Source: a virus. Taken from it: a DNA stretch of 64,000 nucleotides. The stretch spans positions 1 to 64,000 of IMG/VR virus record IMGVR_UViG_3300037117_000143. One strand, given 5' to 3'. How positions within the stretch are numbered: position 1 is the stretch's first letter; each line of letters begins with the position of its first letter. A program made the translations under genes and the position numbers. Shown piece after piece: positions 1 to 64,000 of this stretch. The notes beneath the pieces are model-generated. The model made no database searches and had not been told where the DNA came from. It was given only the letters and a program-made list of their open reading frames with translations.

Positions 1-1
1 C

Positions 2-328
2 GCCGATGGCGTTGTCGGGTACGCCCTGCAGGCGCTCCGCGATGCTCTGGCTGGTCCAGAGCGGGAGCGGTTGCTCGTTATTGAATATGCAGATCTTGCT
101 TCCAAGCCGGCCGACGTAATGGCGTGGCTGCACACGAAGCTGCAGCTAGACCCGTTCAAGTATGATTTCGGCAATATTAGGCAGATCCCCGGTGCTGAAA
201 AGTTCGATCGCGGTCTGCGAATGGAGGGATTGCACGATCTTCGGTCAACAGTGAGCCACCATCCTCCCACACGCATTCTGCCACCTGATATCGTTGCCAG
301 TCTGCCCAAGCCCTTCTGGCGTTCTTAA
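2..328 (+). CDS. sulfotransferase-like protein, C-terminal part (5' cut by window)
   Basis: The frame is open from the first bases and ends with TAA. About 108 residues are visible. The segment LLVIEYADLASKP followed by a helix and a short aromatic stretch resembles the C-terminal half of sulfotransferases, where a conserved 'E/R-Y-E-D-L...P' strand precedes the last helices. These enzymes move sulfate from PAPS to a hydroxyl or amine of a glycan or small molecule. The PAPS-binding N-terminus lies outside the window. It stands beside collagen-like fibres and a glycosyltransferase cluster, and an APS-kinase-like domain is encoded at 57.2 kb, so sulfation of a glycan is a reasonable inference. 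Confidence 0.55.
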   Translation, partial: ADGVVGYALQALRDALAGPERERLLVIEYADLASKPADVMAWLHTKLQLDPFKYDFGNIRQIPGAEKFDRGLRMEGLHDLRSTVSHHPPTRILPPDIVASLPKPFWRS

Positions 329-383
329 GAATTAAGAAACACCTCTTCGATAATGTCGGCTAGTCATTTGACAGGACTAGTCC

Positions 384-1076
384 ATGGCCGGCGGTATCAC
401 AGCAAGTTTTAATTACGATCATAGTACGCGAGGTCTTATCCTTGCGCAGGTCGTGGCGGCTCTTAACGCTGGCCCCACAGGACTTTTTGTTGGTCCCACG
501 GGTAATACGGGCCCAACGACAGGTCCAACTGGTTTTGCAGGGCCTGGTGGCGTTGTTGGACCGACTGGTCCTGTTGGCGCTGGCACCGGATCGCAGGGGC
601 AGCAGGGCTATCGCGGCATTACAGGATTTACAGGAACCTCGGGTCCCACCGGACAAACTGGCGGTGCCGGCATCGCCGGTACACTTGGACCAATGGGAGC
701 CATTGGTGGCGGCACCGGCAACACCGGACCGACCGGCACGACGACTGGTCCGACTGGCCCCACCGGTTTGAACTTCGCCGGCAACACGGGACCAACAGGA
801 CCGTCTGGTGTCACCGGTCCAGTCGGCACCATTGGCATTATGGGGTTTGTTGGTCCTACCGGACCGACCGGTCCGACGGGCATCGAGTTGCCGAATTTAC
901 CTTATGGTTCTGCGTTGTTCCCTGGTAGCACAGGCGGTGCAGGTTATCCGCCGGATCTTTGGATTGCTCCTGGAGTAACCCAGGCTCACGGTTTTGCTTG
1001 GTTCAATGTGAACGCGACAGGCATCACCGGCGATAGCCAGGGCATGAACTCTTACGCTCAGTTTACGGTGTCATAA
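384..1076 (+). CDS. collagen-like tail/virion protein 1
   Basis: A 230-residue protein with a short helical head (about 1-35), a Gly-X-Y tract rich in GPTG units (about 36-170) and a non-repetitive C-terminal domain (about 170-230) containing a GITGDSQG turn. Phage collagen-like tracts form trimeric stalks in fibres and appendages. A weak AGGA lies upstream of the ATG. The stop overlaps the next start (TAATG), and three such genes follow one another, suggesting coupled expression and possibly one mixed appendage. It is probably displayed on the virion; its receptor or partner is unknown. Confidence 0.75.
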
Positions 1077-1696
1077 TGGCGCGAGAAATTGGCACGGACG
1101 GTCCTATTCCCCAGATCCTGAATGTTGACGGGAACAACATCAGCAGCGTGCTGAAGTTGGTCGTTGACCAAATCAATCAAGGCGTGACGGGCGGCTTCAC
1201 TGGCCCGACCGGCCCTGCTGGTCTTGGACAGCTTACAGGCCCGACGGGCCCGACGGGCACACTGACGGGCCCTACGGGTCCTGTTGGGGGCCCGGTTGGC
1301 CCGGTTGGGTGGACGGGGTTGAGTGGGCCTACTGGCAGCGCTGGTGCGCCGGGCCCAGTAGGAACTACGGGCTACAGCGGACCCCAGGGTCCGACTGGGC
1401 TAGTTGGCATCAGTCAAGCGACTGCGACGGGCCCGACAGGCCCTATGGGGATTAGCACCGGCCAAACCGGCAATACCGGCCACTCCGGTGCGTTTACCGG
1501 CAACACTGGCCCTACCGGCCCGCAAGCGCCGACCGGCCCTACAGGCCTCACCGGAGTGATTGGACCGACCGGCACGACTGGAATGACCGGCCCGACGGGC
1601 TCCAGCTTCTTCCTCTTCCAGCCGCCGACTGCAGACCCCCACGCTTATGGGCAGGTCTGGAGCAACGGTGGCGTTCTCAACGTGAGCTTGGGGTAA
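1076..1696 (+). CDS. collagen-like tail/virion protein 2
   Basis: A 206-residue protein. A helical N-terminus ([13 protein letters not shown]) precedes a Gly-X-Y tract covering most of the chain. A short C-terminal cap contains a DPHAYGQVW motif and ends in beta-type sequence. The same 'DPH..G' cap occurs in the next gene, so the caps look paralogous. It starts at the TAATG overlap with the previous gene. The role is inferred: trimeric fibre or head decoration. Confidence 0.75.
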
Positions 1697-1700
1697 GGAA

Positions 1701-2498
1701 ATGGCCATTATTCCAACTCCTCTCGGCTCCGGTGCAGGTGACACCTACGATGATAACCAGCTCTCGGTTACCCTCGACCAGGTTGTGCAGATCCTTCTCA
1801 ACAACCAGGCTACCGGCCCAGCCGGCCCGGCCGGCCCGACTGGCCCTGTCGCCGCGGGTACTGGCACGACGGGCCCTACCGGCCCTACTTTTGGCGTATT
1901 CGCTAAGTGGGCGACGGGCATTACCGGCACGACCGGTGTCACATCGACAAGTGGTTACATCGGCGCTACAGGTCCGTACGGGGCACCTACGGGTATTACC
2001 GGACCGACTGGCTACACTGGCCCCGCGGGTCCGACCGGCCTTGTCGGCTGGACAGGCCTCAGTGGTCCGACCGGCCAAACCGGCCCTACCGGGCCCCAAG
2101 GCCCCGCCGTATGCACCGGACCTACTGGCATGCAAGCTACCGCGGGCACGGGCAAAACAGGCTTTACGGGCCCCTCTGGCTCAAATACAGGCATTACAGG
2201 CGCGACCGGCCCAACCGGCTCCGCGAACATCACGGGACCGTCCGGCGCTACTGGCCCGACTGGCCGCTTGCAGTATTCGTACGTTCCGCCCACGGGCGCG
2301 ACCGGTACGGGTGCAGGGGGTGGCAGTGGCCCTGCCTACTACGCGCAAGGGGGCCCGGCAGGCCCGGCAGGGGCGGTTGCGAATACCGTTTTCTTCCCGC
2401 CAATCTTGGATCCGCATATTCCAGGCGCGGTCTATTGGCTGCCAGCCTTCGGCAACACCGGTTTGTTCCGATCGGGCGGCATCCCCGGGGCCAGCTAA
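1701..2498 (+). CDS. collagen-like tail/virion protein 3
   Basis: A 265-residue protein, third in a row of the same design: helical N-terminus ([13 protein letters not shown]), long GPTG/GATG tract, then a cap with [12 protein letters not shown] near residues 235-247. An AAGGAA ribosome-binding site lies just upstream of the ATG. The antisense frames give long valine/proline-rich ORFs, which are composition artefacts. Likely a fibrous virion component encoded with its two neighbours. Confidence 0.75.
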
Positions 2499-2502
2499 TC
2501 TC

Positions 2503-2552
2503 TTGACAGTGTGCGTGGCGGTGAGTACTCCAATGGGACCAATCCCCATTGG
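2503..2552 (+). promoter_or_regulatory. intergenic hairpin before the glycosyltransferase gene
   Basis: CCAATGGG (2530-2537) pairs perfectly with CCCATTGG (2545-2552) around a 7-nt loop, and the second arm touches the GGAG of the following ribosome-binding site. A TTGACA hexamer stands at 2503-2508, but no convincing -10 box is found at normal spacing. It may control translation of the glycosyltransferase gene. Confidence 0.4.
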
Positions 2553-2563
2553 AGCCTTCCCCT

Positions 2564-4558
2564 ATGCGCCTCTGCTGGAACGCGATCGTCAAGAATGAGG
2601 CTGCGCGCATTGTGCGCTGCATGGCTTCTCTTGCTCCCCACATCTCTTCGTATTGTGTAGCTGATACCGGCAGCACCGACGGTACGCCAGAATTGATCGA
2701 GGCGTTCTTTAAGCCGTTTAACATTCCCGGCGAGATCCATCGCTGTGAATTTGTGGACTTTTCACGAGCGCGCAATGTTGCCCTTAAGGCCATGCAGGAG
2801 AGCGACCTTCCCTTCGACTATGGCATTCTCGTTGACGCCGACATGGAGTTGAAGGCTATCGATCCGTACTGGAAATACCTGCTCAAGGGCGAGCGCTCAT
2901 ATGACATGTTTCAGCTCGCCGGCCCCCTACACTACCAGAACCGGCGTCTGGTCAAGCGCGGCGAGACACACGGCTACCTCGGGGTAACTCATGAATACCT
3001 TGACGTCGATACGGGGGGCTGCATTCCCAAAGAAGCGGCGCACTTCATCGACCACGCTGACGGGGCTAATCGCCCGGACAAGTTCACGCGCGACATAGAG
3101 CTGCTAGAAAAAGGCCTGAAGGACGAGCCGGGCAACGCCCGCTACCTCTATTATCTTGCTCAAAGCTATAAAGAAGCCGGCCAGCCGAAGAAGGCGATCA
3201 AATATTACGAGCGCCGCATCGCTGCTGGTGGCTGGGATGAGGAAGTTTGGTCCGCGCAGCACATGCTTGCCCAGTGCTACAAGGACATGGGCAAGGACGC
3301 GAAGTTCGTCTGGCACTCGCTGAAGGCATACAACATGCGCCCGCAGCGCGCCGAGCCGCTCTACGACGTTGCCAAGTGGTTTCGTGAAAAGCCTGACCAA
3401 CAACACGCTTCGCTGGTATTCTCCGAGAAGGCCTTGCAGATCCCCAAGACGACTGACGCGCTGTTTGTCAACGACTACGTCTATGAGGTTGGCGCTTGGG
3501 ACGAGTTCGCCGTCGCTGCCTTCTACAGCAATAGTCCAGCCACGAAGATGATGGGCTTCAAGGCGAACAACATGCTGTCGCTCAAGCCGGGGCCCTACTC
3601 CGGGTCACGCGAGCTCGCGCGCGAGAACATGTTTCACTACATGCCATCGCTGAAAGAGATCGCGCCATCATGGGAGTGGAAGACCATTGGGTACAGTCCG
3701 CCTGTTAACTGGACCGCGTTAAACCCATCTGTAACGGCTCACAACAAAAAGTTAATGGCGATCGTGCGGACGGTTAATTATAGAATGGACGAGCACGGGC
3801 GCTATTTGATCCAGGGGACAGACGGCACAATCAACAATGAGAACCCGATAAGCACACGCAACTGGCTGATTACTCTTGATGCCGATTTGAACGACAGTGC
3901 TGCTGAAGAAATCAAGACGCCTGAGCTCCCCTGCGGCTATCCGTTGGTGGTTGGGTTCGAAGACATGCGGCTGTTCTCGCACCACGGTGATTTGTGGACG
4001 TCGTCAACGGTTCGCCAGATTGAGCCCGACGGACTGGCCGAACAAGTGCTGTTCCGGATTGGCGACGACAAGTATCGTCGGATGCTCCGCACGCCGCGGC
4101 TCTACGAGAAGAATTGGGCGGCGATTGTTGAGAAAGGCCAGCTGATTAAATTTATGTACCATCCCGGCCACGTTGTCGACGACCACGGGCAGGACATGCT
4201 CGTGCACCCGTCGCAGTGGGACGTTGGTGGCCTTAATGGCAGTTCGCAGGTTGTGAACCTCAACACCGGCTATTGGCTCGCTATCACCCACGAGGCCCGT
4301 TTCATCCCCGGTACGCAGCTGCGCTACTACATGCATCGGTTCATCAAATACGATAATGTTTTCAGGGTGGTGAAGATTTCGGTGCCGTTCTATTTCCGCG
4401 AGAAGTGCATCGAGTTCTGCGCTGGCATGTGCCTACGCCCGGCCCGCCAGGGTACTGCGGAGAAGCAGCTGGTAATCTCGTTTGGGTTCAAGGACCGTGA
4501 GGCGTGTTTCGGCACCATCCTGCTCTCAGATGTGGAGACGTTCCTTGGCGCGAGTTAA
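2564..4558 (+). CDS. family 2 glycosyltransferase with TPR and GH130-like C-terminal region
   Basis: About 664 residues. The N-terminal part is a GT-A fold family 2 domain: NAIVKNEAARI at the start, ADTGSTDGT for nucleotide-sugar binding, and LVDADMEL as the DxD metal site. TPR-like helices with repeated 'YYLAQSYKEAGQ' type units follow (about 190-310). The last 250 residues are beta-rich and resemble five-bladed propeller phosphorylases or glycosidases (GH130-like: GFEDMRLF, later EFCAGM and FGFKDREACF). The ATG at 2564 is preferred over the TTG at 2549 because GGAG sits 9 bases before it. It heads the glycan cluster; donor and acceptor are unknown. Confidence 0.75.
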   Translation: MRLCWNAIVKNEAARIVRCMASLAPHISSYCVADTGSTDGTPELIEAFFKPFNIPGEIHRCEFVDFSRARNVALKAMQESDLPFDYGILVDADMELKAIDPYWKYLLKGERSYDMFQLAGPLHYQNRRLVKRGETHGYLGVTHEYLDVDTGGCIPKEAAHFIDHADGANRPDKFTRDIELLEKGLKDEPGNARYLYYLAQSYKEAGQPKKAIKYYERRIAAGGWDEEVWSAQHMLAQCYKDMGKDAKFVWHSLKAYNMRPQRAEPLYDVAKWFREKPDQQHASLVFSEKALQIPKTTDALFVNDYVYEVGAWDEFAVAAFYSNSPATKMMGFKANNMLSLKPGPYSGSRELARENMFHYMPSLKEIAPSWEWKTIGYSPPVNWTALNPSVTAHNKKLMAIVRTVNYRMDEHGRYLIQGTDGTINNENPISTRNWLITLDADLNDSAAEEIKTPELPCGYPLVVGFEDMRLFSHHGDLWTSSTVRQIEPDGLAEQVLFRIGDDKYRRMLRTPRLYEKNWAAIVEKGQLIKFMYHPGHVVDDHGQDMLVHPSQWDVGGLNGSSQVVNLNTGYWLAITHEARFIPGTQLRYYMHRFIKYDNVFRVVKISVPFYFREKCIEFCAGMCLRPARQGTAEKQLVISFGFKDREACFGTILLSDVETFLGAS

Positions 4559-5225
4559 AGTTCGTGTAGTCACCGCGTTCGTTCCGATCCCGGGCCACCC
4601 GCGCCCGCTGGCGGAGTACGAAGCGCTTGGTCAAAAGCTGAGCGGCGCGCTTGGTCTTGCCGATCTTGCTGTCTACTATGACCGGATACCCGATCTCTGG
4701 TTGACCAAGTTCCTCGAGAAGTTGCCGTTTATGGAGCCCCCACTTAGCTGGGCCACAGGCGACAACCCGAAGAAGAACAGCTTGGAGTACCATTGTGTCC
4801 AGCACCAGAAGTTCGAGTGGCTCGCGCGTGCAGCTAACGAAGATCAGGAATCCGATACATTCGTATGGATGGATTACGGGATTTGTTCCCAGCCCGGCAT
4901 CACCGGTGAGGTTGTCCAGGACTTACTTGGAAAGATACGAAAGAATGACTTTGCCATGCCCGGCTGCTGGGGGCCGACCCCTGAACCCATGGACGCATTC
5001 CCATGCTGGCGCTTCTGCGGCTCCCTGATGGTCGTACCGCGCGCAGACACGCACCGGATGCTGCAAATAGTGCAAGCGGTTACGCGCCTCTACGTGCGTT
5101 CCATGAAAAAGGTGACCTGGGAAGTCAATATGCTGGCCCGCTGCGAGCCGATGCTGAAGAAGGTTGGCCTGCGCTGGTACCAAGCAGATCATAATGCCCT
5201 CCAATTTACTCGGTACGACCAATGA
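4545..5225 (+). CDS. HtrL/YibB-like (WlaTC/HtrL family) glycosyltransferase-like protein
   Basis: About 226 residues from the TTG at 4545, which follows GGAG at a good distance and overlaps the end of the previous gene; no ATG falls near the conserved N-terminus (VRVVTAFVPIPGH). The central segment TFVWMDYGICSQ resembles the 'W-D-G' core of HtrL/YibB proteins, found in LPS and capsule loci and thought to be glycosyltransferases. It overlaps the next gene by ATGA. The family match is made by eye and the function is inferred from context. Confidence 0.5.
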   Translation: MARVKVRVVTAFVPIPGHPRPLAEYEALGQKLSGALGLADLAVYYDRIPDLWLTKFLEKLPFMEPPLSWATGDNPKKNSLEYHCVQHQKFEWLARAANEDQESDTFVWMDYGICSQPGITGEVVQDLLGKIRKNDFAMPGCWGPTPEPMDAFPCWRFCGSLMVVPRADTHRMLQIVQAVTRLYVRSMKKVTWEVNMLARCEPMLKKVGLRWYQADHNALQFTRYDQ

Positions 5226-5605
5226 AACGTACCCAGGCAACAAAGAATTGGTACAACAGAAATCGCGTATCAGAAAACGCCCGAAGTCGTGCGTACTACG
5301 CAGCAAACAAAAAGAAGATAGCGCTTGTCATGGCGCGCCGCCACTACATTCGGCTGTATGGCATTACGATCGCAGATCGCGATATTATGTTGGCTGCCCA
5401 AGGAAATGTGTGTGCCGCCTGCGGAAGTCCGGAACACGGCAATTCTTTGCCCGGTTGGGGCTGGGCTACTGACCACAACCACAAAACTGGGAAAGTTCGC
5501 GGGATCATCTGCTGCTCCTGCAACTTGACACTCGGGAATGCTCGTGAAGATACGAAGCGCTTGCGGCTTCTCGCTTTATATCTGGAGCGTCACTATGACC
5601 ACTGA
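5222..5605 (+). CDS. HNH endonuclease, recombination endonuclease VII type
   Basis: 127 residues. A basic N-terminus leads to YGITIADRDIML, then a zinc and catalytic module: CAACG, ATDHNHKTGKVRG, and CCSCNLTLG. This is the pattern of phage endonuclease VII-like HNH proteins, with paired cysteines binding Zn and the DHNH catalytic core. As a free-standing gene inside a glycan operon with short overlaps on both sides, it is best read as a homing-type endonuclease rather than the packaging resolvase. Two relatives sit at 39.9 kb and 59.6 kb. Confidence 0.8.
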   Translation: MKRTQATKNWYNRNRVSENARSRAYYAANKKKIALVMARRHYIRLYGITIADRDIMLAAQGNVCAACGSPEHGNSLPGWGWATDHNHKTGKVRGIICCSCNLTLGNAREDTKRLRLLALYLERHYDH

Positions 5606-6299
5606 ATTGTGGACCATCTATCACGAGGCCAAGCCTCCAGTGCGTCCTGCCGGCGGGATCGTTAGACAGTACACGGTGCCCGCTCGCGGCAATATGTTGA
5701 GCTCACGCTTTGCTAGCATGAACGCATACTACGACGTGTGGCGCATGCCGGCTATCCCCGGCATTATCGGTTTCCAGGCCTACCGCAAGCACTTCAACTT
5801 TCGCGATCACCACCTGACCGGCTGGGAAGAAGTCGCACCGAAGACTTTCTACGAGTACCAGGACTGGCTGTACAAATGGGATGGTGGCGCGATCGAGGAC
5901 TTCCTGGACAAATATGACATGATCGTCCCGCCGCCGTTCGATCTTACCGCGCAGGGAGGTTTAGACGAGGATTTTTGTCGGTCCCGTTCGTACGCTGACT
6001 GGGTGGCCTTTGTAAAGGTGGCGAGCAAATATCACGATTTTGACTACAGCATCAACCACGTCACGAGCCACTGGTTCATTTGTAAGTGGGGCCTGTTCAG
6101 CGAGTTCATGGCCGTTTGGTGGAATGTGTTTAGGGAGTTAGAGCCATGTATCGAGAGCAAAGATGCTGCGAGGAACATTCCTTACGCCTCACGGGCGTTG
6201 GACTTCCTCACAGAAAGATTCTTTACCCTGTGGCTAGCGAGCCGGTCGGACCTCCGGACAAAAACTTTCCCGTTGATGATATCGTGGGACGCCCGATGA
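5595..6299 (+). CDS. DUF4422-like glycosyltransferase
   Basis: About 234 residues from the ATG at 5595, which has GGAG upstream and overlaps the end of the HNH gene. The sequence shows the DUF4422 layout: a start with YHEAK, MNAYYDVWR, a basic 'GFQAYRKHF' stretch, DMIVPPPF, and a C-terminal 'NMF..ELEPCI...ALDFLTERFFTLWL' region. DUF4422 proteins occur in capsule and O-antigen clusters and are considered glycosyltransferases. It has an ATGA overlap with the following gene. Sugar specificity cannot be told. Confidence 0.65.
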   Translation: MTTELWTIYHEAKPPVRPAGGIVRQYTVPARGNMLSSRFASMNAYYDVWRMPAIPGIIGFQAYRKHFNFRDHHLTGWEEVAPKTFYEYQDWLYKWDGGAIEDFLDKYDMIVPPPFDLTAQGGLDEDFCRSRSYADWVAFVKVASKYHDFDYSINHVTSHWFICKWGLFSEFMAVWWNVFRELEPCIESKDAARNIPYASRALDFLTERFFTLWLASRSDLRTKTFPLMISWDAR

Positions 6300-6922
6300 A
6301 CCCGATCATCCTGATCCACGCCACCCCTGCCGATGAGAGGCGCGGCCTTGTGCAGGCGATCAGGGAGACGTGGCTTGCCGGTTGGGGCGCTATTATCCCG
6401 CACCGCTTCATCTACGACCGTACTCGCACAGGCACGGTACAAGAAGACGAGTGGGTATTTGACGTTGACCCAGGATATTGGGTAATGATGCGCAAGACAC
6501 AGGCTGCGGTGACCTTGGCGGCCGCAAACGGATACTCACATGCCTTCGTTATCTGTTCCGACACTTACGTTGTTATCTCCCGCTTATTGGCTTCGGGATA
6601 CGAGGACCATCACTACTCGGGACACCGAGCGGATGAGGGCCATGCTGGCGGCGGCTGCGGATACTGGCTTGATTTACGCGCCATGTATCGGATCATCGAC
6701 GCCCGCGTCTTCAGCGACTACGAAGACCGGTGGGTCGGAATCGTCCTGAAAGAGGCCGGCATCGAGTGTTTCCACGATCCCAGATATTGGGGGGCTGTGC
6801 ATCCGTATCTGGATGGGATCATAACGGTGCATCTGCACCAAGGTGACGGGGTGCTAGATCCACAAGCACTCCGTGATCAGCACACGGCTTTCAGGACGGA
6901 CGGTGAAGTATGCGCGCATTAA
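6296..6922 (+). CDS. GT31-like (Fringe/galactosyltransferase-type) glycosyltransferase
   Basis: About 208 residues. The start is set by the ATGA overlap at 6296. Features matching GT31-like enzymes: ILIHATPADERR...IRETWL at the N-terminus, FDVDPGYWVMMRKT, an acidic metal site in CSDTYVV, then GGGCGYWLDLRAM where GT31 enzymes have the 'GGxGY' acceptor loop, and an EDRWVGIVLKEAGI segment. Family placement is tentative. Its place between glycosyltransferase and epimerase genes supports a role in one oligosaccharide pathway. Confidence 0.55.
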   Translation: MNPIILIHATPADERRGLVQAIRETWLAGWGAIIPHRFIYDRTRTGTVQEDEWVFDVDPGYWVMMRKTQAAVTLAAANGYSHAFVICSDTYVVISRLLASGYEDHHYSGHRADEGHAGGGCGYWLDLRAMYRIIDARVFSDYEDRWVGIVLKEAGIECFHDPRYWGAVHPYLDGIITVHLHQGDGVLDPQALRDQHTAFRTDGEVCAH

Positions 6923-7920
6923 TCACTGGAGCCGGCGGTTCAATCGGCTGCCACGTCCTTCGCCATCTTATGGCTAACACCGACTGGGATATCATCGCTA
7001 TAGACAGTTTTCGCCACAAGGGTCTTACAGATCGAATTGAACGAGTAACGTTCAAGCACCCAGAGACACGAGAGCGGCTTAGCGTGTTTACGCACGACCT
7101 GCAGGCACCGTTCAGCCCCATGCTCACCAAGAAAATAGGCCATGTGGACTACATTTTTAATTTAGCGGCGATGTCAGATGTGGACGATTCGCTTGAGCAT
7201 CCCTACTTCAATATCCGAGCCAATTGTGAGATCATGCTTAATGTCCTCGAATACGCCAGACAGGTCAAGCCTAAGGCCTTCCTGCACGTAAGCACTGACG
7301 AGGTTTTCGGGCCTAGCGACGGTGAGCGCTACCACCCCGAGTGGGATGCCATTATCCCTTCTAATCCATATTCGGCATCCAAAGCGGCACAGGAAGCGTT
7401 TGCGTGCGGCTACTGGAGAGCATACCAATTGCCATTGATTCTCACAAATTTCATGAATCAGTTTGGCGAAATGCAAAGTGTTGCCAAGTTCCCCGCGATC
7501 TGCATTCGGAAGATCATGCGCGGCGAGACGGTGACGATCCACGGCTCACCCGATGCAATCGGCTCGCGTTTCTACATGCACGCGCGCAACGCGGCCGACG
7601 CCATGTTGTTCCTCGTTAAAAAGACTATGCCCTACCTCCACGAAGAGGGTGAGGTCGATCGTCCTGACCGCTACAACGTTGTCGGTAGCCAGCGCGTTAC
7701 CAATTTAGATTTCGCCAAACTAGTTGCGAAATATCTCGATAAACCCTTGCATTTTAATTGGTCCGACTTTAAGGTCGCTAGGCCTGGGCACGATTGGCAC
7801 TACGGTTTAGATGGAACGAAGCTACACGATCTTGGTTGGTATCCCCCGATCTCGTTTGAAGAGTCTCTGCAAAATACTGTGGCCTGGTATCAAAGGAATA
7901 AATCGTGGCTAGACATATAA
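6910..7920 (+). CDS. NAD(P)-dependent sugar epimerase/dehydratase (extended SDR)
   Basis: 336 residues with a Rossmann start GAGGSIG (7-13), active-site region HVSTDEVFG (about 126-134) and catalytic Tyr154/Lys158 in PYSASK. The layout matches the dTDP-glucose 4,6-dehydratase/GDP-mannose dehydratase branch of extended SDRs, which make 4-keto-6-deoxy nucleotide sugars. A sugar C-methyltransferase of the kind that acts on keto sugars lies directly downstream, which supports a deoxysugar route. The nucleotide and sugar are unknown. It overlaps the next gene by 16 bases. Confidence 0.8.
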   Translation: MRALITGAGGSIGCHVLRHLMANTDWDIIAIDSFRHKGLTDRIERVTFKHPETRERLSVFTHDLQAPFSPMLTKKIGHVDYIFNLAAMSDVDDSLEHPYFNIRANCEIMLNVLEYARQVKPKAFLHVSTDEVFGPSDGERYHPEWDAIIPSNPYSASKAAQEAFACGYWRAYQLPLILTNFMNQFGEMQSVAKFPAICIRKIMRGETVTIHGSPDAIGSRFYMHARNAADAMLFLVKKTMPYLHEEGEVDRPDRYNVVGSQRVTNLDFAKLVAKYLDKPLHFNWSDFKVARPGHDWHYGLDGTKLHDLGWYPPISFEESLQNTVAWYQRNKSWLDI

Positions 7921-9167
7921 ACACTACGCACGGTCGAGCTGAGATAACCCGATGCGAGGTGTGCGGCAACAATAACCTGCCAACCGTTTTCGACCTCGGC
8001 ATGCACCCGCTGCCGGACGACTTGGTGAAGATCGGCGACGATCGCGTCTGCGCCGAGTACCCACTCGAGGTTCTATTCTGCGATCGTTGTAAGACAGCGC
8101 ACCAGAAATACCAGCTCCCACGGGAGCAGCTTTTTTTCCCGGAGTATCACTACCGCGGCGGCCAGACCCAGGATGTGCTCTCGGGCATGGAGCAACTCGT
8201 CGACTCGGTTGAAGAGCATTTCTCCGTCCGCGGCGCGCGCGTGCTGGACGTCGGTTGTAACGATGGCAGCCTGCTCGATGCGTTCCGCCGGCGCGGGGTC
8301 ATCACGTCTGGGATTGAGCCGACCGATGCTGCCAAGGAAGCCCAGGAGAAGGGTCACGCTGTCATGCATACGTTCTTCGATTGTCAATCCGCGGTTGACT
8401 ATCTGAGGCATCACCTGCCGCCGGACGTCATCACGTTCACGAACGTGTTCGCGCACATTGAGGATCTGGAAGAGTTGCTCGCGGCGCTGCGGATTATTAA
8501 GGCGCCATATACGCGTATCGTGGTTGAGAATCACTACCTTGGCTCCGTGCTCGATCGACACCAGTTTGACACGTTCTATCATGAGCACCTGCGCACCTAC
8601 AGCTTTACTTCGTTTCTGCACATCGCCTTAAAATTGGATATGCGCGTTAGCACCGTGGAATTCCCCGCGCGCTACGGCGGCAATATTCGCGTGTTCATGG
8701 AGCCCGGTGAGGCGGTCCATGTAAGCGGCGAAGAGAGAGTGCTAGCCCGCGAGGAGAAGTTCGGCGATCGTCTGCAACATCTGAACACGCAGGTGGCGCA
8801 CTGGGCGTCTAAAAAGCGTTCTAAACTAATAGGGTATATTATGGCGGACTACCCGGCCGTCACACCGCTCTCCGCTGTTGCCTTCCCCACGCGCGCATCA
8901 ATCCTGATCCGCCTTCTCTACTTAAACGAGGAGCACATTGCCGCTGTGTACGAGAAGGAAGGGTCGAAGAAGATCGGATACTACGTGCCGGGCACGCGCA
9001 TTCCAATTTTATCGGATAGCGGTGGGGACCTTGGAATTAGCCGAATGGCTGGTCCACTTCTAAACTTGGCGTGGCACATTCCTGAAGAAATCGACAAACG
9101 CTGGCGCGGCACCCTTGACTACCACGGGGAGTTTATTCAGGTCATCGCGGAAGAGGATTTCAAATGA
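7905..9167 (+). CDS. sugar C-methyltransferase (zinc-binding, Methyltransf_13/14 architecture)
   Basis: 420 residues, GTG start with AAGGA upstream. The N-terminal zinc domain has four cysteines (17, 20, 59, 62) in the pattern typical of TylC3/NovU-like enzymes. The SAM-binding motif VLDVGCNDG is at about 113-121, and YHEHLRTYS is the conserved active-site segment. A C-terminal Rossmann-like domain would follow, although 'GYYVPGTRIPILSDSGG' replaces the usual motif. These enzymes C-methylate 4-keto deoxysugar nucleotides. It overlaps both neighbours, consistent with one operon. Confidence 0.8.
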   Translation: MARHINTTHGRAEITRCEVCGNNNLPTVFDLGMHPLPDDLVKIGDDRVCAEYPLEVLFCDRCKTAHQKYQLPREQLFFPEYHYRGGQTQDVLSGMEQLVDSVEEHFSVRGARVLDVGCNDGSLLDAFRRRGVITSGIEPTDAAKEAQEKGHAVMHTFFDCQSAVDYLRHHLPPDVITFTNVFAHIEDLEELLAALRIIKAPYTRIVVENHYLGSVLDRHQFDTFYHEHLRTYSFTSFLHIALKLDMRVSTVEFPARYGGNIRVFMEPGEAVHVSGEERVLAREEKFGDRLQHLNTQVAHWASKKRSKLIGYIMADYPAVTPLSAVAFPTRASILIRLLYLNEEHIAAVYEKEGSKKIGYYVPGTRIPILSDSGGDLGISRMAGPLLNLAWHIPEEIDKRWRGTLDYHGEFIQVIAEEDFK

Positions 9168-9736
9168 CGTCGCTATGCGAGCTCAGCCGGAAGTATGGCA
9201 CCGACAAGGGTGGCGTGATGGAACCGACGCCGAATCATCGCGCCAACCTGTTCCACGACTACACGCCGATCTACTACGACCTGATGAAGGACTGGGCGTC
9301 GGAGGCGTGGAACATTCTCGAGATTGGCGTTGCCGAGGGGCGCAGCGCGCGCATGTGGGCCGAGTTCTTCCCGAACGCGAAGATAACCGGGTTCGATATT
9401 GACCCGAAGAGCCTAGAAATTAAGGAGAACCGGATCCGCACCTTCTACTGCGACCAGAGCGATAGTCGGTCTATCGCCAAGGCCCTCGGTGCTTCGTACA
9501 AACGGAACAAGAGCCTTTTTGACTACATCATCGATGACGGCTCTCATATTTACGGGCATCAGATTATAACAATGCTTGGTCTGCTGCCAACCCTCAAATC
9601 CCATGGCATCTACTTCATTGAAGACCGCATTGACGAGGCGCCACCAGTTGAAGCTCCACAGGGCTGGACTAACAAGGTCTTTCGCTGGACCGATAAACCC
9701 CACAGCATGCTGCAAGTTATCAGGAGAGTTCAGTGA
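9164..9736 (+). CDS. class I SAM-dependent methyltransferase (sugar O-methyltransferase-like)
   Basis: 190 residues. LCELSRKYGTDKG at the N-terminus, LEIGVAEGRSARMW as SAM motif I, GFDIDPKS as motif II and DYIIDDGSHIYGHQ as the later active-site region fit the macrocin O-methyltransferase/CmcI-like group. The 'DDGSH' segment holds the putative metal and catalytic acids. It probably O-methylates a sugar made by the neighbouring enzymes. It overlaps both the previous gene (ATGA) and the next (GTGA). Confidence 0.7.
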   Translation: MTSLCELSRKYGTDKGGVMEPTPNHRANLFHDYTPIYYDLMKDWASEAWNILEIGVAEGRSARMWAEFFPNAKITGFDIDPKSLEIKENRIRTFYCDQSDSRSIAKALGASYKRNKSLFDYIIDDGSHIYGHQIITMLGLLPTLKSHGIYFIEDRIDEAPPVEAPQGWTNKVFRWTDKPHSMLQVIRRVQ

Positions 9737-10698
9737 AGCGCTTCAAAGGCAAGACAGTCCTGATCACCGGCGCTGCCGGCTTTCTCGGTCGCCACTTGAC
9801 CAAGAAATTCAAAGAGCTAGGCGCTCACGTTTACTCGCTCGACAACTATATCACCGGTGCCGAGCATGACGAGTCAATTATGCCCGCTGACGTTACCAAC
9901 CACACGGTGTTCGATGGTGCGCTCCACTACATCCTCCACGCCGCCGGCATCGCGTCTCCGGTTTTTTACGCCCAACACCCGCTGGAGACGATCGACGTTG
10001 CCGTGAAGGGCACGCGTAACATGCTTGTCCTCGCCGAGATGCATCCAGAGCTGGAAGGCTTCCTGTATTTCAGCTCGAGTGAGATCTATGGAGGTCCTCA
10101 TGTCGTACCTACACCCGAAACGTACCGTGGAAATGTTAGCTGTACGGGGCCAAGAGCGTGTTATGATGAATCAAAGCGACTTGGGGAGACCCTATGTTCT
10201 ATATACCACCAACAATACGGAGTTCCCGTTAGAACTGTTCGCCCATTCAATATATTTGGGCCTGGCATGTCCCATGCGGATCGACGTGTCGTGCCCATGT
10301 TCACCTACGAGGCTCTTAATGATCGCCCTCTCCCTCTGTTTCGCGATGGCAGGCAGACGCGTACGTTTTGCTATATCACCGATGCGATTGATGGATTTCT
10401 CAAGGTACTTTTGGACGGGCGCATAGGTGAGGCCTATAATATCGGCAACCCGAGCCCCGAGATTTCTATGCGAGATCTAACGCTCCTCTTCAAAGACTTC
10501 TTCCCGAAGTCGACCTACAAATCCATGCCATATCCCGACGAGTATCCGACCGACGAGCCCTTGCGTCGCTGTCCCGATGTCGTAAAAGCGTGGCGTGATG
10601 TCGGTTATCAGCCGCAGTGGACGCTTGCGCGCGGGCTCTGTGAATTCATCGAGTGGGCGCAGGAACAACCTTCCTATCGGGACTTAACGATTTCTTGA
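9733..10698 (+). CDS. NAD-dependent extended SDR, UDP-glucuronate decarboxylase-like
   Basis: 321 residues, GTG start overlapping the preceding TGA with AGGAGA upstream. Rossmann motif GAAGFLG (13-19), HAAG, SSSEIYG, and Tyr144/Lys148 in CYDESKR. The combination 'GPRACYDESKRLGE' plus RPFNIFGPGM is the pattern of UDP-glucuronate decarboxylase (UXS) and related epimerases. It is the last gene of the glycan cluster. The reaction (UDP-xylose type synthesis or a 4-epimerisation) cannot be decided from sequence alone. Confidence 0.75.
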   Translation: MKRFKGKTVLITGAAGFLGRHLTKKFKELGAHVYSLDNYITGAEHDESIMPADVTNHTVFDGALHYILHAAGIASPVFYAQHPLETIDVAVKGTRNMLVLAEMHPELEGFLYFSSSEIYGGPHVVPTPETYRGNVSCTGPRACYDESKRLGETLCSIYHQQYGVPVRTVRPFNIFGPGMSHADRRVVPMFTYEALNDRPLPLFRDGRQTRTFCYITDAIDGFLKVLLDGRIGEAYNIGNPSPEISMRDLTLLFKDFFPKSTYKSMPYPDEYPTDEPLRRCPDVVKAWRDVGYQPQWTLARGLCEFIEWAQEQPSYRDLTIS

Positions 10699-10800
10699 CA
10701 TGCACCTGATTACATGCTGGCGGGCATAGCCCGCGAGGTCGTCGTATGACGGCTGCCCGGCTAAGTCGACCGCAAGGTCCACAACAGAGCCGGGTTTAAT
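10699..10800 (+). promoter_or_regulatory. structured leader between glycan cluster and virion genes
   Basis: About 100 bases without a gene hold two stem-loops. GCGGGC-ATA-GCCCGC lies at about 10720-10734. CCCGGCT (10756-10762) pairs with AGCCGGG (10788-10794), enclosing GACC-GCAA-GGTC, and is followed by TTTAAT. The second could end the upstream transcript or act as a processing or translational control site before the gene at 10814. A TTGACA at 10695-10700 lacks a good -10 box. Confidence 0.4.
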
Positions 10801-10813
10801 TCAGGAGAGTTTC

Positions 10814-11134
10814 ATGGCGAAAGGTCCTTCAGTGACGGCGAAAGATGGCGGAAGCCCCGCCTTCAGCTCTGGCAAGAAAACCAGTGCCGACGCGACCGAG
10901 AAGACCAAGAACGTTGACTTCGCCAAGGGTGGCGACACTCACATGTTCGGTTCAGGCGACCACACGAAGACCGCTCCGTCCGATGCAGCCGGCGAGCAGA
11001 CGCCCGCTCAAACGGGTAAAGATAATGCTGGCGGCTCTGGTGACAAGTTCGCCAAAGGCGGCACGAACAAGATGTTCGGCTTCAGCGGCTCGCTACCGGC
11101 CACTGAAGGCATTTCGGCTGCTCGAAAGTCGTAA
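10814..11134 (+). CDS. small virion-associated candidate with FAKGG...MFG repeats
   Basis: 106 residues, Lys/Gly/Thr-rich and low complexity, preceded by AGGAGAG. The unit 'FAKGG.(T/N).MFG' appears twice (about 36-46 and 76-86) in otherwise disordered sequence. No enzyme motif. It begins a run of four short ORFs leading to the scaffold and capsid genes, so a minor structural or assembly role is an inference from position only. Confidence 0.7.
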   Translation: MAKGPSVTAKDGGSPAFSSGKKTSADATEKTKNVDFAKGGDTHMFGSGDHTKTAPSDAAGEQTPAQTGKDNAGGSGDKFAKGGTNKMFGFSGSLPATEGISAARKS

Positions 11135-11136
11135 AC

Positions 11137-11373
11137 ATGGCGTTCAGTGTACCAAAGCCCAAGATGGGCGGCGGGGCACCTAAACCCGCTGCGGCGGCAA
11201 AGTTCGCCCTTGGATCTCGGCCCGCGTCTCTGCGTGACACTGGTCTTCCGCGCGTCAAGGCGCCGAAGCCGGCCGCCGCGCCGAATACACGGGACTACAG
11301 CACCAAAGGGGCGCCGGCGACCGCGCTCCAGCCGGGCAACCCGATGCCGCCTACGAACCAGGGGCCATTCTAA
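11137..11373 (+). CDS. small Pro/Ala/Lys-rich hypothetical protein
   Basis: 78 residues, basic and proline-rich (PKPAAA repeated), with no predicted fold or membrane segment. It sits two bases after the previous stop and overlaps the next ATG by one base, so it is translated as part of the same message. Function not recognised. Confidence 0.6.
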   Translation: MAFSVPKPKMGGGAPKPAAAAKFALGSRPASLRDTGLPRVKAPKPAAAPNTRDYSTKGAPATALQPGNPMPPTNQGPF

Positions 11374-11603
11374 TGATGAAAAAGGACATGACCGCCCTCA
11401 CCAAAGGCGGCCAGAAGACGGTTCACCAGGGGAAGGGCTCCAATACGCAGCCATTGTCCCCTCACAATAATGTCAGTGCTAGCGGCTCCGCGCAGCCCGG
11501 CGCCGGCCTCAACAACTACGCGAAAAGTACGCCAATGGCAGGTCCTACTCCGCCAGCTCCAAACGGGATCGGAAGTGGGACTTGGCCCGGAATCGGGCAA
11601 TAA
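11373..11603 (+). CDS. small disordered hypothetical protein
   Basis: 76 residues, rich in Gly, Pro, Asn and Ser after a basic N-terminus (MMKKDMTALTKGGQK). Start and stop both overlap the neighbours by one base (TAATG type). Composition resembles the two preceding small proteins. Function not recognised. Confidence 0.6.
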   Translation: MMKKDMTALTKGGQKTVHQGKGSNTQPLSPHNNVSASGSAQPGAGLNNYAKSTPMAGPTPPAPNGIGSGTWPGIGQ

Positions 11604-11884
11604 TGTCAGATATTTGCACGCGTGTGAATATGCCGGGGTATGTTTGTTGGGGCGCCGGCAACAAGGCGTGGCTAGACACTTGCGACAAACAAGATATAGA
11701 GCACCACAAAGTCAAACTGCAGTACCATCATCTTGAAATTACAGAGGAAGATGTGACAAGAGGGGATACTGCTACCCGCTTAAAACTGTTCAATTTTATG
11801 AGTAACCCTCCTCCAGAATGTGAACGTGATGTCAGACTCCTACACCCCCCTGCGCGCCGCCGCCCTGCGGATGCGCAACGCTGA
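11603..11884 (+). CDS. hypothetical protein, cysteine-containing
   Basis: About 93 residues from the ATG that overlaps the previous TAA. Residues 1-65 (VNMPGYVCWGAGNKAWLD...HLEITEEDV) look like a folded domain. The last 20 residues, where it overlaps the next gene, are arginine/proline-rich and may be only a shadow tail. Not recognised. Confidence 0.45.
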   Translation: MSDICTRVNMPGYVCWGAGNKAWLDTCDKQDIEHHKVKLQYHHLEITEEDVTRGDTATRLKLFNFMSNPPPECERDVRLLHPPARRRPADAQR

Positions 11885-12071
11885 TCCGCAGGCGTTCGCC
11901 GACTTCGTCGCTGAGCTCGAGAAGTTTGTCGGGCTGCTTTTGCTGGGCATGACCGAAGCACCACCTGACGCTATTTTCCTTGCTCAGGGCCAGGCGCGTG
12001 CCGCACGCGCCCTCTTAAGAGTTTTTAACGAATGTCACTTACAGTCTCCGAAGAAGCCCGGAGCGACCTAA
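11829..12071 (+). CDS. small helical protein upstream of the scaffold
   Basis: About 80 residues, predicted mostly helical: RMRNADPQAFADFVAELEKFVG followed by an amphipathic AQGQARAARALLRVFNEC segment. ATGs at 11820 and 11829 are both possible. Position immediately before a scaffold-like gene suggests an assembly cofactor, which is inference. Not recognised as a family. Confidence 0.6.
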   Translation: MSDSYTPLRAAALRMRNADPQAFADFVAELEKFVGLLLLGMTEAPPDAIFLAQGQARAARALLRVFNECHLQSPKKPGAT

Positions 12072-12095
12072 TCCCTCCGCGCGCAGGAGGATGTT

Positions 12096-13178
12096 ATGGC
12101 CGCCACTCAGCTAGCCCCCATCGACGAATCAGTCAAAATCCCAGAAGCAGTACGGCGCGCCGCGGCCCTTGCCGAAGCGCACTATGCCAAACCCGCTGAT
12201 CCCGCGCCGGCCGCGCCGCAACCCGCCAACCAACCCGCCAATAATCCGCAAAATCCCGACCAACCCCTTAATATCGTTGCGGTTCCGGCTCCCCAAGGCC
12301 CGACAGAACCGCGGCCGCTCTTAACCGAACCTGTTACCGAGCAGGTACAAGTTGCACCTGTTGCACCTGTTGCACCGCCGCAAGTGGATCCTGCACAGCA
12401 ACCTGAGAATTGGGAGCATCGCTATCACTCCATGAAGGGGCGCTACGACCAGTCCCAGCAGATCCTGGGAGGCATGCAGGAGCAAATGAATCTGCAGAAC
12501 CAGGAATTGCAGCGGCTCATAGCCCGCGTCGACCAGCGCCCGCCTGAGCCCGTACGCACCATCACGGCGGAAGACGAGAAGGTGTACGGTCCGGAATTGA
12601 TCGACTTGGCGCGGCGCGCGGCGCGCGAAGAATTGCAGCCGCAAATTGAGGCTGCTCGCCAGGAAAGCCATCGTTCTACGCAGCGCGCGCAAGCGATCTC
12701 CGAGCAGGATGTTCGCAACCAACTGGACGTCCAACTACCAAACTGGCGGTTGATAAATACCGACCCAGACTTCCTCCAGTGGCTATCTTTACCAGATATT
12801 TACTCTGGTGGTGTAAGACGCGGCCTGTTGACACAAGCATTCCAAGCGGCTTCGGCCCCTCGGGTGCTCGCGTTCTTCAAAGGTTATCTCGCTGAAGCAC
12901 AGGCCACGGGTCAGCTCCCAGCGCAGCCGACGACAGCCGCCGCCCCGGCGCCTACTCGACAAGCTGCAGTATCGCTGGACACGCTTGTATCCCCTGGTAG
13001 GGCCCAGCCGGCTGCCGGATCTGATGGACAGCCGCCTGAAGCGCCGATCTTCACGCACAAACAAATCCGCGAATTCTACACGAACGAGGGGCGAGCTCGC
13101 TACGTGGGTCGTCAGGCCGATCGGGATGCGGATGAAAAACTGATCTTCGAAGCCCAGAAAGCTGGGCGGGTTCGTTAA
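12096..13178 (+). CDS. scaffolding-like protein
   Basis: 360 residues, preceded by a consensus AGGAGG. It has a long Pro/Ala/Gln-rich N-terminus (about 30-100), a coiled-coil-type centre (HSMKGRYDQSQQILGGMQEQ and following, about 110-210), a short globular part with DPDFLQWLSLPDIYSGG (about 225-240), and a charged helical C-terminus (about 325-360). This acidic-helical-charged design directly before the major capsid gene is typical of phage scaffolds, which guide capsid assembly and are then lost. The assignment rests on position and architecture. Confidence 0.7.
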   Translation: MAATQLAPIDESVKIPEAVRRAAALAEAHYAKPADPAPAAPQPANQPANNPQNPDQPLNIVAVPAPQGPTEPRPLLTEPVTEQVQVAPVAPVAPPQVDPAQQPENWEHRYHSMKGRYDQSQQILGGMQEQMNLQNQELQRLIARVDQRPPEPVRTITAEDEKVYGPELIDLARRAAREELQPQIEAARQESHRSTQRAQAISEQDVRNQLDVQLPNWRLINTDPDFLQWLSLPDIYSGGVRRGLLTQAFQAASAPRVLAFFKGYLAEAQATGQLPAQPTTAAAPAPTRQAAVSLDTLVSPGRAQPAAGSDGQPPEAPIFTHKQIREFYTNEGRARYVGRQADRDADEKLIFEAQKAGRVR

Positions 13179-13194
13179 CCGGGGGGTACCACTG

Positions 13195-13217
13195 AGGGCC
13201 CCCACAACAGGGGGCTC
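13195..13217 (+). promoter_or_regulatory. hairpin covering the capsid gene ribosome-binding site
   Basis: CCCCC at 13199-13203 pairs with GGGGG at 13210-13214 around ACAACA, with further GAG/CTC pairs outside a small bulge. The GGGGG is also the only Shine-Dalgarno candidate for the capsid ATG at 13220. The site may be opened by translation of the scaffold gene, or may be an mRNA processing or stability element. Confidence 0.4.
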
Positions 13218-13219
13218 AA

Positions 13220-14230
13220 ATGGGCATTCCTAGTGGTGCATTCCCAGGCGCAACGTCTGGCACGACTCCTCCCATCTACCCGGTCGGTAGCTCTGGCAAC
13301 CAGCTCCAAGCTACGGGCTTCATCCCGGAGATTTGGTCTGGCAAGTTGGTTGAGAAGTTCTACGCGAGCACGGTGCTCGCCGCGATCTCCAACACCGACT
13401 ACGAAGGTGAGATCAAAAACAAGGGCGACCGCGTTAAGATCCGCACCAAGCCGACGATCACCATTCGAAACTACGACTCGGATGGCTTGCTCGCTCTTGA
13501 CCGCCCGACGGGTGGCACGGTCGAGCTCTACATCGGCAACGGCAAGTACTTCTCTCTGATCCTCGACGACGTCATGGAAGTTCAGTCCGACCTGAACATT
13601 CTCTCCATGTGGTCGGACGACGCTGCACAACAGCTGAAGATCGCTGTTGACTCGGACGTGCTCCAGGGCATCGTCGGTCAGATGGCGGCTGCCAATCAGG
13701 GCACCGCCGCGGGCGTGATCACTGCCTCGTTGAACCTCGGCGCTCAGGGCTCGTCCCTGTCGGTCGTGGGCCGCAACGCGGGCGTCGGTCAGGTCGAACT
13801 CCTCGACGTTCTTATGCGTATGGGCCAAGCGCTCGACGAGCAGAACATCCCGGAAGTCGGCCGCTGGGTCGTTATGCCGGCTTGGGCTGGCCGCATGATC
13901 AAACAGTCCGAGCTCCGTCAGGCCTACTTGTCTGGCGACAGCGTGTCGATGCTGCGGAACGGCCGGTTGGGCATGGTGGATCGCTTCACCCTGTACGTAA
14001 GCAACCTCTTGCCGAACAACAGCAACGACTCGGCGCAGTACAACTCGGGCGAATGGCCGATCTTCGCTGGCCACGCGCATGGGCTGACGTTCGCCAGCCA
14101 GATTTCCAAAGTCGAGACGTTGCGTTCCGAGCTGACCTTCGGTCAGATCCTGAGAGGTCTCCAGGTATACGGATACCAGGTCGTTGACGGGAAGGCCCTT
14201 TGTCAGGCCCAGGTCACGCCAGCTTCCTAA
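13220..14230 (+). CDS. major capsid protein
   Basis: 336 residues. Features of HK97-fold coat proteins of the P22/podovirus-like group: ATGFIPEIWSGKLVEKFYASTVLAAIS near the N-terminus, a conserved 'GDRVKIRTKPTITIRNY' E-loop region, a central alpha-beta domain with VGRWVVMPAWAG, and a C-terminal 'EWPIFAGHAHGLTFASQISKVETLRSE' beta segment. It follows the scaffold-like gene and is followed by a strong terminator, consistent with a highly expressed structural gene. It forms the capsid shell. Confidence 0.88.
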   Translation: MGIPSGAFPGATSGTTPPIYPVGSSGNQLQATGFIPEIWSGKLVEKFYASTVLAAISNTDYEGEIKNKGDRVKIRTKPTITIRNYDSDGLLALDRPTGGTVELYIGNGKYFSLILDDVMEVQSDLNILSMWSDDAAQQLKIAVDSDVLQGIVGQMAAANQGTAAGVITASLNLGAQGSSLSVVGRNAGVGQVELLDVLMRMGQALDEQNIPEVGRWVVMPAWAGRMIKQSELRQAYLSGDSVSMLRNGRLGMVDRFTLYVSNLLPNNSNDSAQYNSGEWPIFAGHAHGLTFASQISKVETLRSELTFGQILRGLQVYGYQVVDGKALCQAQVTPAS

Positions 14231-14258
14231 GTGATTTCAACCACTTAGATAACATCTA

Positions 14259-14290
14259 AGCCGGGGCCTCGAGGCCCCGGTTTCTTTTTA
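14259..14290 (+). terminator. strong intrinsic terminator after the capsid gene
   Basis: The fully self-complementary 20-mer CCGGGGCCTCGAGGCCCCGG at 14261-14280 is followed by TTTCTTTTTA. It is a textbook factor-independent terminator placed 30 bases after the capsid stop codon. Confidence 0.9.
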
Positions 14291-14301
14291 TCTGGCCCCT
14301 G

Positions 14302-14330
14302 TTGACATTTTCCACCAATAGTATATTTGT
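14302..14330 (+). promoter_or_regulatory. possible sigma-70-like promoter before an HNH gene
   Basis: TTGACA at 14302-14307 is followed by an AT-rich stretch with TATATT at 14322 and TATTTG at 14324. Spacing (14-16) is short of ideal. It lies between the terminator and the HNH gene, so it could give that gene its own transcription. Confidence 0.35.
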
Positions 14331-14360
14331 CAATTCATGATCCAACTTTAGGAGACTGAA

Positions 14361-14870
14361 ATGACAAAACCTAATCCCCGAGCCCGCGCTTATCCCGCGC
14401 AACGTGCTGCCCGCGTTGACCGTTCAAAAATGACCCTGGAGGAATGGGCAGGGCATAAACGCATAAAAGATTGTGAAAAGTGCGCCCGATGGAATGCACG
14501 TAATCCAGGAAAAAGTAACAGCAACCTTAGACGGCGTCGCGCTGAAAATCCGTGGTATTCTTCATTACTGCATGCGGGCGATCGCTCAAGAAAAAATGGG
14601 TTGGTTTATGACCTTACAATTGAGTGGGCCATTGCTACCTATACCGGAGCTTGCTCTTTGACCGGCATCCCATTTATTATTTCTGCACAAGGGCCAGCTG
14701 GTAAGAGCGGCCTTCGCCCTTACTCCCCGTCTATTGATCGGATTAACCCACTGAAAGGCTACACCCAAGACAATTGCCGGTGGGTGCTAAGTGCGGTGAA
14801 CTCGTTTAAAGGCGAAATGACCGATGCCGAAATGCTGACGATCGCGAAGGCCCTTCTCGCGCAAGCTTAA
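14361..14870 (+). CDS. HNH-like endonuclease in the capsid-adaptor interval
   Basis: 169 residues, with AGGAGA before the ATG. The C-terminal half carries the pattern of a phage HNH-like family: YTGACSLTGIPF, then PSIDRINPLKGYTQDNCRWVL and AVNSFKG, with the His replaced in the classical positions but the Asp-Arg and Asn residues kept. The N-terminus is basic with CEKC. Terminators before and after isolate it from the structural genes, as expected for an inserted free-standing endonuclease. Confidence 0.7.
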   Translation: MTKPNPRARAYPAQRAARVDRSKMTLEEWAGHKRIKDCEKCARWNARNPGKSNSNLRRRRAENPWYSSLLHAGDRSRKNGLVYDLTIEWAIATYTGACSLTGIPFIISAQGPAGKSGLRPYSPSIDRINPLKGYTQDNCRWVLSAVNSFKGEMTDAEMLTIAKALLAQA

Positions 14871-14894
14871 TCATTCCCTAACCCCCTTAGACTA

Positions 14895-14924
14895 GGCTCC
14901 CAGCTGAACGCTGTGGAGCCTTTT
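14895..14924 (+). terminator. intrinsic terminator that includes the next gene's ribosome-binding site
   Basis: GGCTCC-CAGC pairs with GCTG-(T)-GGAGCC over a 5-base loop (14895-14920), then TTTTC. The GGAG inside the second arm lies 8 bases before the ATG at 14927, so one hairpin could both end the HNH transcript and hide the start of the adaptor gene. Confidence 0.65.
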
Positions 14925-14926
14925 CT

Positions 14927-15349
14927 ATGTACAACCTCGAAACCGTGAAAGAATACATCGATGACGCGCGAACCCTCCTGCTTGATCAGATCGCGCCCTA
15001 CCGTTATTCCGACGTCTCCCTTCTCGTTGCATTTAACATCGCCCTTCTGGAAGGCCGTCGTCTTCGGCCAGACCTTTTCGTCTACCGGCACGGTAACAGT
15101 GTCCCTTCCTATTCCGCCATCACCGGCGAAAAAGTTCACATTGAGCCCCAGTTCCGAAAAGCCTTCGTCTACGGGCTTGCTGCGCACGCGCTCGCGCGCG
15201 ACCAAGAGGACGTCCAGGATCAGCGATCAAATATGTTCCAAAGCGTCATGAACTCCATCTTGACCGGTCTTGGCGGCGCGCCGATTGGCGGCGGCACCCC
15301 GCACGGTGGCCCACAACAGGGAGGCGGCATGCAGCTGCCTAGCGCCTAA
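14927..15349 (+). CDS. head-tail adaptor-like protein
   Basis: 140 residues. The helical N-terminal domain (ARTLLLDQIAPYRYSDVSLLVAFNIALLE then GRRLRPDLFVY) matches the common podovirus/siphovirus adaptor pattern 'D-AR-LLQD...YRYSD..L..ALN.AL.E.RRLRPD'. These proteins bind below the portal and complete the head. The tail is Gly/Pro-rich. It overlaps the next ATG by one base. Confidence 0.65.
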   Translation: MYNLETVKEYIDDARTLLLDQIAPYRYSDVSLLVAFNIALLEGRRLRPDLFVYRHGNSVPSYSAITGEKVHIEPQFRKAFVYGLAAHALARDQEDVQDQRSNMFQSVMNSILTGLGGAPIGGGTPHGGPQQGGGMQLPSA

Positions 15350-16044
15350 TGGCCATTCAGATCCGTGACTTTGAACGATTGATGAACCAGGCGCGTATCC
15401 AGCTCCCTGGCTCGTCCGATGCCGGCGTGAAAGGCGTCATGTTTGACATTATCGACGAGTTCTTCGACGTGTCCAACAGCTGGACCGAGTGGCTCTCGTT
15501 AGCCATCCTGCCCGGCGCGCAAATATACGCGGTCTATCCGCAGCACGGTGGCATGATCAACCGTCTCGTCACTGCGCTTGATAGCAACCAGGTCGTACTG
15601 CCGGCCGGCATAACTTTTGGCGATTCGCCCGCGAGTGTCGGCCACATTCACGTCGACCCGCCTGGCGTCGTGCTATCGCTGACGTTCCCACAGAACACGT
15701 CCTACTCGGCGAGCGTTCTGGTGACCAAAAAGACCATTTTGCCGACGAGCGGTGACGATATTCCCAATGCGCCATCGTGGTTATTTCCACTTTACGCCCG
15801 CTATATTCTCGAGGGCACAGTCGGCACGTTGATGATGCAGAAGGGGAAGTCGTACACTGATTTCAACAATGCACCGTTCCATTTGAAGAAATTCCGCGAT
15901 GGCATGGCCATGGCGAAGACGGCGACGATGCGCAGTGGAATTTTCGGTGGCCAGAGCTGGGGCTTCCCGCGGTTGTTCCGGACGAACAGTCAGCGCGGTG
16001 GTGTCTCGACGCCATTCCCGACACCGAGCGGACAGGGGTTCTAA
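15349..16044 (+). CDS. putative head-tail connector/tail completion protein
   Basis: 231 residues: a helical start (FERLMNQARIQLP), a beta-rich middle (about 45-130), and a helical end with 'GKSYTDFNNAPFHLKKFRDGMAMAK' followed by a Gly/Phe-rich tail. The order 'adaptor, then this protein, then a small beta protein' is frequent in podovirus-like head-tail modules. No precise family recognised. Confidence 0.5.
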   Translation: MAIQIRDFERLMNQARIQLPGSSDAGVKGVMFDIIDEFFDVSNSWTEWLSLAILPGAQIYAVYPQHGGMINRLVTALDSNQVVLPAGITFGDSPASVGHIHVDPPGVVLSLTFPQNTSYSASVLVTKKTILPTSGDDIPNAPSWLFPLYARYILEGTVGTLMMQKGKSYTDFNNAPFHLKKFRDGMAMAKTATMRSGIFGGQSWGFPRLFRTNSQRGGVSTPFPTPSGQGF

Positions 16045-16491
16045 ATGGGCATCTATGGCATTAATACCAGTCGAGCAGAGACCGCTGCCGAAGTTGATGT
16101 CATAACGTCAACAAACTCGACATGGATGGATGCGTTCCAGTTCGATCCGCCGCCAACTCCCGGCGGACCGCCAACACCGTACTGGCCGCAAGGGGCCAGC
16201 GGCCCGACGTGGACGTTCACCAACCAGAACTTTCGCATGGATGTGAAGACCAACATCAACGCTTCTGGGCCAATCGCATCGTGGACGTCGTCAAACAACC
16301 AGATAGTTGTTGACGATCCGATCAATCGCGTTCTGCACATGAACGTTCCTGAGAGCCAGTATCCTCTCCAGGGGATGGTGCCCGGGACCTATTTGTACGA
16401 CTTCATCATGTTCGATGGTTCTTCGCCACCGATTCGCGTGATGTTGATGCAGGGGAAATTCAAACTACAAGCCGGCGTGACCGGGGGATAA
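16045..16491 (+). CDS. small beta-rich tail/neck protein
   Basis: 148 residues. The second half (FRMDVKTN...HMNVPESQYPLQGMVPGTYLYDFIMFDG...VMLMQGKFKLQAGVTG) has the 'Y-Y-D-L-v-...-R-L-l-G-x-v-x-v-x-x-G-V-T' pattern of small beta-sandwich proteins that attach fibres or baseplate parts. It starts right after the previous stop and precedes the tail fibre genes. Confidence 0.55.
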   Translation: MGIYGINTSRAETAAEVDVITSTNSTWMDAFQFDPPPTPGGPPTPYWPQGASGPTWTFTNQNFRMDVKTNINASGPIASWTSSNNQIVVDDPINRVLHMNVPESQYPLQGMVPGTYLYDFIMFDGSSPPIRVMLMQGKFKLQAGVTGG

Positions 16492-16495
16492 GTCG

Positions 16496-17797
16496 ATGAC
16501 AGTTTCTGTGAACGGTCCAGCTCCAGTCTACGCGCGCCCCGTTGTTAGTTCGTACGGGCCACAAGGCCCCACAGGTCCGGCTGGTGGTCCAACGGGAAAC
16601 ACCGGTAACAGCGGCCCCACGGGCGCAGGTGCAGTGGGTCCTCAAGGACCAACCGGACAACAAGGTCTGCAGGGATTCACTGGGAATACCGGGCCGACCG
16701 GTTTCAGTGGCCCCGCCGGCGTAACCGGATCCCCAGGCGCAGCAACAAATACTGGCGCGACGGGCCCTTCTGGCCCTACCGGCTTTACGGGTGCTGGCGG
16801 TGCCGCGTCAAACACAGGCGCTACAGGTTTTACTGGTCCTACGGGCAGCACCGGCTATGGTGCGACGGGCCCCACTGCTGGCCAAGTCGCGGTGAATTAT
16901 TTCTTTGGCAGCAATGCACCGCAGGGCCAAACTGCAACGAATGGCGACGCCGGTCTCCCGCTAGCAACAGGCTTTGGTGCCGGCCGCCTGGCTGCGTCGA
17001 TTACGCCGGCGGTTAGTGGCGATGTAATGTTCAGAATTGACGGGTCAATTTATAATATTACTCTTGGTTCCCCCGTTGCACTTGGCGTAGTTTACGGCAC
17101 CGGTATTGCGCCGGCATTTCAAACCGCTGTCCCTTGGAATGTTGTCGGGGGCACGGGGGCCTATAATGGCAGCAACGCCCAGTATGGTGGGTTTTCTGCG
17201 GGGGGAATTGCTTCCGGGTTAATTGCCGGAACAAAATATTGGTTTGATCTTATAACTTATCCAATAGGTTCGGGCACGGTAGAATTGCTTACATGTAATT
17301 TGACCGCCTACGAACTTGGCGGTGGTCAGTATGGTCCTACGGGCTACACTGGAAATACCGGACCAACTGGACCGTCTGGCCCCACCGGTCTTCAGGGCTC
17401 CGCCACAAATACAGGAGCAACAGGACCAACATTCACTGCAACGGGGAATACTGGGCCCCAGGGTGCATCTGGGCCGATCAACCTTAACGTGAACACCCTA
17501 TCAACCGCCTACACGGCCGTGTTGGCTGATGGCGGCGGTGTTCTCTACCATTCAGGAAACGATGGATCTGCGCGCACGTTTACAATTCCCGCCAACGCTG
17601 CTGTGGCGTATCCAGTTGGAACGACCCTCACGTTCGTAAATTTTGGAGGCGCTCTTACGATCGCGATTAATTCTGACACTCTAGCTTGGGCAGCGGCGAA
17701 TCTTACAGGAACTCGCACACTAACATCGTACGGTATAGCTACTGCACTCAAATTTGACGCGACTCTATGGGTAATCTCCGGCGCGGGATTGTCGTAA
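16496..17797 (+). CDS. collagen-like tail fibre with two beta domains
   Basis: 433 residues. Collagen-like Gly-X-Y tract (about 20-125), a beta domain of about 140 residues (NYFFGSNAPQGQ...AGTKYWFDL...YELGGG), a second short GPTG tract (about 280-320), and a C-terminal beta domain (STAYTAVLADGGGVLYHSG...LWVISGAGLS). The first beta domain is paralogous to one in the 720-residue fibre at 18.8 kb (both share 'GTKYWFDL' and end 'ELGG'). Likely a trimeric receptor-binding fibre. Confidence 0.8.
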   Translation: MTVSVNGPAPVYARPVVSSYGPQGPTGPAGGPTGNTGNSGPTGAGAVGPQGPTGQQGLQGFTGNTGPTGFSGPAGVTGSPGAATNTGATGPSGPTGFTGAGGAASNTGATGFTGPTGSTGYGATGPTAGQVAVNYFFGSNAPQGQTATNGDAGLPLATGFGAGRLAASITPAVSGDVMFRIDGSIYNITLGSPVALGVVYGTGIAPAFQTAVPWNVVGGTGAYNGSNAQYGGFSAGGIASGLIAGTKYWFDLITYPIGSGTVELLTCNLTAYELGGGQYGPTGYTGNTGPTGPSGPTGLQGSATNTGATGPTFTATGNTGPQGASGPINLNVNTLSTAYTAVLADGGGVLYHSGNDGSARTFTIPANAAVAYPVGTTLTFVNFGGALTIAINSDTLAWAAANLTGTRTLTSYGIATALKFDATLWVISGAGLS

Positions 17798-17798
17798 T

Positions 17799-18533
17799 AT
17801 GGGCCACGCTCCAGTCCCGGCTCTCTTCATCAACGCCGTCATCGCCAAGACGGTAACGTACACATCGGGGTCTGGCTCGTTCCATGTGCCACCATACAAT
17901 ACTCTCACGATTAAAATGTGGGGCGCTGCCGGCGGCGGTGGCGGCGGTAGCGGCGGCCAGGGGGAATATGGTGGGTCCCCCGGCAGTATCGGTGCAGTTG
18001 GTGCGAATTCTACTGCCGGCTCTTTAACATCTAACGGTGGCGGCGGTGGCGGTCGCAGTGGCGGCGGCAGTGGCGGCGGAGCCAGTGGGGGCAATACGGC
18101 GAATACTGCCGGCTACCCCGGTATTACGAATAATGGTGTTGGAGGGGGCAACGGTGGCGCTGCTGCTGCTGGTGGTGGGGCTGGTGGTGCTGGCGCAACG
18201 TCTGGCTTTGGAGTAGGCGGAGCTGTTGGAAATCCTCCTGGCGGTGGCGGTGGCGCTGGTTCCGGCGGCGCACCTGGTGCATATGCCCGTGCTCCTGGCG
18301 TGGGTGGCGGCGGTGGCGGTGGCGGTGGATACACGTATAGTTTATGGAACCCCTCCACTACCGGGGCCCCAGCTACCGGATCAACTATTGCTTGGATAGT
18401 TGGAGCAGGCGGCACGGGGGGCGCGGGGGGCGCGGGTGGCGGTGGCGGCGGTGGCAGTCAGTTTCCCGCTGGCGGAGCTGGCGGAGCTGGCGGAGCTGGT
18501 GCCCGCGGACAAGTCCAATTCATAGTGAGCTAG
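17799..18533 (+). CDS. glycine-rich fibre/spike protein
   Basis: 244 residues, more than a third glycine. The N-terminus (VTYTSGSGSFHVPPYNTLTIKMWGAAGGG) is the signature start of the phage glycine-rich domain family, where a beta strand leads into a polyglycine-II-like bundle. Long Gly tracts with periodic aromatic interruptions follow, and the end is hydrophobic (GQVQFIVS). Such domains cap tail fibres or adhesins and diversify by recombination. Antisense Pro-rich ORFs are artefacts. Confidence 0.75.
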   Translation: MGHAPVPALFINAVIAKTVTYTSGSGSFHVPPYNTLTIKMWGAAGGGGGGSGGQGEYGGSPGSIGAVGANSTAGSLTSNGGGGGGRSGGGSGGGASGGNTANTAGYPGITNNGVGGGNGGAAAAGGGAGGAGATSGFGVGGAVGNPPGGGGGAGSGGAPGAYARAPGVGGGGGGGGGYTYSLWNPSTTGAPATGSTIAWIVGAGGTGGAGGAGGGGGGGSQFPAGGAGGAGGAGARGQVQFIVS

Positions 18534-18535
18534 TT

Positions 18536-18767
18536 ATGCCCGACTTCTACGCAAACGCTCCGCCCCCTTTCGACGTGCCCAACGACCATCCGTTTTATGC
18601 GAATCCCGCTATCGTGTTCGTGAAGGCCGGCCTGACTCCGTTAATTGAACATCCGGCCTACCCTCCGCCGTTCGCGAAGCCACCGACCAATGAAATCGTG
18701 CACCCATCAGCCGCGTCTAGTTTCAAGAGAATAACTACCTTCTCCACGATCATTGCGAGGCAGCGCA

Positions 18768-18781
<14 letters not shown>
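18536..18781 (+). CDS. small proline-rich hypothetical protein between fibre genes
   Basis: About 81 residues from the ATG just after the glycine-rich gene's stop. Rich in Pro, Phe and Asn ([22 protein letters not shown]), with no known domain. The end overlaps the start of the large fibre gene by 14 bases, indicating coupled translation. It may be a fibre adaptor (inference). Confidence 0.6.
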
Positions 18782-20930
<2,149 letters not shown>

Positions 20931-20931
20931 C

Positions 20932-21231
20932 ATGCAGCTTTCAAATCAGAACATCACCGCGGGCGATACGCGCCGGTATCAGGTCGACTACACACCGTTT
21001 CTACAGGACGGTGATAAACTGACCAGCTTCACTTTGGCAATCGCCGCACAGACGCCTGCGGCCACGTCGAGCGTTGGCTCCAACTCGTTCCTCGATGTCA
21101 GCGAAACGCAGCTGTACCTGTTCGTGACAGCGGGGGTTGTTAATGAAAACTTCACGGTGAAGGTCCAGGTTAAGACCAGCTACGGTGAAACCGTCAACGA
21201 TACTATATCGTACACGGTGGTAGCCGCATAG
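20932..21231 (+). CDS. small Ig-like fibre-associated protein
   Basis: 99 residues, all beta. It parallels the N-terminal domain of the preceding fibre (shared 'I..G....Y.VDY..(W/F)L..G..L' opening and a 'V.T.YG' near the end). It may be a free copy of the attachment domain that links fibres to the virion. The start lies two bases after the fibre stop. Confidence 0.65.
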   Translation: MQLSNQNITAGDTRRYQVDYTPFLQDGDKLTSFTLAIAAQTPAATSSVGSNSFLDVSETQLYLFVTAGVVNENFTVKVQVKTSYGETVNDTISYTVVAA

Positions 21232-21240
21232 GAGCCCCAA

Positions 21241-21390
21241 ATGTCAGTAATCACCACGCTCGAGAGCGAATGGACTCGCCTCGTCGCCGAGCTTAAGAAG
21301 GTGTTCGAGAAGGGCATCGCTGCCACGCCTCCGGGCGCGACCGGCGCAACAGGACCGACCGGTGCCACTCCCCCAACTCCCAAAGCTTGA
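21241..21390 (+). CDS. 49-residue helix plus collagen-like peptide
   Basis: ATG with TAGGAGC upstream, 49 residues, stop TGA at 21388. A predicted helix (TLESEWTRLVAELKKVFEKGI) is followed by [12 protein letters not shown] and a proline-rich end. Its last 29 bases overlap the membrane protein gene that follows. It looks like a miniature of the collagen-like proteins; function unknown. Confidence 0.6.
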   Translation: MSVITTLESEWTRLVAELKKVFEKGIAATPPGATGATGPTGATPPTPKA

Positions 21391-21628
21391 GACCGATAAG
21401 GTAGCCGCTGTCTTGGATAAGGTAGCAACGCCCGATTGGCGATTGCTTCATCGATTTTGGTCAGTGCAGCTGTCTGTACTCTGGGCAATCATTGGAGGAC
21501 TTTGGGTCGCGATTCCCGCGTTTCAGAGTTGGATGCATCCGGTTACTTTCGCTTGTGTTTGCGTTGGATTTAGCTTATTGATCCTGTTCGCTAGAGCAAC
21601 TAACCAACCGGGATTGCCTTTAATATGA
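21362..21628 (+). CDS. holin-like membrane protein
   Basis: 88 residues from a GTG inside the preceding gene. WRLLHRFWSVQLSVLWAIIGGLWVAIP and VTFACVCVGFSLLILFA form two membrane segments joined by a short turn, and the opening 'W..LHRFWSVQ' is a recurring feature of a phage holin family placed just before endolysin genes. The expected role is to let the endolysin reach or act on the wall. It has an ATGA overlap with the next small ORF. Confidence 0.7.
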   Translation: MPLPQLPKLETDKVAAVLDKVATPDWRLLHRFWSVQLSVLWAIIGGLWVAIPAFQSWMHPVTFACVCVGFSLLILFARATNQPGLPLI

Positions 21629-21732
21629 GAACGCCCGCGCAAGCCCAGCAACGTCTCCGTCATTTGCGACACCTTACAACTGCGCTCACAGAATGGAAAA
21701 AGCACCCGCGTTATTCCAAACTAGCTTACTGA
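21625..21732 (+). CDS. 35-residue basic peptide between holin and endolysin
   Basis: ATGA overlap with the holin stop; 35 residues, very basic (RLRHLRHLTTALTEWKKHPRYSK). Its stop ends one base before the endolysin ATG. The tight packing makes translation plausible, but no function is recognised. Confidence 0.45.
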   Translation: MRTPAQAQQRLRHLRHLTTALTEWKKHPRYSKLAY

Positions 21733-21733
21733 C

Positions 21734-22222
21734 ATGGACCTCAGGAACATCCACCCCGCAGTCAAAGGAGCCGCAGGCGCCACCGCCGTATGGCTCGTGC
21801 TCGCGGTGGCGCTTGTTGGACCATTTGAAGGTCTGTACACCAAGATGTATTACGACGTGGTAGGGGTCCCCACGGTTTGCTATGGCGCTACCGCAGAGGA
21901 CGGCGTTGACCTTGAACGGACCTATACACCGGCCGAGTGCAAGGCGATGCTGGGTGCAGATCTGATTAAATATGACAAAATGGTGCACAGCTGCATCGAT
22001 GTACCTCTGCCACCAAGCCGGGAGGCCGCTCTTGTCAGTTTCACGTACAACTTGGGCCAGGGTGCTTTATGCCACGGTGCTGTTGCTCGTCGCCTTAACG
22101 CTGGCGATGTGGCCGGCGGATGTCGAGCTATGCTCGCCTACGATCACGCTGGTGGCCATCGCCTGCGGGGGTTGACTACCCGACGCCAAAAAGAGTACCA
22201 ATTGTGCCTAAAGGACAATTAA
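21734..22222 (+). CDS. SAR endolysin, phage lysozyme (GH24)
   Basis: 162 residues. Glu32, Asp41 and Thr47 have exactly the spacing of the T4 lysozyme catalytic triad (E-9-D-6-T), in FEGLYTKMYYD and VPTVCYGAT. A weakly hydrophobic N-terminal segment rich in Ala/Gly/Val (residues about 12-30) directly before the catalytic Glu fits a signal-arrest-release anchor: the enzyme would be held in the membrane inactive and released when the membrane is depolarised. It cleaves peptidoglycan glycan strands. Cysteines (49, 69, 87, 107 and others) may take part in activation. Confidence 0.88.
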   Translation: MDLRNIHPAVKGAAGATAVWLVLAVALVGPFEGLYTKMYYDVVGVPTVCYGATAEDGVDLERTYTPAECKAMLGADLIKYDKMVHSCIDVPLPPSREAALVSFTYNLGQGALCHGAVARRLNAGDVAGGCRAMLAYDHAGGHRLRGLTTRRQKEYQLCLKDN

Positions 22223-22583
22223 ATGCTGATGACAGCAGATATCCACTGGGCAGCGGGCTTTCTTGATGGGGAAGGGTCATTTTCCTTTCAAGGAAGAACT
22301 CCCCGTTCGCATGGGAAATCTCTAAAAATAAGCGCCAAGCAAAAATACCCGCCGTCTCTCGAGAAACTTAAACGTCTGTTTGGTGGAGGGATTTCATACT
22401 ACTCTCGAACAACGGGTAACCCCATCCACAGCTGGGCGATTTCTTCTGTCCGCGCCGCAGATGACGTTGTACACACTCCTGTCTCCATACCGCCAAGGGC
22501 AAATTGAAAAAGCTCTAGGGGAATGGAAACAATACAAGGAACGCTACACCAAGGAAGGGCGAAAATGGGCATCATCGGCATAA
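22223..22583 (+). pseudogene. LAGLIDADG endonuclease, frameshifted
   Basis: The first frame (22223-22507) begins with HWAAGFLDGEGSFSF, a clear LAGLIDADG motif, followed by Lys-rich and 'LKRLFGGGISYYSR...SWAISS' segments. It then turns into non-family residues. The continuation expected for the family (LYTLLSPYRQGQIEKALGEWKQY) is found in the next frame from about 22470 to 22583. One indel near 22465-22475 explains both. With one motif it would be a homodimeric homing endonuclease of about 120 residues. Unless recoded, it is inactive. Confidence 0.75.
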
Positions 22584-22627
22584 TCATCGTGGTCATTATC
22601 GTCCTCTTCCTCCTGGGACACCTGTGA
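22565..22627 (+). CDS. 20-residue hydrophobic peptide
   Basis: ATG to TGA, 20 residues made almost entirely of Ile, Val, Leu and Gly, enough for one membrane span. It overlaps the tail of the LAGLIDADG remnant and ends one base before the next ATG. Placed in the lysis region, it could be a small membrane effector. Translation is uncertain. Confidence 0.35.
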   Translation: MGIIGIIIVVIIVLFLLGHL

Positions 22628-22628
22628 C

Positions 22629-22937
22629 ATGTTCCTCATTGACAAGTTTTTCGCGGGTGCGCTTGCGTTGGTGTTCCACTGGGGTGCAGCCGTAGCAATT
22701 ATTATTCTGTTGCTTGCCCTCGCATACTTTTCCCCACTTTATAAAAAATGGTTCCTCGGCGCCGCGGGCGTAGTTTTTCTCTGCTTGGTAGCCTACGGCG
22801 TCGGCATCGCCGACGAGGCCTCGCGCGCGCAGGCACAGCAACAGGTCATAATTAAATATGTGGATCGCATCGTGGACAGAACTAAAACTCCGCGCTACCG
22901 GGCGCGAAAGGACCCATATGACAACCGCAACAACTAA
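22629..22937 (+). CDS. membrane protein, possible inner-membrane spanin or holin partner
   Basis: 102 residues with two hydrophobic segments (about 8-32 and 42-62), then a charged tail with AQAQQQVIIKYVDRIVDRT of coiled-coil character. The next reading frame encodes a lipoprotein overlapping its end, which is the arrangement of two-component spanins (membrane-anchored i-spanin plus lipoprotein o-spanin). Two spans rather than one are unusual for an i-spanin, so the call is tentative. Confidence 0.55.
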   Translation: MFLIDKFFAGALALVFHWGAAVAIIILLLALAYFSPLYKKWFLGAAGVVFLCLVAYGVGIADEASRAQAQQQVIIKYVDRIVDRTKTPRYRARKDPYDNRNN

Positions 22938-22980
22938 AGTCTCGTGTGCAATTTTCGCCATTTTATGCGGATTTTCTTAC

Positions 22981-23211
22981 ATGCGTAAAGTATCACTATT
23001 TGCGACTTTATGCATGTGCGCTGTATTCCTTGGCGGTTGTGATCCAGATCTAACGCAAGCACAAACTACCGCGATTTGTCACGCCCTCGTATCGCCGATT
23101 TACTACAACAGCTATAATCCTAAGAGTGGGCGCTACGCTGCTCACCTCCTCGTAATTACGCTCAAGCAACGAAACCAGATCTGGCAGGGGCTCCACTGCC
23201 ATGTCAGATAA
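22981..23211 (+). CDS. small lipoprotein, possible o-spanin
   Basis: 76 residues from the ATG at 22981; the frame could also start at 22918. Signal peptide MRKVSLFATLCMCAVFLGGC with lipobox LGGC, then a short mature part ending 'ALVSPIYYNSYNP..GRYAAHLLVITLKQRNQIWQGLHC'. The same kind of tail is common in small phage lipoproteins near lysis genes. Its place after the membrane protein and endolysin suggests an outer-membrane role in lysis. Confidence 0.6.
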   Translation: MRKVSLFATLCMCAVFLGGCDPDLTQAQTTAICHALVSPIYYNSYNPKSGRYAAHLLVITLKQRNQIWQGLHCHVR

Positions 23212-23253
23212 AGCGCCTGTGGGTCTAAACCGGATAAGCACGGAACGAGACTT

Positions 23254-23493
23254 ATGCGCGCAATATCGCTGATCCTGGTCCTGAGTTTGTATACATGCAG
23301 CGGACACCCCGCACTCGCGCGCGCTGCCGCCCCCCAGTTCTCTTGCGCGAACATCCCATATTGGGTAAGGAATTACGGTATCGCGCAGATAAACCCGGTT
23401 CTGCGCAATCTCGGCATGCTCCGTTGGCAGATAGCACGTGTCGACCGGTGCTTAGCCTCAACCAACGACCCCAGCTACAACATAGGACCTTGA
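23254..23493 (+). CDS. small secreted protein
   Basis: 79 residues. A signal peptide (MRAISLILVLSLYTCSGHPALA, likely cleaved after ALA) is followed by about 57 residues with FSCANIPYWVRNYG and a second Cys near the end, so one disulfide is possible. No family recognised. Location beside the lysis genes suggests a periplasmic role. Confidence 0.55.
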   Translation: MRAISLILVLSLYTCSGHPALARAAAPQFSCANIPYWVRNYGIAQINPVLRNLGMLRWQIARVDRCLASTNDPSYNIGP

Positions 23494-23494
23494 C

Positions 23495-23668
23495 ATGGCA
23501 AAAAAATTCAACCCCGGTGGACACAAAGGTAAACTGCACCGTGAGCTCGGCGTGCCCGTGGGCAAGCCGATCGGCAAGGGGCGCATCGCCGCCGCGGCGC
23601 GCTCGAGCAACCCCGAGGTCGCCCGCGATGCCAAACGAGCCCAGACCATGGGTAAATGGAAACATTAA
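23495..23668 (+). CDS. 57-residue basic conserved phage protein
   Basis: Starts two bases after the previous stop. 57 residues: NPGGHKGKLHRELGV, PIGKGRIAAAA, NPEVARDAKRAQTMGKW. This compact, Lys/Arg/Gly-rich pattern recurs as a small protein near tail genes of unrelated phages (recalled, not searched). It could bind nucleic acid or be a minor virion part. Function unknown. Confidence 0.7.
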   Translation: MAKKFNPGGHKGKLHRELGVPVGKPIGKGRIAAAARSSNPEVARDAKRAQTMGKWKH

Positions 23669-23738
23669 CAAGTGCGTAAGCCCGGTCGTGCTACAAGCCA
23701 TATCGGCACCCACAGCCATCGTTTTTCAGGAGCAGAAA

Positions 23739-24284
23739 ATGCCAGAGGACCCCCAGGAGACAATAGCCCCGGTGGAAACAGGATTCGGGGATCTGGCAGC
23801 GCCAGCGCCCCAGCTAGCGCCCGCGCCCACAGCGGAAGAAGTCGCAGCCGAAAGCCTCGCCCTCGAGCAGGAGAAGGCCCAGCGGCTCGCCGTTAAGTCT
23901 GCGGCCGAGGCCGAGGAGCGCGCCTCCGCGCAGCGCACGGAAGCCCCCGAAGGCGAACCCGTAGACCTGCGCAGCGATGCGGCCAAGATCAACGACCAGA
24001 TCCACAGGCGGATCCTTGAGGCGCGCATGCAGGCGCGTAAGGCCGAGGTGCCGAAGCCCCCGCAGCCTGTGCACCAGCACATTATGGAACAGACCAAGCG
24101 AGAAATGGCCGAGGGTGCCGCCCAGAGCAAGTGGCACGCTGACCAGCGTGCGGCCGCGCATCATAAGCACACGCCGCGCAGTTCGACTATGAGTCCTGTT
24201 CCCGTGCCGGAGGGCTCAACCCCAGTGTTTCGCCCGGACGACTACATTCCGGACCAGGTCAAAAAGCAGGGCTATACGACCTAA
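23739..24284 (+). CDS. charged coiled-coil protein upstream of the tail-tube-like gene
   Basis: 181 residues from the ATG at 23739 (CAGGAGC upstream). Acidic/Ala-rich N-terminus, heptad-like helix (EVAAESLALEQEKAQRLAVK, about 37-70), a second helix (INDQIHRRILEARMQARK), and a Pro/basic C-terminus ending DDYIPDQVKKQGYTT. Its last codons overlap the leader of the next gene; see the note there on a possible -1 frameshift. Not recognised. Confidence 0.6.
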   Translation: MPEDPQETIAPVETGFGDLAAPAPQLAPAPTAEEVAAESLALEQEKAQRLAVKSAAEAEERASAQRTEAPEGEPVDLRSDAAKINDQIHRRILEARMQARKAEVPKPPQPVHQHIMEQTKREMAEGAAQSKWHADQRAAAHHKHTPRSSTMSPVPVPEGSTPVFRPDDYIPDQVKKQGYTT

Positions 24285-24295
24285 GGGGGTGTACT

Positions 24296-26722
24296 ATTCC
24301 TGGGGTAAAACTCAATCAGTTCGGCGGGGAGCTCCCGGGCTGGGATCCAAAGTTGCTTCCGGGAGGACAGAGTGCGCGCTCTCTTAATGCGTATCTGTTC
24401 AACGGCGCCCTTGCCGGCTGGCGCATGCCAAAACTTCTGCGCCCACTCACCAACCCCCACGCGGCCTACGCTTACCGCATACCATCAACGGTAATAAATG
24501 CTCAAGGTGTTCAGACGTTTAATCCTAGCATTCTTGGGCCGTCGAACTGGATTGAGTTCGCGGATCCGGATACGGATGTTGTCAGATCTCAGGTTGTCAA
24601 TGATGCTTTCCAACGGTACTACACCGCGAGTCCTACCCAAGGGCCACCCACTTACAACACACTTGCTAGAATTCAGGAGAGCCTACCGTTCTTCCAGCTT
24701 GGCATCCCAGCGCCCACCATTGCCCCTATTGTTGGCGTCTCGGGAGGAGGCTCGTCAGCAACGCTTGGCCCACAGACGTCGACCGGCGGCGTTGCCACTG
24801 TAAACGGCAATTCCGTCTATTTGATCCCGATCGTGCCGTCAGGCGCGCTCCTCCTTAACTCGATCCAATTCTTGCCAAATGGATCCAATGGCAGCGTAGA
24901 ATTCGCAGCTGTAATTTACGCGGATGCGGCGACCGGCGGCAATACCGCCACGGTGCCCGGTGCGCTACTTGCTGTTGGGTCGGTTATTACCGGCGTCACT
25001 GGCTCCGCGCTGGCAACATCAACCTTCAACAATCCAGCCGCTCTGTCTGGTACTACTCCGTACTGGATTGGCATCATGGCCAATGCCAACATCGCGGTGC
25101 AAATAGGCAACAGCTTTAACGCCAGCGTGCAGTTCAACAACACGTTCTCCAACGGACCCCCCGGCTTCGCACCGGCCGTAACGACAGGGCAGCCTGATCT
25201 GGTGATGTTTGCCAACCTGACAATATCGTCTGTTGTCGAAGCGCGCACTTACATATACACATACATATCCGCGTACGGCGAAGAGGGGCCGCCGTCCCCG
25301 CCGACACTGCTGAACGGATGGTCAAATGGCACCTGGACAGTCGCCCCCGCTCTCCCGCCGGCCAATTACTTCGGCGGAAGTGGCCTCGGCAATATCGCTA
25401 TCATCCGTATTTATCGGACCGTTGTATCCAGCGCAGGGGCGGCTACGTACTTCTTTGTGGCGGATATATCTGTCGGAAGCACAGATCCTGATGCCATTGC
25501 TGCGGTCGCTGCGGATGTTGGTGTCAACGGTATCGGTTGCCTCTCTCCCCGCAGCACCTACACCGATCAACAGCCGGACTCCACCATCGCCTTGAACTTG
25601 CAGATGCCGTCGACGAACTACTTCCCGCCGCCGGCAAACATGCAGGGTATCATTGTCATGCCAAACGGCATGTATGCTGGCTTCGTTAACAACCAAGTCT
25701 GGTTCAGCGTCCCGTATCTGCCGCATGCGTGGCCTCCGGGCTTCGTCTACACCGTGGACTTTCCAATTATCGGGTTGGGGATCACCAGCGGCGCGCTTGT
25801 CGTTGTCACGGCGTCGATCGCATGGATCTTTAGTGGAACGTCGCCGGCGGCACTGTCGCAGGTGAAGACCACTCTGCCGGCCCCCTGCACATCGCGCGGC
25901 AGCATTCTTAGCACCGACCAAGGCGTTCTGTATCACAGTCAAGTTGGCTTGATCATTGTGCCGAGCTCGCCGCCGGCAATGAACTCAACGTTGCTCTGGA
26001 TAACTCAGGAGAAGTGGAACGTGCTGACGCCGCAGCTGTACACGCGCGCAATCTTGCTGGCCGGCTGCTATTTTGCTTTTGGCTCAGTGTCACCACCCAG
26101 TGTATCGCCGCAGGATACATCACAGGCTCAGGTCGGGTACACCGTGGAGCTGCAATCAGATGCCTCATCATTCACGATCTGGCCGCAGCCGGGCGGCCAT
26201 CGTATCGGATTTGGTGAGTTGACAGCACCGAACGGGTTGAACGTTGTCAACGTCATGACTGATCCGTGGACCGGGATTGGTCTTATAATTCAGAACGGCG
26301 GCGTGTACCAGTTCGATTTTACCGATCCGAACTATGTCATGCAGCCCTACGACTGGACTAGTAAAATTTACCAACAAGGCAGCAAGAAAAACTTCGAAGC
26401 CGCCCGCGTGTTCTTCACAACGATCCCTTCGTCACCGAACAACGCCGCGGCAGTGGTCAACCAATCACCTAAAACCGATCCCAGTTGGCAGGCACTATCG
26501 CCGACACAGTGGGGAATATTATTAGTCTACGCGGATGTCGACGACGGTAATTCCGACGGCACCATGCAACTGGTTACAGCGCGAGAGATCACCGCGTCTG
26601 GCGGCCTGCTGCGGTTCGAGAGTGGGTTCAAAGCTGAGAATTGGCAGATAAGGATTTTGGGCAGGGTGGTCATTTCAAACATTCAATGGGCTACCAGTGT
26701 GAAGGAGCTAGCGTCAGTCTAA
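24296..26722 (+). CDS. tail-tube/stabilisation-like protein with a probable ATT start
   Basis: About 808 residues if started at the ATT at 24296, eight bases after AGGGGG. The stretch VKLNQFGGELPGWDPKLLPGGQ upstream of the first TTG (24353) is a typical N-terminus of podovirus tail proteins ('F.GE.P..DP.LLP...A..A.N..L..G.L'), so starting at the TTG would cut off a conserved motif; no ATG, GTG or TTG exists upstream in frame near it. The body is beta-rich with Ile/Val/Gly strands (propeller-like) and a long ordered C-terminus. It probably forms part of the tail tube or nozzle. The alternative is -1 frameshifting from the previous gene. Confidence 0.65.
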   Translation: MPGVKLNQFGGELPGWDPKLLPGGQSARSLNAYLFNGALAGWRMPKLLRPLTNPHAAYAYRIPSTVINAQGVQTFNPSILGPSNWIEFADPDTDVVRSQVVNDAFQRYYTASPTQGPPTYNTLARIQESLPFFQLGIPAPTIAPIVGVSGGGSSATLGPQTSTGGVATVNGNSVYLIPIVPSGALLLNSIQFLPNGSNGSVEFAAVIYADAATGGNTATVPGALLAVGSVITGVTGSALATSTFNNPAALSGTTPYWIGIMANANIAVQIGNSFNASVQFNNTFSNGPPGFAPAVTTGQPDLVMFANLTISSVVEARTYIYTYISAYGEEGPPSPPTLLNGWSNGTWTVAPALPPANYFGGSGLGNIAIIRIYRTVVSSAGAATYFFVADISVGSTDPDAIAAVAADVGVNGIGCLSPRSTYTDQQPDSTIALNLQMPSTNYFPPPANMQGIIVMPNGMYAGFVNNQVWFSVPYLPHAWPPGFVYTVDFPIIGLGITSGALVVVTASIAWIFSGTSPAALSQVKTTLPAPCTSRGSILSTDQGVLYHSQVGLIIVPSSPPAMNSTLLWITQEKWNVLTPQLYTRAILLAGCYFAFGSVSPPSVSPQDTSQAQVGYTVELQSDASSFTIWPQPGGHRIGFGELTAPNGLNVVNVMTDPWTGIGLIIQNGGVYQFDFTDPNYVMQPYDWTSKIYQQGSKKNFEAARVFFTTIPSSPNNAAAVVNQSPKTDPSWQALSPTQWGILLVYADVDDGNSDGTMQLVTAREITASGGLLRFESGFKAENWQIRILGRVVISNIQWATSVKELASV

Positions 26723-27081
26723 TGCCCGCATCCATTGGCCAACCACCAATCCCAGTCCCCGACGGCAGCAACACGGTTCAGGTGCTTGCGGCCATCCGAA
26801 ATGCGCTGATCGCGGCATCGAACACCGACGCCGGGCGCTCGAGCCCCGCCGGCACCGTGAACTCGAACAGCAGCGCGCCACAGCCATCCCAGTTTGTAGT
26901 GACCCAGCAGGTAATTGTGCCCGTTACGTACACGGTAGCAGGTGGCACGGGGCCAGCGGCTTCGGTGACAGTTCCGCAGCTGAAGAGCCTAACCCTCCTC
27001 AATTCGACCACCAACGAGACATGGACCTGGGCTGCACCGGGCAAAATGTTCAACGGTGGTACGATCGGAGCGGCTCTCTAA
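26722..27081 (+). CDS. small tail-associated protein
   Basis: 119 residues from the ATG in the TAATG overlap. It opens with QPPIPVPDGSNTVQVLAAIRNALIAAS, has a Ser/Pro linker, and ends with a beta domain (VVTQQVIVPVTYTVAGG...ETWTWAAPGKMFNGGTI). Coupled to the tail protein; not recognised beyond that. Confidence 0.6.
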   Translation: MPASIGQPPIPVPDGSNTVQVLAAIRNALIAASNTDAGRSSPAGTVNSNSSAPQPSQFVVTQQVIVPVTYTVAGGTGPAASVTVPQLKSLTLLNSTTNETWTWAAPGKMFNGGTIGAAL

Positions 27082-27140
27082 CCCTAACGGGTTATTAACC
27101 TGAAGGGGGTAAACCTAGAGGCAAAGCCTCTGGGAATATT
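27080..27140 (+). terminator. weak terminator-like hairpins before the internal-protein genes
   Basis: AACCC-TAAC-GGGTT overlaps the preceding stop codon, and CC-AGAGGC-AAA-GCCTCT-GG lies at 27114-27134, followed by AATATTTTC. The second may be a partial terminator or mRNA processing site. No clear ribosome-binding site is seen before the ATG at 27145 apart from GGGAA. Confidence 0.4.
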
Positions 27141-27144
27141 TTCG

Positions 27145-28275
27145 ATGACAGTAACATACACTCCATTTAATACCGGTCAGACCTCTGGCTCGAGCGGCTC
27201 AACTACAACTAGTAGTTCGTCTCCGGTTGATACCCTTGACGCCCAGCTGTCACGAATGATCAGTCAACTCGCTACAGAATACGGCACGCAAGTTTTCAAC
27301 TGGGCCAATAGCACGCTGGCTCCGAACCAGGCAGTGACGAACGACGTCGTCGGCAACTACATGCAGGCAGCGCAGAGCGGCTTAAGCCTGGCAAATGAAA
27401 CTCAACAGCAATATACTGACATCGGCGCACCCGCCCTTGCAGCCTTAAACGACTCTGCAGGATCCTACTCAAGCAAGGCGCGCCAGCAAGTGATGGCTGG
27501 GCAGGCCGAAGCCGGCTCCATGCAAGGCTCTCAGGCCGGCATATCGTCCGCTGAGCAACAGTTGCAGGGATTCGGTATAAATCCGAACAGTGGCGTCTAC
27601 CAGGAGCTCGAGGATAGCAACAAGGCCGCAGCGGGGGCCAGCGCGGCCGCGGCCGGCACAACCGCAGCCCTAAATACGCAGGCGGCGGGGCGCGGTTTGC
27701 AGCAGCAGGCTGTGACCGCGGACCAGCAACTTCCCGGACAAGCAGTCAACGCACTCGGCGCTGCATCTTCGGCGTCGGGCGGCGCATCAAGTGCTGCGTT
27801 GTCCAATACAGCCACCGCTGCCGGAGCGATGGACGCAGCAAATCCATTTCTATCGACCGCGCAGAATCTTTCTACTGAGGGCACGGGTACTAATTCTACA
27901 TCAAGTTCGCACTCGTCCAATACAGGCACTACAACCGCGCCACTCCTCTCCCCATCAACAATTACCACCAATTATGGTGTAGCGGCTGGTGGCGCGATCC
28001 CGGATAGCGCTACAACTGGTGGGTTTGTCAGCCACAAGCTTAGCCCGAGTGGTGGAGCAAATACAGATGATATCCCGGCCCGGTTGAACGCTGATGAGTT
28101 TGTCATGCCGAAGGACGTGGCCCACTGGTACGGTCAGAAGACGTTCCAAGATATGATCTTGAAGGCTCGTAAGGCGATGGGTGACCATGCCCAAGCGCCG
28201 GCGAAACCTTCTATGGGCCCTCCGCAGCCGGCGCATGCTGCGAGCGGTGGCGCCATCCCGACTGGGAGCTGGTAA
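27145..28275 (+). CDS. putative internal virion protein A
   Basis: 376 residues. Ser/Thr-rich start, then Ala/Gln-rich helical sequence (about 30-240) typical of phage internal or ejection proteins. The C-terminal part contains GGAIPDSATTGGFVSHKLSPSGG, then DDIPARLNADEFVMPKDVAHWYGQ, a motif family found repeatedly in phage internal proteins ('DDVPA.LN.GEFV.P.DV..W.G...'). It ends one base over the next start. It is likely packaged in the head and delivered during infection (inference). Confidence 0.6.
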   Translation: MTVTYTPFNTGQTSGSSGSTTTSSSSPVDTLDAQLSRMISQLATEYGTQVFNWANSTLAPNQAVTNDVVGNYMQAAQSGLSLANETQQQYTDIGAPALAALNDSAGSYSSKARQQVMAGQAEAGSMQGSQAGISSAEQQLQGFGINPNSGVYQELEDSNKAAAGASAAAAGTTAALNTQAAGRGLQQQAVTADQQLPGQAVNALGAASSASGGASSAALSNTATAAGAMDAANPFLSTAQNLSTEGTGTNSTSSSHSSNTGTTTAPLLSPSTITTNYGVAAGGAIPDSATTGGFVSHKLSPSGGANTDDIPARLNADEFVMPKDVAHWYGQKTFQDMILKARKAMGDHAQAPAKPSMGPPQPAHAASGGAIPTGSW

Positions 28276-29366
28276 TGGCGAAGAATACAGGGCGACGGAT
28301 CGCTCATTTTGCTGCCGGCGGCGATGCCATCAACGCGACCGCGCAGGGGCTGCCCGCGCCTACGCCCGGCGGCGGCTACACGCCCGGCCCGGAAACGAAT
28401 CCCGCTGGATCTTGGGGTGCCAGTGCGGAGAGTGGTGGTATCTCAGGGGATACAAACGTGTCACCTGTGGGCACGCCGGATCTGTCACAGTTCAACCAGC
28501 CTGGAGATTATGTAGCACCACAAGCGGCGCTCCCGGCCGCGGCCGCAAACGTGGCAGCAGCACCAGTAGCCGCTCCATACACTGGCCCCGGCGCCGCCAC
28601 TATACAGGGTTCCATGCCTGGCGGATATGGCACCCCAGGCGAAGTTAGCGGTCTTGGCGGCCCCAATTGGTTGGAAGAAGGTGGCAGCGTGCAAAGTATG
28701 AAGCGAGGCGGTAAAGTGCGACAACCGAAACCAAACGGCAAGCCTGGCAGCAGCCAGCCGACCACCGATCCGAACGCACAGCCGCAGGGGCGGCCGGCGA
28801 CGCCGCTTCGCGCCCCCTTGCCGAATACAGACACCACCCCGTACAGCAATCCCATGGGCGGAGATACTCCCCAGCCCGCGGGCCAGGGATTTAGCGCGCA
28901 GCCTCTAGCACCATCTGGCCAAGCAATTCCGGCCGGCCCTCCAGTGTTCGATGGTGGCGGTGCTGCACCGGAACAACAGCAACAAGATCCTATGGCCTCT
29001 GTGAAGAGTGCGTTGAGCGCGGCGCGCACGCAATTCGGTTTGAGCGATGGAATATTTGACAACATGAAAATGGCAGGGGGCGCTACTCCGCAAACGCCAT
29101 CACAACAAAACCCCACCCAACAGGGGGGCGGTGGATTTCCAGATCCCGATGTAAACGAACAAACAAAAGGAACACTTGGCCGCTTGAAGAAGTTGCCCGG
29201 TCTTGAAAATGAAATTAACTCGGGGCCGCCAAATCAGGGGGCCACGCCACAAACGCCCACGCCACAAACACCAACTCCACAGGCAGCAGGGGGCGGAGCA
29301 ATCCCAGAAGCTTGGTCTACAAAGGTGCCACTGATGGGCGATCGGGCGAAAAGGAAGAAAAAGTAA
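28275..29366 (+). CDS. putative internal virion protein B, disordered
   Basis: 363 residues, rich in Gly, Pro, Gln and Thr. Segments HFAAGGDAINATAQG and EEGGSVQSMKRGGKV share the 'GG-(A/S)' modular style of the proteins before and after, and the end is PLMGDRAKRKKK. No domain recognised. Start and stop overlap the neighbours by one base, so the four genes from 27.1 to 34.9 kb form one translational unit. Confidence 0.55.
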   Translation: MAKNTGRRIAHFAAGGDAINATAQGLPAPTPGGGYTPGPETNPAGSWGASAESGGISGDTNVSPVGTPDLSQFNQPGDYVAPQAALPAAAANVAAAPVAAPYTGPGAATIQGSMPGGYGTPGEVSGLGGPNWLEEGGSVQSMKRGGKVRQPKPNGKPGSSQPTTDPNAQPQGRPATPLRAPLPNTDTTPYSNPMGGDTPQPAGQGFSAQPLAPSGQAIPAGPPVFDGGGAAPEQQQQDPMASVKSALSAARTQFGLSDGIFDNMKMAGGATPQTPSQQNPTQQGGGGFPDPDVNEQTKGTLGRLKKLPGLENEINSGPPNQGATPQTPTPQTPTPQAAGGGAIPEAWSTKVPLMGDRAKRKKK

Positions 29367-31144
29367 TGCGCGGAGCAATTCCAGAGTTCGACGAAGGTGG
29401 CGCAGCGCCTCCCCCCGATACCACTACGCCCGACCTGGACGGCGGTGGGTTTGGTGGTGGTGACACGACGCCGCAGCCGCCCGCGCCTAATGCCCAGCCG
29501 CCATGGGGCCAGTCGCTTGGCAGTGACGTCGGCAAGGTAGGGTCCGCGATCAGTGGAGCTATTCCAGAGGGCGGTATGGAACCCAACAGTGGCGCTATCG
29601 GATCTGATACCGGCGACGCAATGTCTCAGAAAGTGCAGGGGCTCAAAGATTACATTTCCGGCAAGGGGGCAATGCCAAAGGATCAATTCGAGGCGATGAA
29701 CAAAGCAGTGGATCCTCGTGGTACAATGGATCAGAATGAGCGCAGCATGCGCATGCTTGACGCAAGCGCCGGCGACCCCACCCAGTCCGCAGCCGTTGTG
29801 CAGGCGTTGCGCCAGCACTGGGATGTTCAGCGCGGCAACGCGGCAAAGTTGCTCACCGAGGGCAATGCCACAATGGCGGCTTCGGAAATGAGCAAGGGGT
29901 TTCAGTATGTTCCTGACGGCACCAAGACCATGGTCACGCCGAACAAGGACGGTTTCACTTTTACAACTCACACGATGGACGGCCAGGACACTACAAACTA
30001 CATGGACGCAAACCAGACCAAGCAATTCCTCACTGGTTCACATGGTCTGTTTGATCATGTTGTTGGCCAAGGCGCCGGTACTGTTCTCAGCTCATTGAGC
30101 CCGCCTGCTCCATCTGGTGGCCCAAGCCCCGAAGCTGGTGGCCCGCCCACGGATAGTTTTGCCGATACGCAGGTGGGGGACGTCGCTAAAAAGCCGAAGC
30201 CTGGGTATCCAGATGAAAATCCGGCTACCCGAGATACCAGCACCCCTGCCTACGATAAGCGTGCAGATGATCCAAACGCGCTGTACGGTCAAAACGTACC
30301 CGGCTCTAAACAGAAAGCGACGCCAGGTAATGACCCCGCATATACCGAGTGGCACAAAGCGCAGGCTGATCGCACTAAGGCTCTTGCTTCAAACAGCGGT
30401 GGTGATACGGCACCGTGGCAACGTAAACCAACCTTCACCAACCCCGATGACAAGACCGACGACGAGATCAATAGCCCGATCACTGTCGTACGGGGGAGCA
30501 GTGCGAAAGGCCGTAGTCTAGAAGGCAACGCGACAGCGCCTAGCGGGGCCAGCGACGATCTTAAATCGTTGGCGCGCCAGATGCACCCTAACGATGCGCA
30601 GAAGCAAGCGGAGTTCTACGAGCAACAGCGCTCGATCGCGCAGGAGCAAAAAAGCAAGTTTGATGTTGCCGGGAATACACGATACGGCGCTGCTACAGTG
30701 GCCGCCGCAGGACGTTCGGCTGACGCGCAGACGCGCGCGGGAGCTACTGTTCAATCGGCAATAATCAAAGCGCAATCTATCGCCGACGGCACCGATAAAC
30801 GGTTTGAAGGCGAGCAAGGCCGCGATGCCGCAAATATTCTCAAACAGATGATGCATGATAATCCAGGATCGCCAATTGGCGACCAAATAGCCGCGCTTCG
30901 TAAAGGCAACATCAACGAGAAACTCATTGCACATCTGGTCAATCCGACCCCGGGACAGGCACGGCCGCAAGGGCAAGGGCGCAGGCTGGGTGCCACACCC
31001 CAACAGCCCACGCAGCAGCAGCAGCAGCAATACCCGCAACCGCCTCCCGAGGCGCTCCAGATGCTCCAGGATCACCCGGAGACCGCTGACCACTTTGATG
31101 CTATTTTCGGACCCGGGGCGTCGCAGCGACAATCGGGGCAGTAA
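29366..31144 (+). CDS. putative internal virion protein C
   Basis: 592 residues from the ATG in the TAATG overlap. The opening RGAIPEFDEGGAAP resembles the 'GGAIP' ends of the two previous proteins. The central part (about 90-240: VQGLKDYISGKGAMPKDQF...WDVQRGNAAKLLTEGNATMAASEMSKGF) is helical with possible muramidase-free globular character. The rest is charged and Gln/Pro-rich. No catalytic motif was found. Probably a second ejection-type protein. Confidence 0.55.
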   Translation: MRGAIPEFDEGGAAPPPDTTTPDLDGGGFGGGDTTPQPPAPNAQPPWGQSLGSDVGKVGSAISGAIPEGGMEPNSGAIGSDTGDAMSQKVQGLKDYISGKGAMPKDQFEAMNKAVDPRGTMDQNERSMRMLDASAGDPTQSAAVVQALRQHWDVQRGNAAKLLTEGNATMAASEMSKGFQYVPDGTKTMVTPNKDGFTFTTHTMDGQDTTNYMDANQTKQFLTGSHGLFDHVVGQGAGTVLSSLSPPAPSGGPSPEAGGPPTDSFADTQVGDVAKKPKPGYPDENPATRDTSTPAYDKRADDPNALYGQNVPGSKQKATPGNDPAYTEWHKAQADRTKALASNSGGDTAPWQRKPTFTNPDDKTDDEINSPITVVRGSSAKGRSLEGNATAPSGASDDLKSLARQMHPNDAQKQAEFYEQQRSIAQEQKSKFDVAGNTRYGAATVAAAGRSADAQTRAGATVQSAIIKAQSIADGTDKRFEGEQGRDAANILKQMMHDNPGSPIGDQIAALRKGNINEKLIAHLVNPTPGQARPQGQGRRLGATPQQPTQQQQQQYPQPPPEALQMLQDHPETADHFDAIFGPGASQRQSGQ

Positions 31145-34100
31145 ATGGCTGACCCAGACATTAATCCGTACGCCCAGTTCGCCCAAGACCAACAGCAATC
31201 GGACCAGCCCGCGCCGGATGAAAACCCATATGCTAAATTTGCCCAGCAACCGGATCAGCCCGCTCCGGACGAGAACCCTTACGCCAAATTCGCCCAACAG
31301 CCCCAGCAAGACCAAAGCAATCAACGGACATGGCCTGAGGAGATCAGTCGTGACGTCCGCGGCTTCGCGCGCGGCTTAATACCCGCTGCAGGAGCGGGCG
31401 TTGGCATAGTTGCCGGCGGCATCGCGGCCGGTCTCCCCGGAGCTATAGCCGGCGGTATTGGCGGCGGCTTCGCTGCTGATGCGGTTCAGAACAAGCTGAC
31501 CGACGCCCTGGGCATCGATAGCGAGGCATCGCGACAGGCCGACGCGGCCAACCCCAATGTTGGGTCCATAGCGTCCGAACTGGCCCCGATGGCAGCGTCT
31601 TTCAACGTTCCTGGCCTAGGCGTCAAACTGGCCACCCGGCTCACTAACGCTGCGGCTATGGGCGGCCTCGATATCGCCCAACAGGCGCTCACGAAGGGGA
31701 CGTCCAATATCGACCCCACAGAGGCCCTTGCGTCGGCCGGGGCGGGCGCTGTGCTGGGTGCACCGCGCGCCGGTATCCAGAAGGCCGGCGAGGCCGTTGG
31801 AGCCCGTGTAGGGGCTGCGCTGGGCCGCAGCCCGGCCGTTACACCCGGCAGCGAAGGCACCGCGGCCGAGCATGCCCCGGCTAACGATGCCAAGACAGCC
31901 CCGGCCGGCGAACAGACCGGCGACGGCTTTGCCGCGGTGCCGGACACGAACGAATATCTCAAGAACGATAATCCGGCCTCAGAGGCAGGTGTTCCCGGTG
32001 CCGAGACTACGCCGTTGAACGTGGGGAAAGGATCCCCAATGGACGATCCGGCTGTTCAAGCGGCCATGAAGCCTCCCCAGCAGGGGATGGACGTCAACCC
32101 CGAGGCGCAGTTATACGGCGGCCAACCGCCGGCGACACCGGACGTCAATCCTGAGGCGGAGCTCTACGGTGGCCAGAAGCCGCCGCCTCCTGAGACGCAG
32201 CCGCGCGCGCCCGCGGGCCAGCCTGAATACCAGCCCAATTACGAAGCGGAACTCTACGGTGGCCAGCCGAGAGGCGAGCCCCCCACGGAGCAACCCACGC
32301 GCCCCCCTGCGGCCCAAGCGGCGATCGAGCGGCGTAATCCAGACAACCAGATGTTGGGCGACCAGGTAGAGCGTCGTGGTGGCCCAACGCCGAAGGCGGC
32401 CAAGGGTAACCTTGACGAACCGCTGACGCCCGAGGAGCTCGCATCACCGGCAGGGGAGCCAGGACGCCCCGCAGTGAAGGCAGAACCTCCTGAAGCAACC
32501 CAAGCGGCGATCGGAGGCCGTACACCCGAAACGCCGGCGCAACGGCAGAAGCTCATCGACGATATCTTCCCCGGGGAAGCGCCGGCGCCGGACACGGCCG
32601 GCCTCGAGACGCCGCCAAAGGATCTATCCCTCCCGGACGACGGATCCATTCCGGACTTCCTCAAGCGCCCTGCCCCGCAGTCGTTGTCTGGCGCTGCAAC
32701 GGAAAACCCGACCTTTGCCGCTGCGGAGGTAGCCAAACAGAAAAGCAAGATCGGGGAAGCGATCGGTAATTTTGCACCGGTGAAATGGTTCTGGACTGCG
32801 TTCACGCCAGAAGGCCTTACGGAAAATACGGGCAAGTTTGAAAATATTGTCCGTGAGGGCCAGGGCACGATCAATCAAGCGCGCCTGACGTCTGATCGCA
32901 ATATGAACGAGTTGACTACGGCGATCAACAGTACGACCCCCGAAGCGCGGGATGAATTTGCACGGACATTTCAGACTGGCGTGCCCAAAGACAACCCCCT
33001 CGCCCGGCTGTCCTCCAGCGCACTGGACACGCAGAACGATTACGCCGTTCGAATTGGAAAAGTTGATCCTGACGGCAATTGGCAAAACGGAATGCTCCCC
33101 GCGATGTTTGCAGATAAACAAGGGGCAAAAGATTTCGCTACACAGTGGCAAGAGGACGAACGCCACGGCGTACCAACCATCGGCGATTTTCTCAATGCCG
33201 GTATAAAGCCTAGCCCGAACTGGCTACGCCAGGACGGCAGCATTGACCCGGTTCGCATGATGCAGAACCTGCACACCGCCCAAGACAAGTTCCTCGAAGG
33301 AAAATTCATCGCCAACAAGGCTACGGATGAAGGCATTATTTTTCCGCACAACGTACCTGGCACCGTGCCACTCGAAGGGCTTACACGTGGCGGCGCGCCG
33401 CTCTACGCCGAGCCCGAAGTGGCGACGATGTGGAACCGATACTTCGGCCCGAACGCGGTCGACCCGACCGAAAAGAGTTTCTACAACACCGCGCAAAAAG
33501 TGAAGAACTTCACTACCGCATGGCAGCTGGTGGGTGGCGGCTATCATATGGTCGCAGAAACCACGGAGGCCATAACGGGCGACGTGATGAAAGCAATTTC
33601 GCAGGCGGCGGCCGGGCGCTTTGGCGACGCCGGCATGAAGCTAAAAGGCGCTCTTGTAGCCCCCTACCGGCAGGCGACTAAGAGCGCCAGTGATGCCTTG
33701 GAGGCATACTATGATCCAAAGAATGCCGGACCCGCTAGGGCGGCTATCGACTACCTGGTCAAAGGCGGCCTCACCCCTGAGCGTGTCGCACGCTACACGC
33801 CGGACATCAACAGCGCTGCGCACGGGTTCTTCACCGGCTGGAATGTTGAGATGCCGCAGGGACTCAAAGGGCTGGGCGTCGACAAACTTGGAATGTCAGA
33901 GCTGGCCGCGCAAGCACAAAAAGGCCCAGCGGGTGCAGCCAAGAGCATGTACCAGTTGCTGGGAAAATCCATGCAGTCGGTCATGGAGCCGATGTTCAAC
34001 ACCTATATTCCACGTCTGAAACTTGGAGCGTCACTCGAGCAAATGCAGGACTACATTGCCGCCAACCCTAACAAATCCCCGGATGAATATCAGACAATGG

Positions 34101-34888
34101 CCAAACGCATTCTGAAGTCGACGGATGACCGGCTCGGGGAAATGAACCAGTCTACATTGTTCTGGAACAACAACCTGAAGAAGGCGGCCAATCTACTGAT
34201 GATCTCGCCGGGCTGGGAAACTGGCACGCTGCGCACGGCCATCGGTGGTGGAAAATCGTTTGCCACTAACCCCGGACGGCTTTCAATTCAACATCCAGAC
34301 TTCCAGCCGAACGCGGCGTTCCCGTTCGCTTTCGCGATCACGACTGCAACGGTGGGGTCAATTTATCAGTTTCTCAAAACTGGCGAGATGCCGAAAGACG
34401 CCAAGGATCCGTTCTTCCCGAGAACAGGTGGCACCGCGGCGAACTCTTCTCAGCCCGAGCGTGCGATCATGCCCGGCTACCTCAAGGATGTTTATTCAAT
34501 GTGGCACGCTCTCACGGGATCAGAGGGCATGACCAAAAATGCGTCCTCGATGCTCTACAACAAACTTGCCATGGTGCCCCGTACAACCTGGGATACGATG
34601 GCCGATAAGGACTGGGCAGGGAAACAGATCTACAATCCATCCGACCCCCTCCACGAAAAGATGCGGCAGTATCTTGGTTACGTGCAGGAGAACATGATGC
34701 CGATCCTCGCGCAACAGGTCACGAAGGGGCAGAAGGGCACCAACATCAGCAAGCCGGAAGCGGCTGTTGGCATTCGGCATGCACCGGGGCCCGTTCAGGA
34801 CCCACAGAAATCGGAGACGGGTATAGCCAAAGCCAATAAAAGGGCGCAGGATGAGTCCAAGAAGTTCCACCAGAAAATTGGCTTCTAA
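31145..34888 (+). CDS. giant putative internal/ejection protein
   Basis: 1247 residues. Three N-terminal 'ENPYAKFAQ'-type repeats (about 6-45); a Gly/Ala-rich hydrophobic stretch (GAGVGIVAGGIAAGLPGAIAGG, about 78-110) that could insert in a membrane; a second repeat region with '(D/N)VNPEAxLYGGQ' units (about 318-375); then about 700 residues of folded helical sequence from about 530 to the end. Size, membrane-active stretch and position after the tail genes fit large DNA-ejection or internal core proteins of podoviruses. A lytic transglycosylase motif was looked for and not found. Confidence 0.6.
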   Translation: MADPDINPYAQFAQDQQQSDQPAPDENPYAKFAQQPDQPAPDENPYAKFAQQPQQDQSNQRTWPEEISRDVRGFARGLIPAAGAGVGIVAGGIAAGLPGAIAGGIGGGFAADAVQNKLTDALGIDSEASRQADAANPNVGSIASELAPMAASFNVPGLGVKLATRLTNAAAMGGLDIAQQALTKGTSNIDPTEALASAGAGAVLGAPRAGIQKAGEAVGARVGAALGRSPAVTPGSEGTAAEHAPANDAKTAPAGEQTGDGFAAVPDTNEYLKNDNPASEAGVPGAETTPLNVGKGSPMDDPAVQAAMKPPQQGMDVNPEAQLYGGQPPATPDVNPEAELYGGQKPPPPETQPRAPAGQPEYQPNYEAELYGGQPRGEPPTEQPTRPPAAQAAIERRNPDNQMLGDQVERRGGPTPKAAKGNLDEPLTPEELASPAGEPGRPAVKAEPPEATQAAIGGRTPETPAQRQKLIDDIFPGEAPAPDTAGLETPPKDLSLPDDGSIPDFLKRPAPQSLSGAATENPTFAAAEVAKQKSKIGEAIGNFAPVKWFWTAFTPEGLTENTGKFENIVREGQGTINQARLTSDRNMNELTTAINSTTPEARDEFARTFQTGVPKDNPLARLSSSALDTQNDYAVRIGKVDPDGNWQNGMLPAMFADKQGAKDFATQWQEDERHGVPTIGDFLNAGIKPSPNWLRQDGSIDPVRMMQNLHTAQDKFLEGKFIANKATDEGIIFPHNVPGTVPLEGLTRGGAPLYAEPEVATMWNRYFGPNAVDPTEKSFYNTAQKVKNFTTAWQLVGGGYHMVAETTEAITGDVMKAISQAAAGRFGDAGMKLKGALVAPYRQATKSASDALEAYYDPKNAGPARAAIDYLVKGGLTPERVARYTPDINSAAHGFFTGWNVEMPQGLKGLGVDKLGMSELAAQAQKGPAGAAKSMYQLLGKSMQSVMEPMFNTYIPRLKLGASLEQMQDYIAANPNKSPDEYQTMAKRILKSTDDRLGEMNQSTLFWNNNLKKAANLLMISPGWETGTLRTAIGGGKSFATNPGRLSIQHPDFQPNAAFPFAFAITTATVGSIYQFLKTGEMPKDAKDPFFPRTGGTAANSSQPERAIMPGYLKDVYSMWHALTGSEGMTKNASSMLYNKLAMVPRTTWDTMADKDWAGKQIYNPSDPLHEKMRQYLGYVQENMMPILAQQVTKGQKGTNISKPEAAVGIRHAPGPVQDPQKSETGIAKANKRAQDESKKFHQKIGF

Positions 34889-34923
34889 CGCATCCTTAAC
34901 CCTTGCCAGATAGGCTGCCTCAT

Positions 34924-35319
34924 ATGCCGTATAAATCAAAGGCCCAGGCCGCCTATTTCAATATTCACAAGGGCGAGCTCGAGAAACAGGGCGTGAGCGT
35001 AAACGAGTGGAACTCGGCCAGCAAGGGGACGAAAATGCCACAATATGCAAAGGGTTCCGCACCGTCCGAGGCTTCTTACGCCAAGGGTGGCACCGTTCTA
35101 GGTCGCAGCAAGGACTGGGCGAAGAAAGACCCCCAGGGGCGCGGAGAATTCGGCAAGTTCCTCGGCACTGAAGACGAATTTAGAGACCCGGGTGAGGGTG
35201 ACGCCCGCGCCGACGAGGACCAGAAGTACGGCAAGACCGGCGACGGTGCCGGCAAGGGCACGATCAAGCCGCCCAAAGCGACCGACAAGAGTTTAAAGCC
35301 GATCAAACCACGGAGCTAA
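34924..35319 (+). CDS. small basic phage protein (MPYKSKAQ family)
   Basis: 131 residues from the ATG at 34924. The start MPYKSKAQAAYFNIHK...VNEWNSASKG is a widespread phage motif ('MPYKSKAQ...F.....V.EW..ASKG'), with several K-G-G rich repeats after it. Function unknown; it usually lies close to structural genes. Confidence 0.65.
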   Translation: MPYKSKAQAAYFNIHKGELEKQGVSVNEWNSASKGTKMPQYAKGSAPSEASYAKGGTVLGRSKDWAKKDPQGRGEFGKFLGTEDEFRDPGEGDARADEDQKYGKTGDGAGKGTIKPPKATDKSLKPIKPRS

Positions 35320-35410
35320 TGTGCCATGTGCGCCCGCCGATCACGGAATTGTTGTGTTGTCGATGGGCTAGACGTGGACGATATTTTTGGGCCCCAGTTC
35401 TCAAACGAAT

Positions 35411-35626
35411 GTGACGAAGGTTGGAACCGGCGCCGTGACAGAGCACACCTATCTCACCCCACACCTGGCAAAAGAGCAGCTCGCCGCACGCATGCGGCTG
35501 GGCCACATCCTCTATCGGCACGTTGACGTCGACGACATGAATCTCAGCGACGACGCTTTTATTCGGAAGGTGTGGGAGCGCTACCTGGCGTCCCGCGAGA
35601 CGCCTCTCATTGATCCGGCCGAATAA
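35411..35626 (+). CDS. small acidic hypothetical protein at the convergent junction
   Basis: About 71 residues from a GTG at 35411 (a TTG at 35387 is also possible). TYLTPHLAKEQLAARMRLGHILYRHVDVDDMNLSDDAFIRKVWERYL looks like a real helical protein. It is the last gene of the rightward structural block and its final 20 bases overlap the end of the leftward primase-helicase gene. No terminator is visible between the two. Confidence 0.5.
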   Translation: MTKVGTGAVTEHTYLTPHLAKEQLAARMRLGHILYRHVDVDDMNLSDDAFIRKVWERYLASRETPLIDPAE

Positions 35627-38609
35627 CCTTAAGCCGATCGGCATCGTTGCGCTTCTTGATTTCCGCCGCAGGGGTGTACGCTTGCGCTGTTTCATCCAAC
35701 CAGCTGTCCTGTGGGACAGGGATCTCCAACAGGCGTTCTTGTCCACCTTGGAATAGGGTACCTGCAGCGAGGTTTGCTCGCCCATCCCGCATTTTATAGA
35801 ACGTGCGCAAGCCCGCCATGACCATGCTCGGGCTGTGCTTCGTTTTGTGCAGATGATCGATAAATTGTTTCCGAGAAATTCGCAGCAAGTGCTCGTCAAG
35901 CACGAACTGGACATGGATCGGCGCATCAGTGTGTTCCGGGCCGCCAACAAAACCAACCTGCTTGCTACGGCCGCCAGCGCCGCGCACCATATCACGGGTT
36001 CTGATTGTATTGCCGGCCATGGCTTTGATGAAATGCGTCAAGGCAGCGGTGATATTTTCCTCCGAGTCTCCGATCAAATCTTCCGAGACGACCCGGTCAC
36101 GTATGGCTTTGTAGGAGTCGACGAGGAATACGTGAATTTCTTCAGTGTTGAAGCTAGCTCCAATTGTATTAGCCAATCGAGCACCTGCCAATATTGTGGT
36201 GGCAATCGCGAGCCAGAACCTCTCATCCGGCTTGTACGCGACTTCGTCCGCGAGCTTCTTTTGTGTGTCTGTGACAAATTCCTGCATGGCCTCCGGGTTT
36301 GACAGCATGACCTTGGAATAGCGTTCTCCCATTCGCCCATAGTTGGTCTCCAACTGCTGCTGTAGAATAGTCGCCGCCCACTCCTCGATGCGGCCGGGCG
36401 TATTGTCGTCATTCTTGGGAACAAGGAATTCAAAAGTGCGGTAGATGCCGGCGGCGTTGCTCTGCTGGTGATCAACCATGTAATCGAACAGACTAACGTT
36501 GGAGCAGATCGTCAGCAGCGACTGCCAGCTTCCCACCACCTTCTGCGAGCGGTCGACATTCATCTTGCCGCCGTCCTTGCCTTGGGTGATATCGACAAGA
36601 ACCTCGGCGGCCTTCTCGATGGCCTTGGGCAGCGAGACGTCGTCCCAATAGCACGGCAGGTTATTCAGCTCCGCCATCTTGCCGCGCATGCTGTTCTGTG
36701 ACGAGCTGGCTACTTCCTTAGTCAATTTCGGATTGCCCCAGACAGCGGCGCCCACATTCAACGCAGTAGATTTGTTCCCCCCGCTCTGCGAGTACGCGAC
36801 TAGCGCCCCCGAATAGTGCCCGGTGAAGTGGAGCAAAGGCGATGCAAAGGCCGCCGCGGCAATACATTCGATCGCCGGCCGATGTTGGTCCGTCACCAGC
36901 TTGAGGGCTTTGAACCACGTCTCTATGTCTCCCTGTGGGGTGTAGAGGGCGCGCACGGCGGGATCACCTGAAGATGATTTCATTGTTGTTCCATCCTTCT
37001 TGTTGATGATGCCACCGTAGGCCCAGCCCGTGTCATGGCCGGCTTCCTTGTACCAGCCATAGGGTACGGTATCACGGGCGGCTTTCATACTGTTGAACCT
37101 GTCCATCCACGCCACCATAAACTCCATCAAAAGCTTCGTTGTACCTGGGCTGTAGAGTACGAATTGTTTTGACAGCGATCCGCCTAGCATGGCCGCTGAC
37201 GCCAAATCTTTGCTCTCGACCAACACTTCTACCGTGCTACCTTTATCCGTAGAAGCGGTGAAATTCAAGCCTCTATTCTTCTGCGTCCAGGGCTCTGTGA
37301 TCACGCAGTGGAAGAGCGGTATGTCGACCGGCACGGCAGCCGTGCGCGTTTTCACTATGCGCCCCACGTTGTTGGTGGAGTACCCCAAAGGCAGCTGGAG
37401 GTCGTTGGCGAGAGTGCTAGGATTTGAACCTAGATCCGCGGTGGAGGCCGCTGTTCTATCCGGTTGAACTACACTCCCAAGAATATTAAGCGGCGACTTA
37501 ATCGTGCCTTTAAGCGGGCAGGCAGCGCACTGTTTGGAACCATATTGCTCAAACGTCCTACAAGAGGGCCAGCCAAGCTTCTTTTCTTGCTGCTCCGCTT
37601 CCTTGCGGTCGTACATCGCATCGGCACCCGCCTCGGTGTAATCCGCATGGCCAGTGCTCAGCGTGTGGAAGAGCTCGCGGCCCTTCCGCATGAACGTCGT
37701 CGTGAGGGCTGTGAGCATCCACAGCCCCTGATCGTGGTATTTCCCTCCGGTCAGTATGGTGCCGCGCAGAAACGGGCATTGGTGGAACGCGGGCGCCGGA
37801 TCTAGGAGATCAACTTCAACGGTCCCAATTTCTTTTTGGTACCCAGCGGTGAGGATATCGGGTGATCCGGCTTGCGGGGGAAGGTGGCAGAAGATCCACG
37901 CGCCAGTCTGAGCCCCCGCAGCCACTCGTTGTTGTCCGGGTACGGCTTTGATTCCGGCGAACGCTTGCTCGAAGTTGATGTCTTGCGGGGCGAGGAGGAG
38001 GAGTTTGACTTCGCGAGGGATTTGCTCTTTTTTATTGTAGGTGCCGGGGACGCGGAGAATTCGCGCGCAATCGATTGTAACCCCTGCGTCAAATCGGAGA
38101 CCAAAATGTGTAGCTGCTGTTCGGAGTCCCTCGGCAAATAGGGTCCAACCCTCAACTGGTAACTCTTTAGAAGAGATCCAATAGCAGTGTACTCCACCTC
38201 CAGATCCAACAAGAGCTGTCGGGGAAGGTAAATTTTCGGCGGCGCAGAAGGCCTTGATTGCTTGGAGGGCTTCGGTGACACTGGCATATCCTTTCTCTTT
38301 GACATCTAGGTCAAGCCAAATGGCTTTAAGTGCAACCGTGTTGAGGTGATTTCGGAGTGCGTGCGCGCGACCATTGACTATTTTCCCTATGTCTTTCTGC
38401 CGGCCTAGGCAGAAGTAGATGTCCTTCGCCATGCCCGGATGCGTCTTGGCCCACTCGACACCTTTCATGAAGTCGGCGAGCGTCTGAAACGGCAGGCCGG
38501 CCATACCCTGCCGCTTCACCATAGAATAATGCAAGTTGATGTAGCCGGGTTCATCACCCGGCCACGCCATTACTCGCCTTAGAAATTCCGCAATACTCGG
38601 CGCCACCAT
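35607..38609 (-). CDS. primase-helicase (AEP-like primase fused to DUF927-type helicase)
   Basis: 1000 residues. N-terminal primase-like part: WLDLDVKEKGY (about 97-107, DxD metal site), SGGGVHCYW, and CARILRVPGTYNKK. A cysteine pair 'KQCAACPLKGTIKSPLNIL' closes this half near 375. After a linker comes the helicase: DTVPYGWY...GWAYGG as in DUF927 proteins, Walker A SGGNKST (about 606-612), and Walker B CYWDDV (about 653). It would prime and unwind DNA at the phage fork. The linker (about 377-401) is encoded by a tRNA-like sequence; see that feature. First large gene of the leftward replication module. Confidence 0.8.
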   Translation of the reverse strand: MVAPSIAEFLRRVMAWPGDEPGYINLHYSMVKRQGMAGLPFQTLADFMKGVEWAKTHPGMAKDIYFCLGRQKDIGKIVNGRAHALRNHLNTVALKAIWLDLDVKEKGYASVTEALQAIKAFCAAENLPSPTALVGSGGGVHCYWISSKELPVEGWTLFAEGLRTAATHFGLRFDAGVTIDCARILRVPGTYNKKEQIPREVKLLLLAPQDINFEQAFAGIKAVPGQQRVAAGAQTGAWIFCHLPPQAGSPDILTAGYQKEIGTVEVDLLDPAPAFHQCPFLRGTILTGGKYHDQGLWMLTALTTTFMRKGRELFHTLSTGHADYTEAGADAMYDRKEAEQQEKKLGWPSCRTFEQYGSKQCAACPLKGTIKSPLNILGSVVQPDRTAASTADLGSNPSTLANDLQLPLGYSTNNVGRIVKTRTAAVPVDIPLFHCVITEPWTQKNRGLNFTASTDKGSTVEVLVESKDLASAAMLGGSLSKQFVLYSPGTTKLLMEFMVAWMDRFNSMKAARDTVPYGWYKEAGHDTGWAYGGIINKKDGTTMKSSSGDPAVRALYTPQGDIETWFKALKLVTDQHRPAIECIAAAAFASPLLHFTGHYSGALVAYSQSGGNKSTALNVGAAVWGNPKLTKEVASSSQNSMRGKMAELNNLPCYWDDVSLPKAIEKAAEVLVDITQGKDGGKMNVDRSQKVVGSWQSLLTICSNVSLFDYMVDHQQSNAAGIYRTFEFLVPKNDDNTPGRIEEWAATILQQQLETNYGRMGERYSKVMLSNPEAMQEFVTDTQKKLADEVAYKPDERFWLAIATTILAGARLANTIGASFNTEEIHVFLVDSYKAIRDRVVSEDLIGDSEENITAALTHFIKAMAGNTIRTRDMVRGAGGRSKQVGFVGGPEHTDAPIHVQFVLDEHLLRISRKQFIDHLHKTKHSPSMVMAGLRTFYKMRDGRANLAAGTLFQGGQERLLEIPVPQDSWLDETAQAYTPAAEIKKRNDADRLKVIRPDQ
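37406..37478 (-). tRNA. tRNA-like sequence inside the primase-helicase gene, shortened anticodon arm
   Basis: On the minus strand: acceptor arms GGGAGTG and CACTCTC (one G-U), D-stem GTTC/GAAC with GG in the loop, T-arm CTAGG-TTCAAAT-CCTAG, discriminator G and encoded CCA. Only the anticodon region departs: between the D- and T-arms there are about four bases fewer than normal, leaving GCGG-CCTCCA-CCGC. A CCA triplet after T would suggest Trp, which usually has G73, but the loop is not canonical. The frame of the enclosing gene reads through without a stop. It may be an active odd tRNA, a degenerate tRNA, or a tRNA mimic. Confidence 0.6.
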
Positions 38610-38611
38610 TG

Positions 38612-39865
38612 TTAGCGGGGCAGCAGCGCTGCAATTGCATCATCAAGCGCGCTGTCTGCTTGATCTGGCTCCCCGGTGTCAATTGACGCGGCCACCGTCT
38701 GCGTAGCGGCAGGCGCTGCGGACGTCGTCTGCGGTGTCCCAGAAGGCGTCGCGACCTGTGAGGCCGCTGCGCTCGCCGGGGCAGTCGTCCCACCCAGCCC
38801 AGTATCGATCGAGGCCGGCGGAGTGGGCGGAGTAGGGTTTACCTTTAACTCCAACGTCTTCACGGGAGCAGCGGCTTTCTCGAGCTCGTCAGCTTCTTTG
38901 CGGATGGCCGTTAGACGTGCCTGCCGATCGGCTTCCAGCTTGAAAGCAAGAGCCGCTCGCTCAGTATCGGCTTGGGCGATCGCTACCTCTGGCGCAACCT
39001 GCTGCACTGCCTCCTTAGCCTGCTGAACAGCACTCGGCTTATTGCCAAGATAGTGGTCCGGCGCAGGCTTATCCTGCTCCTGCACGAGGCCTGTATCGGC
39101 GGCCGGCGCGAGCTGCACCAGCTTCGGAGCGCTTTGCCCTGTCGTATCGCCACCGCAAATACGGAACGACATTGGATCGTCCCGTAATTCGATAACTTTC
39201 GCGGCTTCCTTATCCGTTAGCTTCTGGATCGCCGTGAACCGCATTTTCGGATACGCCTTGTCCGGGTCGAAGTCGATCCGGGTGATAAAGGCGAAATAGG
39301 CATAGCCCATGCGCTTCGTGGCGTCGCCCATCTGGCTGAGCCCCTGCAGCGAAGCAGCGGGGACGCGCAGGAACACCGGCTCGATCAGCGGCACGCCAAG
39401 GAGCTTCTCGGTCTGCTTCGGCATCGGAACGACGGAGAGACGCTTGGCGTCGTTGCATTCCTTGACCTTGATGCCCTTCTCATTAAGCTTGAACACGTTG
39501 CGCGGGCACATACCGCACGTCTCGGATTGCTTGTGCAGCACCCCGATATCCGGCACGATATTGTCGGATGACGTGCATACGGGCGCGTCCTTGCTTCCCT
39601 CTTCGTAATTCTCGAAGTAGGCCTTGGACTTATTCTGCGCCTGCCGCAGAATGATAACGTCGAGAAACGGCGAGGGATAGCCCTTCTCGTCGACGAACGT
39701 ATGTTCTTCGCCGCGGACCTGGATCTTCCAAACTTTACCTTTGTATCTAATTAAGGGATATCCACCCCCAATTCCATCAGAGAGCGATTCATCCATTCCC
39801 ATCCCCGCAAATGCAGCGGCGGGGCCACCTTCAAAACCCTTAGTATTAACTAGTTCCTGAGCCAT
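38612..39865 (-). CDS. putative ssDNA-binding/replication protein
   Basis: 417 residues. N-terminal two-thirds look globular: YPLIRYKGKVWKI, PFLDVIILRQAQNKSKAYFENY, a possible zinc site from CTSSD, CGMCP and ECNDAKR, and a beta region VFLRVPAASLQGL...YAYFAFITRIDFD...MRFTAIQ. The last 160 residues are Ala/Pro/Thr-rich and acidic at the end (DQADSALDDAI), as in phage single-strand binding proteins with acidic tails. It sits directly upstream of the primase-helicase in the same transcript, which supports the call. Confidence 0.55.
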   Translation of the reverse strand: MAQELVNTKGFEGGPAAAFAGMGMDESLSDGIGGGYPLIRYKGKVWKIQVRGEEHTFVDEKGYPSPFLDVIILRQAQNKSKAYFENYEEGSKDAPVCTSSDNIVPDIGVLHKQSETCGMCPRNVFKLNEKGIKVKECNDAKRLSVVPMPKQTEKLLGVPLIEPVFLRVPAASLQGLSQMGDATKRMGYAYFAFITRIDFDPDKAYPKMRFTAIQKLTDKEAAKVIELRDDPMSFRICGGDTTGQSAPKLVQLAPAADTGLVQEQDKPAPDHYLGNKPSAVQQAKEAVQQVAPEVAIAQADTERAALAFKLEADRQARLTAIRKEADELEKAAAPVKTLELKVNPTPPTPPASIDTGLGGTTAPASAAASQVATPSGTPQTTSAAPAATQTVAASIDTGEPDQADSALDDAIAALLPR

Positions 39866-40264
39866 CTAGGCCTCCTGGTTATTTGTGCGGGACAGATAGT
39901 CGATAGCATCTTTAAGGCGCACAACGCTATCCCTAAAATGCCCCAAACCAACATTGCATGTGTGGCATAGAATACCGCGCACAACATTGGTTTCATGGTT
40001 GTGATCAATGTGCCAATTGTTTCCATTTGGCTTGTCGCTTTTGCAGCAGGCGCAACGACGCCCCTGCGCCATGAACATGCGATCGTACTCAGCTATCGTG
40101 ATGCCGTACTCCCGTTTAAGTTTGGCGCGTCGCATATAAATTTTCCACTTTTCCGGATTAGCCTTTGCCCACGCCCTATTCCGCGCTCGGATACGACCTG
40201 GATCGGCAGCGTGATAGCCTCGCTGCAACTCAGCGTGGCGAGTTAGTTGGGCTTTAGTCCTCAT
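39866..40264 (-). CDS. HNH endonuclease, endonuclease VII type
   Basis: About 132 residues from the ATG at 40264; the upstream ATG at 40294 lies deeper inside the previous gene. Basic N-terminus, REYGITIAEYDRMF, CACCKSD, HIDHNHETNVVRGILC, TCNVGLG: the full endonuclease VII-like module. It overlaps the preceding gene and abuts the next, as its relatives at 5.2 and 59.6 kb do. Likely a homing-type nuclease. Confidence 0.8.
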   Translation of the reverse strand: MRTKAQLTRHAELQRGYHAADPGRIRARNRAWAKANPEKWKIYMRRAKLKREYGITIAEYDRMFMAQGRRCACCKSDKPNGNNWHIDHNHETNVVRGILCHTCNVGLGHFRDSVVRLKDAIDYLSRTNNQEA

Positions 40265-40691
40265 CGTTTTCCGAAGCTCCTGGACGCCTGACACCTACTT
40301 TTGCTATCGCATTTATCGCGACGCCCGGTAGCGGAGCGCCATTTTCCTTCTCGAAATCTCGGGCGGCTTGCACATTGCACTTCCAATCGAGAAGATCGTA
40401 GTTTGCCGTGCCGATGACGTGTCTGGAGAACTCCTGCTTGTCTTTGATCGAGGCGCTGTACTTGGTGGTTGAGTAGAACGTGCCCGTCTTGCAGGCACCC
40501 CTAATCTGACCGGTCTTATCTAAAAAAGTCTGAAGGATGCCCTCGATTGTCGTCATCGCCAGTTTCTTTTTGGCGATCCGCTCCTTATGCGCTACCTCTT
40601 GTGCCTTGACCCAATCGCGGCACTGGATGTAGAGGGCCACCATGGCGTCGACCTTCTCGAGATCGAGCGGGCTGGCAACTTCTTCGGTCAT
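40254..40691 (-). CDS. conserved phage protein with coiled-coil N-terminus
   Basis: 145 residues from the ATG in an ATGA overlap. An N-terminal helix pair (LDLEKVDAMVALYIQCRDWVKAQEVAHKERIAKKKLAMTTIE, split by no motif), then 'GACKTGTFYSTTKYSASIKDKQEF..HVIGTANYDLLDWKCNVQAARDFEKENG.PLPGVAINAIAKVGVRR'. This layout is that of a common phage protein of unknown function placed in replication operons, distantly like Gam-type nuclease inhibitors. Role unproven. Confidence 0.6.
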   Translation of the reverse strand: MTEEVASPLDLEKVDAMVALYIQCRDWVKAQEVAHKERIAKKKLAMTTIEGILQTFLDKTGQIRGACKTGTFYSTTKYSASIKDKQEFSRHVIGTANYDLLDWKCNVQAARDFEKENGAPLPGVAINAIAKVGVRRPGASENDED

Positions 40692-41128
40692 CGCACACTC
40701 CAACTTCTCTGCTTTTGGATATCGTAGATAGTAGCCCTGCTTACTCCAAATTCTGCAGCAAGAGCTAGAACATTTCCAGGGTGTTGTCGAGAACCAATTT
40801 GTACGCGACGCCGAATATCACGCGCCTGTGATAGCGAAATTACATTGCGCCGGTTGCGATTTTGAGTTAGGCGTGTAGCCCACCGCCAGTTGTTCGGGCC
40901 ATAGTCGTTGTTGTTCTTGGGTCGGTCAAGAGCCCATCCTTTTCCTGGGTGCGGGCCTACATCTAGCGCGAACAGTTCAAAGCTATTCCATCTCTTGTGT
41001 ATTTTTATCCCTCGGCCACCATAATTCGCCCAACACAACGCATTTGGATTGTTACAGCGGGCACGCATATTACTCCATGCGCAGTATAGGGGGCTGTTAC
41101 TCGAGTTTAACCCATGGCGATATTTCAT
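40688..41128 (-). CDS. HNH-type endonuclease, YGGRGI family copy 1
   Basis: 146 residues. Y-C-AWSNMRARCNNP, NYGGRGIKIHKRW..FELFALDVGPHPGKGWALDR, and NNWRWATRLTQNRNRR follow the pattern of a free-standing HNH-like family. The C-terminal 50 residues form a helix-turn-helix (VLALAAEFGVSRATIYDIQ) probably used to bind the target. Two paralogues lie at 43.5 and 44.9 kb. It overlaps both neighbours by four to ten bases. Confidence 0.75.
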   Translation of the reverse strand: MKYRHGLNSSNSPLYCAWSNMRARCNNPNALCWANYGGRGIKIHKRWNSFELFALDVGPHPGKGWALDRPKNNNDYGPNNWRWATRLTQNRNRRNVISLSQARDIRRRVQIGSRQHPGNVLALAAEFGVSRATIYDIQKQRSWSVR

Positions 41129-42687
41129 TTGGCTGCTGTCGCCTCTTCCAACATATTAAGCAGCTTCTCCTGCAACGCTTCTTTCGCAGCCAACATCTTA
41201 TAGCAGCGTTTCTCTTCTCTCGTCGCCTGCATCATAAGGATCTGCTGCTTGTGGCGCTGCCCTACACGAATTATCCGGGCATTTGCTTGCATGTAGATCT
41301 CATTGGACAACGTTGGCGCTGCCCAGATAATGGTGTCCGCGGCGGTTAGGGTCACGCCGTGGTGGCACGTCTTTGGATGCGCCAACAACACTTTGTATTG
41401 GTCGGTATTTTGAAAAGCGTGAAAAATATCCTCTCGGTTCGTGGTATCGCCGTGGATGACAGCGTGATCAAAGTCCACTTTTAAACGGGTGAATATATCG
41501 CTAATCCCTTCGATCATATGACGCCACGGGCAGAACACAATAACCTTATGGGCCGACGACTCAATTTCGGTGATCAGAGCAGCGATCCTTGGTGCGGCAT
41601 CAATCCTGACAAACTGTGGATTATTAGTGTATATCCAGCCCCCTGCAACCTGCAATAATTTACTGAGCGCGACTCCCGCATTCACCGCGCTGATCGTCTT
41701 GTTTTGGACGAGCGCCACCAACTCGGTTTTGATCTTCTTGTGGACTCGTTTCTGTTGAGCGCTGAGTTCAACGTCGATATTACGATAGATCGTCTCCGGG
41801 AGCTCGGTAACATCATCCAACGCATAGCGGACATTAGGTTGTAGAATTTGGAACGCATGTTCAACTGCCTCCGGTCGCGGTTTCCAAATATATTGCGATA
41901 TCTGGACCATGAGGATATCGCGCATAGCTTTGAAGTATTTTGGAACACTGGTGGGCCTCACAATCTTTGCCTGTGACCAAATATCGGTAGGGGCCTGTGG
42001 CATAGGGTCTCCACTCATTCCCCAGACAATACCAAATCTCTGAGCGAAGCGACGCATGTGCTTAGATCGGTCCGAATTATTGCGGTAGACGGCGAGCTCG
42101 TCAATACAGAGGCAGTCAATATCACTGCGCATTTCAAGCTCTTTCGAGATCACCCTTAATCCATCATGGTTACAAACGTATATATCTGCTTCCTCAGCCA
42201 ACTTGTCAAGCCTTTGTTTCTTCGTGCCATGGAGCACCGCGACCTTTCTGTTCAGTTTGATCTTGAATACTTCCGCTGCCCAGGTGAAATGGAGCGTCGA
42301 CAGTGGCGCTACAACGAGCAACTTCTTGCACATGCCTGTCTTGTTCAGATAGTCCCAGGCCCACAGCGCCGTGCGCGTCTTGCCGGTGCCCTTGTCGTTG
42401 AGGTTGTAGAACCGCGGGTTCTCCGACATCTTCTCACAGGTGTCGAACTGCGTCTCGAACGGTGGCTCGTCAACCGGGTGCGGGAAATCGTAGTACAGCC
42501 GCATCGGCGATGGCACCTTGTGCCCCAGCTTGCGCAGGAGGATCGTGTTGGCAACATTATGCGGGAGCAGAACCGTTTCAACGTGCTCAGAATACGTTGG
42601 GCCCGCGGGCGCGCCGGGGAACAGCGCCTCTGTGCCGGGGAGTGGCACGACGAGCATTTGGTGTTTATGCGAGACGATCGCGGGCAC
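41125..42687 (-). CDS. SNF2-type DNA helicase/translocase
   Basis: 520 residues. Motif I NDKGTGKT (about 97-104), motif Ia VVAPLSTLHFTW, motif II CIDELAV, motif III GMSGDPMPQ, then the second RecA domain with KVIVFCPWRHMIEGI, HGDTTNRE, LLAHPKTCHHGVTL and motif VI QANARIIRVGQ. This is the helicase superfamily 2, SNF2-like set seen in many phages. It probably remodels forks or aids recombination; the next gene is a VRR-NUC nuclease, a pairing common in phages. Confidence 0.85.
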   Translation of the reverse strand: MPAIVSHKHQMLVVPLPGTEALFPGAPAGPTYSEHVETVLLPHNVANTILLRKLGHKVPSPMRLYYDFPHPVDEPPFETQFDTCEKMSENPRFYNLNDKGTGKTRTALWAWDYLNKTGMCKKLLVVAPLSTLHFTWAAEVFKIKLNRKVAVLHGTKKQRLDKLAEEADIYVCNHDGLRVISKELEMRSDIDCLCIDELAVYRNNSDRSKHMRRFAQRFGIVWGMSGDPMPQAPTDIWSQAKIVRPTSVPKYFKAMRDILMVQISQYIWKPRPEAVEHAFQILQPNVRYALDDVTELPETIYRNIDVELSAQQKRVHKKIKTELVALVQNKTISAVNAGVALSKLLQVAGGWIYTNNPQFVRIDAAPRIAALITEIESSAHKVIVFCPWRHMIEGISDIFTRLKVDFDHAVIHGDTTNREDIFHAFQNTDQYKVLLAHPKTCHHGVTLTAADTIIWAAPTLSNEIYMQANARIIRVGQRHKQQILMMQATREEKRCYKMLAAKEALQEKLLNMLEEATAAK

Positions 42688-42985
42688 GGATTTTCTTTCT
42701 GATATCTTTGATGACCATTTCCACCAGCTCGGCGCTGTCTACCACATAACAAATGCCGCCGGCGGCACGAATTGCTGCGATGGTTAAGTCTTGTCGCGGA
42801 GTCGGCTCTTTGCCAGGCGCCTTGGTTTCAATCCAAAACCAAAGACCGTCGACACAATACAACACGTCCAGCGTAGGCGAGCCCATGCCGTTCTGCACAG
42901 GAGCGAAGCGATACATGAGCGTGTTGAACTCGTCAGCGAGACGGCGCTTTACTATATCCTTGATTCTTTTTTCTGGCGTCGGCAT
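42665..42985 (-). CDS. VRR-NUC domain nuclease
   Basis: 106 residues. MGSPTLDVLYCVDGLWFWIETKAPGKEPTPRQ followed by AAGGICYVVDSAEL is the VRR-NUC core: Asp in the second strand, E-x-K in WIETKAP and the downstream Gln. Stand-alone phage VRR-NUC proteins are PD-(D/E)XK-like nucleases that act on branched DNA. It overlaps the SNF2 gene by 23 bases, so the two are probably made and used together. Confidence 0.85.
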   Translation of the reverse strand: MPTPEKRIKDIVKRRLADEFNTLMYRFAPVQNGMGSPTLDVLYCVDGLWFWIETKAPGKEPTPRQDLTIAAIRAAGGICYVVDSAELVEMVIKDIRKKIRARDRLA

Positions 42986-43166
42986 CTTCTCTCCATTTTC
43001 TTTGGGCCTCTATGTGCTCTAGCATGGCTCGCAGGGCAGCAGTCTCGTGTTCGTGAGGCCCGTGCCGGTACTGGTTAGCATCCAGCCAATACCAACCGTC
43101 GACATCCGGATAAGGATTACGCAGGGGCCAGTCGGTCACCGGCGTATCGTTGCCTGATACGCCCAC
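42933..43166 (-). CDS. small tryptophan/histidine-rich hypothetical protein
   Basis: 77 residues, with DVDGWYWLDANQYRHGPHEHETAALRAMLEHIEAQRKWRED. It overlaps the VRR-NUC gene by 53 bases and the next gene by 31 bases, and fills the space between them. Not recognised. Confidence 0.5.
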   Translation of the reverse strand: MGVSGNDTPVTDWPLRNPYPDVDGWYWLDANQYRHGPHEHETAALRAMLEHIEAQRKWREDADARKKNQGYSKAPSR

Positions 43167-43453
43167 ACGTGTGGCCCTACGCGCTTCTGCGTCAAGAGAA
43201 CACGGCCAACTTCGTAGGCCTCATAGACAGCCCCGGCGAGGCTATTCAGTTTGCTCTTATCGGCCTTTGTCAGTTTAGTGTTGTAGGCGCGATCGTACAT
43301 GAGATCGCCCTCGTAGTACAAAAGCGTCTGGCCCGGCTTGGCATTTTCTAACGCCAGCCGAAACGCTTTAATCGTGTCGACCACGATCGGTATAGGAGAG
43401 GAGGGCCTAGTCATAGGAGGGGTGTTGGTTACTATAATCGCGGGCATCGTCAA
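43136..43453 (-). CDS. hypothetical protein with YYEGDLMYDR motif
   Basis: 105 residues. A low-complexity start, then FRLALENAKPGQTLLYYEGDLMYDR and a helical middle (KLNSLAGAVYEAYEVGRVLLTQKR) ending in beta sequence GPHVWAYQATIRR. It looks like a compact alpha/beta protein found in phage replication regions; I do not know its function. It overlaps the HNH gene after it by four bases (ATGA). Confidence 0.6.
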   Translation of the reverse strand: MTMPAIIVTNTPPMTRPSSPIPIVVDTIKAFRLALENAKPGQTLLYYEGDLMYDRAYNTKLTKADKSKLNSLAGAVYEAYEVGRVLLTQKRVGPHVWAYQATIRR

Positions 43454-43851
43454 TCTCTCCAGGTCTGTTCTCTTATTACGTGGGATATCGTTTGGCAGGA
43501 AACACCAAACTCAACCGCTAGCCGCGGCCCACTACCACGTATATAGCAACTTCTTATAGTCCGAACGTTGTCTTTTGTGAGCTTATTGACACGTCGGTTT
43601 TGGCTTTGGGTAGATGGCGTAGCCCACCGACAATTGGCTTTGCAATAGTTTTGGTCGTTCTTTTCCCGCTCAAGAGACCAACCTTTGCCAGGGTGCGGAC
43701 CCATATCCGCAGCGAAGACAGCGAAGTCATCCCACTCGGGGCATATCGTAATGCCACGACCTCCGTAATTTGGCCATTCTGGGTTATTCAAATTAAAGCA
43801 ACGTGCGCGCATGCCCGCCCACGCCGTGTACAGACGCGTGACTCGGGGCAT
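43450..43851 (-). CDS. HNH-type endonuclease, YGGRGI family copy 2
   Basis: About 133 residues from an ATG at 43851. AWAGMRARCFNL, NYGGRGITICPEWDDFAVFAADMGPHPGKGWSLER and NCRWATPSTQSQNRR match the family of copies 1 and 3; a C-terminal helix-turn-helix (AVEFGVSCQTISHVI) follows. A longer frame upstream (to 43926) only adds a Thr-rich tract encoded by the 12-bp repeats, so the shorter start is preferred. Confidence 0.7.
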   Translation of the reverse strand: MPRVTRLYTAWAGMRARCFNLNNPEWPNYGGRGITICPEWDDFAVFAADMGPHPGKGWSLEREKNDQNYCKANCRWATPSTQSQNRRVNKLTKDNVRTIRSCYIRGSGPRLAVEFGVSCQTISHVIREQTWRD

Positions 43852-44266
43852 GGTGGCCCCCGTGGTGGTGCCCGTGGTGGTGCCCGTGGTGGTGCCCGTG
43901 GTGGTGCCCGTGGTGGTGATGGCCATGGTGGTGTACCTTGTGGTGGTGTTTCTTGGGGTGGTGCTTTACGGCATGAGGGCTGCGATGAACAGCAGACTGC
44001 AGATGATGAACGTGGCCATGCACACAGTGAACGCGATGATTTCTAGGTTTTGTTGGTTCGGCATGTTTCTTCTCCTTGGCCACTGAGTACGATACCGCGA
44101 TCGGCTTGGCAACAATTTTCTGCGCGTGCGGCGCAGGCAGATAGTGCACGGGTACCGGCTTGGCATGGTGGCCGACTCCAAACGTGACAAAGGCTATCAC
44201 CGCCAACGCGACAATCGCAGCCACGGGAAACACGAGCCAACTATATTTCAAAGATGGCAACGTCAT
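43793..44266 (-). CDS. membrane-anchored histidine-rich protein
   Basis: 157 residues. One hydrophobic N-terminal segment (WLVFPVAAIVALAVIAFVTFGVG, reading about 10-32) then about 125 residues that grow increasingly rich in His. Repeated GHHH units come from a 12-bp tandem repeat near the end. Such a tail could bind Zn, Ni or Cu outside the membrane. It overlaps a 32-residue membrane ORF in another frame and the HNH copy 2 gene. Whether it is truly made is uncertain, but the clean N-terminal anchor favours it. Confidence 0.5.
   Translation of the reverse strand: MTLPSLKYSWLVFPVAAIVALAVIAFVTFGVGHHAKPVPVHYLPAPHAQKIVAKPIAVSYSVAKEKKHAEPTKPRNHRVHCVHGHVHHLQSAVHRSPHAVKHHPKKHHHKVHHHGHHHHGHHHGHHHGHHHGHHHGGHHAPSHASVHGVGGHARTLL
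43859..43918 (-). repeat. five tandem 12-bp units (His-rich coding)
   Basis: CCCGTGGTGGTG repeated five times without change on the plus strand. Read on the minus strand it encodes His-His-His-Gly in the histidine-rich frame and Thr-Thr-Thr-Gly in the frame upstream of HNH copy 2. It is prone to copy-number change in steps of four residues. Confidence 0.85.
43966..44064 (-). CDS. 32-residue membrane peptide nested in the His-rich gene
   Basis: ATG preceded by AAGGAG at ideal distance, one of the best ribosome-binding sites in the region. 32 residues with a clear membrane span (IIAFTVCMATFIICSLLFIAAL). It lies wholly within the histidine-rich ORF in a different frame. The strong start signal suggests it is expressed. 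Confidence 0.5.
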   Translation of the reverse strand: MPNQQNLEIIAFTVCMATFIICSLLFIAALMP

Positions 44267-44937
44267 CGAGGCGTTCCTTTGCCGTGGAATTCACAGTCGG
44301 TGCAAGGACACCATTTTATACAGAGCCCGCTCGGCGTTTTCGGGTAGTGTTGCGTGGCAAACGCACTTTCAAGACTCCCAATTCTGTCAAGTACGCTTGC
44401 CCGAAGGGCAGTAGCCACACTTTCTCTCGTGAAAGTATCGGAAGTCGTACAGTCGTCCGGTAACCAAACGAATGTCGTGCGGATTCTCTCGATGTCTTGG
44501 TGATGTGCAAAAGCACAGACTGCATTAAGGAGCAACTGGACGCTGTCATGTTTTTGGGATCCCGTTTTCCAATCAATAAGTGCGGCGCGCTTGTTGTCGT
44601 GGTCTACCTTTAGAACGTCAAGCCGGGCGCGCCACCAACAAGTAGGGCCGAAGTACTCGCTTGGCGTAAGGTCTCGCGCTAGAGCATATTTCATTTCAAC
44701 AAACAACTCTCCAGGCAGCAGATTGATCATTGTGATCCACTTCTGCCACGGCTTCATCGCTGCCGGTAGAGGCTGGCCAGACTTCAGCGCGTGCTCGAGA
44801 GCCGTATGACATTTGTTCCCCCACACCAGCTGCTCAGATGATTCCTTGTACTTTTTAAGTACATCAACTTGCTCATATTTATATGGGCAACTTTCGAACG
44901 CTTTTAGCTTAGAGAAACTACCTGTGAACGGTTTCAT
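44263..44937 (-). CDS. PD-(D/E)XK nuclease (Cas4/RecB-like)
   Basis: 224 residues from the ATG in the ATGA overlap. FSKLKAFESCPYKYEQ at the start, GNKCHTALEHAL, RLDVLKVD then AALIDWKTGS as the catalytic D and D-x-K strands, and a C-terminal cysteine cluster (LCIKWCPCTDCEFHGKG) that could hold an Fe-S cluster or Zn. This is the PDDEXK_1 layout of phage exonucleases akin to the RecB nuclease domain and Cas4. Probably processes DNA ends in recombination or repair. Confidence 0.8.
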   Translation of the reverse strand: MKPFTGSFSKLKAFESCPYKYEQVDVLKKYKESSEQLVWGNKCHTALEHALKSGQPLPAAMKPWQKWITMINLLPGELFVEMKYALARDLTPSEYFGPTCWWRARLDVLKVDHDNKRAALIDWKTGSQKHDSVQLLLNAVCAFAHHQDIERIRTTFVWLPDDCTTSDTFTRESVATALRASVLDRIGSLESAFATQHYPKTPSGLCIKWCPCTDCEFHGKGTPR

Positions 44938-45386
44938 TTCCAAAAGGCCCGCCGTGCCACGTTGAGAATTTCAACTTGGGAGACGCCAAGCTCAATAGCA
45001 AGAACCGCACTGTTGCCCGTATCCACTTGGTTTACCCCTCGAACATATCGCCGGCGTATGTAGGTCACTTTCTCGCTTGTAAGTTTAGTGGTGCGCCGAT
45101 TGCGGCTCTGCATGGCTCGTGTTGCCCAGCGACAATTAGCTGGCTCATAATTGCCGTTGTTATTAATCCGATCTAAAGTCCATCCTTTACCGGGATGCGG
45201 ACCCATATCCGCAGCGAAGTTCTCAAAGCTATCCCATCGCTTACAAATGCTAATGCCGCGGCCACCATAGTATGAATAGTCGGCGCTGCGCGGGTTGTTA
45301 CAGCGGGCGCGCATATGTTGCCACGCGATATAGCGCCTGCTCCCGCCGTTCGCCTTAGAGCCTTCTCCGTGGCGTATTTTTGTCAC
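44934..45386 (-). CDS. HNH-type endonuclease, YGGRGI family copy 3
   Basis: 150 residues: AWQHMRARCNNP, YYGGRGISICKRWDSFENFAADMGPHPGKGWTLDR, NCRWATRAMQSRNRR, then VLAIELGVSQVEILNV as a helix-turn-helix. Closest in layout to copies 1 and 2. The stop overlaps the next ATG (ATGA), so the insertion preserved translational coupling between its neighbours. Confidence 0.75.
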   Translation of the reverse strand: MTKIRHGEGSKANGGSRRYIAWQHMRARCNNPRSADYSYYGGRGISICKRWDSFENFAADMGPHPGKGWTLDRINNNGNYEPANCRWATRAMQSRNRRTTKLTSEKVTYIRRRYVRGVNQVDTGNSAVLAIELGVSQVEILNVARRAFWK

Positions 45387-45835
45387 TATCTAGCCCCCGG
45401 TGGCGGCTTGATTTTGTATTTGTTCTCAAGGAACATCTGCAGATCGGCCATGGCGCGCCATGCTGTCTGGGCCATGTGCTCCTCGTCATCGTTGCACAGC
45501 ATGTGGCGGGCTAGGCAGTCACCGTGGTCAGCCGATTTGCCGCGCGCCCAGTGTGTCGGCGTGCCGGGGTTATGCTGCTCGTTGCCCACATAGGAGACGT
45601 TCGCCACGCGGAAGATGGCGTCGCGGAAATAGTCCATGAACCCAGTCTTCACCGGATAGCGCTTGCGTTCGTTCGATCCCATGCCATGCAGAAGATCATG
45701 CGCGAACTCACGGGTGGTAGCTGGGTCCGGACTTTGCGGTAATTTACCGTGCGGTAATTTACCGCTTGCGGGATAATCGGGGTCGGGCATGGAGCGTACT
45801 CTCAATTGTGGTTTACCAAAACCGTTCAAACACAT
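45386..45835 (-). CDS. dATP/dGTP diphosphohydrolase-type protein (DUF5664)
   Basis: 149 residues, start in a TGATG overlap. KRYPVKTGFMDYFRDAIFRVANVS, then GNEQHNPGTPTHWARGKS, DHGDCLARHM and AWRAMADLQMFLE are the conserved blocks of the phage DUF5664 / dNTP diphosphohydrolase N-terminal domain, an all-helical MazG-like fold with acidic/His metal sites. It would remove pyrophosphate from purine dNTPs and thus shape the nucleotide pool. Next to a DUF4406 gene, which fits a nucleotide-metabolism pair. Confidence 0.8.
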   Translation of the reverse strand: MCLNGFGKPQLRVRSMPDPDYPASGKLPHGKLPQSPDPATTREFAHDLLHGMGSNERKRYPVKTGFMDYFRDAIFRVANVSYVGNEQHNPGTPTHWARGKSADHGDCLARHMLCNDDEEHMAQTAWRAMADLQMFLENKYKIKPPPGAR

Positions 45836-46188
45836 CAGTCCAACCTGATGATCTTTAAACCAAGCGCTTCAGCTGTTGCCTTCTCAGCGCAAGCGCCCTT
45901 GCTGTTCTCGAAACCCGGCAGTAGGGCAACGCCCTCGGCGTGAAGGCAAATATATTCCAGGTCTTCAGCAAGGGCAACGCGAAGGCTGAACCCGTATGCA
46001 TACCGGGCTATCTCTTCGCTTCCCGTCGCATTGCCTTTTGAGATATCCGTACCGTGGCGCTCCATGTCCTTTTCGGCCGGACTGAAAACAGTATGCCCCT
46101 CGGCACGCAGCTTCTTCGCTGCAGCATGAAACGCCGGGAAATTGAACTCGGGGATGCCCCGCATTGGTCCTGCCAAGTATAATCTCAT
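45835..46188 (-). CDS. DUF4406 / nucleoside 2-deoxyribosyltransferase-like protein
   Basis: 117 residues. YLAGPMRGIPEFNFPAFHAAAKKLRAEGHTVFSPAE, then AEDLEYICLHAEGVALLPGFENSKGACAEKATAEALGLKI. This is the classic pattern of phage DUF4406 proteins (Rossmann-like, related to N-deoxyribosyltransferases; Asp/Glu in the active site, 'GW..S.GA..E...A'). Likely acts on deoxynucleosides or nucleotides. It overlaps both neighbours (TGATG and ATGA types). Confidence 0.8.
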   Translation of the reverse strand: MRLYLAGPMRGIPEFNFPAFHAAAKKLRAEGHTVFSPAEKDMERHGTDISKGNATGSEEIARYAYGFSLRVALAEDLEYICLHAEGVALLPGFENSKGACAEKATAEALGLKIIRLD

Positions 46189-46403
46189 TTTGCATTCCTC
46201 TTCGGGCCGGGGCGGCCCAGCTTCTCTTCCAGCGCGTTTCTGATATCCGCTGCTAAACAGGGCATACTACTATCCTCAAGAGCGACGTAGGCTCTATAGA
46301 GCAGCTTCTCCAGACGGCGCGTTCGCCGGCGCCACTTATCGGTGGCGTTAGCCGCTCGTTGTTTCACACCCTCTTCGAACAGCTGGCCGGCGAACGGGAT
46401 CAT
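46185..46403 (-). CDS. small basic helical hypothetical protein
   Basis: 72 residues, Arg/Lys-rich, predicted helical (KWRRRTRRLEKLLYRAYVALEDSSMPCLAADIRNALEEKLG). Start and stop overlap the neighbours by four bases. Function not recognised. Confidence 0.6.
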   Translation of the reverse strand: MIPFAGQLFEEGVKQRAANATDKWRRRTRRLEKLLYRAYVALEDSSMPCLAADIRNALEEKLGRPGPKRNAK

Positions 46404-46669
46404 TGTGCTGCTCTCAGTTTCTCTATGACCTGATTTACGTTTTCCTGCACGATGATGGTGCCGCCGCCTACGCTAACTATTGTGCCGTTTGGATAACCTA
46501 ACTGTCCCGCGCCTTGCACCGTGTTCAGGTTCGCTGGATTGATATACACCAGATGCCCATCGAGCCGCTTCAGCGAGACGAGTTTTATTGATCCCGCGAG
46601 GACGATCGTCGTCATGCACAAACTTATTGCGCAAACTATCCCAACGTGAACCAGTTTTGATTTCAGCAT
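46400..46669 (-). CDS. exported FlbD-like small protein
   Basis: 89 residues from the ATG at 46669. A hydrophobic signal segment (VHVGIVCAISLCMTTIVLAGS) precedes IKLVSLKRLDGHLVYINPANLNTVQ...GTIVSVGGGTIIVQENVNQVIEKL. The mature part follows the FlbD/swarming-motility pattern (L-x-R-L-x-G...Y-I-N...I...GT-I...G...V-V-E...). Normal FlbD proteins are cytoplasmic, so a secreted form is odd. Role unknown. Confidence 0.55.
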   Translation of the reverse strand: MLKSKLVHVGIVCAISLCMTTIVLAGSIKLVSLKRLDGHLVYINPANLNTVQGAGQLGYPNGTIVSVGGGTIIVQENVNQVIEKLRAAQ

Positions 46670-46692
46670 TCGTAGCCTTCTTATCCAATAAC

Positions 46693-46914
46693 TTACCAAT
46701 TCGATTGGTCGCTTTCGCTCTCGTCTCGGTCTGTCGCGTATCCGTCAGCTCCGCGATCACTTCCAGGTCCCGCGGCGTAAGCGGATACAGCTTGCGCGTG
46801 AGCGGCTCGTGCGCGTTCAGCGAGGACAAGGCGGAGCTTGGTCTCGATAAGACGCTCGCGGGCATAGCGCGCACGATCGAAGGGGATAGGGACGTTAAAG
46901 CCGACGAAGGACAT
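46693..46914 (-). CDS. small helical hypothetical protein (frame disputed)
   Basis: 73 residues: FNVPIPFDRARYARERLIETKLRLVLAERARAAHAQ is helical with good third-position GC, while the end is acidic and disordered. A competing ORF on the same strand (46473-46967) has a protein-like second half (LTPRDLEVIAELTDTRQTETRAKA) but a serine/proline-rich shadow-like first half. A frameshift joining the two good halves near 46790 is possible. Confidence 0.4.
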   Translation of the reverse strand: MSFVGFNVPIPFDRARYARERLIETKLRLVLAERARAAHAQAVSAYAAGPGSDRGADGYATDRDESESDQSNW

Positions 46915-46930
46915 GGTGACCAGTTCTTTC

Positions 46931-47077
46931 TCAGGAGGAAGTCTGGGATTGTCTCGGACTCTTCCATTTCTTGTTCTTTCGATGTGCTCGTTTCAATAGC
47001 CAGCCGGCACCCGTTACTCGAACGACGTAGATGTAGTCCTCGTCAAACCAGGACATCCAATATTCAGGGACGAGCAT
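46931..47077 (-). CDS. 48-residue hypothetical protein
   Basis: ATG at 47077, product MLVPEYWMSWFDEDYIYVV and a basic tail. It starts inside the preceding small membrane ORF and would be coupled to it. Not recognised. Confidence 0.4.
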   Translation of the reverse strand: MLVPEYWMSWFDEDYIYVVRVTGAGWLLKRAHRKNKKWKSPRQSQTSS

Positions 47078-47210
47078 TGACGTGCGACTCCGACGGAGAC
47101 ATCGGGAAATGCTTAGGCGAGCACGCTGCCACAAAGAAAGCGCACGCGGCTATGACGCAGAACGCTGTGGACATGATCGCAAGCCCGGCTCTCCATCGTT
47201 CTTCGTTCAT
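47064..47210 (-). CDS. 48-residue membrane or lipoprotein candidate
   Basis: ATG directly after the polymerase stop codon. 48 residues: RWRAGLAIMSTAFCVIAACAFFVAACSPKHF contains one hydrophobic segment ending in VAAC, a possible lipobox. Short but well placed; function unknown. Confidence 0.45.
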   Translation of the reverse strand: MNEERWRAGLAIMSTAFCVIAACAFFVAACSPKHFPMSPSESHVNARP

Positions 47211-48146
47211 TTAGCAATCTCCATAGCTTTGTCCTGAGGATACATCAGCTTTCAACGGAAGGTCCGGTGCCCAGGAAGGTCGCATGACCATCTGGGAATG
47301 TATAATCACTTTCGCGTGATCTACATATTTGTCGGGGACGACCATCAAGAGTTCATCATGGATTTGATGCGCCATGCGCAGAAACGGAATCTTGGTTGCC
47401 TGCAGGCGCAACGCCGTGTTCATTAAGACAATGCGTGACAGAAACTGGGATACGTTTTCCAAGCATGCAGCACCATATATCTTTCGCGGCCGGCCGCCGT
47501 AATCGTACCATAACTCGCCATCTTCGGTTTGCCGTGGGTCGCCGTACAACATACGCAAACTGCCGGGCCCTTCAATGCACCCGCGGCTAATCGTGATGGG
47601 GCCAATTGTCGCAGGGGGGGCTAATCCAAGCCACTCGCGCTTCAGGTGCTTGTCAAGCAGGTACCAGAATTGCACCGTGGCGGCGTTAAACTTGCGGTAA
47701 ATCTTAACGGTCTTTTGGGCCAGCTCAGGCGTCCACATTTCGCCAAGGGCAAGCCCCTGCGTGCGTGCGGCCATACCCGCCTTAATGTAGAAATTATCGG
47801 GGCCAAGGCCGTATTGGAGGCCAAGGACTGCCGTCTTACCCACCCACCGTTCCAACGTGTTCGCTTTCGTTACCGGAAATCCGAAGATTTCGCTGGCCAT
47901 GACACAATACGGGTCGCCATTGTCGACGAAGACCTGCAGGAGGGCGCTCTGAGACAGCCAGGCGACCATCCTGGCCTCTATTTGCGCTAGATCGCAGGAT
48001 ACCACCTTATGGCCCGGAGGCGCTTCTAAGGCCCCTCTGAGCTCGCCGCCACGGGGTAAGTTCTGGAAGTTGCATTTCCATTCACCTGATAACCTATGAG
48101 TGTGTGCACCGGCATAGCGCAGGGCGATCGGCATTAGGTTGGCCAT
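47211..48146 (-). CDS. DNA polymerase A, C-terminal fragment (palm and fingers)
   Basis: 311 residues. GAHTHRLSGEWKCNFQNLPRG, motif A VVSCDLAQIEARMVAWL (catalytic Asp), the fingers segment VGKTAVLGLQYGLG (motif B region) and motif C AHQIHDELLMVVP (catalytic Asp) show a complete family A polymerase core. The N-terminal exonuclease and thumb are in the next ORF in the -1 frame. Reading the two as one requires a -1 shift on GGGG at 48152-48155, which gives LLAIAGAIMANLMPIALRYAGAHT without a gap in the family pattern. Confidence 0.85.
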   Translation of the reverse strand: MANLMPIALRYAGAHTHRLSGEWKCNFQNLPRGGELRGALEAPPGHKVVSCDLAQIEARMVAWLSQSALLQVFVDNGDPYCVMASEIFGFPVTKANTLERWVGKTAVLGLQYGLGPDNFYIKAGMAARTQGLALGEMWTPELAQKTVKIYRKFNAATVQFWYLLDKHLKREWLGLAPPATIGPITISRGCIEGPGSLRMLYGDPRQTEDGELWYDYGGRPRKIYGAACLENVSQFLSRIVLMNTALRLQATKIPFLRMAHQIHDELLMVVPDKYVDHAKVIIHSQMVMRPSWAPDLPLKADVSSGQSYGDC

Positions 48147-49042
48147 GATAGCCCCGCAATCGCTAAAAGGCGCTCCGTTCGGCTCTCTTCCAGCGTAGAC
48201 TTCAATCCAATTCTTGCGGCCGCCAGGCTTTGCACGCGAGGGTTTTCATGCTCTAGCAAATCAACCATGAATTGATCTGATTTTGCCAGGGCTGGAATGG
48301 TATTGCCCGTGTTCGATACCTTTGTCTCGATTTCCACGCCTTCGGCCACGAGCAGGGCGGCAAATTGAGTAGCGGACATTAGCTGGGGCTTCTCAACGCT
48401 AGCCCCCCGCAGCAACGCTTCTTTGGCGGCGCACACGTTCTCTAGGTGCGCCGTGAGCTTGGGAATGTTCATGGTGAGCCTTGGTTCCACTGCACATCTA
48501 AGCACCAAGTCCATTACCCGATACTCGGCTTTCGGGAACGATGGCGCTAGCTTATTGAAAACGCCCTTGAGCAGGCGCACATCTTGTGCGGCATATTCAC
48601 AAAAGGACGGAAACAGGCCAGCAGCGATTATGTCGGCGCGCCGCATGCCAATGACGCTGCGGATCGTGTCGCCTTTGTCGCCGAGCTCCAGATGCTTTGC
48701 AACGCTTTCAAGGCTCAATCGTCTGAGTTTGTGGCCCAATAGAGCGCGAGCCATACCAAGCCCGTCGACCATACGACTCGGCACCCAACCAAAACGCCAA
48801 GCCAGAATGCAATTGTCGAATAGGGCGTTGAAAGTAAGGCTGATGCAATCAGCAGGGTCGTGCTGACTAAGCCAATCACGAAATTTAGGCCCATCAACGT
48901 TTTGAACGGGGCCAGCGTCAATTTGGGTCGCGCAGCAAATTGTTTCATAGCGTTCATCCAGTATGTATTGCGCCGGCGTCATTTTGCGCAGGCTGTATTC
49001 CTTGTCGTAGTACGTTTCGAAGTCGAGTGTGATCAGCTTCAT
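48134..49042 (-). CDS. DNA polymerase A, N-terminal fragment (3'-5' exonuclease and thumb)
   Basis: 302 residues. ExoI ITLDFETYYD (Asp7, Glu9), ExoII TFNALFDNCIL, ExoIII SFCEYAAQDVRLLKGVF, so all proofreading metal ligands are present. A helical thumb with LAAARIGLKSTLEESRTERLLAIAG follows, after which the frame goes GLSWPT and stops. In one-piece relatives the chain continues directly into the palm. Explanations: true split gene with translational coupling (13-base overlap), programmed -1 frameshift, or an indel in a G run. Confidence 0.85.
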   Translation of the reverse strand: MKLITLDFETYYDKEYSLRKMTPAQYILDERYETICCATQIDAGPVQNVDGPKFRDWLSQHDPADCISLTFNALFDNCILAWRFGWVPSRMVDGLGMARALLGHKLRRLSLESVAKHLELGDKGDTIRSVIGMRRADIIAAGLFPSFCEYAAQDVRLLKGVFNKLAPSFPKAEYRVMDLVLRCAVEPRLTMNIPKLTAHLENVCAAKEALLRGASVEKPQLMSATQFAALLVAEGVEIETKVSNTGNTIPALAKSDQFMVDLLEHENPRVQSLAAARIGLKSTLEESRTERLLAIAGLSWPT

Positions 49043-49545
49043 AGGAAGAAAACCGCCACGTCCCGCCAGGGTGCATCAATTTCAATGTTGTAATTTGGGT
49101 AGCCCACGTTGTGGTTGTAGGGTGGCTTGATCATTGAATAGCGCTTAACTTCACAGCCGTACAGCCATCCGCGGAAGTAGACTGCACGCTCGGGCACATT
49201 AAACCACGCATGCACATAGATATGATCAAGGCCCTCAATTAGATGCGGCACTTTTATCAGCATAGGCCACACGCCATTGGGTCGCGTCTTCACATCTATA
49301 GTAGAGCCATCATAGCGGAAGTCGATCCCCATATCACCCTTGCGACGTAAGGTGCGGTCCATCAACCAGCCGGTTGGCTTCTCAAACGCTCGCTCACCTA
49401 TGGCACCAAGCACGTGCTCACTGTTTAAGTTAGCCTGCGTTCGCGCCGAGTCGCGGTCAGTCACAGGATGCCCCGTCTGCCGCGCCACGCCAATGATCGT
49501 AGCCTCTTCATATTCTTCCTTTGCGAGGGGCACAATCCGCATCAT
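49039..49545 (-). CDS. predicted PD-(D/E)XK endonuclease
   Basis: 168 residues. GAIGERAFEK (Glu in the first helix), DMGIDFRYDGSTIDVKTR (Asp, then D-V-K as the D/E-x-K strand) and later beta sequence VYFRGWLYGCEVKRYSM. This is the restriction-endonuclease-like fold often found in phages next to DNA polymerase. It overlaps the polymerase exonuclease gene by four bases. Substrate unknown. Confidence 0.7.
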   Translation of the reverse strand: MMRIVPLAKEEYEEATIIGVARQTGHPVTDRDSARTQANLNSEHVLGAIGERAFEKPTGWLMDRTLRRKGDMGIDFRYDGSTIDVKTRPNGVWPMLIKVPHLIEGLDHIYVHAWFNVPERAVYFRGWLYGCEVKRYSMIKPPYNHNVGYPNYNIEIDAPWRDVAVFFL

Positions 49546-50141
49546 AACGAGTATCTACCTCCTATAAGCGCCACCACCTCCTTAACAGATAAATCCAGCC
49601 CTTTGCAAAATAATTTCTTTGGTGGCTTGTTAATCCGCGTGTAACCCAGCGCTTGAAGCTTTTCACGACTCTTTGTCTTATGCCGGCGGTACATGACAGG
49701 CGACGAATAGCGCACGCCCTCACGTTCCCAATAGTCTGTAATGCGGCTTTCACCTAGATATTTGAAGCGTGCCGCTTGGTAGACAGCACCGTGATTTGGT
49801 TTGCCGTTGTAGATGTTCGATGGGTCAGTATAGCTAAACACGCACGGGCAATTCGGATCATTCTCGCGTAGCCACTGCAGCGAAGCCTTCAAGAAAACAC
49901 TCAGCGGGCCGTCCGCCTGCCGACGGGCACGGCGCGCATCCGATTGCCATAACCTAATTAATTCGAGGCAGCCGGGTAACTTAACCTTAAAATGCTGCGG
50001 TATAGGCGGCGAGTATACGGCAAGCGCGTCGAGCTGTTCCGTAGTTAAACAAAACTTTGGATGGTAGCCGATGCGACCTAAATAATGCTCGTGCTCAAGG
50101 AGCTTGTCAGCTTCCCCCTTTTTGATGGTGATTATTTTCAT
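49542..50141 (-). CDS. Mom-like DNA adenine modification protein (GNAT fold)
   Basis: 199 residues. HEHYLGRIGYHPKF near the N-terminus, LELIRLW, SVFLKASLQWLRE, then FSYTDPSN...NHGAVYQAARFKYLG and SSPVMYRRHK, GYTRINKPPKK. The 'SY-(A/T)-DP...HG-(A/G)-YQA..(F/W).Y-(L/I)-G' block is the hallmark of phage Mu Mom and relatives, which convert adenine to N6-methylcarbamoyl-adenine and so block restriction. The family match is by eye but distinctive. It overlaps the nuclease gene by four bases. Confidence 0.75.
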   Translation of the reverse strand: MKIITIKKGEADKLLEHEHYLGRIGYHPKFCLTTEQLDALAVYSPPIPQHFKVKLPGCLELIRLWQSDARRARRQADGPLSVFLKASLQWLRENDPNCPCVFSYTDPSNIYNGKPNHGAVYQAARFKYLGESRITDYWEREGVRYSSPVMYRRHKTKSREKLQALGYTRINKPPKKLFCKGLDLSVKEVVALIGGRYSL

Positions 50142-50404
50142 GCGCCGGCTTTCAACTTATACCGTGCCAACGCCTGCAGGGCGACCTGATCGCCGTTCGC
50201 CTGCAACGACCGCTTTCGACGCGGGTGGTCGACCTGCTCCTTGATGCGTGCGCTGTACCGCGCTATGTGTCGCTGTATGCGACGCACGTGCGATTTCTCA
50301 TGGCGCGCCTCACGCTTATAGGCGATATTGGCGCCGCTCTTCGTATTGCGGCCGTGCTTTCGCCCCTTCTTGGTCTTCTTAGCTTTTTGCTGTGCTTCTG
50401 CCAT
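50138..50404 (-). CDS. small very basic protein next to the Mom-like gene
   Basis: 88 residues, about one third Lys/Arg (KKTKKGRKHGRNTKSGANIAY then KSHVRRIQRHIARY). No zinc motif, so it is not Com of phage Mu. It probably binds nucleic acid. It overlaps the Mom-like gene by four bases; a link with the modification step is speculative. Confidence 0.6.
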   Translation of the reverse strand: MAEAQQKAKKTKKGRKHGRNTKSGANIAYKREARHEKSHVRRIQRHIARYSARIKEQVDHPRRKRSLQANGDQVALQALARYKLKAGA

Positions 50405-50405
50405 A

Positions 50406-50681
50406 TCACACCCTACTCACTGAACCCCAAGCCTCCAACGATATGCGGCGTGCGTCATAATGACCGACGCTTCCGATCTCAGAGCCAAGCTTGACGCGAG
50501 TATTCTTTCCGCGTGCGCTGTCCTTCCAGCTCCAATCCATATCTGCTTGCGTGCATGCGCCGCACAAGCCTTGCCGTATGTGCGCTAGGCCGCGGGCGTA
50601 CGCATGCGGATCACTGCGATCGAACTCGGCATAGCGCTGCAGCCCGGCCAGCATGTACGGCTCAATCTGTTCAAGCTTCAT
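50406..50681 (-). CDS. hypothetical protein with CGAC motif
   Basis: 91 residues: helical start, then DPHAYARGLAHIRQGLCGACTQADMDWSWKDSARG. The last 20 residues (GSVGHYDARRISLEAWG) are encoded by a repeat element that is non-coding at 51.03 kb, so the natural C-terminus may have been altered by it. Not recognised. Confidence 0.5.
   Translation of the reverse strand: MKLEQIEPYMLAGLQRYAEFDRSDPHAYARGLAHIRQGLCGACTQADMDWSWKDSARGKNTRVKLGSEIGSVGHYDARRISLEAWGSVSRV
50442..50480 (-). repeat. class II start-associated repeat, copy 1
   Basis: Shares about 28 bases with 51029-51060, including the 11-bp inverted repeat GTCATAATGAC. It lies about 40 bases upstream of the gene starting at 50404. Confidence 0.6.
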
Positions 50682-51001
50682 CGCTTAGCCTTTCCGCGAG
50701 CATGTACGAAATTGAAATCGCGGCTGTGCAGACCGCATTCCCGGGTAAGATAACGGCGCCTTGAAGCAGAAACTTTGTCTTTGTTGCTGAAAGTTGAAGT
50801 AGCCTTTTCGCGCTCCCTGATGGTTTGGACCTGTGCTTCCAACCTATCTTTGTTGGCTTCAAAGAAGCGCAAAGCGCGCTTAGCTATTTCTAGCGCGTGT
50901 TCCCGCGAATCGCTTTCAAAGCAAAAATACGGAGCAACCCCCGTAGCGGCAAGCCACCGGCCGGGGCTGACTTCCTTATTATAGATAAACACGTCTTTCA
51001 T
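50678..51001 (-). CDS. hypothetical protein, helical
   Basis: 107 residues from the ATG at 51001, chosen because GGGGGAGG precedes it. VFIYNKEVSPGRWLAATGVAPYFCFESDSREHALEIAKRALRFFEANKDRL shows an alpha/beta start, then a long helix and a Lys/Arg-rich end. It overlaps the next gene by four bases. Not recognised. Confidence 0.6.
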   Translation of the reverse strand: MKDVFIYNKEVSPGRWLAATGVAPYFCFESDSREHALEIAKRALRFFEANKDRLEAQVQTIREREKATSTFSNKDKVSASRRRYLTRECGLHSRDFNFVHARGKAKR

Positions 51002-51028
51002 CGCGGCCTCCCCCTCGATTTCCGATAA

Positions 51029-51060
51029 GCGGCGTGCATCATAATGACCGACGCTTCGCG
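51029..51060 (-). repeat. class II start-associated repeat, copy 2
   Basis: Second copy of the element containing GTCATAATGAC. It covers the stop codon of the upstream gene and lies about 28 bases before the start at 51001. Comparable placement of both copies suggests a control element. Confidence 0.6.
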
Positions 51061-51200
51061 TAGTCAACCAGCGCACGGTACACTGCCGGCTCAAGGTATA
51101 TGCGTTGATTGTTGCTGTCGCCCGTACGCAGGCATAGCTGGTAGCCATCGTGCGACACGTACACGGCATCGCCGAGGTATGTTTCGTTTTCAGCCTTCAT
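51039..51200 (-). CDS. 53-residue conserved phage protein (YLGDAVY type)
   Basis: ATG at 51200 with consensus AGGAGG. 53 residues: ETYLGDAVYVSHDGYQLCLRTGDSNNQRIYLEPAVYRALVDYAKRR. This compact beta-helix pattern ('YLGD-V-Y-...L-T......I-LE..V...L..Y') recurs in many phage genomes as a small protein of unknown function. Confidence 0.7.
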   Translation of the reverse strand: MKAENETYLGDAVYVSHDGYQLCLRTGDSNNQRIYLEPAVYRALVDYAKRRSL

Positions 51201-51366
51201 CGCTTTCGCCTCCTGTAGCGCCTCTGAACCACACTGGTCTACGCGTCGCGCTTCCGCGCCGAATTCGAGGATGCCGCCGGCTATGGCTGGAATGTTTCGC
51301 ATTCGACATGAGGATTAGCACGTTCGCGAAAATAAGTGCAACAAGAATAATCACCCCGGTGATCAT
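51190..51366 (-). CDS. 58-residue membrane protein with basic tail
   Basis: ATG in an ATGA overlap with GAGG upstream. One membrane span (GVIILVALIFANVLILM), then an Arg/His/Ser-rich tail of about 38 residues. A possible small membrane effector; not recognised. Confidence 0.5.
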   Translation of the reverse strand: MITGVIILVALIFANVLILMSNAKHSSHSRRHPRIRRGSATRRPVWFRGATGGESDEG

Positions 51367-51878
51367 ATGTCCTCTCCGTCTATCGTGCGCGCATCTTCGC
51401 GTGTCTTGTCCCGAATGAGCTCTTCGCGGCTATAAGGTTCCGCGCTTTCGTCGTGCGTACGCTTGCCAAACGTTCGCGGCGCCGCAGGAAATATATCCAC
51501 ATTCTCCTGCTGGTATAGTTCGTGCTCTGGCACGCCGTCTGTGAGCCAATCAAGGCTTGGGCCGTTGTCGCGCTTGCCCGGCTTCACCCGCTGGCGTGTG
51601 CCGTGCGCCTTGCGACTGGGGAAGTGCGCGTCACTATGGCATTGTCGGCAACGTAGCTCACATTTCTTTAGCTCTTTAATCAGGCGAGCTTTGCTGTGCG
51701 TCAAACGGCTTTGCACACAAAATTCTCTCACTGTGCCCGGCTTATGGTGGAACTCCAAACGTTTCCGCGTTGTGCCACACCCAACACATGCGCCACCAAG
51801 TAGGGCGATAGCCCACGCACGCCGTTGCTTACGATAGGCGCGTTGATACAACCTATTTTGCAATGGCGTGCGCGCCAT
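51363..51878 (-). CDS. HNH endonuclease, CxxC zinc type
   Basis: About 171 residues from the ATG at 51878 (an ATG at 51893 is also possible). ACVGCGTTRKRLEFHHKPGT, then ELKKCELRCRQCHSDAH provide the two Cys pairs and the HH catalytic pair of a classic HNH nuclease. The C-terminal 80 residues are disordered and may be specific. It lies among tiny accessory genes; a homing or defence-type nuclease are both possible. Confidence 0.7.
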   Translation of the reverse strand: MARTPLQNRLYQRAYRKQRRAWAIALLGGACVGCGTTRKRLEFHHKPGTVREFCVQSRLTHSKARLIKELKKCELRCRQCHSDAHFPSRKAHGTRQRVKPGKRDNGPSLDWLTDGVPEHELYQQENVDIFPAAPRTFGKRTHDESAEPYSREELIRDKTREDARTIDGEDI

Positions 51879-51882
51879 GGTT

Positions 51883-52518
51883 CTAGTGCGCATGATAGGC
51901 GACCTGTTTCACGTCCCGGTTCCAGCATGCGCGGCAATCTTTGCATTCGTTGTCTTGTTGCTGCGCCGGGCATGCATGCGCGCTCTTATCCGGCTTTGTA
52001 TGCTTCCAGACAACGCTTGTCAGTGGCCACGCTTTCGTTGCAGGTCCGTCAATCATGGTGCCGCTAACCCGTATCGCAAGGTTATCAGGAACAATACCGC
52101 CGGTTTTGACGTAGGCTTGCACAAAACCGAGCTCTTTCGTCGGTAGCCAATGGCGCACGCGAGGCGTCAACTTGCACACTGCGACAATCTTCGCTAGATG
52201 CCATGCGCCTTGCAAATCGCCCGAATCGAACCACCTGAAAACGTTTTGACCCCCGCGCAAAATAAGAACGGCCATTGCGCTAGGCCATTGCGGCGCTTCT
52301 AGCGCGGCCATATGATTGGCGTGCGATTTCTTTACGCTTGGATATTGATAGTTTCCGCGATCAAGGGCATAGCATACGCTGCACACACTACCTTTTATTT
52401 TGGCTAACTTTCCGCCCGTGATGCAATCGCTAGCAGATATAGAATACGATTGGCCCGGCATTTTGCTCACCTGGCCTAATCCGCCGCCTGTTAGCTTCTT
52501 GGCCTCACCGATATTCAT
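51883..52518 (-). CDS. GP88/DUF7227-like cysteine-rich phage protein
   Basis: 211 residues. KMPGQSYSISASDCITGGKLAKIKGSVCSVCYAL, YPSVKKSHANHM, RWFDSGDLQG, then CPAQQQDNECKDCRACWNRDV near the end. Cysteine groups at both ends suggest a metal or Fe-S site. The pattern matches the mycobacteriophage gp88-type family, whose function is unknown. It has an ATGA overlap with the short gene before it. Confidence 0.6.
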   Translation of the reverse strand: MNIGEAKKLTGGGLGQVSKMPGQSYSISASDCITGGKLAKIKGSVCSVCYALDRGNYQYPSVKKSHANHMAALEAPQWPSAMAVLILRGGQNVFRWFDSGDLQGAWHLAKIVAVCKLTPRVRHWLPTKELGFVQAYVKTGGIVPDNLAIRVSGTMIDGPATKAWPLTSVVWKHTKPDKSAHACPAQQQDNECKDCRACWNRDVKQVAYHAH

Positions 52519-52631
52519 GTGCTCTCGCTTTCGTTGTTTGAAAAAAGACTAGGCGCATTCGCGGCAAAACGCAATCCGTTGCCATACCACTTAGGACCAT
52601 TGCCCGTTTGCACTTCCGGTTTCCAAGACAT
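52515..52631 (-). CDS. 38-residue phage protein (MSWKPEV type)
   Basis: ATG with AAGGAAG upstream; begins SWKPEVQTGNGPKWYGNGLRFAANAPSL. Short 'M(S/T)WKPEV......W..N.L.F.T...A' proteins are common in phages. Its stop overlaps the next start (ATGA). Function unknown. Confidence 0.6.
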   Translation of the reverse strand: MSWKPEVQTGNGPKWYGNGLRFAANAPSLFSNNESEST

Positions 52632-52649
52632 AGCTTCACTTCCTTGTTT

Positions 52650-52699
52650 GCGGCGTGATTGCCGAACCTGCGCCCGTTAAGGCGCAAGCGCTGCGATCA
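52650..52699 (-). other. class I two-stem-loop element, copy A
   Basis: On the minus strand: TGATCGCAGC, stem TGCGCC/GGCGCA, then TTCGGCAATCACGCCGC. It lies between the stop of the gene at 52720 and the start at 52631. The flanking blocks match copies B, C and D. Confidence 0.7.
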
Positions 52700-52719
52700 A
52701 AGCGACAATTCCATAAACA

Positions 52720-52929
52720 TCATGATAACCCCCGACATTGGCGCAGCACGCTCTCACACTCTTGGAGCAGATCGGCGGACACTTGCCCTAGGGCGCGTTC
52801 CGCCAAGAGCTCTTGTTCTAGCGCGGCAACGTAGGCGATGCTAGGAAGCTCTCTGATAACATGCCGCATCTTGTGCGCTGTTGCGCGTGCGCGTTCTTGT
52901 CGTTTCGTTTGCAGGTCAATTATAGTCAT
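52720..52929 (-). CDS. 69-residue helical hypothetical protein
   Basis: ATG with AAGGA upstream. MTIIDLQTKRQERARATAHKM, then two helices (IAYVAALEQELLAERALGQVSADLLQECESVL). Probably a small coiled-coil protein; not recognised. Confidence 0.6.
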   Translation of the reverse strand: MTIIDLQTKRQERARATAHKMRHVIRELPSIAYVAALEQELLAERALGQVSADLLQECESVLRQCRGLS

Positions 52930-52941
52930 GGCGTGTTTTCC

Positions 52942-53175
52942 TTATGCTTTCGTTGCACAGTTTATTCCGCTTTTGTCACCGCTGGCAAGTTTCTTCGTGC
53001 GCGCGCGTTCACAAAAATAGCCTGCCATCCATGAGGCAAGCAATTCACTTTCGCCCCAGCCGCACGAGCGCGCAACTTGTTCAACGTTGGCACGATCGGC
53101 CGGGCGATTATTGCGCCAATAGGCGATGCCGGCTTGGTGTGCCGCGATCATGTTTGTTTCTTGTTCGTTCGTCAT
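52942..53175 (-). CDS. 77-residue hypothetical protein (ribosome modulation-like pattern)
   Basis: ATG preceded by AGGAGCAAATA, a leader shared with two other genes. AAHQAGIAYWRNNRPADRANVEQVARSCGWGESELLASWMAGY: the 'A...G..A...G......P' plus 'W..G' layout is like small Rmf-type or host-takeover proteins, but this is weak. Preceded by class I element B. Confidence 0.55.
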   Translation of the reverse strand: MTNEQETNMIAAHQAGIAYWRNNRPADRANVEQVARSCGWGESELLASWMAGYFCERARTKKLASGDKSGINCATKA

Positions 53176-53196
53176 AGCGTTATTTGCTCCTCAGTC

Positions 53197-53250
53197 TGGC
53201 ATGATTGCCGACAATGGCGCGAATCGCACGCACGCCATTAGCTGCAATCA
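53197..53250 (-). other. class I two-stem-loop element, copy B
   Basis: Minus strand: starts with the stop codon of the upstream gene (TGATTGCAGC), stem AATGGCG/CGCCATT with a large loop, then TCGGCAATCATGCCA, whose GGCA/TGCC form the second hairpin. The first stem differs in sequence from the other copies but still pairs. Confidence 0.7.
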
Positions 53251-53541
53251 AATCGGGGCTACAATCAATCTACGGTCAATCATGTCGCGGCCGCATTGGA
53301 TGGCGCTTTTCCAATAGATAGCCCAATGCAGGGCTAGCGCGTGCGCTGTAGCGCCTTCTATTGTCTCGTGCTTGGTATTGTCCATGCCCCCGTCATGCCT
53401 CCAAGCGACCACCCTGCATTCAGCCGGCCGCTTAGTCGGCAGGGGCGCCGCAGGCGGTTCAATGGGCGGAATAGTGTCCGCCAATATCGGTGCGAACGGA
53501 ATTTCATCCCACGCGATTTTAGCACGCGTTTTTGTAGGCAT
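53248..53541 (-). CDS. 97-residue hypothetical protein
   Basis: ATG at 53541 with AGGAGCAAATA upstream. Pro-rich first half (FAPILADTIPPIEPPAAPLP), then VVAWRHDGG and a helical end (GATAHALALHWAIYWKSAIQCGRDMI). Its stop codon is part of class I element B. Not recognised. Confidence 0.55.
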   Translation of the reverse strand: MPTKTRAKIAWDEIPFAPILADTIPPIEPPAAPLPTKRPAECRVVAWRHDGGMDNTKHETIEGATAHALALHWAIYWKSAIQCGRDMIDRRLIVAPI

Positions 53542-53555
53542 CTTATTTGCTCCTA

Positions 53556-53614
53556 GCGGCAGGATTGCCGACAATGCCCCGTGGCAACGTGCTACGGGGC
53601 ATCAGCTGCAATTA
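53556..53614 (-). other. class I two-stem-loop element, copy C
   Basis: Minus strand: TAATTGCAGC (the TAA is the stop of the DUF932 gene), a 9-bp stem ATGCCCCGT/ACGGGGCAT, then TCGGCAATCCTGCCGC and the leader TAGGAGCAAATA of the next gene. Its first loop also holds a GTGGCAACGTGC motif. Confidence 0.7.
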
Positions 53615-54628
53615 CGCTGCAACACGGTCCTTAATCATCGGCATCAACAAGCCTAGCGCCTTGTCCTTGAGCGCCGCGCCGGAACCAAAGAGGCGGTTTT
53701 CAGTATTGCCAGCATCACGATCATGGTCAACATAGCGCGTGATCGCCTGAAGCGCGGTAAAGGCATCAATGTTCGCAGCGCCACCCGTGAACTTTATCGC
53801 CCGCTCGTTGCACGAGGTTGAAAGCGCATCGATAATCGATTGACGCTGATTTTTTTTGCGCGTCGAAACGTCTTTTTGTTCAGCGTCAATTGGAATATCC
53901 AGAACGCCGCGAATGAACGCGGAGAGCGCTTCCTTAGGCATAATGAAGCCGGCCAAAGCATCGCCGATTTGCTTGTACTGCGCGAAGCCGGCCGCAATCG
54001 ATGCAAGGGCTTTCATCGCCTTTGCAGCGTCGAACTTGGTGGAATGGCGCACGTTGATTTTGGGCGCGTCCTCACCCATGGCGACATTGATTGTATTCTG
54101 ACAAACAACGCATTCCATGCATGATTGTAGGCGCGTAGGGCTTGTCGTGTTGAACGTAGTGGAAGCTAGTAGGCGCACCTTGTGCGCCGATCCGCCGATG
54201 GTTTGTTCACCTGCAAAAGTGGCCTGTGCCCATATGCGTTTTCCGCCATCAAGGCTCCCCATAGTCGTCATGGTGAAACGCGGATCGATCTCGATCAATT
54301 CCCATAGTGCATTTTGCGCGTCAACCGGTTGCACCAAATTGTAGCGCGTGGAAACAAGGCCAAGCCCCGCGCCGGTATCTTCCCGGGCATTTACGAAACG
54401 ATCCGGATAGTCGCGCAGCGCGCCCGTAGCGTCGCGGTAGTGCACGGGAGTGGCGCTAACAGTGAAGCTTGACCCAGCGGCTTCGCTCCACTCTTCCCGC
54501 GTCAGCGGCCGGCCAAGGCGCGCCACGATATCGTCAACCGATTGGCCAGTACCGTGCCAGATTTTTGAACGTGGGCCGACGAAAGCAAGGGCGACAAAGC
54601 CCAAGGTCTCGTCAAGATTTGCAGACAT
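53612..54628 (-). CDS. DUF932 protein (phage/plasmid-like)
   Basis: 338 residues, ATG preceded by TAGGAGCAAATA. GLVSTRYNLVQPVDAQNALWEL, VRLLASTTFNTTSPTRLQSCMECVVCQNTINVA, and TKFDAAKAMKALASIAAGF are DUF932 (TIGR03299-type) blocks. Such proteins are frequent on phages and plasmids, with unproven function; links to DNA replication or recombination have been suggested. It is the largest gene of the accessory array and has a 130-base leader with a palindrome (GGCGGTCACCGCC, 54659-54671). Confidence 0.8.
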   Translation of the reverse strand: MSANLDETLGFVALAFVGPRSKIWHGTGQSVDDIVARLGRPLTREEWSEAAGSSFTVSATPVHYRDATGALRDYPDRFVNAREDTGAGLGLVSTRYNLVQPVDAQNALWELIEIDPRFTMTTMGSLDGGKRIWAQATFAGEQTIGGSAHKVRLLASTTFNTTSPTRLQSCMECVVCQNTINVAMGEDAPKINVRHSTKFDAAKAMKALASIAAGFAQYKQIGDALAGFIMPKEALSAFIRGVLDIPIDAEQKDVSTRKKNQRQSIIDALSTSCNERAIKFTGGAANIDAFTALQAITRYVDHDRDAGNTENRLFGSGAALKDKALGLLMPMIKDRVAA

Positions 54629-54709
54629 AATATTTGCTCCTAGGTGAGAGTTTTTAGGGGCGGTGACCGCCGTTCTAGGTCACATTAGGCTCAAACGAAA
54701 GCACCCCTA

Positions 54710-54759
54710 GCGGCATGATTGCCGAACCTGCGCCCGCTAGGGCGCAAGCGCTGCAATCA
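54710..54759 (-). other. class I two-stem-loop element, copy D
   Basis: Minus strand: TGATTGCAGC (its TGA is the stop of the upstream gene), perfect stem TGCGCCC/GGGCGCA with a four-base loop, then TTCGGCAATCATGCCGC forming the second hairpin (CGGCA-ATCA-TGCCG). Nearly identical to copy A in its first half. Confidence 0.75.
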
Positions 54760-54930
54760 ATCCTCAAAACGGTCGCGGGACAGGTAGCGTGTGAAGTATT
54801 CATCGACGGCGAGGGGTTCCGGATATTGCGGCGCCACGACATGCAAGGTGGCGGCGGTGCGGGCGATTTCGCGTCTAGCGTGGTCTCGATGACCGGCATA
54901 AGCGGCTAGCTGCAGCAGTGGGGTAAGCAT
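54757..54930 (-). CDS. 57-residue hypothetical protein
   Basis: ATG with AAAGGA upstream. LTPLLQLAAYAGHRDHARREIARTAATLHVV, then YPEPLAVDEYFTRYLSRDRFED. Mostly helical. Its stop is the first codon of class I element D. An overlapping frame (54675-54899) was judged a shadow. Not recognised. Confidence 0.55.
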   Translation of the reverse strand: MLTPLLQLAAYAGHRDHARREIARTAATLHVVAPQYPEPLAVDEYFTRYLSRDRFED

Positions 54931-55025
54931 GTGATATTCCTTTTGGTTGGCGGTTTCTATGGATTGAATGTGCGCCCGATCGCAAAACGTTTCAAGCTAA
55001 ATCTTTTGTGATTTGTGGTGATGGT

Positions 55026-55208
55026 TTACAACGTGTTAACGTATCGGGCATCTGGTCCCCAGTACTCAGGGGGTGGCGCTAGAACGCGGCGCTTATCCTG
55101 TGGCGGGAATTGCCCGCCCCAGCGATTCATGTATGCCTTGTGCTCTGCCTTGGCGGTATTGGCCGCGGCGCGCCCGTGCTTAAATTCAATCCATTCTAAA
55201 TGTGTCAT
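55026..55208 (-). CDS. 60-residue basic hypothetical protein
   Basis: MTHLEWIEFKHGRAAANTAKAEHKAYMNRWGG, then a Pro/Arg-rich end with PPPEYWGPDARY. The start ATG overlaps the ancestral stop of the preceding gene if the 92-bp duplication is ignored (ATGA), which supports it being real. Confidence 0.5.
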   Translation of the reverse strand: MTHLEWIEFKHGRAAANTAKAEHKAYMNRWGGQFPPQDKRRVLAPPPEYWGPDARYVNTL

Positions 55209-55240
55209 GACAACTTGTTTCCATCTTCGCTAGGCGGCAG

Positions 55241-55424
55241 CAGGGCTTTGATGGCCGCGTCTAGGTTGGGGTCTGCAGGCTCAGGTATGACCGTGGCAAC
55301 GTGCTCAGAGGGCATTGCGGCAACGTTGGCCACAGGGCTTTGATGGCCGCGTCTAGGTTGGGGTCTGCAGGCTCAGGTATGACCGTGGCAACGTGCTCAG
55401 AGGGCATTGCGGCAACGTTGGCCA
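55241..55424. repeat. exact 92-bp tandem duplication
   Basis: 55241-55332 and 55333-55424 are identical. 92 is not a multiple of three, so the second copy shifts the reading frame of the gene read leftward through it. No mismatch is seen, so the event is recent or is an assembly artefact. Confidence 0.9.
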
Positions 55425-55758
55425 ATACAGCGGCCGGTAGCGGTACGCTCTCTACAGTCTCAAGGATGGTCGCAATAGACGCGGCAACAGCAGGGGTGAG
55501 CTTAGCCTCGTGCCTGGCGCGTTCAATCCGATTTAGAGTGTCAATAGTGGGGTCGCCGGTCAATACGATTGGCTTGTCTAGTGCGCCTCGTTCGGCCTGC
55601 CTCTTACGATTTAGCATGATGTCCAGGCGACGCTCGACTTGTATTATTTGTCCGCCTATTTTAAACCAAGGACCATAAGCCTTGTCGTTTGTGTAGCGAG
55701 CTTGTTCCTTCTTTAGTGCGGCGATCTTCTCTCGGCATTGATCGATGCTTCTTGCCAT
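55261..55758 (-). CDS. first leftward early gene, C-terminus altered by a duplication
   Basis: 165 residues. SIDQCREKIAALKKEQARY and QIIQVERRLDIMLNRKRQAERG form helical coiled-coil segments; the later part is Ala/Pro-rich. After DPNLDAAIKAL the reading enters the second copy of the 92-bp repeat out of frame and ends 23 residues later. Without the duplication it would continue LPPSEDGNKLS to a TGA overlapping the next ATG. It is closest to the leftward promoter, so probably an early regulator or takeover protein (inference). Confidence 0.65.
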   Translation of the reverse strand: MARSIDQCREKIAALKKEQARYTNDKAYGPWFKIGGQIIQVERRLDIMLNRKRQAERGALDKPIVLTGDPTIDTLNRIERARHEAKLTPAVAASIATILETVESVPLPAAVLANVAAMPSEHVATVIPEPADPNLDAAIKALWPTLPQCPLSTLPRSYLSLQTPT

Positions 55759-55786
55759 TTTGTAACCCTTTCACGGTTCAAATTAT

Positions 55787-55814
55787 CTTATAATTATTTT
55801 ATTATAGCTGTCAA
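55787..55814 (-). promoter_or_regulatory. leftward sigma-70-type promoter
   Basis: On the minus strand, TTGACA (55814-55809), a 16-base AT-rich spacer and TATAAG (55792-55787). Nearly consensus for the host housekeeping polymerase. It points into the whole leftward gene array and lies about 30 bases before the first ATG. Confidence 0.75.
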
Positions 55815-56275
55815 GGGGTCATAATCCAGGGGGAGCAAAGATAATGGGATAATCAAAACGAGCGGAAAACGTCAATGGTGGCAACGTGTTATAAGGGTCG
55901 CCCTCAAAAGTCAGCTAGAAATAAGACTTCTATAATATACTATACATGAGAAAAAGTGGAACGTCCCCCTGGGGCTTCATGCATCCTTACGAGGCCGTGA
56001 GCACGTTGCCACGTGAGCCCCCGTGAAAGTCTGTTATACATTAGAATCCGGTCGGATTATGCCGATTTGACCCCCTTTTGGCACGTTTTCCCCTTTAAAA
56101 CCTCATAATCCATATTTATTGCTATATAGCGGATTATGCTACATAATGTCGCAGGTAATCCTAATAATGGAATCTAATAAATCTAATAACGGTGCGACCT
56201 TTAGCCGCAGGCAGCTCGCATACCGTGACAAGGCACGTTAACCCGTTGATATCAATGCGACATTTAGCCGCGCCT

Positions 56276-56290
56276 GTGGCAACGTGCCAC
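56276..56290. promoter_or_regulatory. 15-bp inverted repeat GTGGCAACGTGCCAC
   Basis: GTGGCA and TGCCAC flank ACG symmetrically. Close variants occur at 53581, 55293, 55385, 55878, 56001, 57143 and 59079, nearly all within 6 kb. Likely a binding site for a dimeric DNA-binding protein. Confidence 0.5.
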
Positions 56291-56554
56291 TCGAGTTAAC
56301 TATAGTGCGATCACGGTTTTGTGATTTGACTTAAAGAAGTTCAATGAAATCAGGGATTTAGATGGTTAACGGGTGTGGGGTGGCACCGTGTTAGGGTTAA
56401 CCGGGTGGATGCCTGGCCCGGCGGCACGGCACAACTTTTGCAAGAAAGCAGGAGGTACGCACACCTAGGTTGTATTTTTGGAGTGTTAAGGTTTTCTTTA
56501 CTGATTTGGCCCAAAACCTTGACTACCACGGTAGAACGGTGATACGGTAGCCTC

Positions 56555-56851
56555 ATGACGCGGAAGCTGACGTTCGACGAGATCAACCGACCCTACGCCG
56601 TCTACCGGCTCTTCGACGAAGCCGGCACCCTGCTCTATATCGGGTGCTCCCACAATCCCCCAGGAAAAAGGTTCCCGACCCACCGAAAAAAATCCTGGGC
56701 GGCCGAGATTGATTGGGATAAGTTAAAGCTCGAGTGGTTCGCGAACTGGTCGCTGGCCACCCTGGGAGAGTACTACGCCATCGCCACGGAAGACCCAAAA
56801 TACAACTGCCAGCACACGCTGGTCTACGGCAGAGTAGGAGCCTACAAATGA
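56555..56851 (+). CDS. GIY-YIG endonuclease
   Basis: 98 residues. YAVYRLFDEAGTLLYIGCSHNPPGKRFPTHRKK gives the 'xxVYxxxxxxGxxLYIG' signature, with the Arg of the second motif; a Glu follows in LGEYYAIAT. It is a minimal GIY-YIG domain with no separate DNA-binding part. First gene of the rightward early block, directly after the control region. The stop overlaps the next ATG. Probably homing type. Confidence 0.8.
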   Translation: MTRKLTFDEINRPYAVYRLFDEAGTLLYIGCSHNPPGKRFPTHRKKSWAAEIDWDKLKLEWFANWSLATLGEYYAIATEDPKYNCQHTLVYGRVGAYK

Positions 56852-56943
56852 TCGAGTTCATCGTTGTGCTGGTTATCGGGTGGGCTATCTACGTCCTGTT
56901 GCCGATTGCCATGAGCGGCCTCTTCGCAAAGAAAAAGCCTTGA
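56848..56943 (+). CDS. 31-residue membrane peptide
   Basis: TAGGAGC before an ATG in the ATGA overlap. One membrane span (FIVVLVIGWAIYVLLPIAM) and a FAKKKP tail, so the C-terminus would be cytoplasmic. A small membrane effector of unknown role. Confidence 0.55.
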   Translation: MIEFIVVLVIGWAIYVLLPIAMSGLFAKKKP

Positions 56944-57005
56944 CGGGTGCCACCGTGCCACGGTATACGCGATCGGCGAAGTGCGTATAAACGAGGACCA
57001 TCCCC

Positions 57006-57197
57006 ATGGCCAAACCAGGTAAGCGCAAGTTCCCCCTCTGCGACGTCTGGGCGAAGGACATCCTAGCACCGTATCGCCGTGGGGGCTACGAGGCAAAATA
57101 TAACCAGCTCGAGCAGGCGATCTACGAAGCGCTGGTGGAAGCGTGCCAACGTGGCACCCCGCTGCCGTTCGGTTATGTCGAAGCAGGGCCGGCCTGA
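57006..57197 (+). CDS. 63-residue hypothetical protein
   Basis: MAKPGKRKFPLCDVWAKDILAPYRRGGYEAKYNQLEQAIYEALVEACQRG. Helical after a basic start. Ends with TGATG at the next start. A GTGCCAACGTGGCAC inverted repeat lies within it at 57143. Not recognised. Confidence 0.55.
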   Translation: MAKPGKRKFPLCDVWAKDILAPYRRGGYEAKYNQLEQAIYEALVEACQRGTPLPFGYVEAGPA

Positions 57198-58054
57198 TGA
57201 CCCCCCGAAAAATCCTGATTTGTGGTTTGCCTGGCAGTGGCAAGACCACGCTGGCAAAATCGCTAGCACCGCTGATCAACGCCGTGCACTATGACGGCGA
57301 CGAAGTTCGCTCCGTGACCCTCAACGACGACTTCAGCGTGGCTGGTCGCGCCAAACAGGTCGTCGACATGCGATGGTTGTGTGACAAGGTGAGAGCCGCG
57401 GGGCAGAACGTGATCGCCAGTTTTATTTGCCCGACTGCCGCTCTTCGCGAGGTCTTCGCTGCGGACTACACTATCCTCATGGACACCTCTCCCGACATTA
57501 AATACGCCGACACCAGGGTGATGTGGGAATATCCCAGCGATCCGGACTGGACCGTTAGAGGGTTCGGAACGAGCACCGATTCGATCTCGTCCGTTGACAT
57601 GATCGTTGCAGACTTGAACAAGCCAGCACCTTCCCCGTACGCGTGGAACAACGAAGCGCCAACAGGTTTGGTTCTTGGCAGGTTCCAGCCGTTCCATGCC
57701 GGGCATAAGGCGCTCGTCGATGAAGCGTTGAAGCGCTACCCGCAGGTGATGATCTGTGTTCGGTCCATGCCGGTATCTGACAAGAATCCATACACCTCGT
57801 TGCAGGCCCGCAACTTCATTTGGGAGTCCGTAGGTGATTACGGTGACCGCGTGCGCGTGTTGCCTATGCCAAACATCGCCTCGGTCCTCTATGGCCGGGA
57901 TGTCGGCTACAAGATCGAACGGGTGCACCTTGACACGGAGACAGAATTGATATCCGCTACCGAGATACGAGGGCGGTACGGTCAGAATTCTATTCCGTCG
58001 GTCATCAAGGACTTCAATATGGATGACCCGCTACCAGAGGAACTGTATCCATGA
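57197..58054 (+). CDS. P-loop kinase (APS kinase-like) fused to NMNAT-like nucleotidyltransferase
   Basis: 285 residues. N-terminal kinase: GLPGSGKTT (10-18), HYDGDEVRS, DFSVAGRAKQVVDMRWL and NVIASFICPTAALRE, all typical of the adenylylsulfate kinase fold. C-terminal half (about 156-270): GRFQPFHAGH (161-170) and ISATEIRG (252-259), the HxGH and IS-x-T-x-IR motifs of NadM/NadR-type adenylyltransferases. It may make NAD+ from a phosphorylated nicotinamide riboside, or activate another small molecule; the kinase could also supply PAPS for the sulfotransferase. Start coupled by TGATG. Confidence 0.75.
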   Translation: MTPRKILICGLPGSGKTTLAKSLAPLINAVHYDGDEVRSVTLNDDFSVAGRAKQVVDMRWLCDKVRAAGQNVIASFICPTAALREVFAADYTILMDTSPDIKYADTRVMWEYPSDPDWTVRGFGTSTDSISSVDMIVADLNKPAPSPYAWNNEAPTGLVLGRFQPFHAGHKALVDEALKRYPQVMICVRSMPVSDKNPYTSLQARNFIWESVGDYGDRVRVLPMPNIASVLYGRDVGYKIERVHLDTETELISATEIRGRYGQNSIPSVIKDFNMDDPLPEELYP

Positions 58055-58395
58055 AGAAGCATATTTTACTGATGACAGTTGGAGCGCTCGCGGTATGGGG
58101 CTGCGTAATGGCAGGCGTACTGTACGCTCACGCTAACGATACCGGCGAGGCACAGCGGCAAATCCAGGCGGACTATTCTACACCAGATGGACAAACTGGT
58201 TCCTCGCGTTGGAAAAACCGGATTTTTGACAATGAAGGAGATTGTCAATCAGTGGTCAAGACCGGGCATAACCCTGATGGTTCCGCGGACGAGGCGTGGG
58301 TAGCAGCTCTAATTGAGCTGCAGAAAATTCTGCCAGCAGGGACTACAGTCAAATTTTCTTGTGTTCCCCTGGTACAGGGCAACAATAGCATCTGA
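58051..58395 (+). CDS. exported small protein
   Basis: 114 residues. Signal or anchor sequence (MKKHILLMTVGALAVWGCVMAGVLYAHA), then a mature part with two Cys (GDCQSVV and KFSCVPL), probably a disulfide. ATGA overlap with the kinase gene. It resembles small periplasmic phage proteins with no assigned role. Confidence 0.6.
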   Translation: MKKHILLMTVGALAVWGCVMAGVLYAHANDTGEAQRQIQADYSTPDGQTGSSRWKNRIFDNEGDCQSVVKTGHNPDGSADEAWVAALIELQKILPAGTTVKFSCVPLVQGNNSI

Positions 58396-58435
58396 TCCTC
58401 GACCCAGCTGCGTTGTCCGGTTGGGTTGATGAACG

Positions 58436-58467
58436 GGGCCCGGTAGCTCGCACACTCCCGGGCCCCA
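58436..58467 (+). other. strong GC-rich hairpin
   Basis: GGGGCCCGG (58436-58444) pairs perfectly with CCGGGCCCC (58459-58467). No T-run follows, so it is more likely an mRNA stability or processing element than an intrinsic terminator. Confidence 0.6.
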
Positions 58468-58543
58468 ACCAATCAGGGGTAGCTGAAAGGTAGCGGGAAT
58501 AGATGCCGGGGTCACGTCCGGCACCCTGGTACAGGAGAATGCC

Positions 58544-58813
58544 ATGACCTGGTTTGGACGCCGCAAGGGAGACTACGATCCGCCGTTGGTAAAGCCAGAA
58601 CCGTCCAACGTTGTGCAGTTACCTAAAAAACAGCTGCGAGCACCAGAGTTTCTTAAAATTCCCGATCGGCTGCGGGGCCCGGAGCACATAGAGCGGCAGC
58701 CGGCGGAAGAGGACTGCGACGCCGTAGAGGTGTTCAAGCAGATCCTGGCTGGCCTGGAGCCCACCGAAACGCTGGTCATCTACGTCGTTGACGAGAACGA
58801 CGAACTGGTTTAA
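58544..58813 (+). CDS. 89-residue acidic hypothetical protein
   Basis: ATG with AGGAGA upstream. Pro-rich and basic N-terminal part (PPLVKPEPSNVVQLPKKQLRAP), then an acidic C-terminal domain (CDAVEVFKQILAGLEPTETLVIYVVDENDEL). Not recognised. Confidence 0.6.
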   Translation: MTWFGRRKGDYDPPLVKPEPSNVVQLPKKQLRAPEFLKIPDRLRGPEHIERQPAEEDCDAVEVFKQILAGLEPTETLVIYVVDENDELV

Positions 58814-58850
58814 CCATTTTGTATCCCCGTTATATCATACTGGCCGCGGC

Positions 58851-59003
58851 CGGTGTGGTCGCGTAGGGTGTTGAGGTAATTCCACCCTGGGGTACGGGAC
58901 TGCGCCGGCCACTTGGCTTGCTTGAGGGGACGACCCCCTGCGGTAGAGGACAACCCTCTGCTGTATGGGGCTGGCCGAACCGGTGTAAGCCGACGCCAGC
59001 CCC
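58851..59003 (+). ncRNA. candidate structured RNA with consecutive stem-loops
   Basis: No gene fits 58814-59046. On the plus strand an outer TGGCCG/CGGCCA stem (58851/58906) encloses AGGGTG/CACCCT (58865/58883). It is followed by GGGG-ACGA-CCCC (58926-58937), a 9-bp stem CGGTAGAGG/CCTCTGCTG (58941-58963) with two wobble pairs, and a 9-bp stem GGGGCTGGC/GCCAGCCCC (58967-59003). The density of pairing and the absence of coding potential suggest a small RNA or the 5' leader of the regulator gene that follows. Confidence 0.5.
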
Positions 59004-59067
59004 AACTACTTGACTTGCCGTCGCCCCCTGTGGCTAATAGCCGCGTGTGCGGGCAGACAAGGCCCCT

Positions 59068-59643
59068 ATGGATCTCCCCACGTTGCCACGTGATATGTCT
59101 CTCATCGCCATGCGTCTAGCGGTGGAGGGCGTACCGATCGCCGCCATTGCCCGCGCCATAGGCCACCCGGCATCCGACGTTCGTGACACTCTCATCTACC
59201 ACCTGGAAATTGGCAGCATCACCGAGATGCCAATCGCCGACTGGCCGCCCACAGCGCGCCGCTCCGACCACATGCCGGCGTTCCTGCAGAAAGAACCGGA
59301 GAAGATCCAGCTGTTCTCGTGCCAGCGAGCTCTCGGCTTGACGCGGCTCGAGGCAGGCTTCATGCTGATTCTTCTGAAGCGGGAGGAAGCCGACAAGGAG
59401 ACATTGCATTTTGTCATCGAAACCCAGAGAGCGCTTCGACGCACGCGCCCGGATTCGGTTGAAAGTACTGATGTTAAGATGGTAGATGTGGTAATCTGTA
59501 AGCTGCGAAAAAAACTCAAATTAGTCAATGCAAAGATTGACACTCTGTGGGGGCACGGTTATTATTTGGACGAGAAAAGTCGGGACACAATTGAAGCTCT
59601 TTTGTTGGAGGTTAAAATAAGTGGCTCAAACTCTGGAATATAG
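59068..59643 (+). CDS. DNA-binding regulator with OmpR/CtrA-type winged helix
   Basis: 191 residues from the ATG at 59068 (a GTG at 59047 is possible). The N-terminal part (MRLAVEGVPIAAIARAIGHPASDVRDTLIYHLEIGSI region) looks like a helix-turn-helix. The C-terminal part has LGLTRLEAGFMLILL, VDVVICKLRKKL and IDTLWGHGYYL, the recognition helix and wing of OmpR-family regulators. No receiver domain is present. It probably controls phage or host promoters, as CtrA-like proteins do in alphaproteobacteria. It ends inside the next gene. Confidence 0.7.
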   Translation: MDLPTLPRDMSLIAMRLAVEGVPIAAIARAIGHPASDVRDTLIYHLEIGSITEMPIADWPPTARRSDHMPAFLQKEPEKIQLFSCQRALGLTRLEAGFMLILLKREEADKETLHFVIETQRALRRTRPDSVESTDVKMVDVVICKLRKKLKLVNAKIDTLWGHGYYLDEKSRDTIEALLLEVKISGSNSGI

Positions 59644-60025
59644 TCGTCAATACCAACGCCGGCGCAGGTTAGACCCTGAGTTCAGACTAAAGGAGAGGAT
59701 CAAAACACAGATCCATAGGGCCAAGCCGGAAATACATATAAAGTACGTTATGTACAGGACACACCAGCGCTCTCGCAAGCATGGGTGGGCTCCGATTGAT
59801 CCGGCTACGCTTACGCCGTACCCTGCCGACGGCACCTGTGAACTATGCAAAAAGAAATCAAATTCTAAACGACGCCTCCATGCGGATCACGACCACACCA
59901 CCGGGCGCTTTCGGGGCTGGATCTGTTATCCCTGCAATATCGCCGCTGGGTGGGTTGAGCGCGTCGGTCTTGATGCATTTGCGGAGTGGGTGAAATATGA
60001 GAACACCTTTGCCAAAGCCGCCTGA
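59621..60025 (+). CDS. HNH endonuclease, endonuclease VII type
   Basis: 134 residues from a GTG with GGAGGT upstream, overlapping the regulator gene. Basic N-terminus, then CELCKKKSNSKRRLHADHDHTTGRFRGWICYPCNIAAGW: Cys pairs plus DHDH catalytic core. The third endonuclease VII-like gene in the window. The end overlaps the next ATG. Confidence 0.8.
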   Translation: MAQTLEYSRQYQRRRRLDPEFRLKERIKTQIHRAKPEIHIKYVMYRTHQRSRKHGWAPIDPATLTPYPADGTCELCKKKSNSKRRLHADHDHTTGRFRGWICYPCNIAAGWVERVGLDAFAEWVKYENTFAKAA

Positions 60026-60422
60026 TAAGCCGCGGCATCTGGCCCCGGTCTCTCCACAGCTCAACGAGAAAGAGATCATCGAGCAGCTGGCCGCGCCCTG
60101 CACGATGGACAACAGCAACTATTCCCGGGTTGCTGCCTTCCTATCCATGATCGACGTCCACGACCGACGGCTCCAACGTAGTGCGGTCGTGCAGACGGCG
60201 GCGCGCGCGCTGGCCATGATCGAGTTCCTGCGAAAGGCTGAAGCCCTGACGCGAGTCCTCCACAGCCTGGTTTCTGGCAAGTACACGCCCGAGGAGACTA
60301 TAAAGGGCGTCAGCCTGGCGATTGAGAAGAATCTGGAAGCGGCCAACGAGACCCGTATTCTCTTGCACGCGGACATGGAGAAGGTCATCCAGTGCGCCTA
60401 CGAGGGGGACCCCATTCAGTAA
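59997..60422 (+). CDS. helical hypothetical protein
   Basis: 141 residues. Pro-rich start, then almost entirely helical (SRVAAFLSMIDVHDRRLQRSAVVQTAARALAMIEFLRKAEALTRVL in part, KGVSLAIEKNLEAANETRILL). It could be a small terminase subunit or regulator, since the large terminase lies 0.7 kb away on the other strand, but no helix-turn-helix was identified. Not recognised. Confidence 0.55.
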   Translation: MRTPLPKPPDKPRHLAPVSPQLNEKEIIEQLAAPCTMDNSNYSRVAAFLSMIDVHDRRLQRSAVVQTAARALAMIEFLRKAEALTRVLHSLVSGKYTPEETIKGVSLAIEKNLEAANETRILLHADMEKVIQCAYEGDPIQ

Positions 60423-60515
60423 AAATTAACCTAACAACATCTATGCTGCTCCAAGCGCCGTTCCGAAAACAGTGACGAGCGGCGAGGCAGGGCGGCGGGA
60501 TCGAGGCGTACCCCC

Positions 60516-60893
60516 ATGTGGAATAACCAGTTTGACTATTCACACGTGTGGGGGCATTTCGTGGCAACAGTAGCAATTATTGGTACTTTCGCTGGCTACC
60601 TACCCTATGCAGCGGCCACCGCAGCGTTTATATGGTATATCTTGCAGATCTGGGAGTCCCCCGTGGTCCAGAAATTACGCCCCCGCCCAACACCCCTAGA
60701 ACGTGAGCGTCGGATCGCCCTTCTAGTGGCCTCGGCCAAAGTCATCAGTGCGGAGATTGTCGCCTTGCAGCTGGTGGTCGAGGCCAAGGCCACGGCGGCC
60801 GATTTGCTGTCAACCGCAGAGACTGTTGCAAAAGACCTAAAAGATGCTACAGGTAATATCATACGGGTGGCGCCGGCCATACCGGCCCACTAG
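60516..60893 (+). CDS. membrane protein, second holin-like candidate
   Basis: 125 residues. A hydrophobic region (VWGHFVATVAIIGTFAGYLPYAAATAAFIWYILQIWE, about 10-46) forms one or two spans, followed by a charged linker with RERRIALL and a long Ala-rich helix to the end. The 'LP..AA..A.IWY..QIWES' pattern is seen in phage holins. The collagen-like ORF that follows is in the -1 frame. Confidence 0.55.
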   Translation: MWNNQFDYSHVWGHFVATVAIIGTFAGYLPYAAATAAFIWYILQIWESPVVQKLRPRPTPLERERRIALLVASAKVISAEIVALQLVVEAKATAADLLSTAETVAKDLKDATGNIIRVAPAIPAH

Positions 60894-60901
60894 GCCGCCT
60901 T

Positions 60902-61117
60902 GAGGAGTTCTTTGAGCACCGCCACGGCCATACCGGCTATACCGGCTATACCGGGGCCACAGGCGCGTTTGACTACGTATCCGATGGAGCTGCCCCGGCT
61001 GTTCCCGAGGGCAAGACTTTTGTGAAGGATGTTGGTGTTGTTCCCGCTAGTCAAGTTGGCCAGGTAGCGCCAAACAACCAGCCGGGCACCGGTAACCAGC
61101 CTCCCGAGCGCAAGTAG
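60902..61117 (+). pseudogene. collagen-like ORF without a usable in-frame start
   Basis: In one frame 60857-61117 is open and encodes [23 protein letters not shown]...VPEGKTFVKDVGVV and a Gln/Asn-rich end, clearly related to the collagen-like proteins. No ATG, GTG or TTG precedes the repeats in that frame. A good ribosome-binding site (GAGGAG, 60902-60907) is followed by a TTG at 60912 in a different frame. A one-base indel would join them; -1 frameshifting from the previous gene is an alternative. Confidence 0.5.
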
Positions 61118-62593
61118 TCAGGTCCATGCCGCGGACGTAGGTGCCTGCTTCTTCCGCACCTTACGGCCCCAGATGTGCTGCGCCACGTAATCCGTCAGCC
61201 CACCGTGCACGATCAGCGAGACGTATTGCAGATCGTCGACTACGTGCGAGAAGCCTTCGATGTCGTCTTTGTTCGGCTTCGGCTTGAGGGCGCCGTCCCG
61301 CGTTTTTTTGAACCGGTAGCCGCCTGCCATTGCTCTGCAGAGGAGAGGGCAACCCGTGCGTGATATAATGAGAGACGGGCCTCCGTTAGTCTGTCTGGCC
61401 AATAGGGCTTCGACGGCCATAATCCGTTTTTCAATGTCATTTGTTGGAGCTGGGAAAGCTGCGAGGCCGAGTCTTTTAAGAGCATCAAACATACTTTCCT
61501 CAGAGACGCTGCTTTTAGATATGCCCGATGGATCGCCGATAAGGACGACGCGGTAGCCGGTGAATTGGTTGACGAGCGTGGGGACGAGTCTTTCTTTGAC
61601 ATGTTTATCCAGGCCTATGTTGGTGGCGCCGACTTCCTTATGCACAAGAAGACGCCCCATGTGATCCATTTGACATACAAGGGACCAAGGGTTGCGCCCA
61701 AAGTCTTGGCCAACGAGGAGAGGATATCCCGGGATAGGTAGCGTGTCGTCCACAATGTGAAAATTAGGCCGAAAGCTTTCCTTGAATACGGCCGCGCCAC
61801 TGGGGTCATCGCCGTATTCTGATTTGACGTAGCGCTTGACCCAGTCGTGGTCGATTCCCCAGAACGCAACAGGTCGCTCATAGTATTTCCTCCCCTGCGC
61901 CTCGCGCGCCGGATGGCCCACCGGCAACTTCACCGACTCTTCCGTCTGTTCCAGGAACGACAGATTTTCTGCTTCTGGAGAGAGCCCGGAGGGTTGATGA
62001 AACAATTGCCAGTCGGGCGGCAAGTTCGTCATAAAAGTATGCCAGGGGGTCATTTCCGTCGGCGAGTTGGTGTCCGCGATTATTCCACTCCACGTCGGAG
62101 TGCCACGCGCCCCCGCCGGATATCTTCCCAAACGCCCAGTGACAGGCGTAACAACATCCAAGTTCATCTCGATACATTCTGATAGCCACGCTCCCGTCAA
62201 CTGCATCGATAAGAGTCTCGCTTGATCCGTTGCATCCTCCAGGGGAATGAAGAACCACTCGCTTCGGACGTCTTCGAAGTTCAGGTGGAACACGCTCTCG
62301 CTTACTTTCCATTTGCCTAGTCCCGGGGTTGCTAAGATGGTTTCGCAGTCCTTGACGACAGTGTCCTTGAGCTGCTTCAGCGTCTGCCGCACGACCGCGT
62401 GTCTGGTGTAGCGTAGGCCGTCCGGCGCCTTCGCCTGCGCCCGCGACTTCATGAACAGGTCCAGGATGCAGCCGGTAGTCTTCCCTGAGCCCACAGGGCC
62501 CATCAAGATGCGGCCAAACGACTTGGAGTCCATGAACCGCCCGATAGTCGGTGCGGAGCGCCTTAGATTATAGTCTATGACTATGTCTGCCAT
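61118..62593 (-). CDS. terL: terminase large subunit
   Basis: 491 residues. ATPase: Walker A GPVGSGKT (32-39), RQTLKQLKDTV, and Walker B region LTGAWLSECIEM. Nuclease (RuvC-like): VGQDFGRNPWSLV (first Asp), VVLIGDPSG (second acid) and HVVDDLQYVSL (last acids). This is the packaging motor that cuts concatemers and drives DNA into the procapsid. It abuts the rightward block end to end. The portal gene is not seen in the window, so the packaging genes are split from the capsid genes here. Confidence 0.9.
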   Translation of the reverse strand: MADIVIDYNLRRSAPTIGRFMDSKSFGRILMGPVGSGKTTGCILDLFMKSRAQAKAPDGLRYTRHAVVRQTLKQLKDTVVKDCETILATPGLGKWKVSESVFHLNFEDVRSEWFFIPLEDATDQARLLSMQLTGAWLSECIEMNLDVVTPVTGRLGRYPAGARGTPTWSGIIADTNSPTEMTPWHTFMTNLPPDWQLFHQPSGLSPEAENLSFLEQTEESVKLPVGHPAREAQGRKYYERPVAFWGIDHDWVKRYVKSEYGDDPSGAAVFKESFRPNFHIVDDTLPIPGYPLLVGQDFGRNPWSLVCQMDHMGRLLVHKEVGATNIGLDKHVKERLVPTLVNQFTGYRVVLIGDPSGISKSSVSEESMFDALKRLGLAAFPAPTNDIEKRIMAVEALLARQTNGGPSLIISRTGCPLLCRAMAGGYRFKKTRDGALKPKPNKDDIEGFSHVVDDLQYVSLIVHGGLTDYVAQHIWGRKVRKKQAPTSAAWT

Positions 62594-63090
62594 GCTAGGT
62601 GTTTCCAGTTTACACCAGAGCGAATCTTGTTGACCGTGCTTTTCTTTACACCAAACAATTTGCCGGTAGCCATTGCTGTTATTGCGCCCCTACAAGCTAA
62701 AATTTGTTTGGCTTGGTCTTCTGTAAGTTTTGCACCACCACCCTTTTCTCCTACTGCATGGCGGTTTTTCTTCATTTGGTCCGCTATGTTTTCAGCTGCT
62801 GTGCCCGGAAACAGGTGGTCCGGCCGAACGCATAAAGTAGTATCACAGGTGTGGCACGCATAGATACCCCGGGGCACGCGCCCGATTTGGAGAGCCAGCG
62901 ATATCCGTGGGGCCGACGCACGGCGGCTGCTCCCATGAAACTTAAAGCGACCATATCCGTTTTCTGCGTGCGGCTGCCACAGCCAGCATGCGCCCGGGTT
63001 CCAGTCTATTTTGACCCGAGTCCAAAAGGCCGCTTCTGTTGTTGCGCTAATGTCTGAAAGACACAGTTCTTTTTCTAGCGTTTTTCCCAC
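62581..63090 (-). CDS. HNH endonuclease (HNH_3 type)
   Basis: About 169 residues from the GTG at 63090, which lies in the end of the upstream gene; residues before it in the open frame look non-coding. FWTRVKID...CWLWQPHAENGYGRFKF, RISLALQIGRVPRGIYACHTCDTTLCVRPDHLFPGTAAENIADQMKKNRH is the HNH_3 pattern (His, Asn/Asp, His). A C-terminal helix-turn-helix (ATGKLFGVKKSTVNKIRSG) probably guides target binding. It overlaps the terminase start by 13 bases: inserted at the terminase junction. Confidence 0.8.
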   Translation of the reverse strand: MGKTLEKELCLSDISATTEAAFWTRVKIDWNPGACWLWQPHAENGYGRFKFHGSSRRASAPRISLALQIGRVPRGIYACHTCDTTLCVRPDHLFPGTAAENIADQMKKNRHAVGEKGGGAKLTEDQAKQILACRGAITAMATGKLFGVKKSTVNKIRSGVNWKHLAWQT

Positions 63091-64000
63091 GTTACCCACT
63101 CTCTGGCCGCTTGCGTTTTGATTTTTCCCTCTAAATAAACTTCCCAGCGGGCCGTGGTGCCCCACTGCGGATGGTTGAACCAAAGCGCTTGGGAGGGTGT
63201 TGTGGGTGGTGCACGCAGCTTAAGCGCCGCATATTCATCCCAGCCTTTTAGCGCGTTATTTACTGTTACTCCCGGAAGCCACAAAAGTTGGTGCCAGTGG
63301 CATAAAACTAATTCGTCGAAGTCCAGGCCGATTTTATGAGTTTGCTGACCAAGCTTGATGCTACCTCTGACGACGGGCCCGATTGCCGCAATAATTCCAT
63401 CGCCACCTTTAACTCCAAGATTATCGCCATGTGAAAGCATATATTTGGTGCCGAAGCTCTGATAGTGAACGTCGGCGGCCTCGGGGGCATCAATGTGGAT
63501 GAACTTGTTTTGCCGCGAACCAAACATCCCTTTACTGAAATGGCGGATCACGTTGCAGTAGAGAGCGTAGTCATAGTTAAAATCGGTGATGCCCTTGAAG
63601 GGTGGCTTGCGAGTAGTACGCCCGTGATTACCAACACAACAGGGGACGTACACCTTGCCGAACTTGCTCGCCATGTGTTCGAGCCCCGTGCAGAGGATGT
63701 CGGTCATGAACTCGACCGACCGGAGTGGCGTCATATCGTTGGAACGGGCGAGTTCCTCGTGGATATCCCCCCCAATCATGTCGCCGCCTAAATTGACAAT
63801 GATGCCGGGGTACTCGGTTTTGGCTTGCCCCATATGCTCGTAACAGAGATCCACGGTCGTATCGAATAACCGTAAAAACCTCTTTTTACAGACATCTTTG
63901 TTGAACCTGTTGACGTTATTAACGCCCTTGGGTTGGACCACCTCGCCCGCGTGCGAGTCTGACCACACTGTTATCGGGCAGCCGCGTGAGCCGATCTTGC
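63075..64000 (-). CDS. calcineurin-like metallophosphoesterase (5' end beyond window)
   Basis: The frame is open through the right edge; 308 residues are visible. Metal-binding motifs in order: SDSHAG, LGGDMIGGD, CCVGNHGR, LSHGDNLG and LCHWHQL, all five blocks of the calcineurin-like phosphoesterase family (Mn/Fe ligands Asp, His, Asn). In phages such enzymes are found as putative nucleases or phosphatases beside packaging genes. Substrate unknown. Its stop overlaps the HNH gene that follows. Confidence 0.85.
   Translation of the reverse strand, partial: KIGSRGCPITVWSDSHAGEVVQPKGVNNVNRFNKDVCKKRFLRLFDTTVDLCYEHMGQAKTEYPGIIVNLGGDMIGGDIHEELARSNDMTPLRSVEFMTDILCTGLEHMASKFGKVYVPCCVGNHGRTTRKPPFKGITDFNYDYALYCNVIRHFSKGMFGSRQNKFIHIDAPEAADVHYQSFGTKYMLSHGDNLGVKGGDGIIAAIGPVVRGSIKLGQQTHKIGLDFDELVLCHWHQLLWLPGVTVNNALKGWDEYAALKLRAPPTTPSQALWFNHPQWGTTARWEVYLEGKIKTQAAREWVTWEKR

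What the first reader, a model, noticed from the sequence alone, without database searches (positions are those of the whole stretch)
37406..37478. tRNA-like sequence read in frame through the linker of the primase-helicase
Seen: minus-strand acceptor, D- and T-arms all pair, the T-loop is TTCAAAT, the discriminator is G and CCA is encoded, yet the region between the D- and T-arms is about 4 bases short. The enclosing 1000-residue ORF passes through without a stop, adding about 25 residues between its primase and helicase domains. A gene nested as sense RNA within a coding linker is rare. It could be an active atypical tRNA, a decoy tRNA mimic, a relic of an inserted element, or a splice/processing point that yields two proteins.
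Basis: partly seen in the sequence, partly recalled or inferred. Interest (0 to 1): 0.85.

Follow-up and report, generated by a model that had tools for sequence, protein, structure and literature searches.

The report
Clipped tRNA inside phage primase-helicase gene
A phage DNA-replication gene contains an almost complete transfer-RNA gene that has lost only the three letters that would have been a stop signal, so the RNA sequence is translated as the flexible link between the protein's two halves; it is a rare and clear case of an RNA gene turned into protein-coding sequence.

Summary
A genuine tRNA body lies at 37406-37478 (-), read in sense through the 1000-residue primase-helicase (Rfam tRNA 50.6 bits, gathering score 29, E 7e-8). 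All 20 stem pairs, U8, A14, GG, TTCAAAT, G73 and CCA are intact; only the anticodon arm is shortened. It descends from a tRNA-Arg (UCU or CCU). Its acceptor stem is identical to a tRNA-Arg(UCU) in a 19-tRNA array on a Calothrix plasmid. In the frame used here, almost every comparable tRNA-Arg has one stop, the TAA of the anticodon loop (27 of 29 genes; frames 2 and 3 always closed). Those three bases are what is missing. The segment replaces a hypervariable Ala/Pro-rich linker and AlphaFold2 predicts residues 379-402 as disordered. No relative carries it, and the phage record has no recognised integrase. Best explanation: a captured tRNA gene, made translatable by loss of its anticodon-loop stop and now serving as linker; it cannot decode. 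The intact RNase P-type substrate suggests the mRNA may also be cut there, but that is untested. Nested tRNAs in ORFs have been predicted before (tRNA-Sec in selB), so this is a new variant: phage-borne, between domains, stop-clipped.

The parts
35607..38609 (-). Primase-helicase ORF, 1000 aa (PrimPol-type SGGGxHxYW primase half, Cys-rich module, DUF927/helicase half)
   Evidence: PHROG 25314 E 2.8e-153, DUF927 E 2.3e-16, phrog_8841 DNA primase/helicase E 6e-22
37406..37478 (-). tRNA-Arg-derived body (73 nt, CCA included), coding residues 378-401 and the first base of 402
37472..37478 (-). acceptor stem, 5' strand GGGAGTG
   Evidence: identical in Calothrix plasmid tRNA-Arg(UCU)
37453..37469 (-). 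D arm GTTC-AACCGGATA-GAAC
37438..37451 (-). clipped anticodon arm GCGG-CCTCCA-CCGC (4 bp, 6-nt loop)
37442..37443 (-). junction where TAA is missing relative to tRNA-Arg(UCU/CCU); the missing codon would be an in-frame stop
37417..37433 (-). T arm CTAGG-TTCAAAT-CCTAG
37410..37416 (-). acceptor stem, 3' strand CACTCTC
37406..37409 (-). discriminator G and encoded CCA
37479..37499 (-). conserved end of the primase/Cys-rich half, residues 371-377 KSPLNIL, directly upstream of the tRNA
37377..37403 (-). conserved start of the helicase half, residues 403-411 DLQLPLGYS, directly downstream of the tRNA

Best explanation
A tRNA-Arg(UCU or CCU) gene of mobile-element or phage type was captured by recombination into the inter-domain linker of a phage primase-helicase. 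Loss of the TAA formed by anticodon position 36 and bases 37-38 removed the only stop codon in the reading frame, so the tRNA sequence is now translated as a flexible linker of about 25 residues (GSVVQPDRTAASTADLGSNPSTLAN). It no longer works as a decoding tRNA. The RNA body still folds as a cloverleaf, so partial cutting of the mRNA by host RNase P at 37478/37479 is a likely side effect. Shown: the tRNA body, the Arg ancestry, the missing in-frame TAA, the position in a hypervariable linker, absence from relatives, predicted disorder. Inferred: capture by recombination, order of events, translation of the full-length protein, RNase P cutting.
For: Rfam and ARAGORN hits. Unbiased BLAST of 385 genomes of the class of Bradyrhizobium Tv2a-2 gave 8 hits, 6 of them tRNA-Arg (UCU or CCU). 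The closest full-length relative is a tRNA-Arg(UCU) in a 19-tRNA array on a Calothrix plasmid, with the same 14 acceptor-stem bases including G2-U71. Alignment places a 3-nt gap exactly at TAA. In 27 of 29 tRNA-Arg(NCT) genes with the same D-loop length the anticodon-loop TAA is the only stop in frame 1, and frames 2 and 3 are closed in all 29. The linker is hypervariable in length and sequence and the tRNA fills it between KSPLNI and DLxLPxGY. AlphaFold2: pLDDT below 50 for 379-402, higher on both sides. Relatives have no tRNA there. Both protein halves are full length and about 38-43% identical to members of the same family.
Against: All 20 stem pairs are still intact. Without selection this would need an insertion no older than about 0.09 substitutions per site (simulation), and no close relative exists to show a recent date. 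A functional RNA role would explain the perfect body as well. The TAA comparison set was partly collected with a pattern that requires CTAA, so it shows which frame the TAA falls in, not how common it is.
Confidence: 0.72

Rival explanations
1. The tRNA body is kept because it is an RNA processing signal. RNase P cuts the mRNA at the 5' end of the tRNA, producing a nonstop message for the primase half and a message for the helicase half with no leader, so protein output is lowered or tuned. This is the model proposed for tRNA-Sec nested in selB (PMC8124441).
For: Acceptor stem, T arm and GCCA, which from general knowledge suffice for RNase P, are perfect, while the decoding part is damaged. 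Cloverleaf energy -22.7 equals the minimum -22.8 kcal/mol within rounding.
Against: No relative has it. In the longer transcript context the predicted fold is not the cloverleaf and is no more stable than shuffles (z -0.17). No good ribosome-binding site was seen by eye upstream of the helicase half. Cutting an essential mRNA would be costly.
Confidence: 0.17
2. The embedded tRNA is an RNA decoy or a still chargeable tRNA mimic, for example against host anticodon nucleases.
For: A20 and C35-like features of arginine tRNAs persist (direct reading). tRNA arrays of the donor type are discussed as putative antidefense systems (abstract of PMC12803027).
Against: The anticodon itself, the usual target of anticodon nucleases, is the part that is broken. 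Single copy, no separate promoter shown.
Confidence: 0.05
3. It is an attP site: the phage integrates by recombination at a host tRNA-Arg.
For: tRNA genes are common attachment sites (general knowledge).
Against: No tyrosine integrase (PF00589) or serine recombinase (PF00239) in the 68 kb record. No match covering the 3' end of the tRNA in 385 genomes; the best is 79% over 54 nt ending at base 60. Integration would split an essential gene. The record may be incomplete and the host is unknown.
Confidence: 0.03
4. Assembly artefact joining two genomes at a shared tRNA.
For: Metagenome-derived record, reads not available.
Against: The reading frame is kept, both protein halves are complete and of the same family, and the tRNA lacks exactly the stop codon that would close the ORF, which a misjoin would not arrange.
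Confidence: 0.03

Closest known systems
tRNA-Sec (selC) nested in selB of Alphaproteobacteria (Mukai 2021, PMC8124441)
   Same: An entire tRNA, same strand, inside an ORF and translated; remnant forms also occur; the RNase P-mediated repression model could apply.
   Different: There the tRNA is functional, cognate to the protein, widespread and forms a C-terminal extension. Here it is a phage gene, an inter-domain linker, an unrelated tRNA-Arg with a clipped anticodon loop, found in one genome.
tRNA-Pro-like sequence nested in mitochondrial mutS of octocorals (PMC11353228)
   Same: A tRNA-like sequence inside the coding region of a large DNA-metabolism protein; RNase P recruitment proposed there.
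   Different: Conserved across octocorals (about 500 My according to the authors) with a normal tRNA-Pro-like fold; here no conservation and a broken anticodon arm.
Plasmid and phage tRNA arrays (Calothrix brevissima NIES-22 plasmid4, AP018211)
   Same: Contains the closest tRNA-Arg(UCU) found, with identical acceptor stem.
   Different: The array tRNA is intact and intergenic; overall identity only 78%.
Rickettsia palindromic elements in protein-coding genes (recalled; cited in papers, not read)
   Same: Non-coding-type DNA inserted in frame at tolerated sites of proteins.
   Different: A repeated mobile family, unrelated to tRNA; here a single copy.

Membership tests
tRNA (RF00005) | Score above the curated threshold over the whole model | tested here: met
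   50.6 bits against 29, model positions 1-71
tRNA (RF00005) | Paired acceptor, D and T arms with conserved T loop and CCA | tested here: met
   20 of 20 stem pairs; TTCAAAT; GCCA
Functional decoding tRNA-Arg | 7-nt anticodon loop with complete anticodon | tested here: not met
   6-nt loop CCTCCA on a 4-bp stem; ARAGORN cannot assign an anticodon
Functional decoding tRNA-Arg | Sequence ancestry with tRNA-Arg(UCU/CCU) | tested here: met
   6 of 8 hits in 385 genomes are Arg(UCU/CCU); Calothrix Arg(UCU) shares the acceptor stem
Functional decoding tRNA-Arg | Expressed, matured and aminoacylated | not testable with these tools
   needs RNA data
[quoted passage not shown]
   ORF 35607-38609 open through the tRNA; family members on both sides
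[quoted passage not shown]
   no tRNA in about 80 related loci
[quoted passage not shown]
   clipped anticodon loop; decoding function excluded by sequence, other RNA functions not tested
Phage attP in tRNA | Integrase in the genome | tested here: not met
   PF00589 and PF00239 absent from the 68,446-base record
Phage attP in tRNA | Exact identity with the 3' part of a host tRNA | tested here: inconclusive
   none among 385 genomes of one class; true host unknown

The most novel reading that the evidence does not exclude
A dual-coding element: the same 73 bases are selected both as a protein linker and as a tRNA-shaped RNase P signal that cuts the primase-helicase mRNA between its two domains, with the decoding part lost, making a phage-evolved processing switch out of a tRNA.
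Probability: 0.13. Interest if true: 0.85.

Novelty: new variant of a known kind. Interest (0 to 1): 0.55.

Why it matters
It appears to catch the conversion of an RNA gene into protein-coding sequence with few changes: the ancestor is recognisable and the missing three bases are the very stop codon that blocked translation. It extends nested tRNAs (so far found by the search here in cellular selB and organelle genes) to a phage and to an inter-domain linker, and gives a simple substrate to ask whether RNase P cuts such messages. It also warns annotators: a strong tRNA hit inside an ORF need not mean that one of the two is false.

Tried and rejected
Exact searches for the 5' half of the tRNA in IMG/VR and GTDB genomes, and for its T arm and acceptor 3' strand in IMG/VR: nothing. 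Search for other TAA-clipped tRNA-Arg in IMG/VR: none. Search for phage tRNAs with this acceptor and D arm: none; an earlier partial hit (L084) is an ordinary tRNA-Arg(ACG) in a phage tRNA cluster. tRNA-Trp origin considered (CTCCA could come from a CCA anticodon with AAA lost): rejected as less likely because of the GGATAGA D arm and the Arg hits, not excluded. attP rejected. A Bradyrhizobium hit whose match stops at residue 376 looked like integration at the tRNA but is a domain swap to another helicase, without a tRNA. A tRNA-Pro call in L047 nested in an ORF is not supported by Rfam. A first frame count was off by one base and was redone. Close relatives for selection tests: none found.

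Full report
Observation. The minus strand at 37478-37406 reads GGGAGTG TA GTTC AACCGGATA GAAC A GCGG CCTCCA CCGC GGAT CTAGG TTCAAAT CCTAG CACTCTC G CCA. ARAGORN reports this as the only tRNA in the window, without an assignable anticodon. Rfam's tRNA model matches end to end with 50.6 bits, gathering score 29, E 6.9e-8 for the whole window; the alignment shows the only irregularity in the anticodon arm. It lies in frame inside a 1000-residue ORF that is a phage primase-helicase (PHROG 25314, DUF927, primase/helicase PHROGs).

Not chance and not a by-product of the protein. The 20 stem pairs are all standard; 20,000 synonymous recodings of the same peptide with the gene's own codon usage gave 13.3 pairs on average, at most 19. 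The cloverleaf energy (-22.7 kcal/mol) equals the minimum of the isolated segment within rounding, although in a longer piece of message other folds compete.

Ancestry. In 385 genomes of the class that contains Bradyrhizobium Tv2a-2, eight have a match at E <= 0.001: four tRNA-Arg(UCU), two tRNA-Arg(CCU), one Gln, one Lys. The best whole-length relative in the collections searched is a tRNA-Arg(UCU) in an array of 19 tRNAs on a Calothrix plasmid, 78% identical with an identical acceptor stem, including the G2-U71 wobble. Thus even the wobble is probably ancestral and the body shows no sign of decay. Host identity cannot be concluded from this.

What is missing. Against tRNA-Arg(UCU/CCU) the window lacks TAA, the third anticodon base and bases 37-38, and has a 4-nt variable loop. 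The ORF reads the tRNA in frame 1 (GGG AGT GTA GTT CAA CCG GAT AGA ACA GCG GCC TCC | ACC GCG ...). In 29 Arg(NCT) genes with the same D-loop length, frame 1 contains the anticodon-loop TAA in all, as the only stop in 27, and frames 2 and 3 always have stops. So the lost codon is precisely the one that would have closed the ORF. The comparison set was in part selected for CTAA, so it proves the frame relation, not frequency. From tRNA-Arg(CCU) no further change in the loop is needed; from UCU one T to C change.

Where it sits. About 80 related loci from IMG/VR and two named phages (Rhizobium phage RHph_TM3_14A, Pseudomonas phage Rollin) have no tRNA in or near the gene, apart from one unsupported call. 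Alignment shows a conserved Cys-rich module ending in KSPLN and a conserved DLPxGY start of the helicase half, with between them a linker that varies from almost nothing to about 80 Ala/Pro/Gly-rich residues. The tRNA fills exactly this interval. AlphaFold2 on a 17-sequence alignment gives pLDDT below 50 for 379-402 (tRNA = 378-402) with better-modelled domains on both sides (overall pTM only 0.42). In a Bradyrhizobium genome the same primase half is joined to a different helicase right after KSPLN, so the junction tolerates recombination.

Mechanism. I conclude that a mobile tRNA-Arg gene was captured in the linker and became coding sequence by loss of TAA. Direct evidence covers the anatomy; capture, order of events and translation are inferred. 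A decoding role is excluded by the 6-nt loop. The body keeps what RNase P needs (established knowledge), so a fraction of the messages may be cut between the primase and helicase parts, as Mukai proposed for selB with tRNA-Sec (PMC8124441). Whether the body is kept by selection or is only young cannot be decided: a simulation gives about 3% chance of keeping all pairs at 0.1 substitutions per site and 20% at 0.05, and no close relative was found.

Known and new. Nested sense tRNAs are described in selB (called the first report in bacteria by its author) and in octocoral mitochondrial mutS (PMC11353228). No phage example was found in the papers searched, which is a limited library. New here: phage gene, inter-domain position, unrelated protein, and a clipped stop codon that explains how the frame was opened.

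Noticed in passing
L087:4484-6961 (Bradyrhizobium sp. Tv2a-2): The same primase half is fused, directly after the KSPLN motif, to a different helicase domain in an element with two nearby integrase-like ORFs; the linker is a module junction.
   Followed up: partly
L002:4980-8063 (MN988472): The homologous primase-helicase of Rhizobium phage RHph_TM3_14A is annotated as 'putative integrase protein' in GenBank, apparently a misannotation.
   Followed up: partly
window 384-2498 and 16496-20930: Several ORFs made largely of collagen-like GPT/GPTG repeats, probably fibre proteins.
   Followed up: no
window 39866-40294, 40688-41128 and 62581-63183: Small ORFs resembling HNH or homing-type endonucleases (by eye) scattered around the replication genes and terminase.
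   Followed up: no
window 57143-58054: ORF that by eye combines a nucleotide-kinase-like N-terminus (GLPGSGKTTLA) with a nucleotidyltransferase-like C-terminus (GRFQPFHAGH), possibly for NAD metabolism.
   Followed up: no
window 6910-7920 and 9733-10698: Two nucleotide-sugar epimerase/dehydratase-like ORFs close to glycosyltransferase-like ORFs, unusual cargo for a 68 kb phage.
   Followed up: no
window 37189-37467 (+): A 92-residue antisense ORF ends in RVLGFEPRSAVEAAVLSG, the typical false ORF from the reverse strand of a tRNA.
   Followed up: yes
L176:1102-3238: Array of 19 tRNA genes on Calothrix plasmid4 (AP018211) with no gene listed in the plasmid table over it.
   Followed up: partly

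What the first reader, a model, noticed from the sequence alone, without database searches (positions are those of the whole stretch)
52650..54759. Four-copy family of intergenic elements with two stem-loops and compensatory stems
Seen: at 52650, 53197, 53556 and 54710 (minus strand) a unit begins at or near a stop codon (TGATTGCAGC), carries a first hairpin whose stem sequence differs between copies yet always pairs, then the constant TCGGCAATCATGCCGC forming a second hairpin. Two copies (B and C) are followed by an AGGAGCAAATA leader and a start codon. Conserved structure with changing sequence is strong evidence for function at the RNA level. Start-associated sequences of some mycobacteriophages are a distant analogy. 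It could be a processing site, a translational switch or a binding site for a phage protein.
Basis: seen in the sequence. Interest (0 to 1): 0.82.

Follow-up and report, generated by a model that had tools for sequence, protein, structure and literature searches.

The report
Shared RNA hairpins between phage genes
Many uncultured phages carry, between their small genes, copies of one RNA hairpin that keeps its shape while its sequence changes, starts at the stop codon of one gene and ends just before the next; it is a new RNA family that probably cuts, protects or punctuates phage messages.

Summary
The four window copies belong to an undescribed element: about 95 model matches on about 45 IMG/VR contigs, no convincing copy in 85,000 bacterial genomes or INPHARED phages, no Rfam match. 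Architecture: UGAUUGC pairs with GCAAUCA (P1); then a constant AGYN/RNCG internal loop; then P2, 8-16 bp, of changing sequence that always pairs; then a GCCG tail. Four divergent copies keep both P1 and H3 by coordinated changes, so the element has two alternative folds. P1 overlaps or lies within 8 nt of the upstream stop codon in 76 of 82 copies. A Shine-Dalgarno and start codon usually follow at once. The P1-P2 rod is about 22 layers, two A-form turns. Gene content changes at elements, and P2 travels with the downstream gene. Predicted SD accessibility hardly depends on the element or its state, which argues against an SD-masking switch. Best explanation (inferred, about 0.4): an RNase III-type intergenic processing site whose cut leaves H3 as a protective 5' hairpin. 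Rivals: protein-binding site, ribosome-gated switch, recombination junction. New variant of a known kind.

The parts
54710..54759 (-). Element D. Starts with the TGA stop of the 57-aa ORF 54757-54930; P1 arms 54753-54759 and 54716-54722; P2 54740-54749 with 54726-54735; alternative hairpin H3 54711-54724. The next gene (DUF932) starts 83 nt further on.
53556..53614 (-). Element C. Starts with the TAA stop of the DUF932 gene; P2 ATGCCCCGT..ACGGGGCAT; followed by TAGGAGCAAATAAG-ATG of the 97-aa gene.
53196..53250 (-). Element B. Starts with the TGA stop of the 97-aa gene; P2 AATGGCG..CGCCATT; followed by GAGGAGCAAATAACGCT-ATG of the 77-aa gene.
52650..52699 (-). Element A. About 20 nt after the stop of the 69-aa gene; same P2 as D; followed by AAGGAAGTGAAGCT-ATG of a 38-aa gene, then GP88.
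53612..54628 (-). DUF932 gene (338 aa) between D and C; a recurrent neighbour of the element (8 of 40 contigs).
53248..53541 (-). Gene of 97 aa between C and B; no family match.
52942..53175 (-). Gene of 77 aa downstream of B; no family match.
51883..52518 (-). GP88 (PF17338) gene, second gene after element A; a recurrent neighbour of the element (15 of 40 contigs).

Best explanation
It is a modular, structured intergenic mRNA element that travels as the 5' leader of the gene downstream. SHOWN by sequence: a two-turn hairpin, P1 (7 bp), a constant AGYN/RNCG internal loop and P2 (about 11 bp of free sequence), laid over the stop codon of the upstream gene and followed at once by a Shine-Dalgarno and start codon. 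The 3' arm of P1 can pair instead with a GCCG tail to form hairpin H3. INFERRED: the long hairpin is an RNase III-type processing site that separates polycistronic phage mRNA at gene junctions. A cut on the 3' side of the internal loop would leave P2 as a 3'-end hairpin on the upstream message and CGGCAAUCAUGCCG as a flush 5' hairpin (H3) on the downstream message. Both ends would then be shielded from exonucleases and 5'-end-dependent decay. A ribosome terminating at the stop codon would cover nt 1-12, melt P1 and delay the cut, tying processing to translation.
For: RNA-level conservation: P2 covariation, G.U over A.C 18:5. Length: in 57 distinct copies found with a pattern that left P2 free, total layers have a median of 22, 51 of 57 lie in 20-24 and none is below 19. 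The rod has a constant central internal loop: G9-C pair 81/81, A.G 80/81. T7 R1.1, a 60-nt intergenic RNase III site with a 4/5 internal loop, is cut by an alphaproteobacterial RNase III (PMC6121014). H3 begins exactly at the C after the internal loop. It is kept in most copies (GCC tail in 65 of 73 copies when left free) and by coordinated change with P1 in four non-canonical copies (L120 twice, L116, L233). Predicted fold: P1 median 0.96 when free; H3 median 0.94 when nt 1-12 are blocked. Stop codon at P1 position 0 in 56 of 82 copies and within -8..0 in 76 of 82. Downstream genes share no function, so a general junction role fits better than a metabolite sensor.
Against: No cut has been seen; cleavage, its site and any effect on stability are inference. 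A highly constant internal loop and P1 sequence is more than RNase III usually demands and would also suit a dedicated binding protein. Some copies lack the GCCG tail (3 of 5 strong copies on L255), so H3 is not universal. Stop-codon overlap could be plain genome compaction. The descriptor scan selects for P1 pairing, so its P1 covariation count is biased upward.
Confidence: 0.4

Rival explanations
1. Binding site for a phage or host RNA-binding protein (translational regulator, antitermination factor or localisation tag). The constant P1/internal loop and the H3 hairpin are read by the protein, and P2 is only a spacer stem.
For: The internal-loop bases A8, G9, C and G and the CGGC/GCCG bases are nearly invariant while P2 sequence is free. 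The element sits next to SD sequences.
Against: P1 sequence can be wholly replaced with compensation (L233 7085 GTTGATG/CATCAAT; L116 2581), so sequence-specific reading would be confined to AGY/CG. A spacer stem need not measure 10-12 bp. No gene shared by all carriers was found (GP88 in 15 of 40 contigs, DUF932 in 8 of 40).
Confidence: 0.25
2. Ribosome-gated two-state switch. Translation of the upstream gene to its stop melts P1 and lets H3 form beside the next SD, so that initiation at the next gene senses upstream termination.
For: Stop codon in register with P1; P1 and H3 exclude each other and both are conserved; P2 begins at nt 11-13, where a ribosome terminating at nt 1-3 would end; the SD often starts 2-5 nt after the element.
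Against: Predicted SD-to-start accessibility is the same in the native state (0.55), with the stop region blocked (0.56), with the element shuffled (0.53) or deleted (0.54). In about 15% of copies the stop lies 14-39 nt upstream or none was found.
Confidence: 0.2
3. DNA-level junction for gene shuffling: an integron attC-like or homologous-recombination site whose folded single strand or shared sequence lets gene modules be swapped.
For: Related phages differ by whole gene units at elements (G026 vs G045); homology blocks begin or end at elements (9 and 12 of 210 blocks, shifted controls about 0.01); conserved base with variable tip, one orientation within each contig, stop-codon overlap.
Against: Tyrosine recombinase (PF00589) in only 1 of 40 contigs. 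G.U excess on the mRNA strand. H3 and the SD spacing are unexplained. Alignment ends at elements are partly expected because the elements themselves are alike.
Confidence: 0.1
4. Chance palindromes or a transcription terminator.
For: GC-rich hairpins are common in such genomes.
Against: CM E-values to 1e-17, copies on every contig tested; no U-tract, and no terminator-like or promoter-like site at the elements.
Confidence: 0.03

Closest known systems
Extended start-associated sequences (ESAS/SAS) of cluster K mycobacteriophages (PMC3203893)
   Same: Inverted repeats with a variable spacer just upstream of SD and start codons, one orientation, many copies per genome, restricted to non-structural genes, tied to the downstream gene. 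In TM4 the ESAS halves are themselves palindromic (TGTTGA..TCAACA), so long and short hairpins compete there too.
   Different: No shared sequence, no 13-bp SAS, other hosts. Here the distal stem is free in sequence and compensated, the internal loop is constant, and the stop codon lies in the arm.
RNase III processing sites of phage T7 early mRNA (R1.1)
   Same: Intergenic hairpin with an internal loop of about 4 nt per strand (PMC6121014), about two helical turns (own knowledge for R1.1 length).
   Different: T7 sites are not a sequence family with a constant base, and no second hairpin sharing an arm is known to me. Cleavage here is untested.
PeSL promoter-stem-loop cassettes of T4-type phages (Arbiol 2010, Comeau 2014; known here only as cited in PMC4503421)
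   Same: Repeated intergenic elements at junctions where genes are shuffled.
   Different: PeSL combines an early promoter with a stem-loop; no promoter-like site is found at the elements.
Integron attC sites
   Same: Folded conserved base with variable tip at the 3' end of each gene, often overlapping the stop codon; one orientation.
   Different: No RYYYAAC/GTTRRRY boxes, no integrase in 39 of 40 contigs; the unit that travels is element plus downstream gene.

Membership tests
ESAS/SAS of cluster K mycobacteriophages | 13-bp SAS GGGATAGGAGCCC next to the start codon | tested here: not met
   13 matches with 2-3 mismatches in the window, fewer than in shuffles (18.5), none at an element
ESAS/SAS of cluster K mycobacteriophages | 17-bp inverted repeats with variable spacer upstream of starts | tested here: inconclusive
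   Layout alike but sequences unrelated
RNase III processing site (T7 R1.1 type) | Intergenic hairpin of about two helical turns with internal loop | tested here: met
   median 22 layers, internal loop AGYN/RNCG
RNase III processing site (T7 R1.1 type) | Cleavage by RNase III in vivo or in vitro | not testable with these tools
   Needs RNA work
PeSL cassettes of T4-type phages | Early promoter joined to a stem-loop | tested here: not met
   no promoter-like site overlaps an element in the window
Integron attC | Integron or other tyrosine integrase acting on the sites | tested here: not met
   PF00589 in 1 of 40 carrier contigs
Integron attC | R boxes RYYYAAC / GTTRRRY with extrahelical bases | tested here: not met
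   Consensus UGAUUGC/GCAAUCA
Intrinsic terminator | GC-rich stem followed by a U-tract | tested here: not met
Any Rfam 15 family | Match at gathering score | tested here: not met
Bacterial SECIS (UGA followed by hairpin) | UGA recoded and reading continues | tested here: not met
   TAA or TAG replaces TGA in several copies; element lengths vary by steps that are not multiples of three and a new start follows

The most novel reading that the evidence does not exclude
A standardised two-state RNA punctuation mark: phages equip each exchangeable gene module with a leader whose two-turn hairpin and alternative 5' hairpin are toggled by the ribosome terminating on the preceding gene. Message cutting, end protection and translation are thereby coordinated at every swapped junction, whichever genes are joined.
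Probability: 0.25. Interest if true: 0.82.

Novelty: new variant of a known kind. Interest (0 to 1): 0.62.

Why it matters
It is an undescribed RNA family, absent from Rfam, present in many uncultured phages and up to about a dozen times per contig, with compensated stems. It marks the places where related phages swap small genes (ArdC anti-restriction, DUF932, GP88 and many unknowns), so it is a handle for finding accessory genes. It also makes testable how a phage keeps expression working when gene order is reshuffled. If the two-state reading is right, it would be a natural counterpart of the leader insulators used in synthetic biology.

Tried and rejected
Rfam search of the window and of four relatives: nothing meaningful (a mir-3204 hit at L121 7633-7702 is a chance hairpin). 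Genome-contig scan: 21 hits, all without SD and, by eye, without the inner hairpin, taken as chance. INPHARED DNA search with an element plus leader: only chance matches. Eleven cultured phages whose proteins resemble those of carriers: no element. Integron hypothesis: integrase absent. SD-masking switch and RBS insulator: no meaningful effect on predicted SD accessibility. Terminator or promoter: none at the elements. SECIS-type recoding: excluded by TAA and TAG copies. A common carrier protein: GP88 and DUF932 are frequent but not universal. The PeSL papers are not held.

Full report
OBSERVATION. The window is part of a 68,446-base virus record. On the minus strand at 52650-52699, 53196-53250, 53556-53614 and 54710-54759 lie four copies of one element. 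Each sits between two co-directional genes. In B, C and D the first three bases are the stop codon of the upstream gene; in A the stop lies about 20 nt upstream. Copies A and D share one stem; B and C have others.

RELATIVES. A pattern scan of IMG/VR with the two constant parts found further copies at once, and a laxer pattern gave 55 stretches. A covariance model built from 28 copies found copies in all 46 records searched. These records had been chosen by the pattern or by a protein match, so this shows copy number per record, not prevalence. About 95 sense-strand copies were read one by one. The record with most, IMGVR_UViG_3300047160_011747, has about a dozen. All scored copies on a contig point the same way. 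The same pattern in 85,000 bacterial and archaeal genomes gave 21 hits; none was followed by an SD and, read by eye, none shows the inner hairpin, so I take them as chance. INPHARED gave nothing, nor did eleven cultured phages with related proteins. No Rfam family matches. Hosts are unknown; the closest helicase in cultured phages is that of Rhizobium phage RHph_TM3_14A (44%), so proteobacterial soil hosts are only a guess.

STRUCTURE. Consensus: UGAUUGC-AGYN-[P2 5']-loop-[P2 3']-RNCG-GCAAUCA-UGCCG. P1 is UGAUUGC with GCAAUCA; A8.G is a mismatch, G9-C is invariant (81/81), then two mismatches, then P2. On 28 copies 97.7% of cells pair and 93 cells carry a change on both sides, against 27 in shuffles; sliding the partner by one to three columns destroys the pairing. 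In the predicted ensemble P1 wins (median probability 0.96, H3 0.02). If nt 1-12 are kept single, as by a ribosome terminating at nt 1-3, H3 forms (median 0.94).

ARE BOTH FOLDS REAL? With the tail left free in the search, 65 of 73 copies with a good P2 still end in GCC at the right place. With the first three bases left free, variants such as TAA/TTC, GAA/TTC and GAA/TTT (P1 position 2 changed on both sides) appeared. A descriptor scan that fixed only AG, CG, a P2 and mostly paired arms gave 110 hits against 11 in reversed sequence. It revealed copies with quite different arms: GTTGATG/CATCAAT (L233 7085), TGCTGAC/GTCCGCA (L116 2581), CAATCGC/GCGATTG (L116 4900), AGCTTGC/GCAAGCT (L027 11164), and on L120 TGATTGCT/AGCAATC and TGATTGCA/TGTAATCA. 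Five copies lack CGGC; four of them have an SD and start codon, and all four still form H3 with a matching tail (CGAGCA/TGCTCG, CGTGT/GCACG, CCGCA/TGCGG, GCATC/GATGC). With tails swapped among copies such a match arises 19% of the time. The scan selects for P1 pairing, so its P1 statistics are biased upward; the H3 matches were not selected.

RNA OR DNA. Inside P2, G.U pairs outnumber A.C mismatches 18 to 5 on the mRNA-sense strand. That is what a folded transcript predicts, not a cruciform.

POSITION. The upstream stop codon lies exactly at P1 position 0 in 56 of 82 copies and within -8..0 in 76 of 82; for random TGA triplets in the same loci the in-frame rate is 14% (67 of 84 for elements). 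When P1 does not start with TGA, a TAG, TGA or TAA usually lies one to seven bases before it. The SD starts 2-5 nt after the element in about 44 of 75 copies and the start codon 12-21 nt after it in about 56. Downstream products are heterogeneous and mostly unknown; DUF932 (5), GP88 (2), an ArdC anti-restriction protein, an AAA ATPase and a LuxR-type regulator are among them.

LENGTH. In 57 distinct copies from a pattern that allowed any inner part of 12-42 nt, P2 spans 8-16 layers, mostly 10-12. Together with the 11 layers of P1 and the internal loop the rod has a median of 22 layers, 51 of 57 between 20 and 24, none below 19. Two turns of A-form helix are 22 bp (own knowledge), about the size of an RNase III site. 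T7 R1.1 is a 60-nt intergenic RNA with a 4/5 internal loop, cut by Sinorhizobium RNase III (PMC6121014).

GENE SHUFFLING. Phage G045 has one more gene-plus-element unit than its relative G026. Upstream of the element G026 matches the first G045 copy, while its P2 and downstream gene match the second, so the element belongs to the downstream gene. Homology blocks between related phages begin at an element in 9 cases and end at one in 12, against about 0.01 when element positions are shifted; part of this is expected because the elements themselves align.

MECHANISM. An SD-masking switch or insulator would change SD accessibility; predicted accessibility is 0.55 native, 0.56 with the stop region blocked, 0.53 with the element shuffled, 0.54 deleted. 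Only native against shuffled differs, and slightly (p 0.03). This argues against both. A recombination site run by an integrase is unlikely (PF00589 in 1 of 40 contigs). What needs explaining is the two-turn rod, the constant internal loop, a second hairpin that begins exactly after that loop, the stop-codon overlap and the general use before unrelated genes. A processing site explains most: a cut at the internal loop leaves P2 on the upstream end and H3 as a flush 5' hairpin downstream. I give this about 0.4. A dedicated binding protein (0.25) and a ribosome gate acting other than by SD masking (0.2) remain open.

COMPARISON. The nearest published thing is the ESAS of cluster K mycobacteriophages (PMC3203893): inverted repeats of 17 bp before starts of non-structural genes, function unknown. 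In TM4 I find that the ESAS halves are palindromic too. The window element is not an ESAS by the SAS criterion. PeSL cassettes of T4-type phages share the link to gene shuffling but carry promoters, which are absent here. I therefore rate it a new variant of a known kind: a new RNA family in a loose class of phage junction elements.

LIMITS. All carriers are metagenome contigs, most incomplete; no expression data; IMG/VR scans were seeded by the canonical sequence, so more divergent classes are under-sampled and the extent is a lower bound.

Noticed in passing
window 55236-55419: Tandem duplication of 92 bp (98% identical) inside a 165-aa ORF.
   Followed up: no
window 53581, 55293, 55385, 55878, 56273 (+) and 55998-56013 (inverted): Short motif GTGGCAACGTGC recurs six times in 3 kb, once inside the P2 loop of element C; meaning unknown.
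   Followed up: no
window 37409-37478 (-): A tRNA match (Rfam RF00005, 50.6 bits) lies inside the 1000-aa primase/helicase-like ORF 35607-38609 on the same strand.
   Followed up: no
window 47211-49042 (-): Family A DNA polymerase is encoded by two adjacent ORFs, palm part and exonuclease part.
   Followed up: no
L114 and L115 (contig IMGVR_UViG_3300021082_000020, 94,958 bases): The contig holds two homologous copies of the same phage region at about 76% identity, about 46 kb apart; perhaps two phages joined in assembly.
   Followed up: no
L305 (Mycobacterium phage TM4) 4970, 25082, 25672: The ESAS half-sites are themselves palindromic (TGTTGA..TCAACA), so the published ESAS may also fold in two ways.
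   Followed up: partly
L255 (contig IMGVR_UViG_3300044977_000070, 110 kb): A large phage contig with several copies, three of which lack the GCCG tail and run straight into the Shine-Dalgarno, so H3 is dispensable there.
   Followed up: partly
40 carrier contigs: GP88 (PF17338) in 15 and DUF932 (PF06067) in 8 of 40 contigs, in most cases near an element; both are phage families of unknown function.
   Followed up: partly
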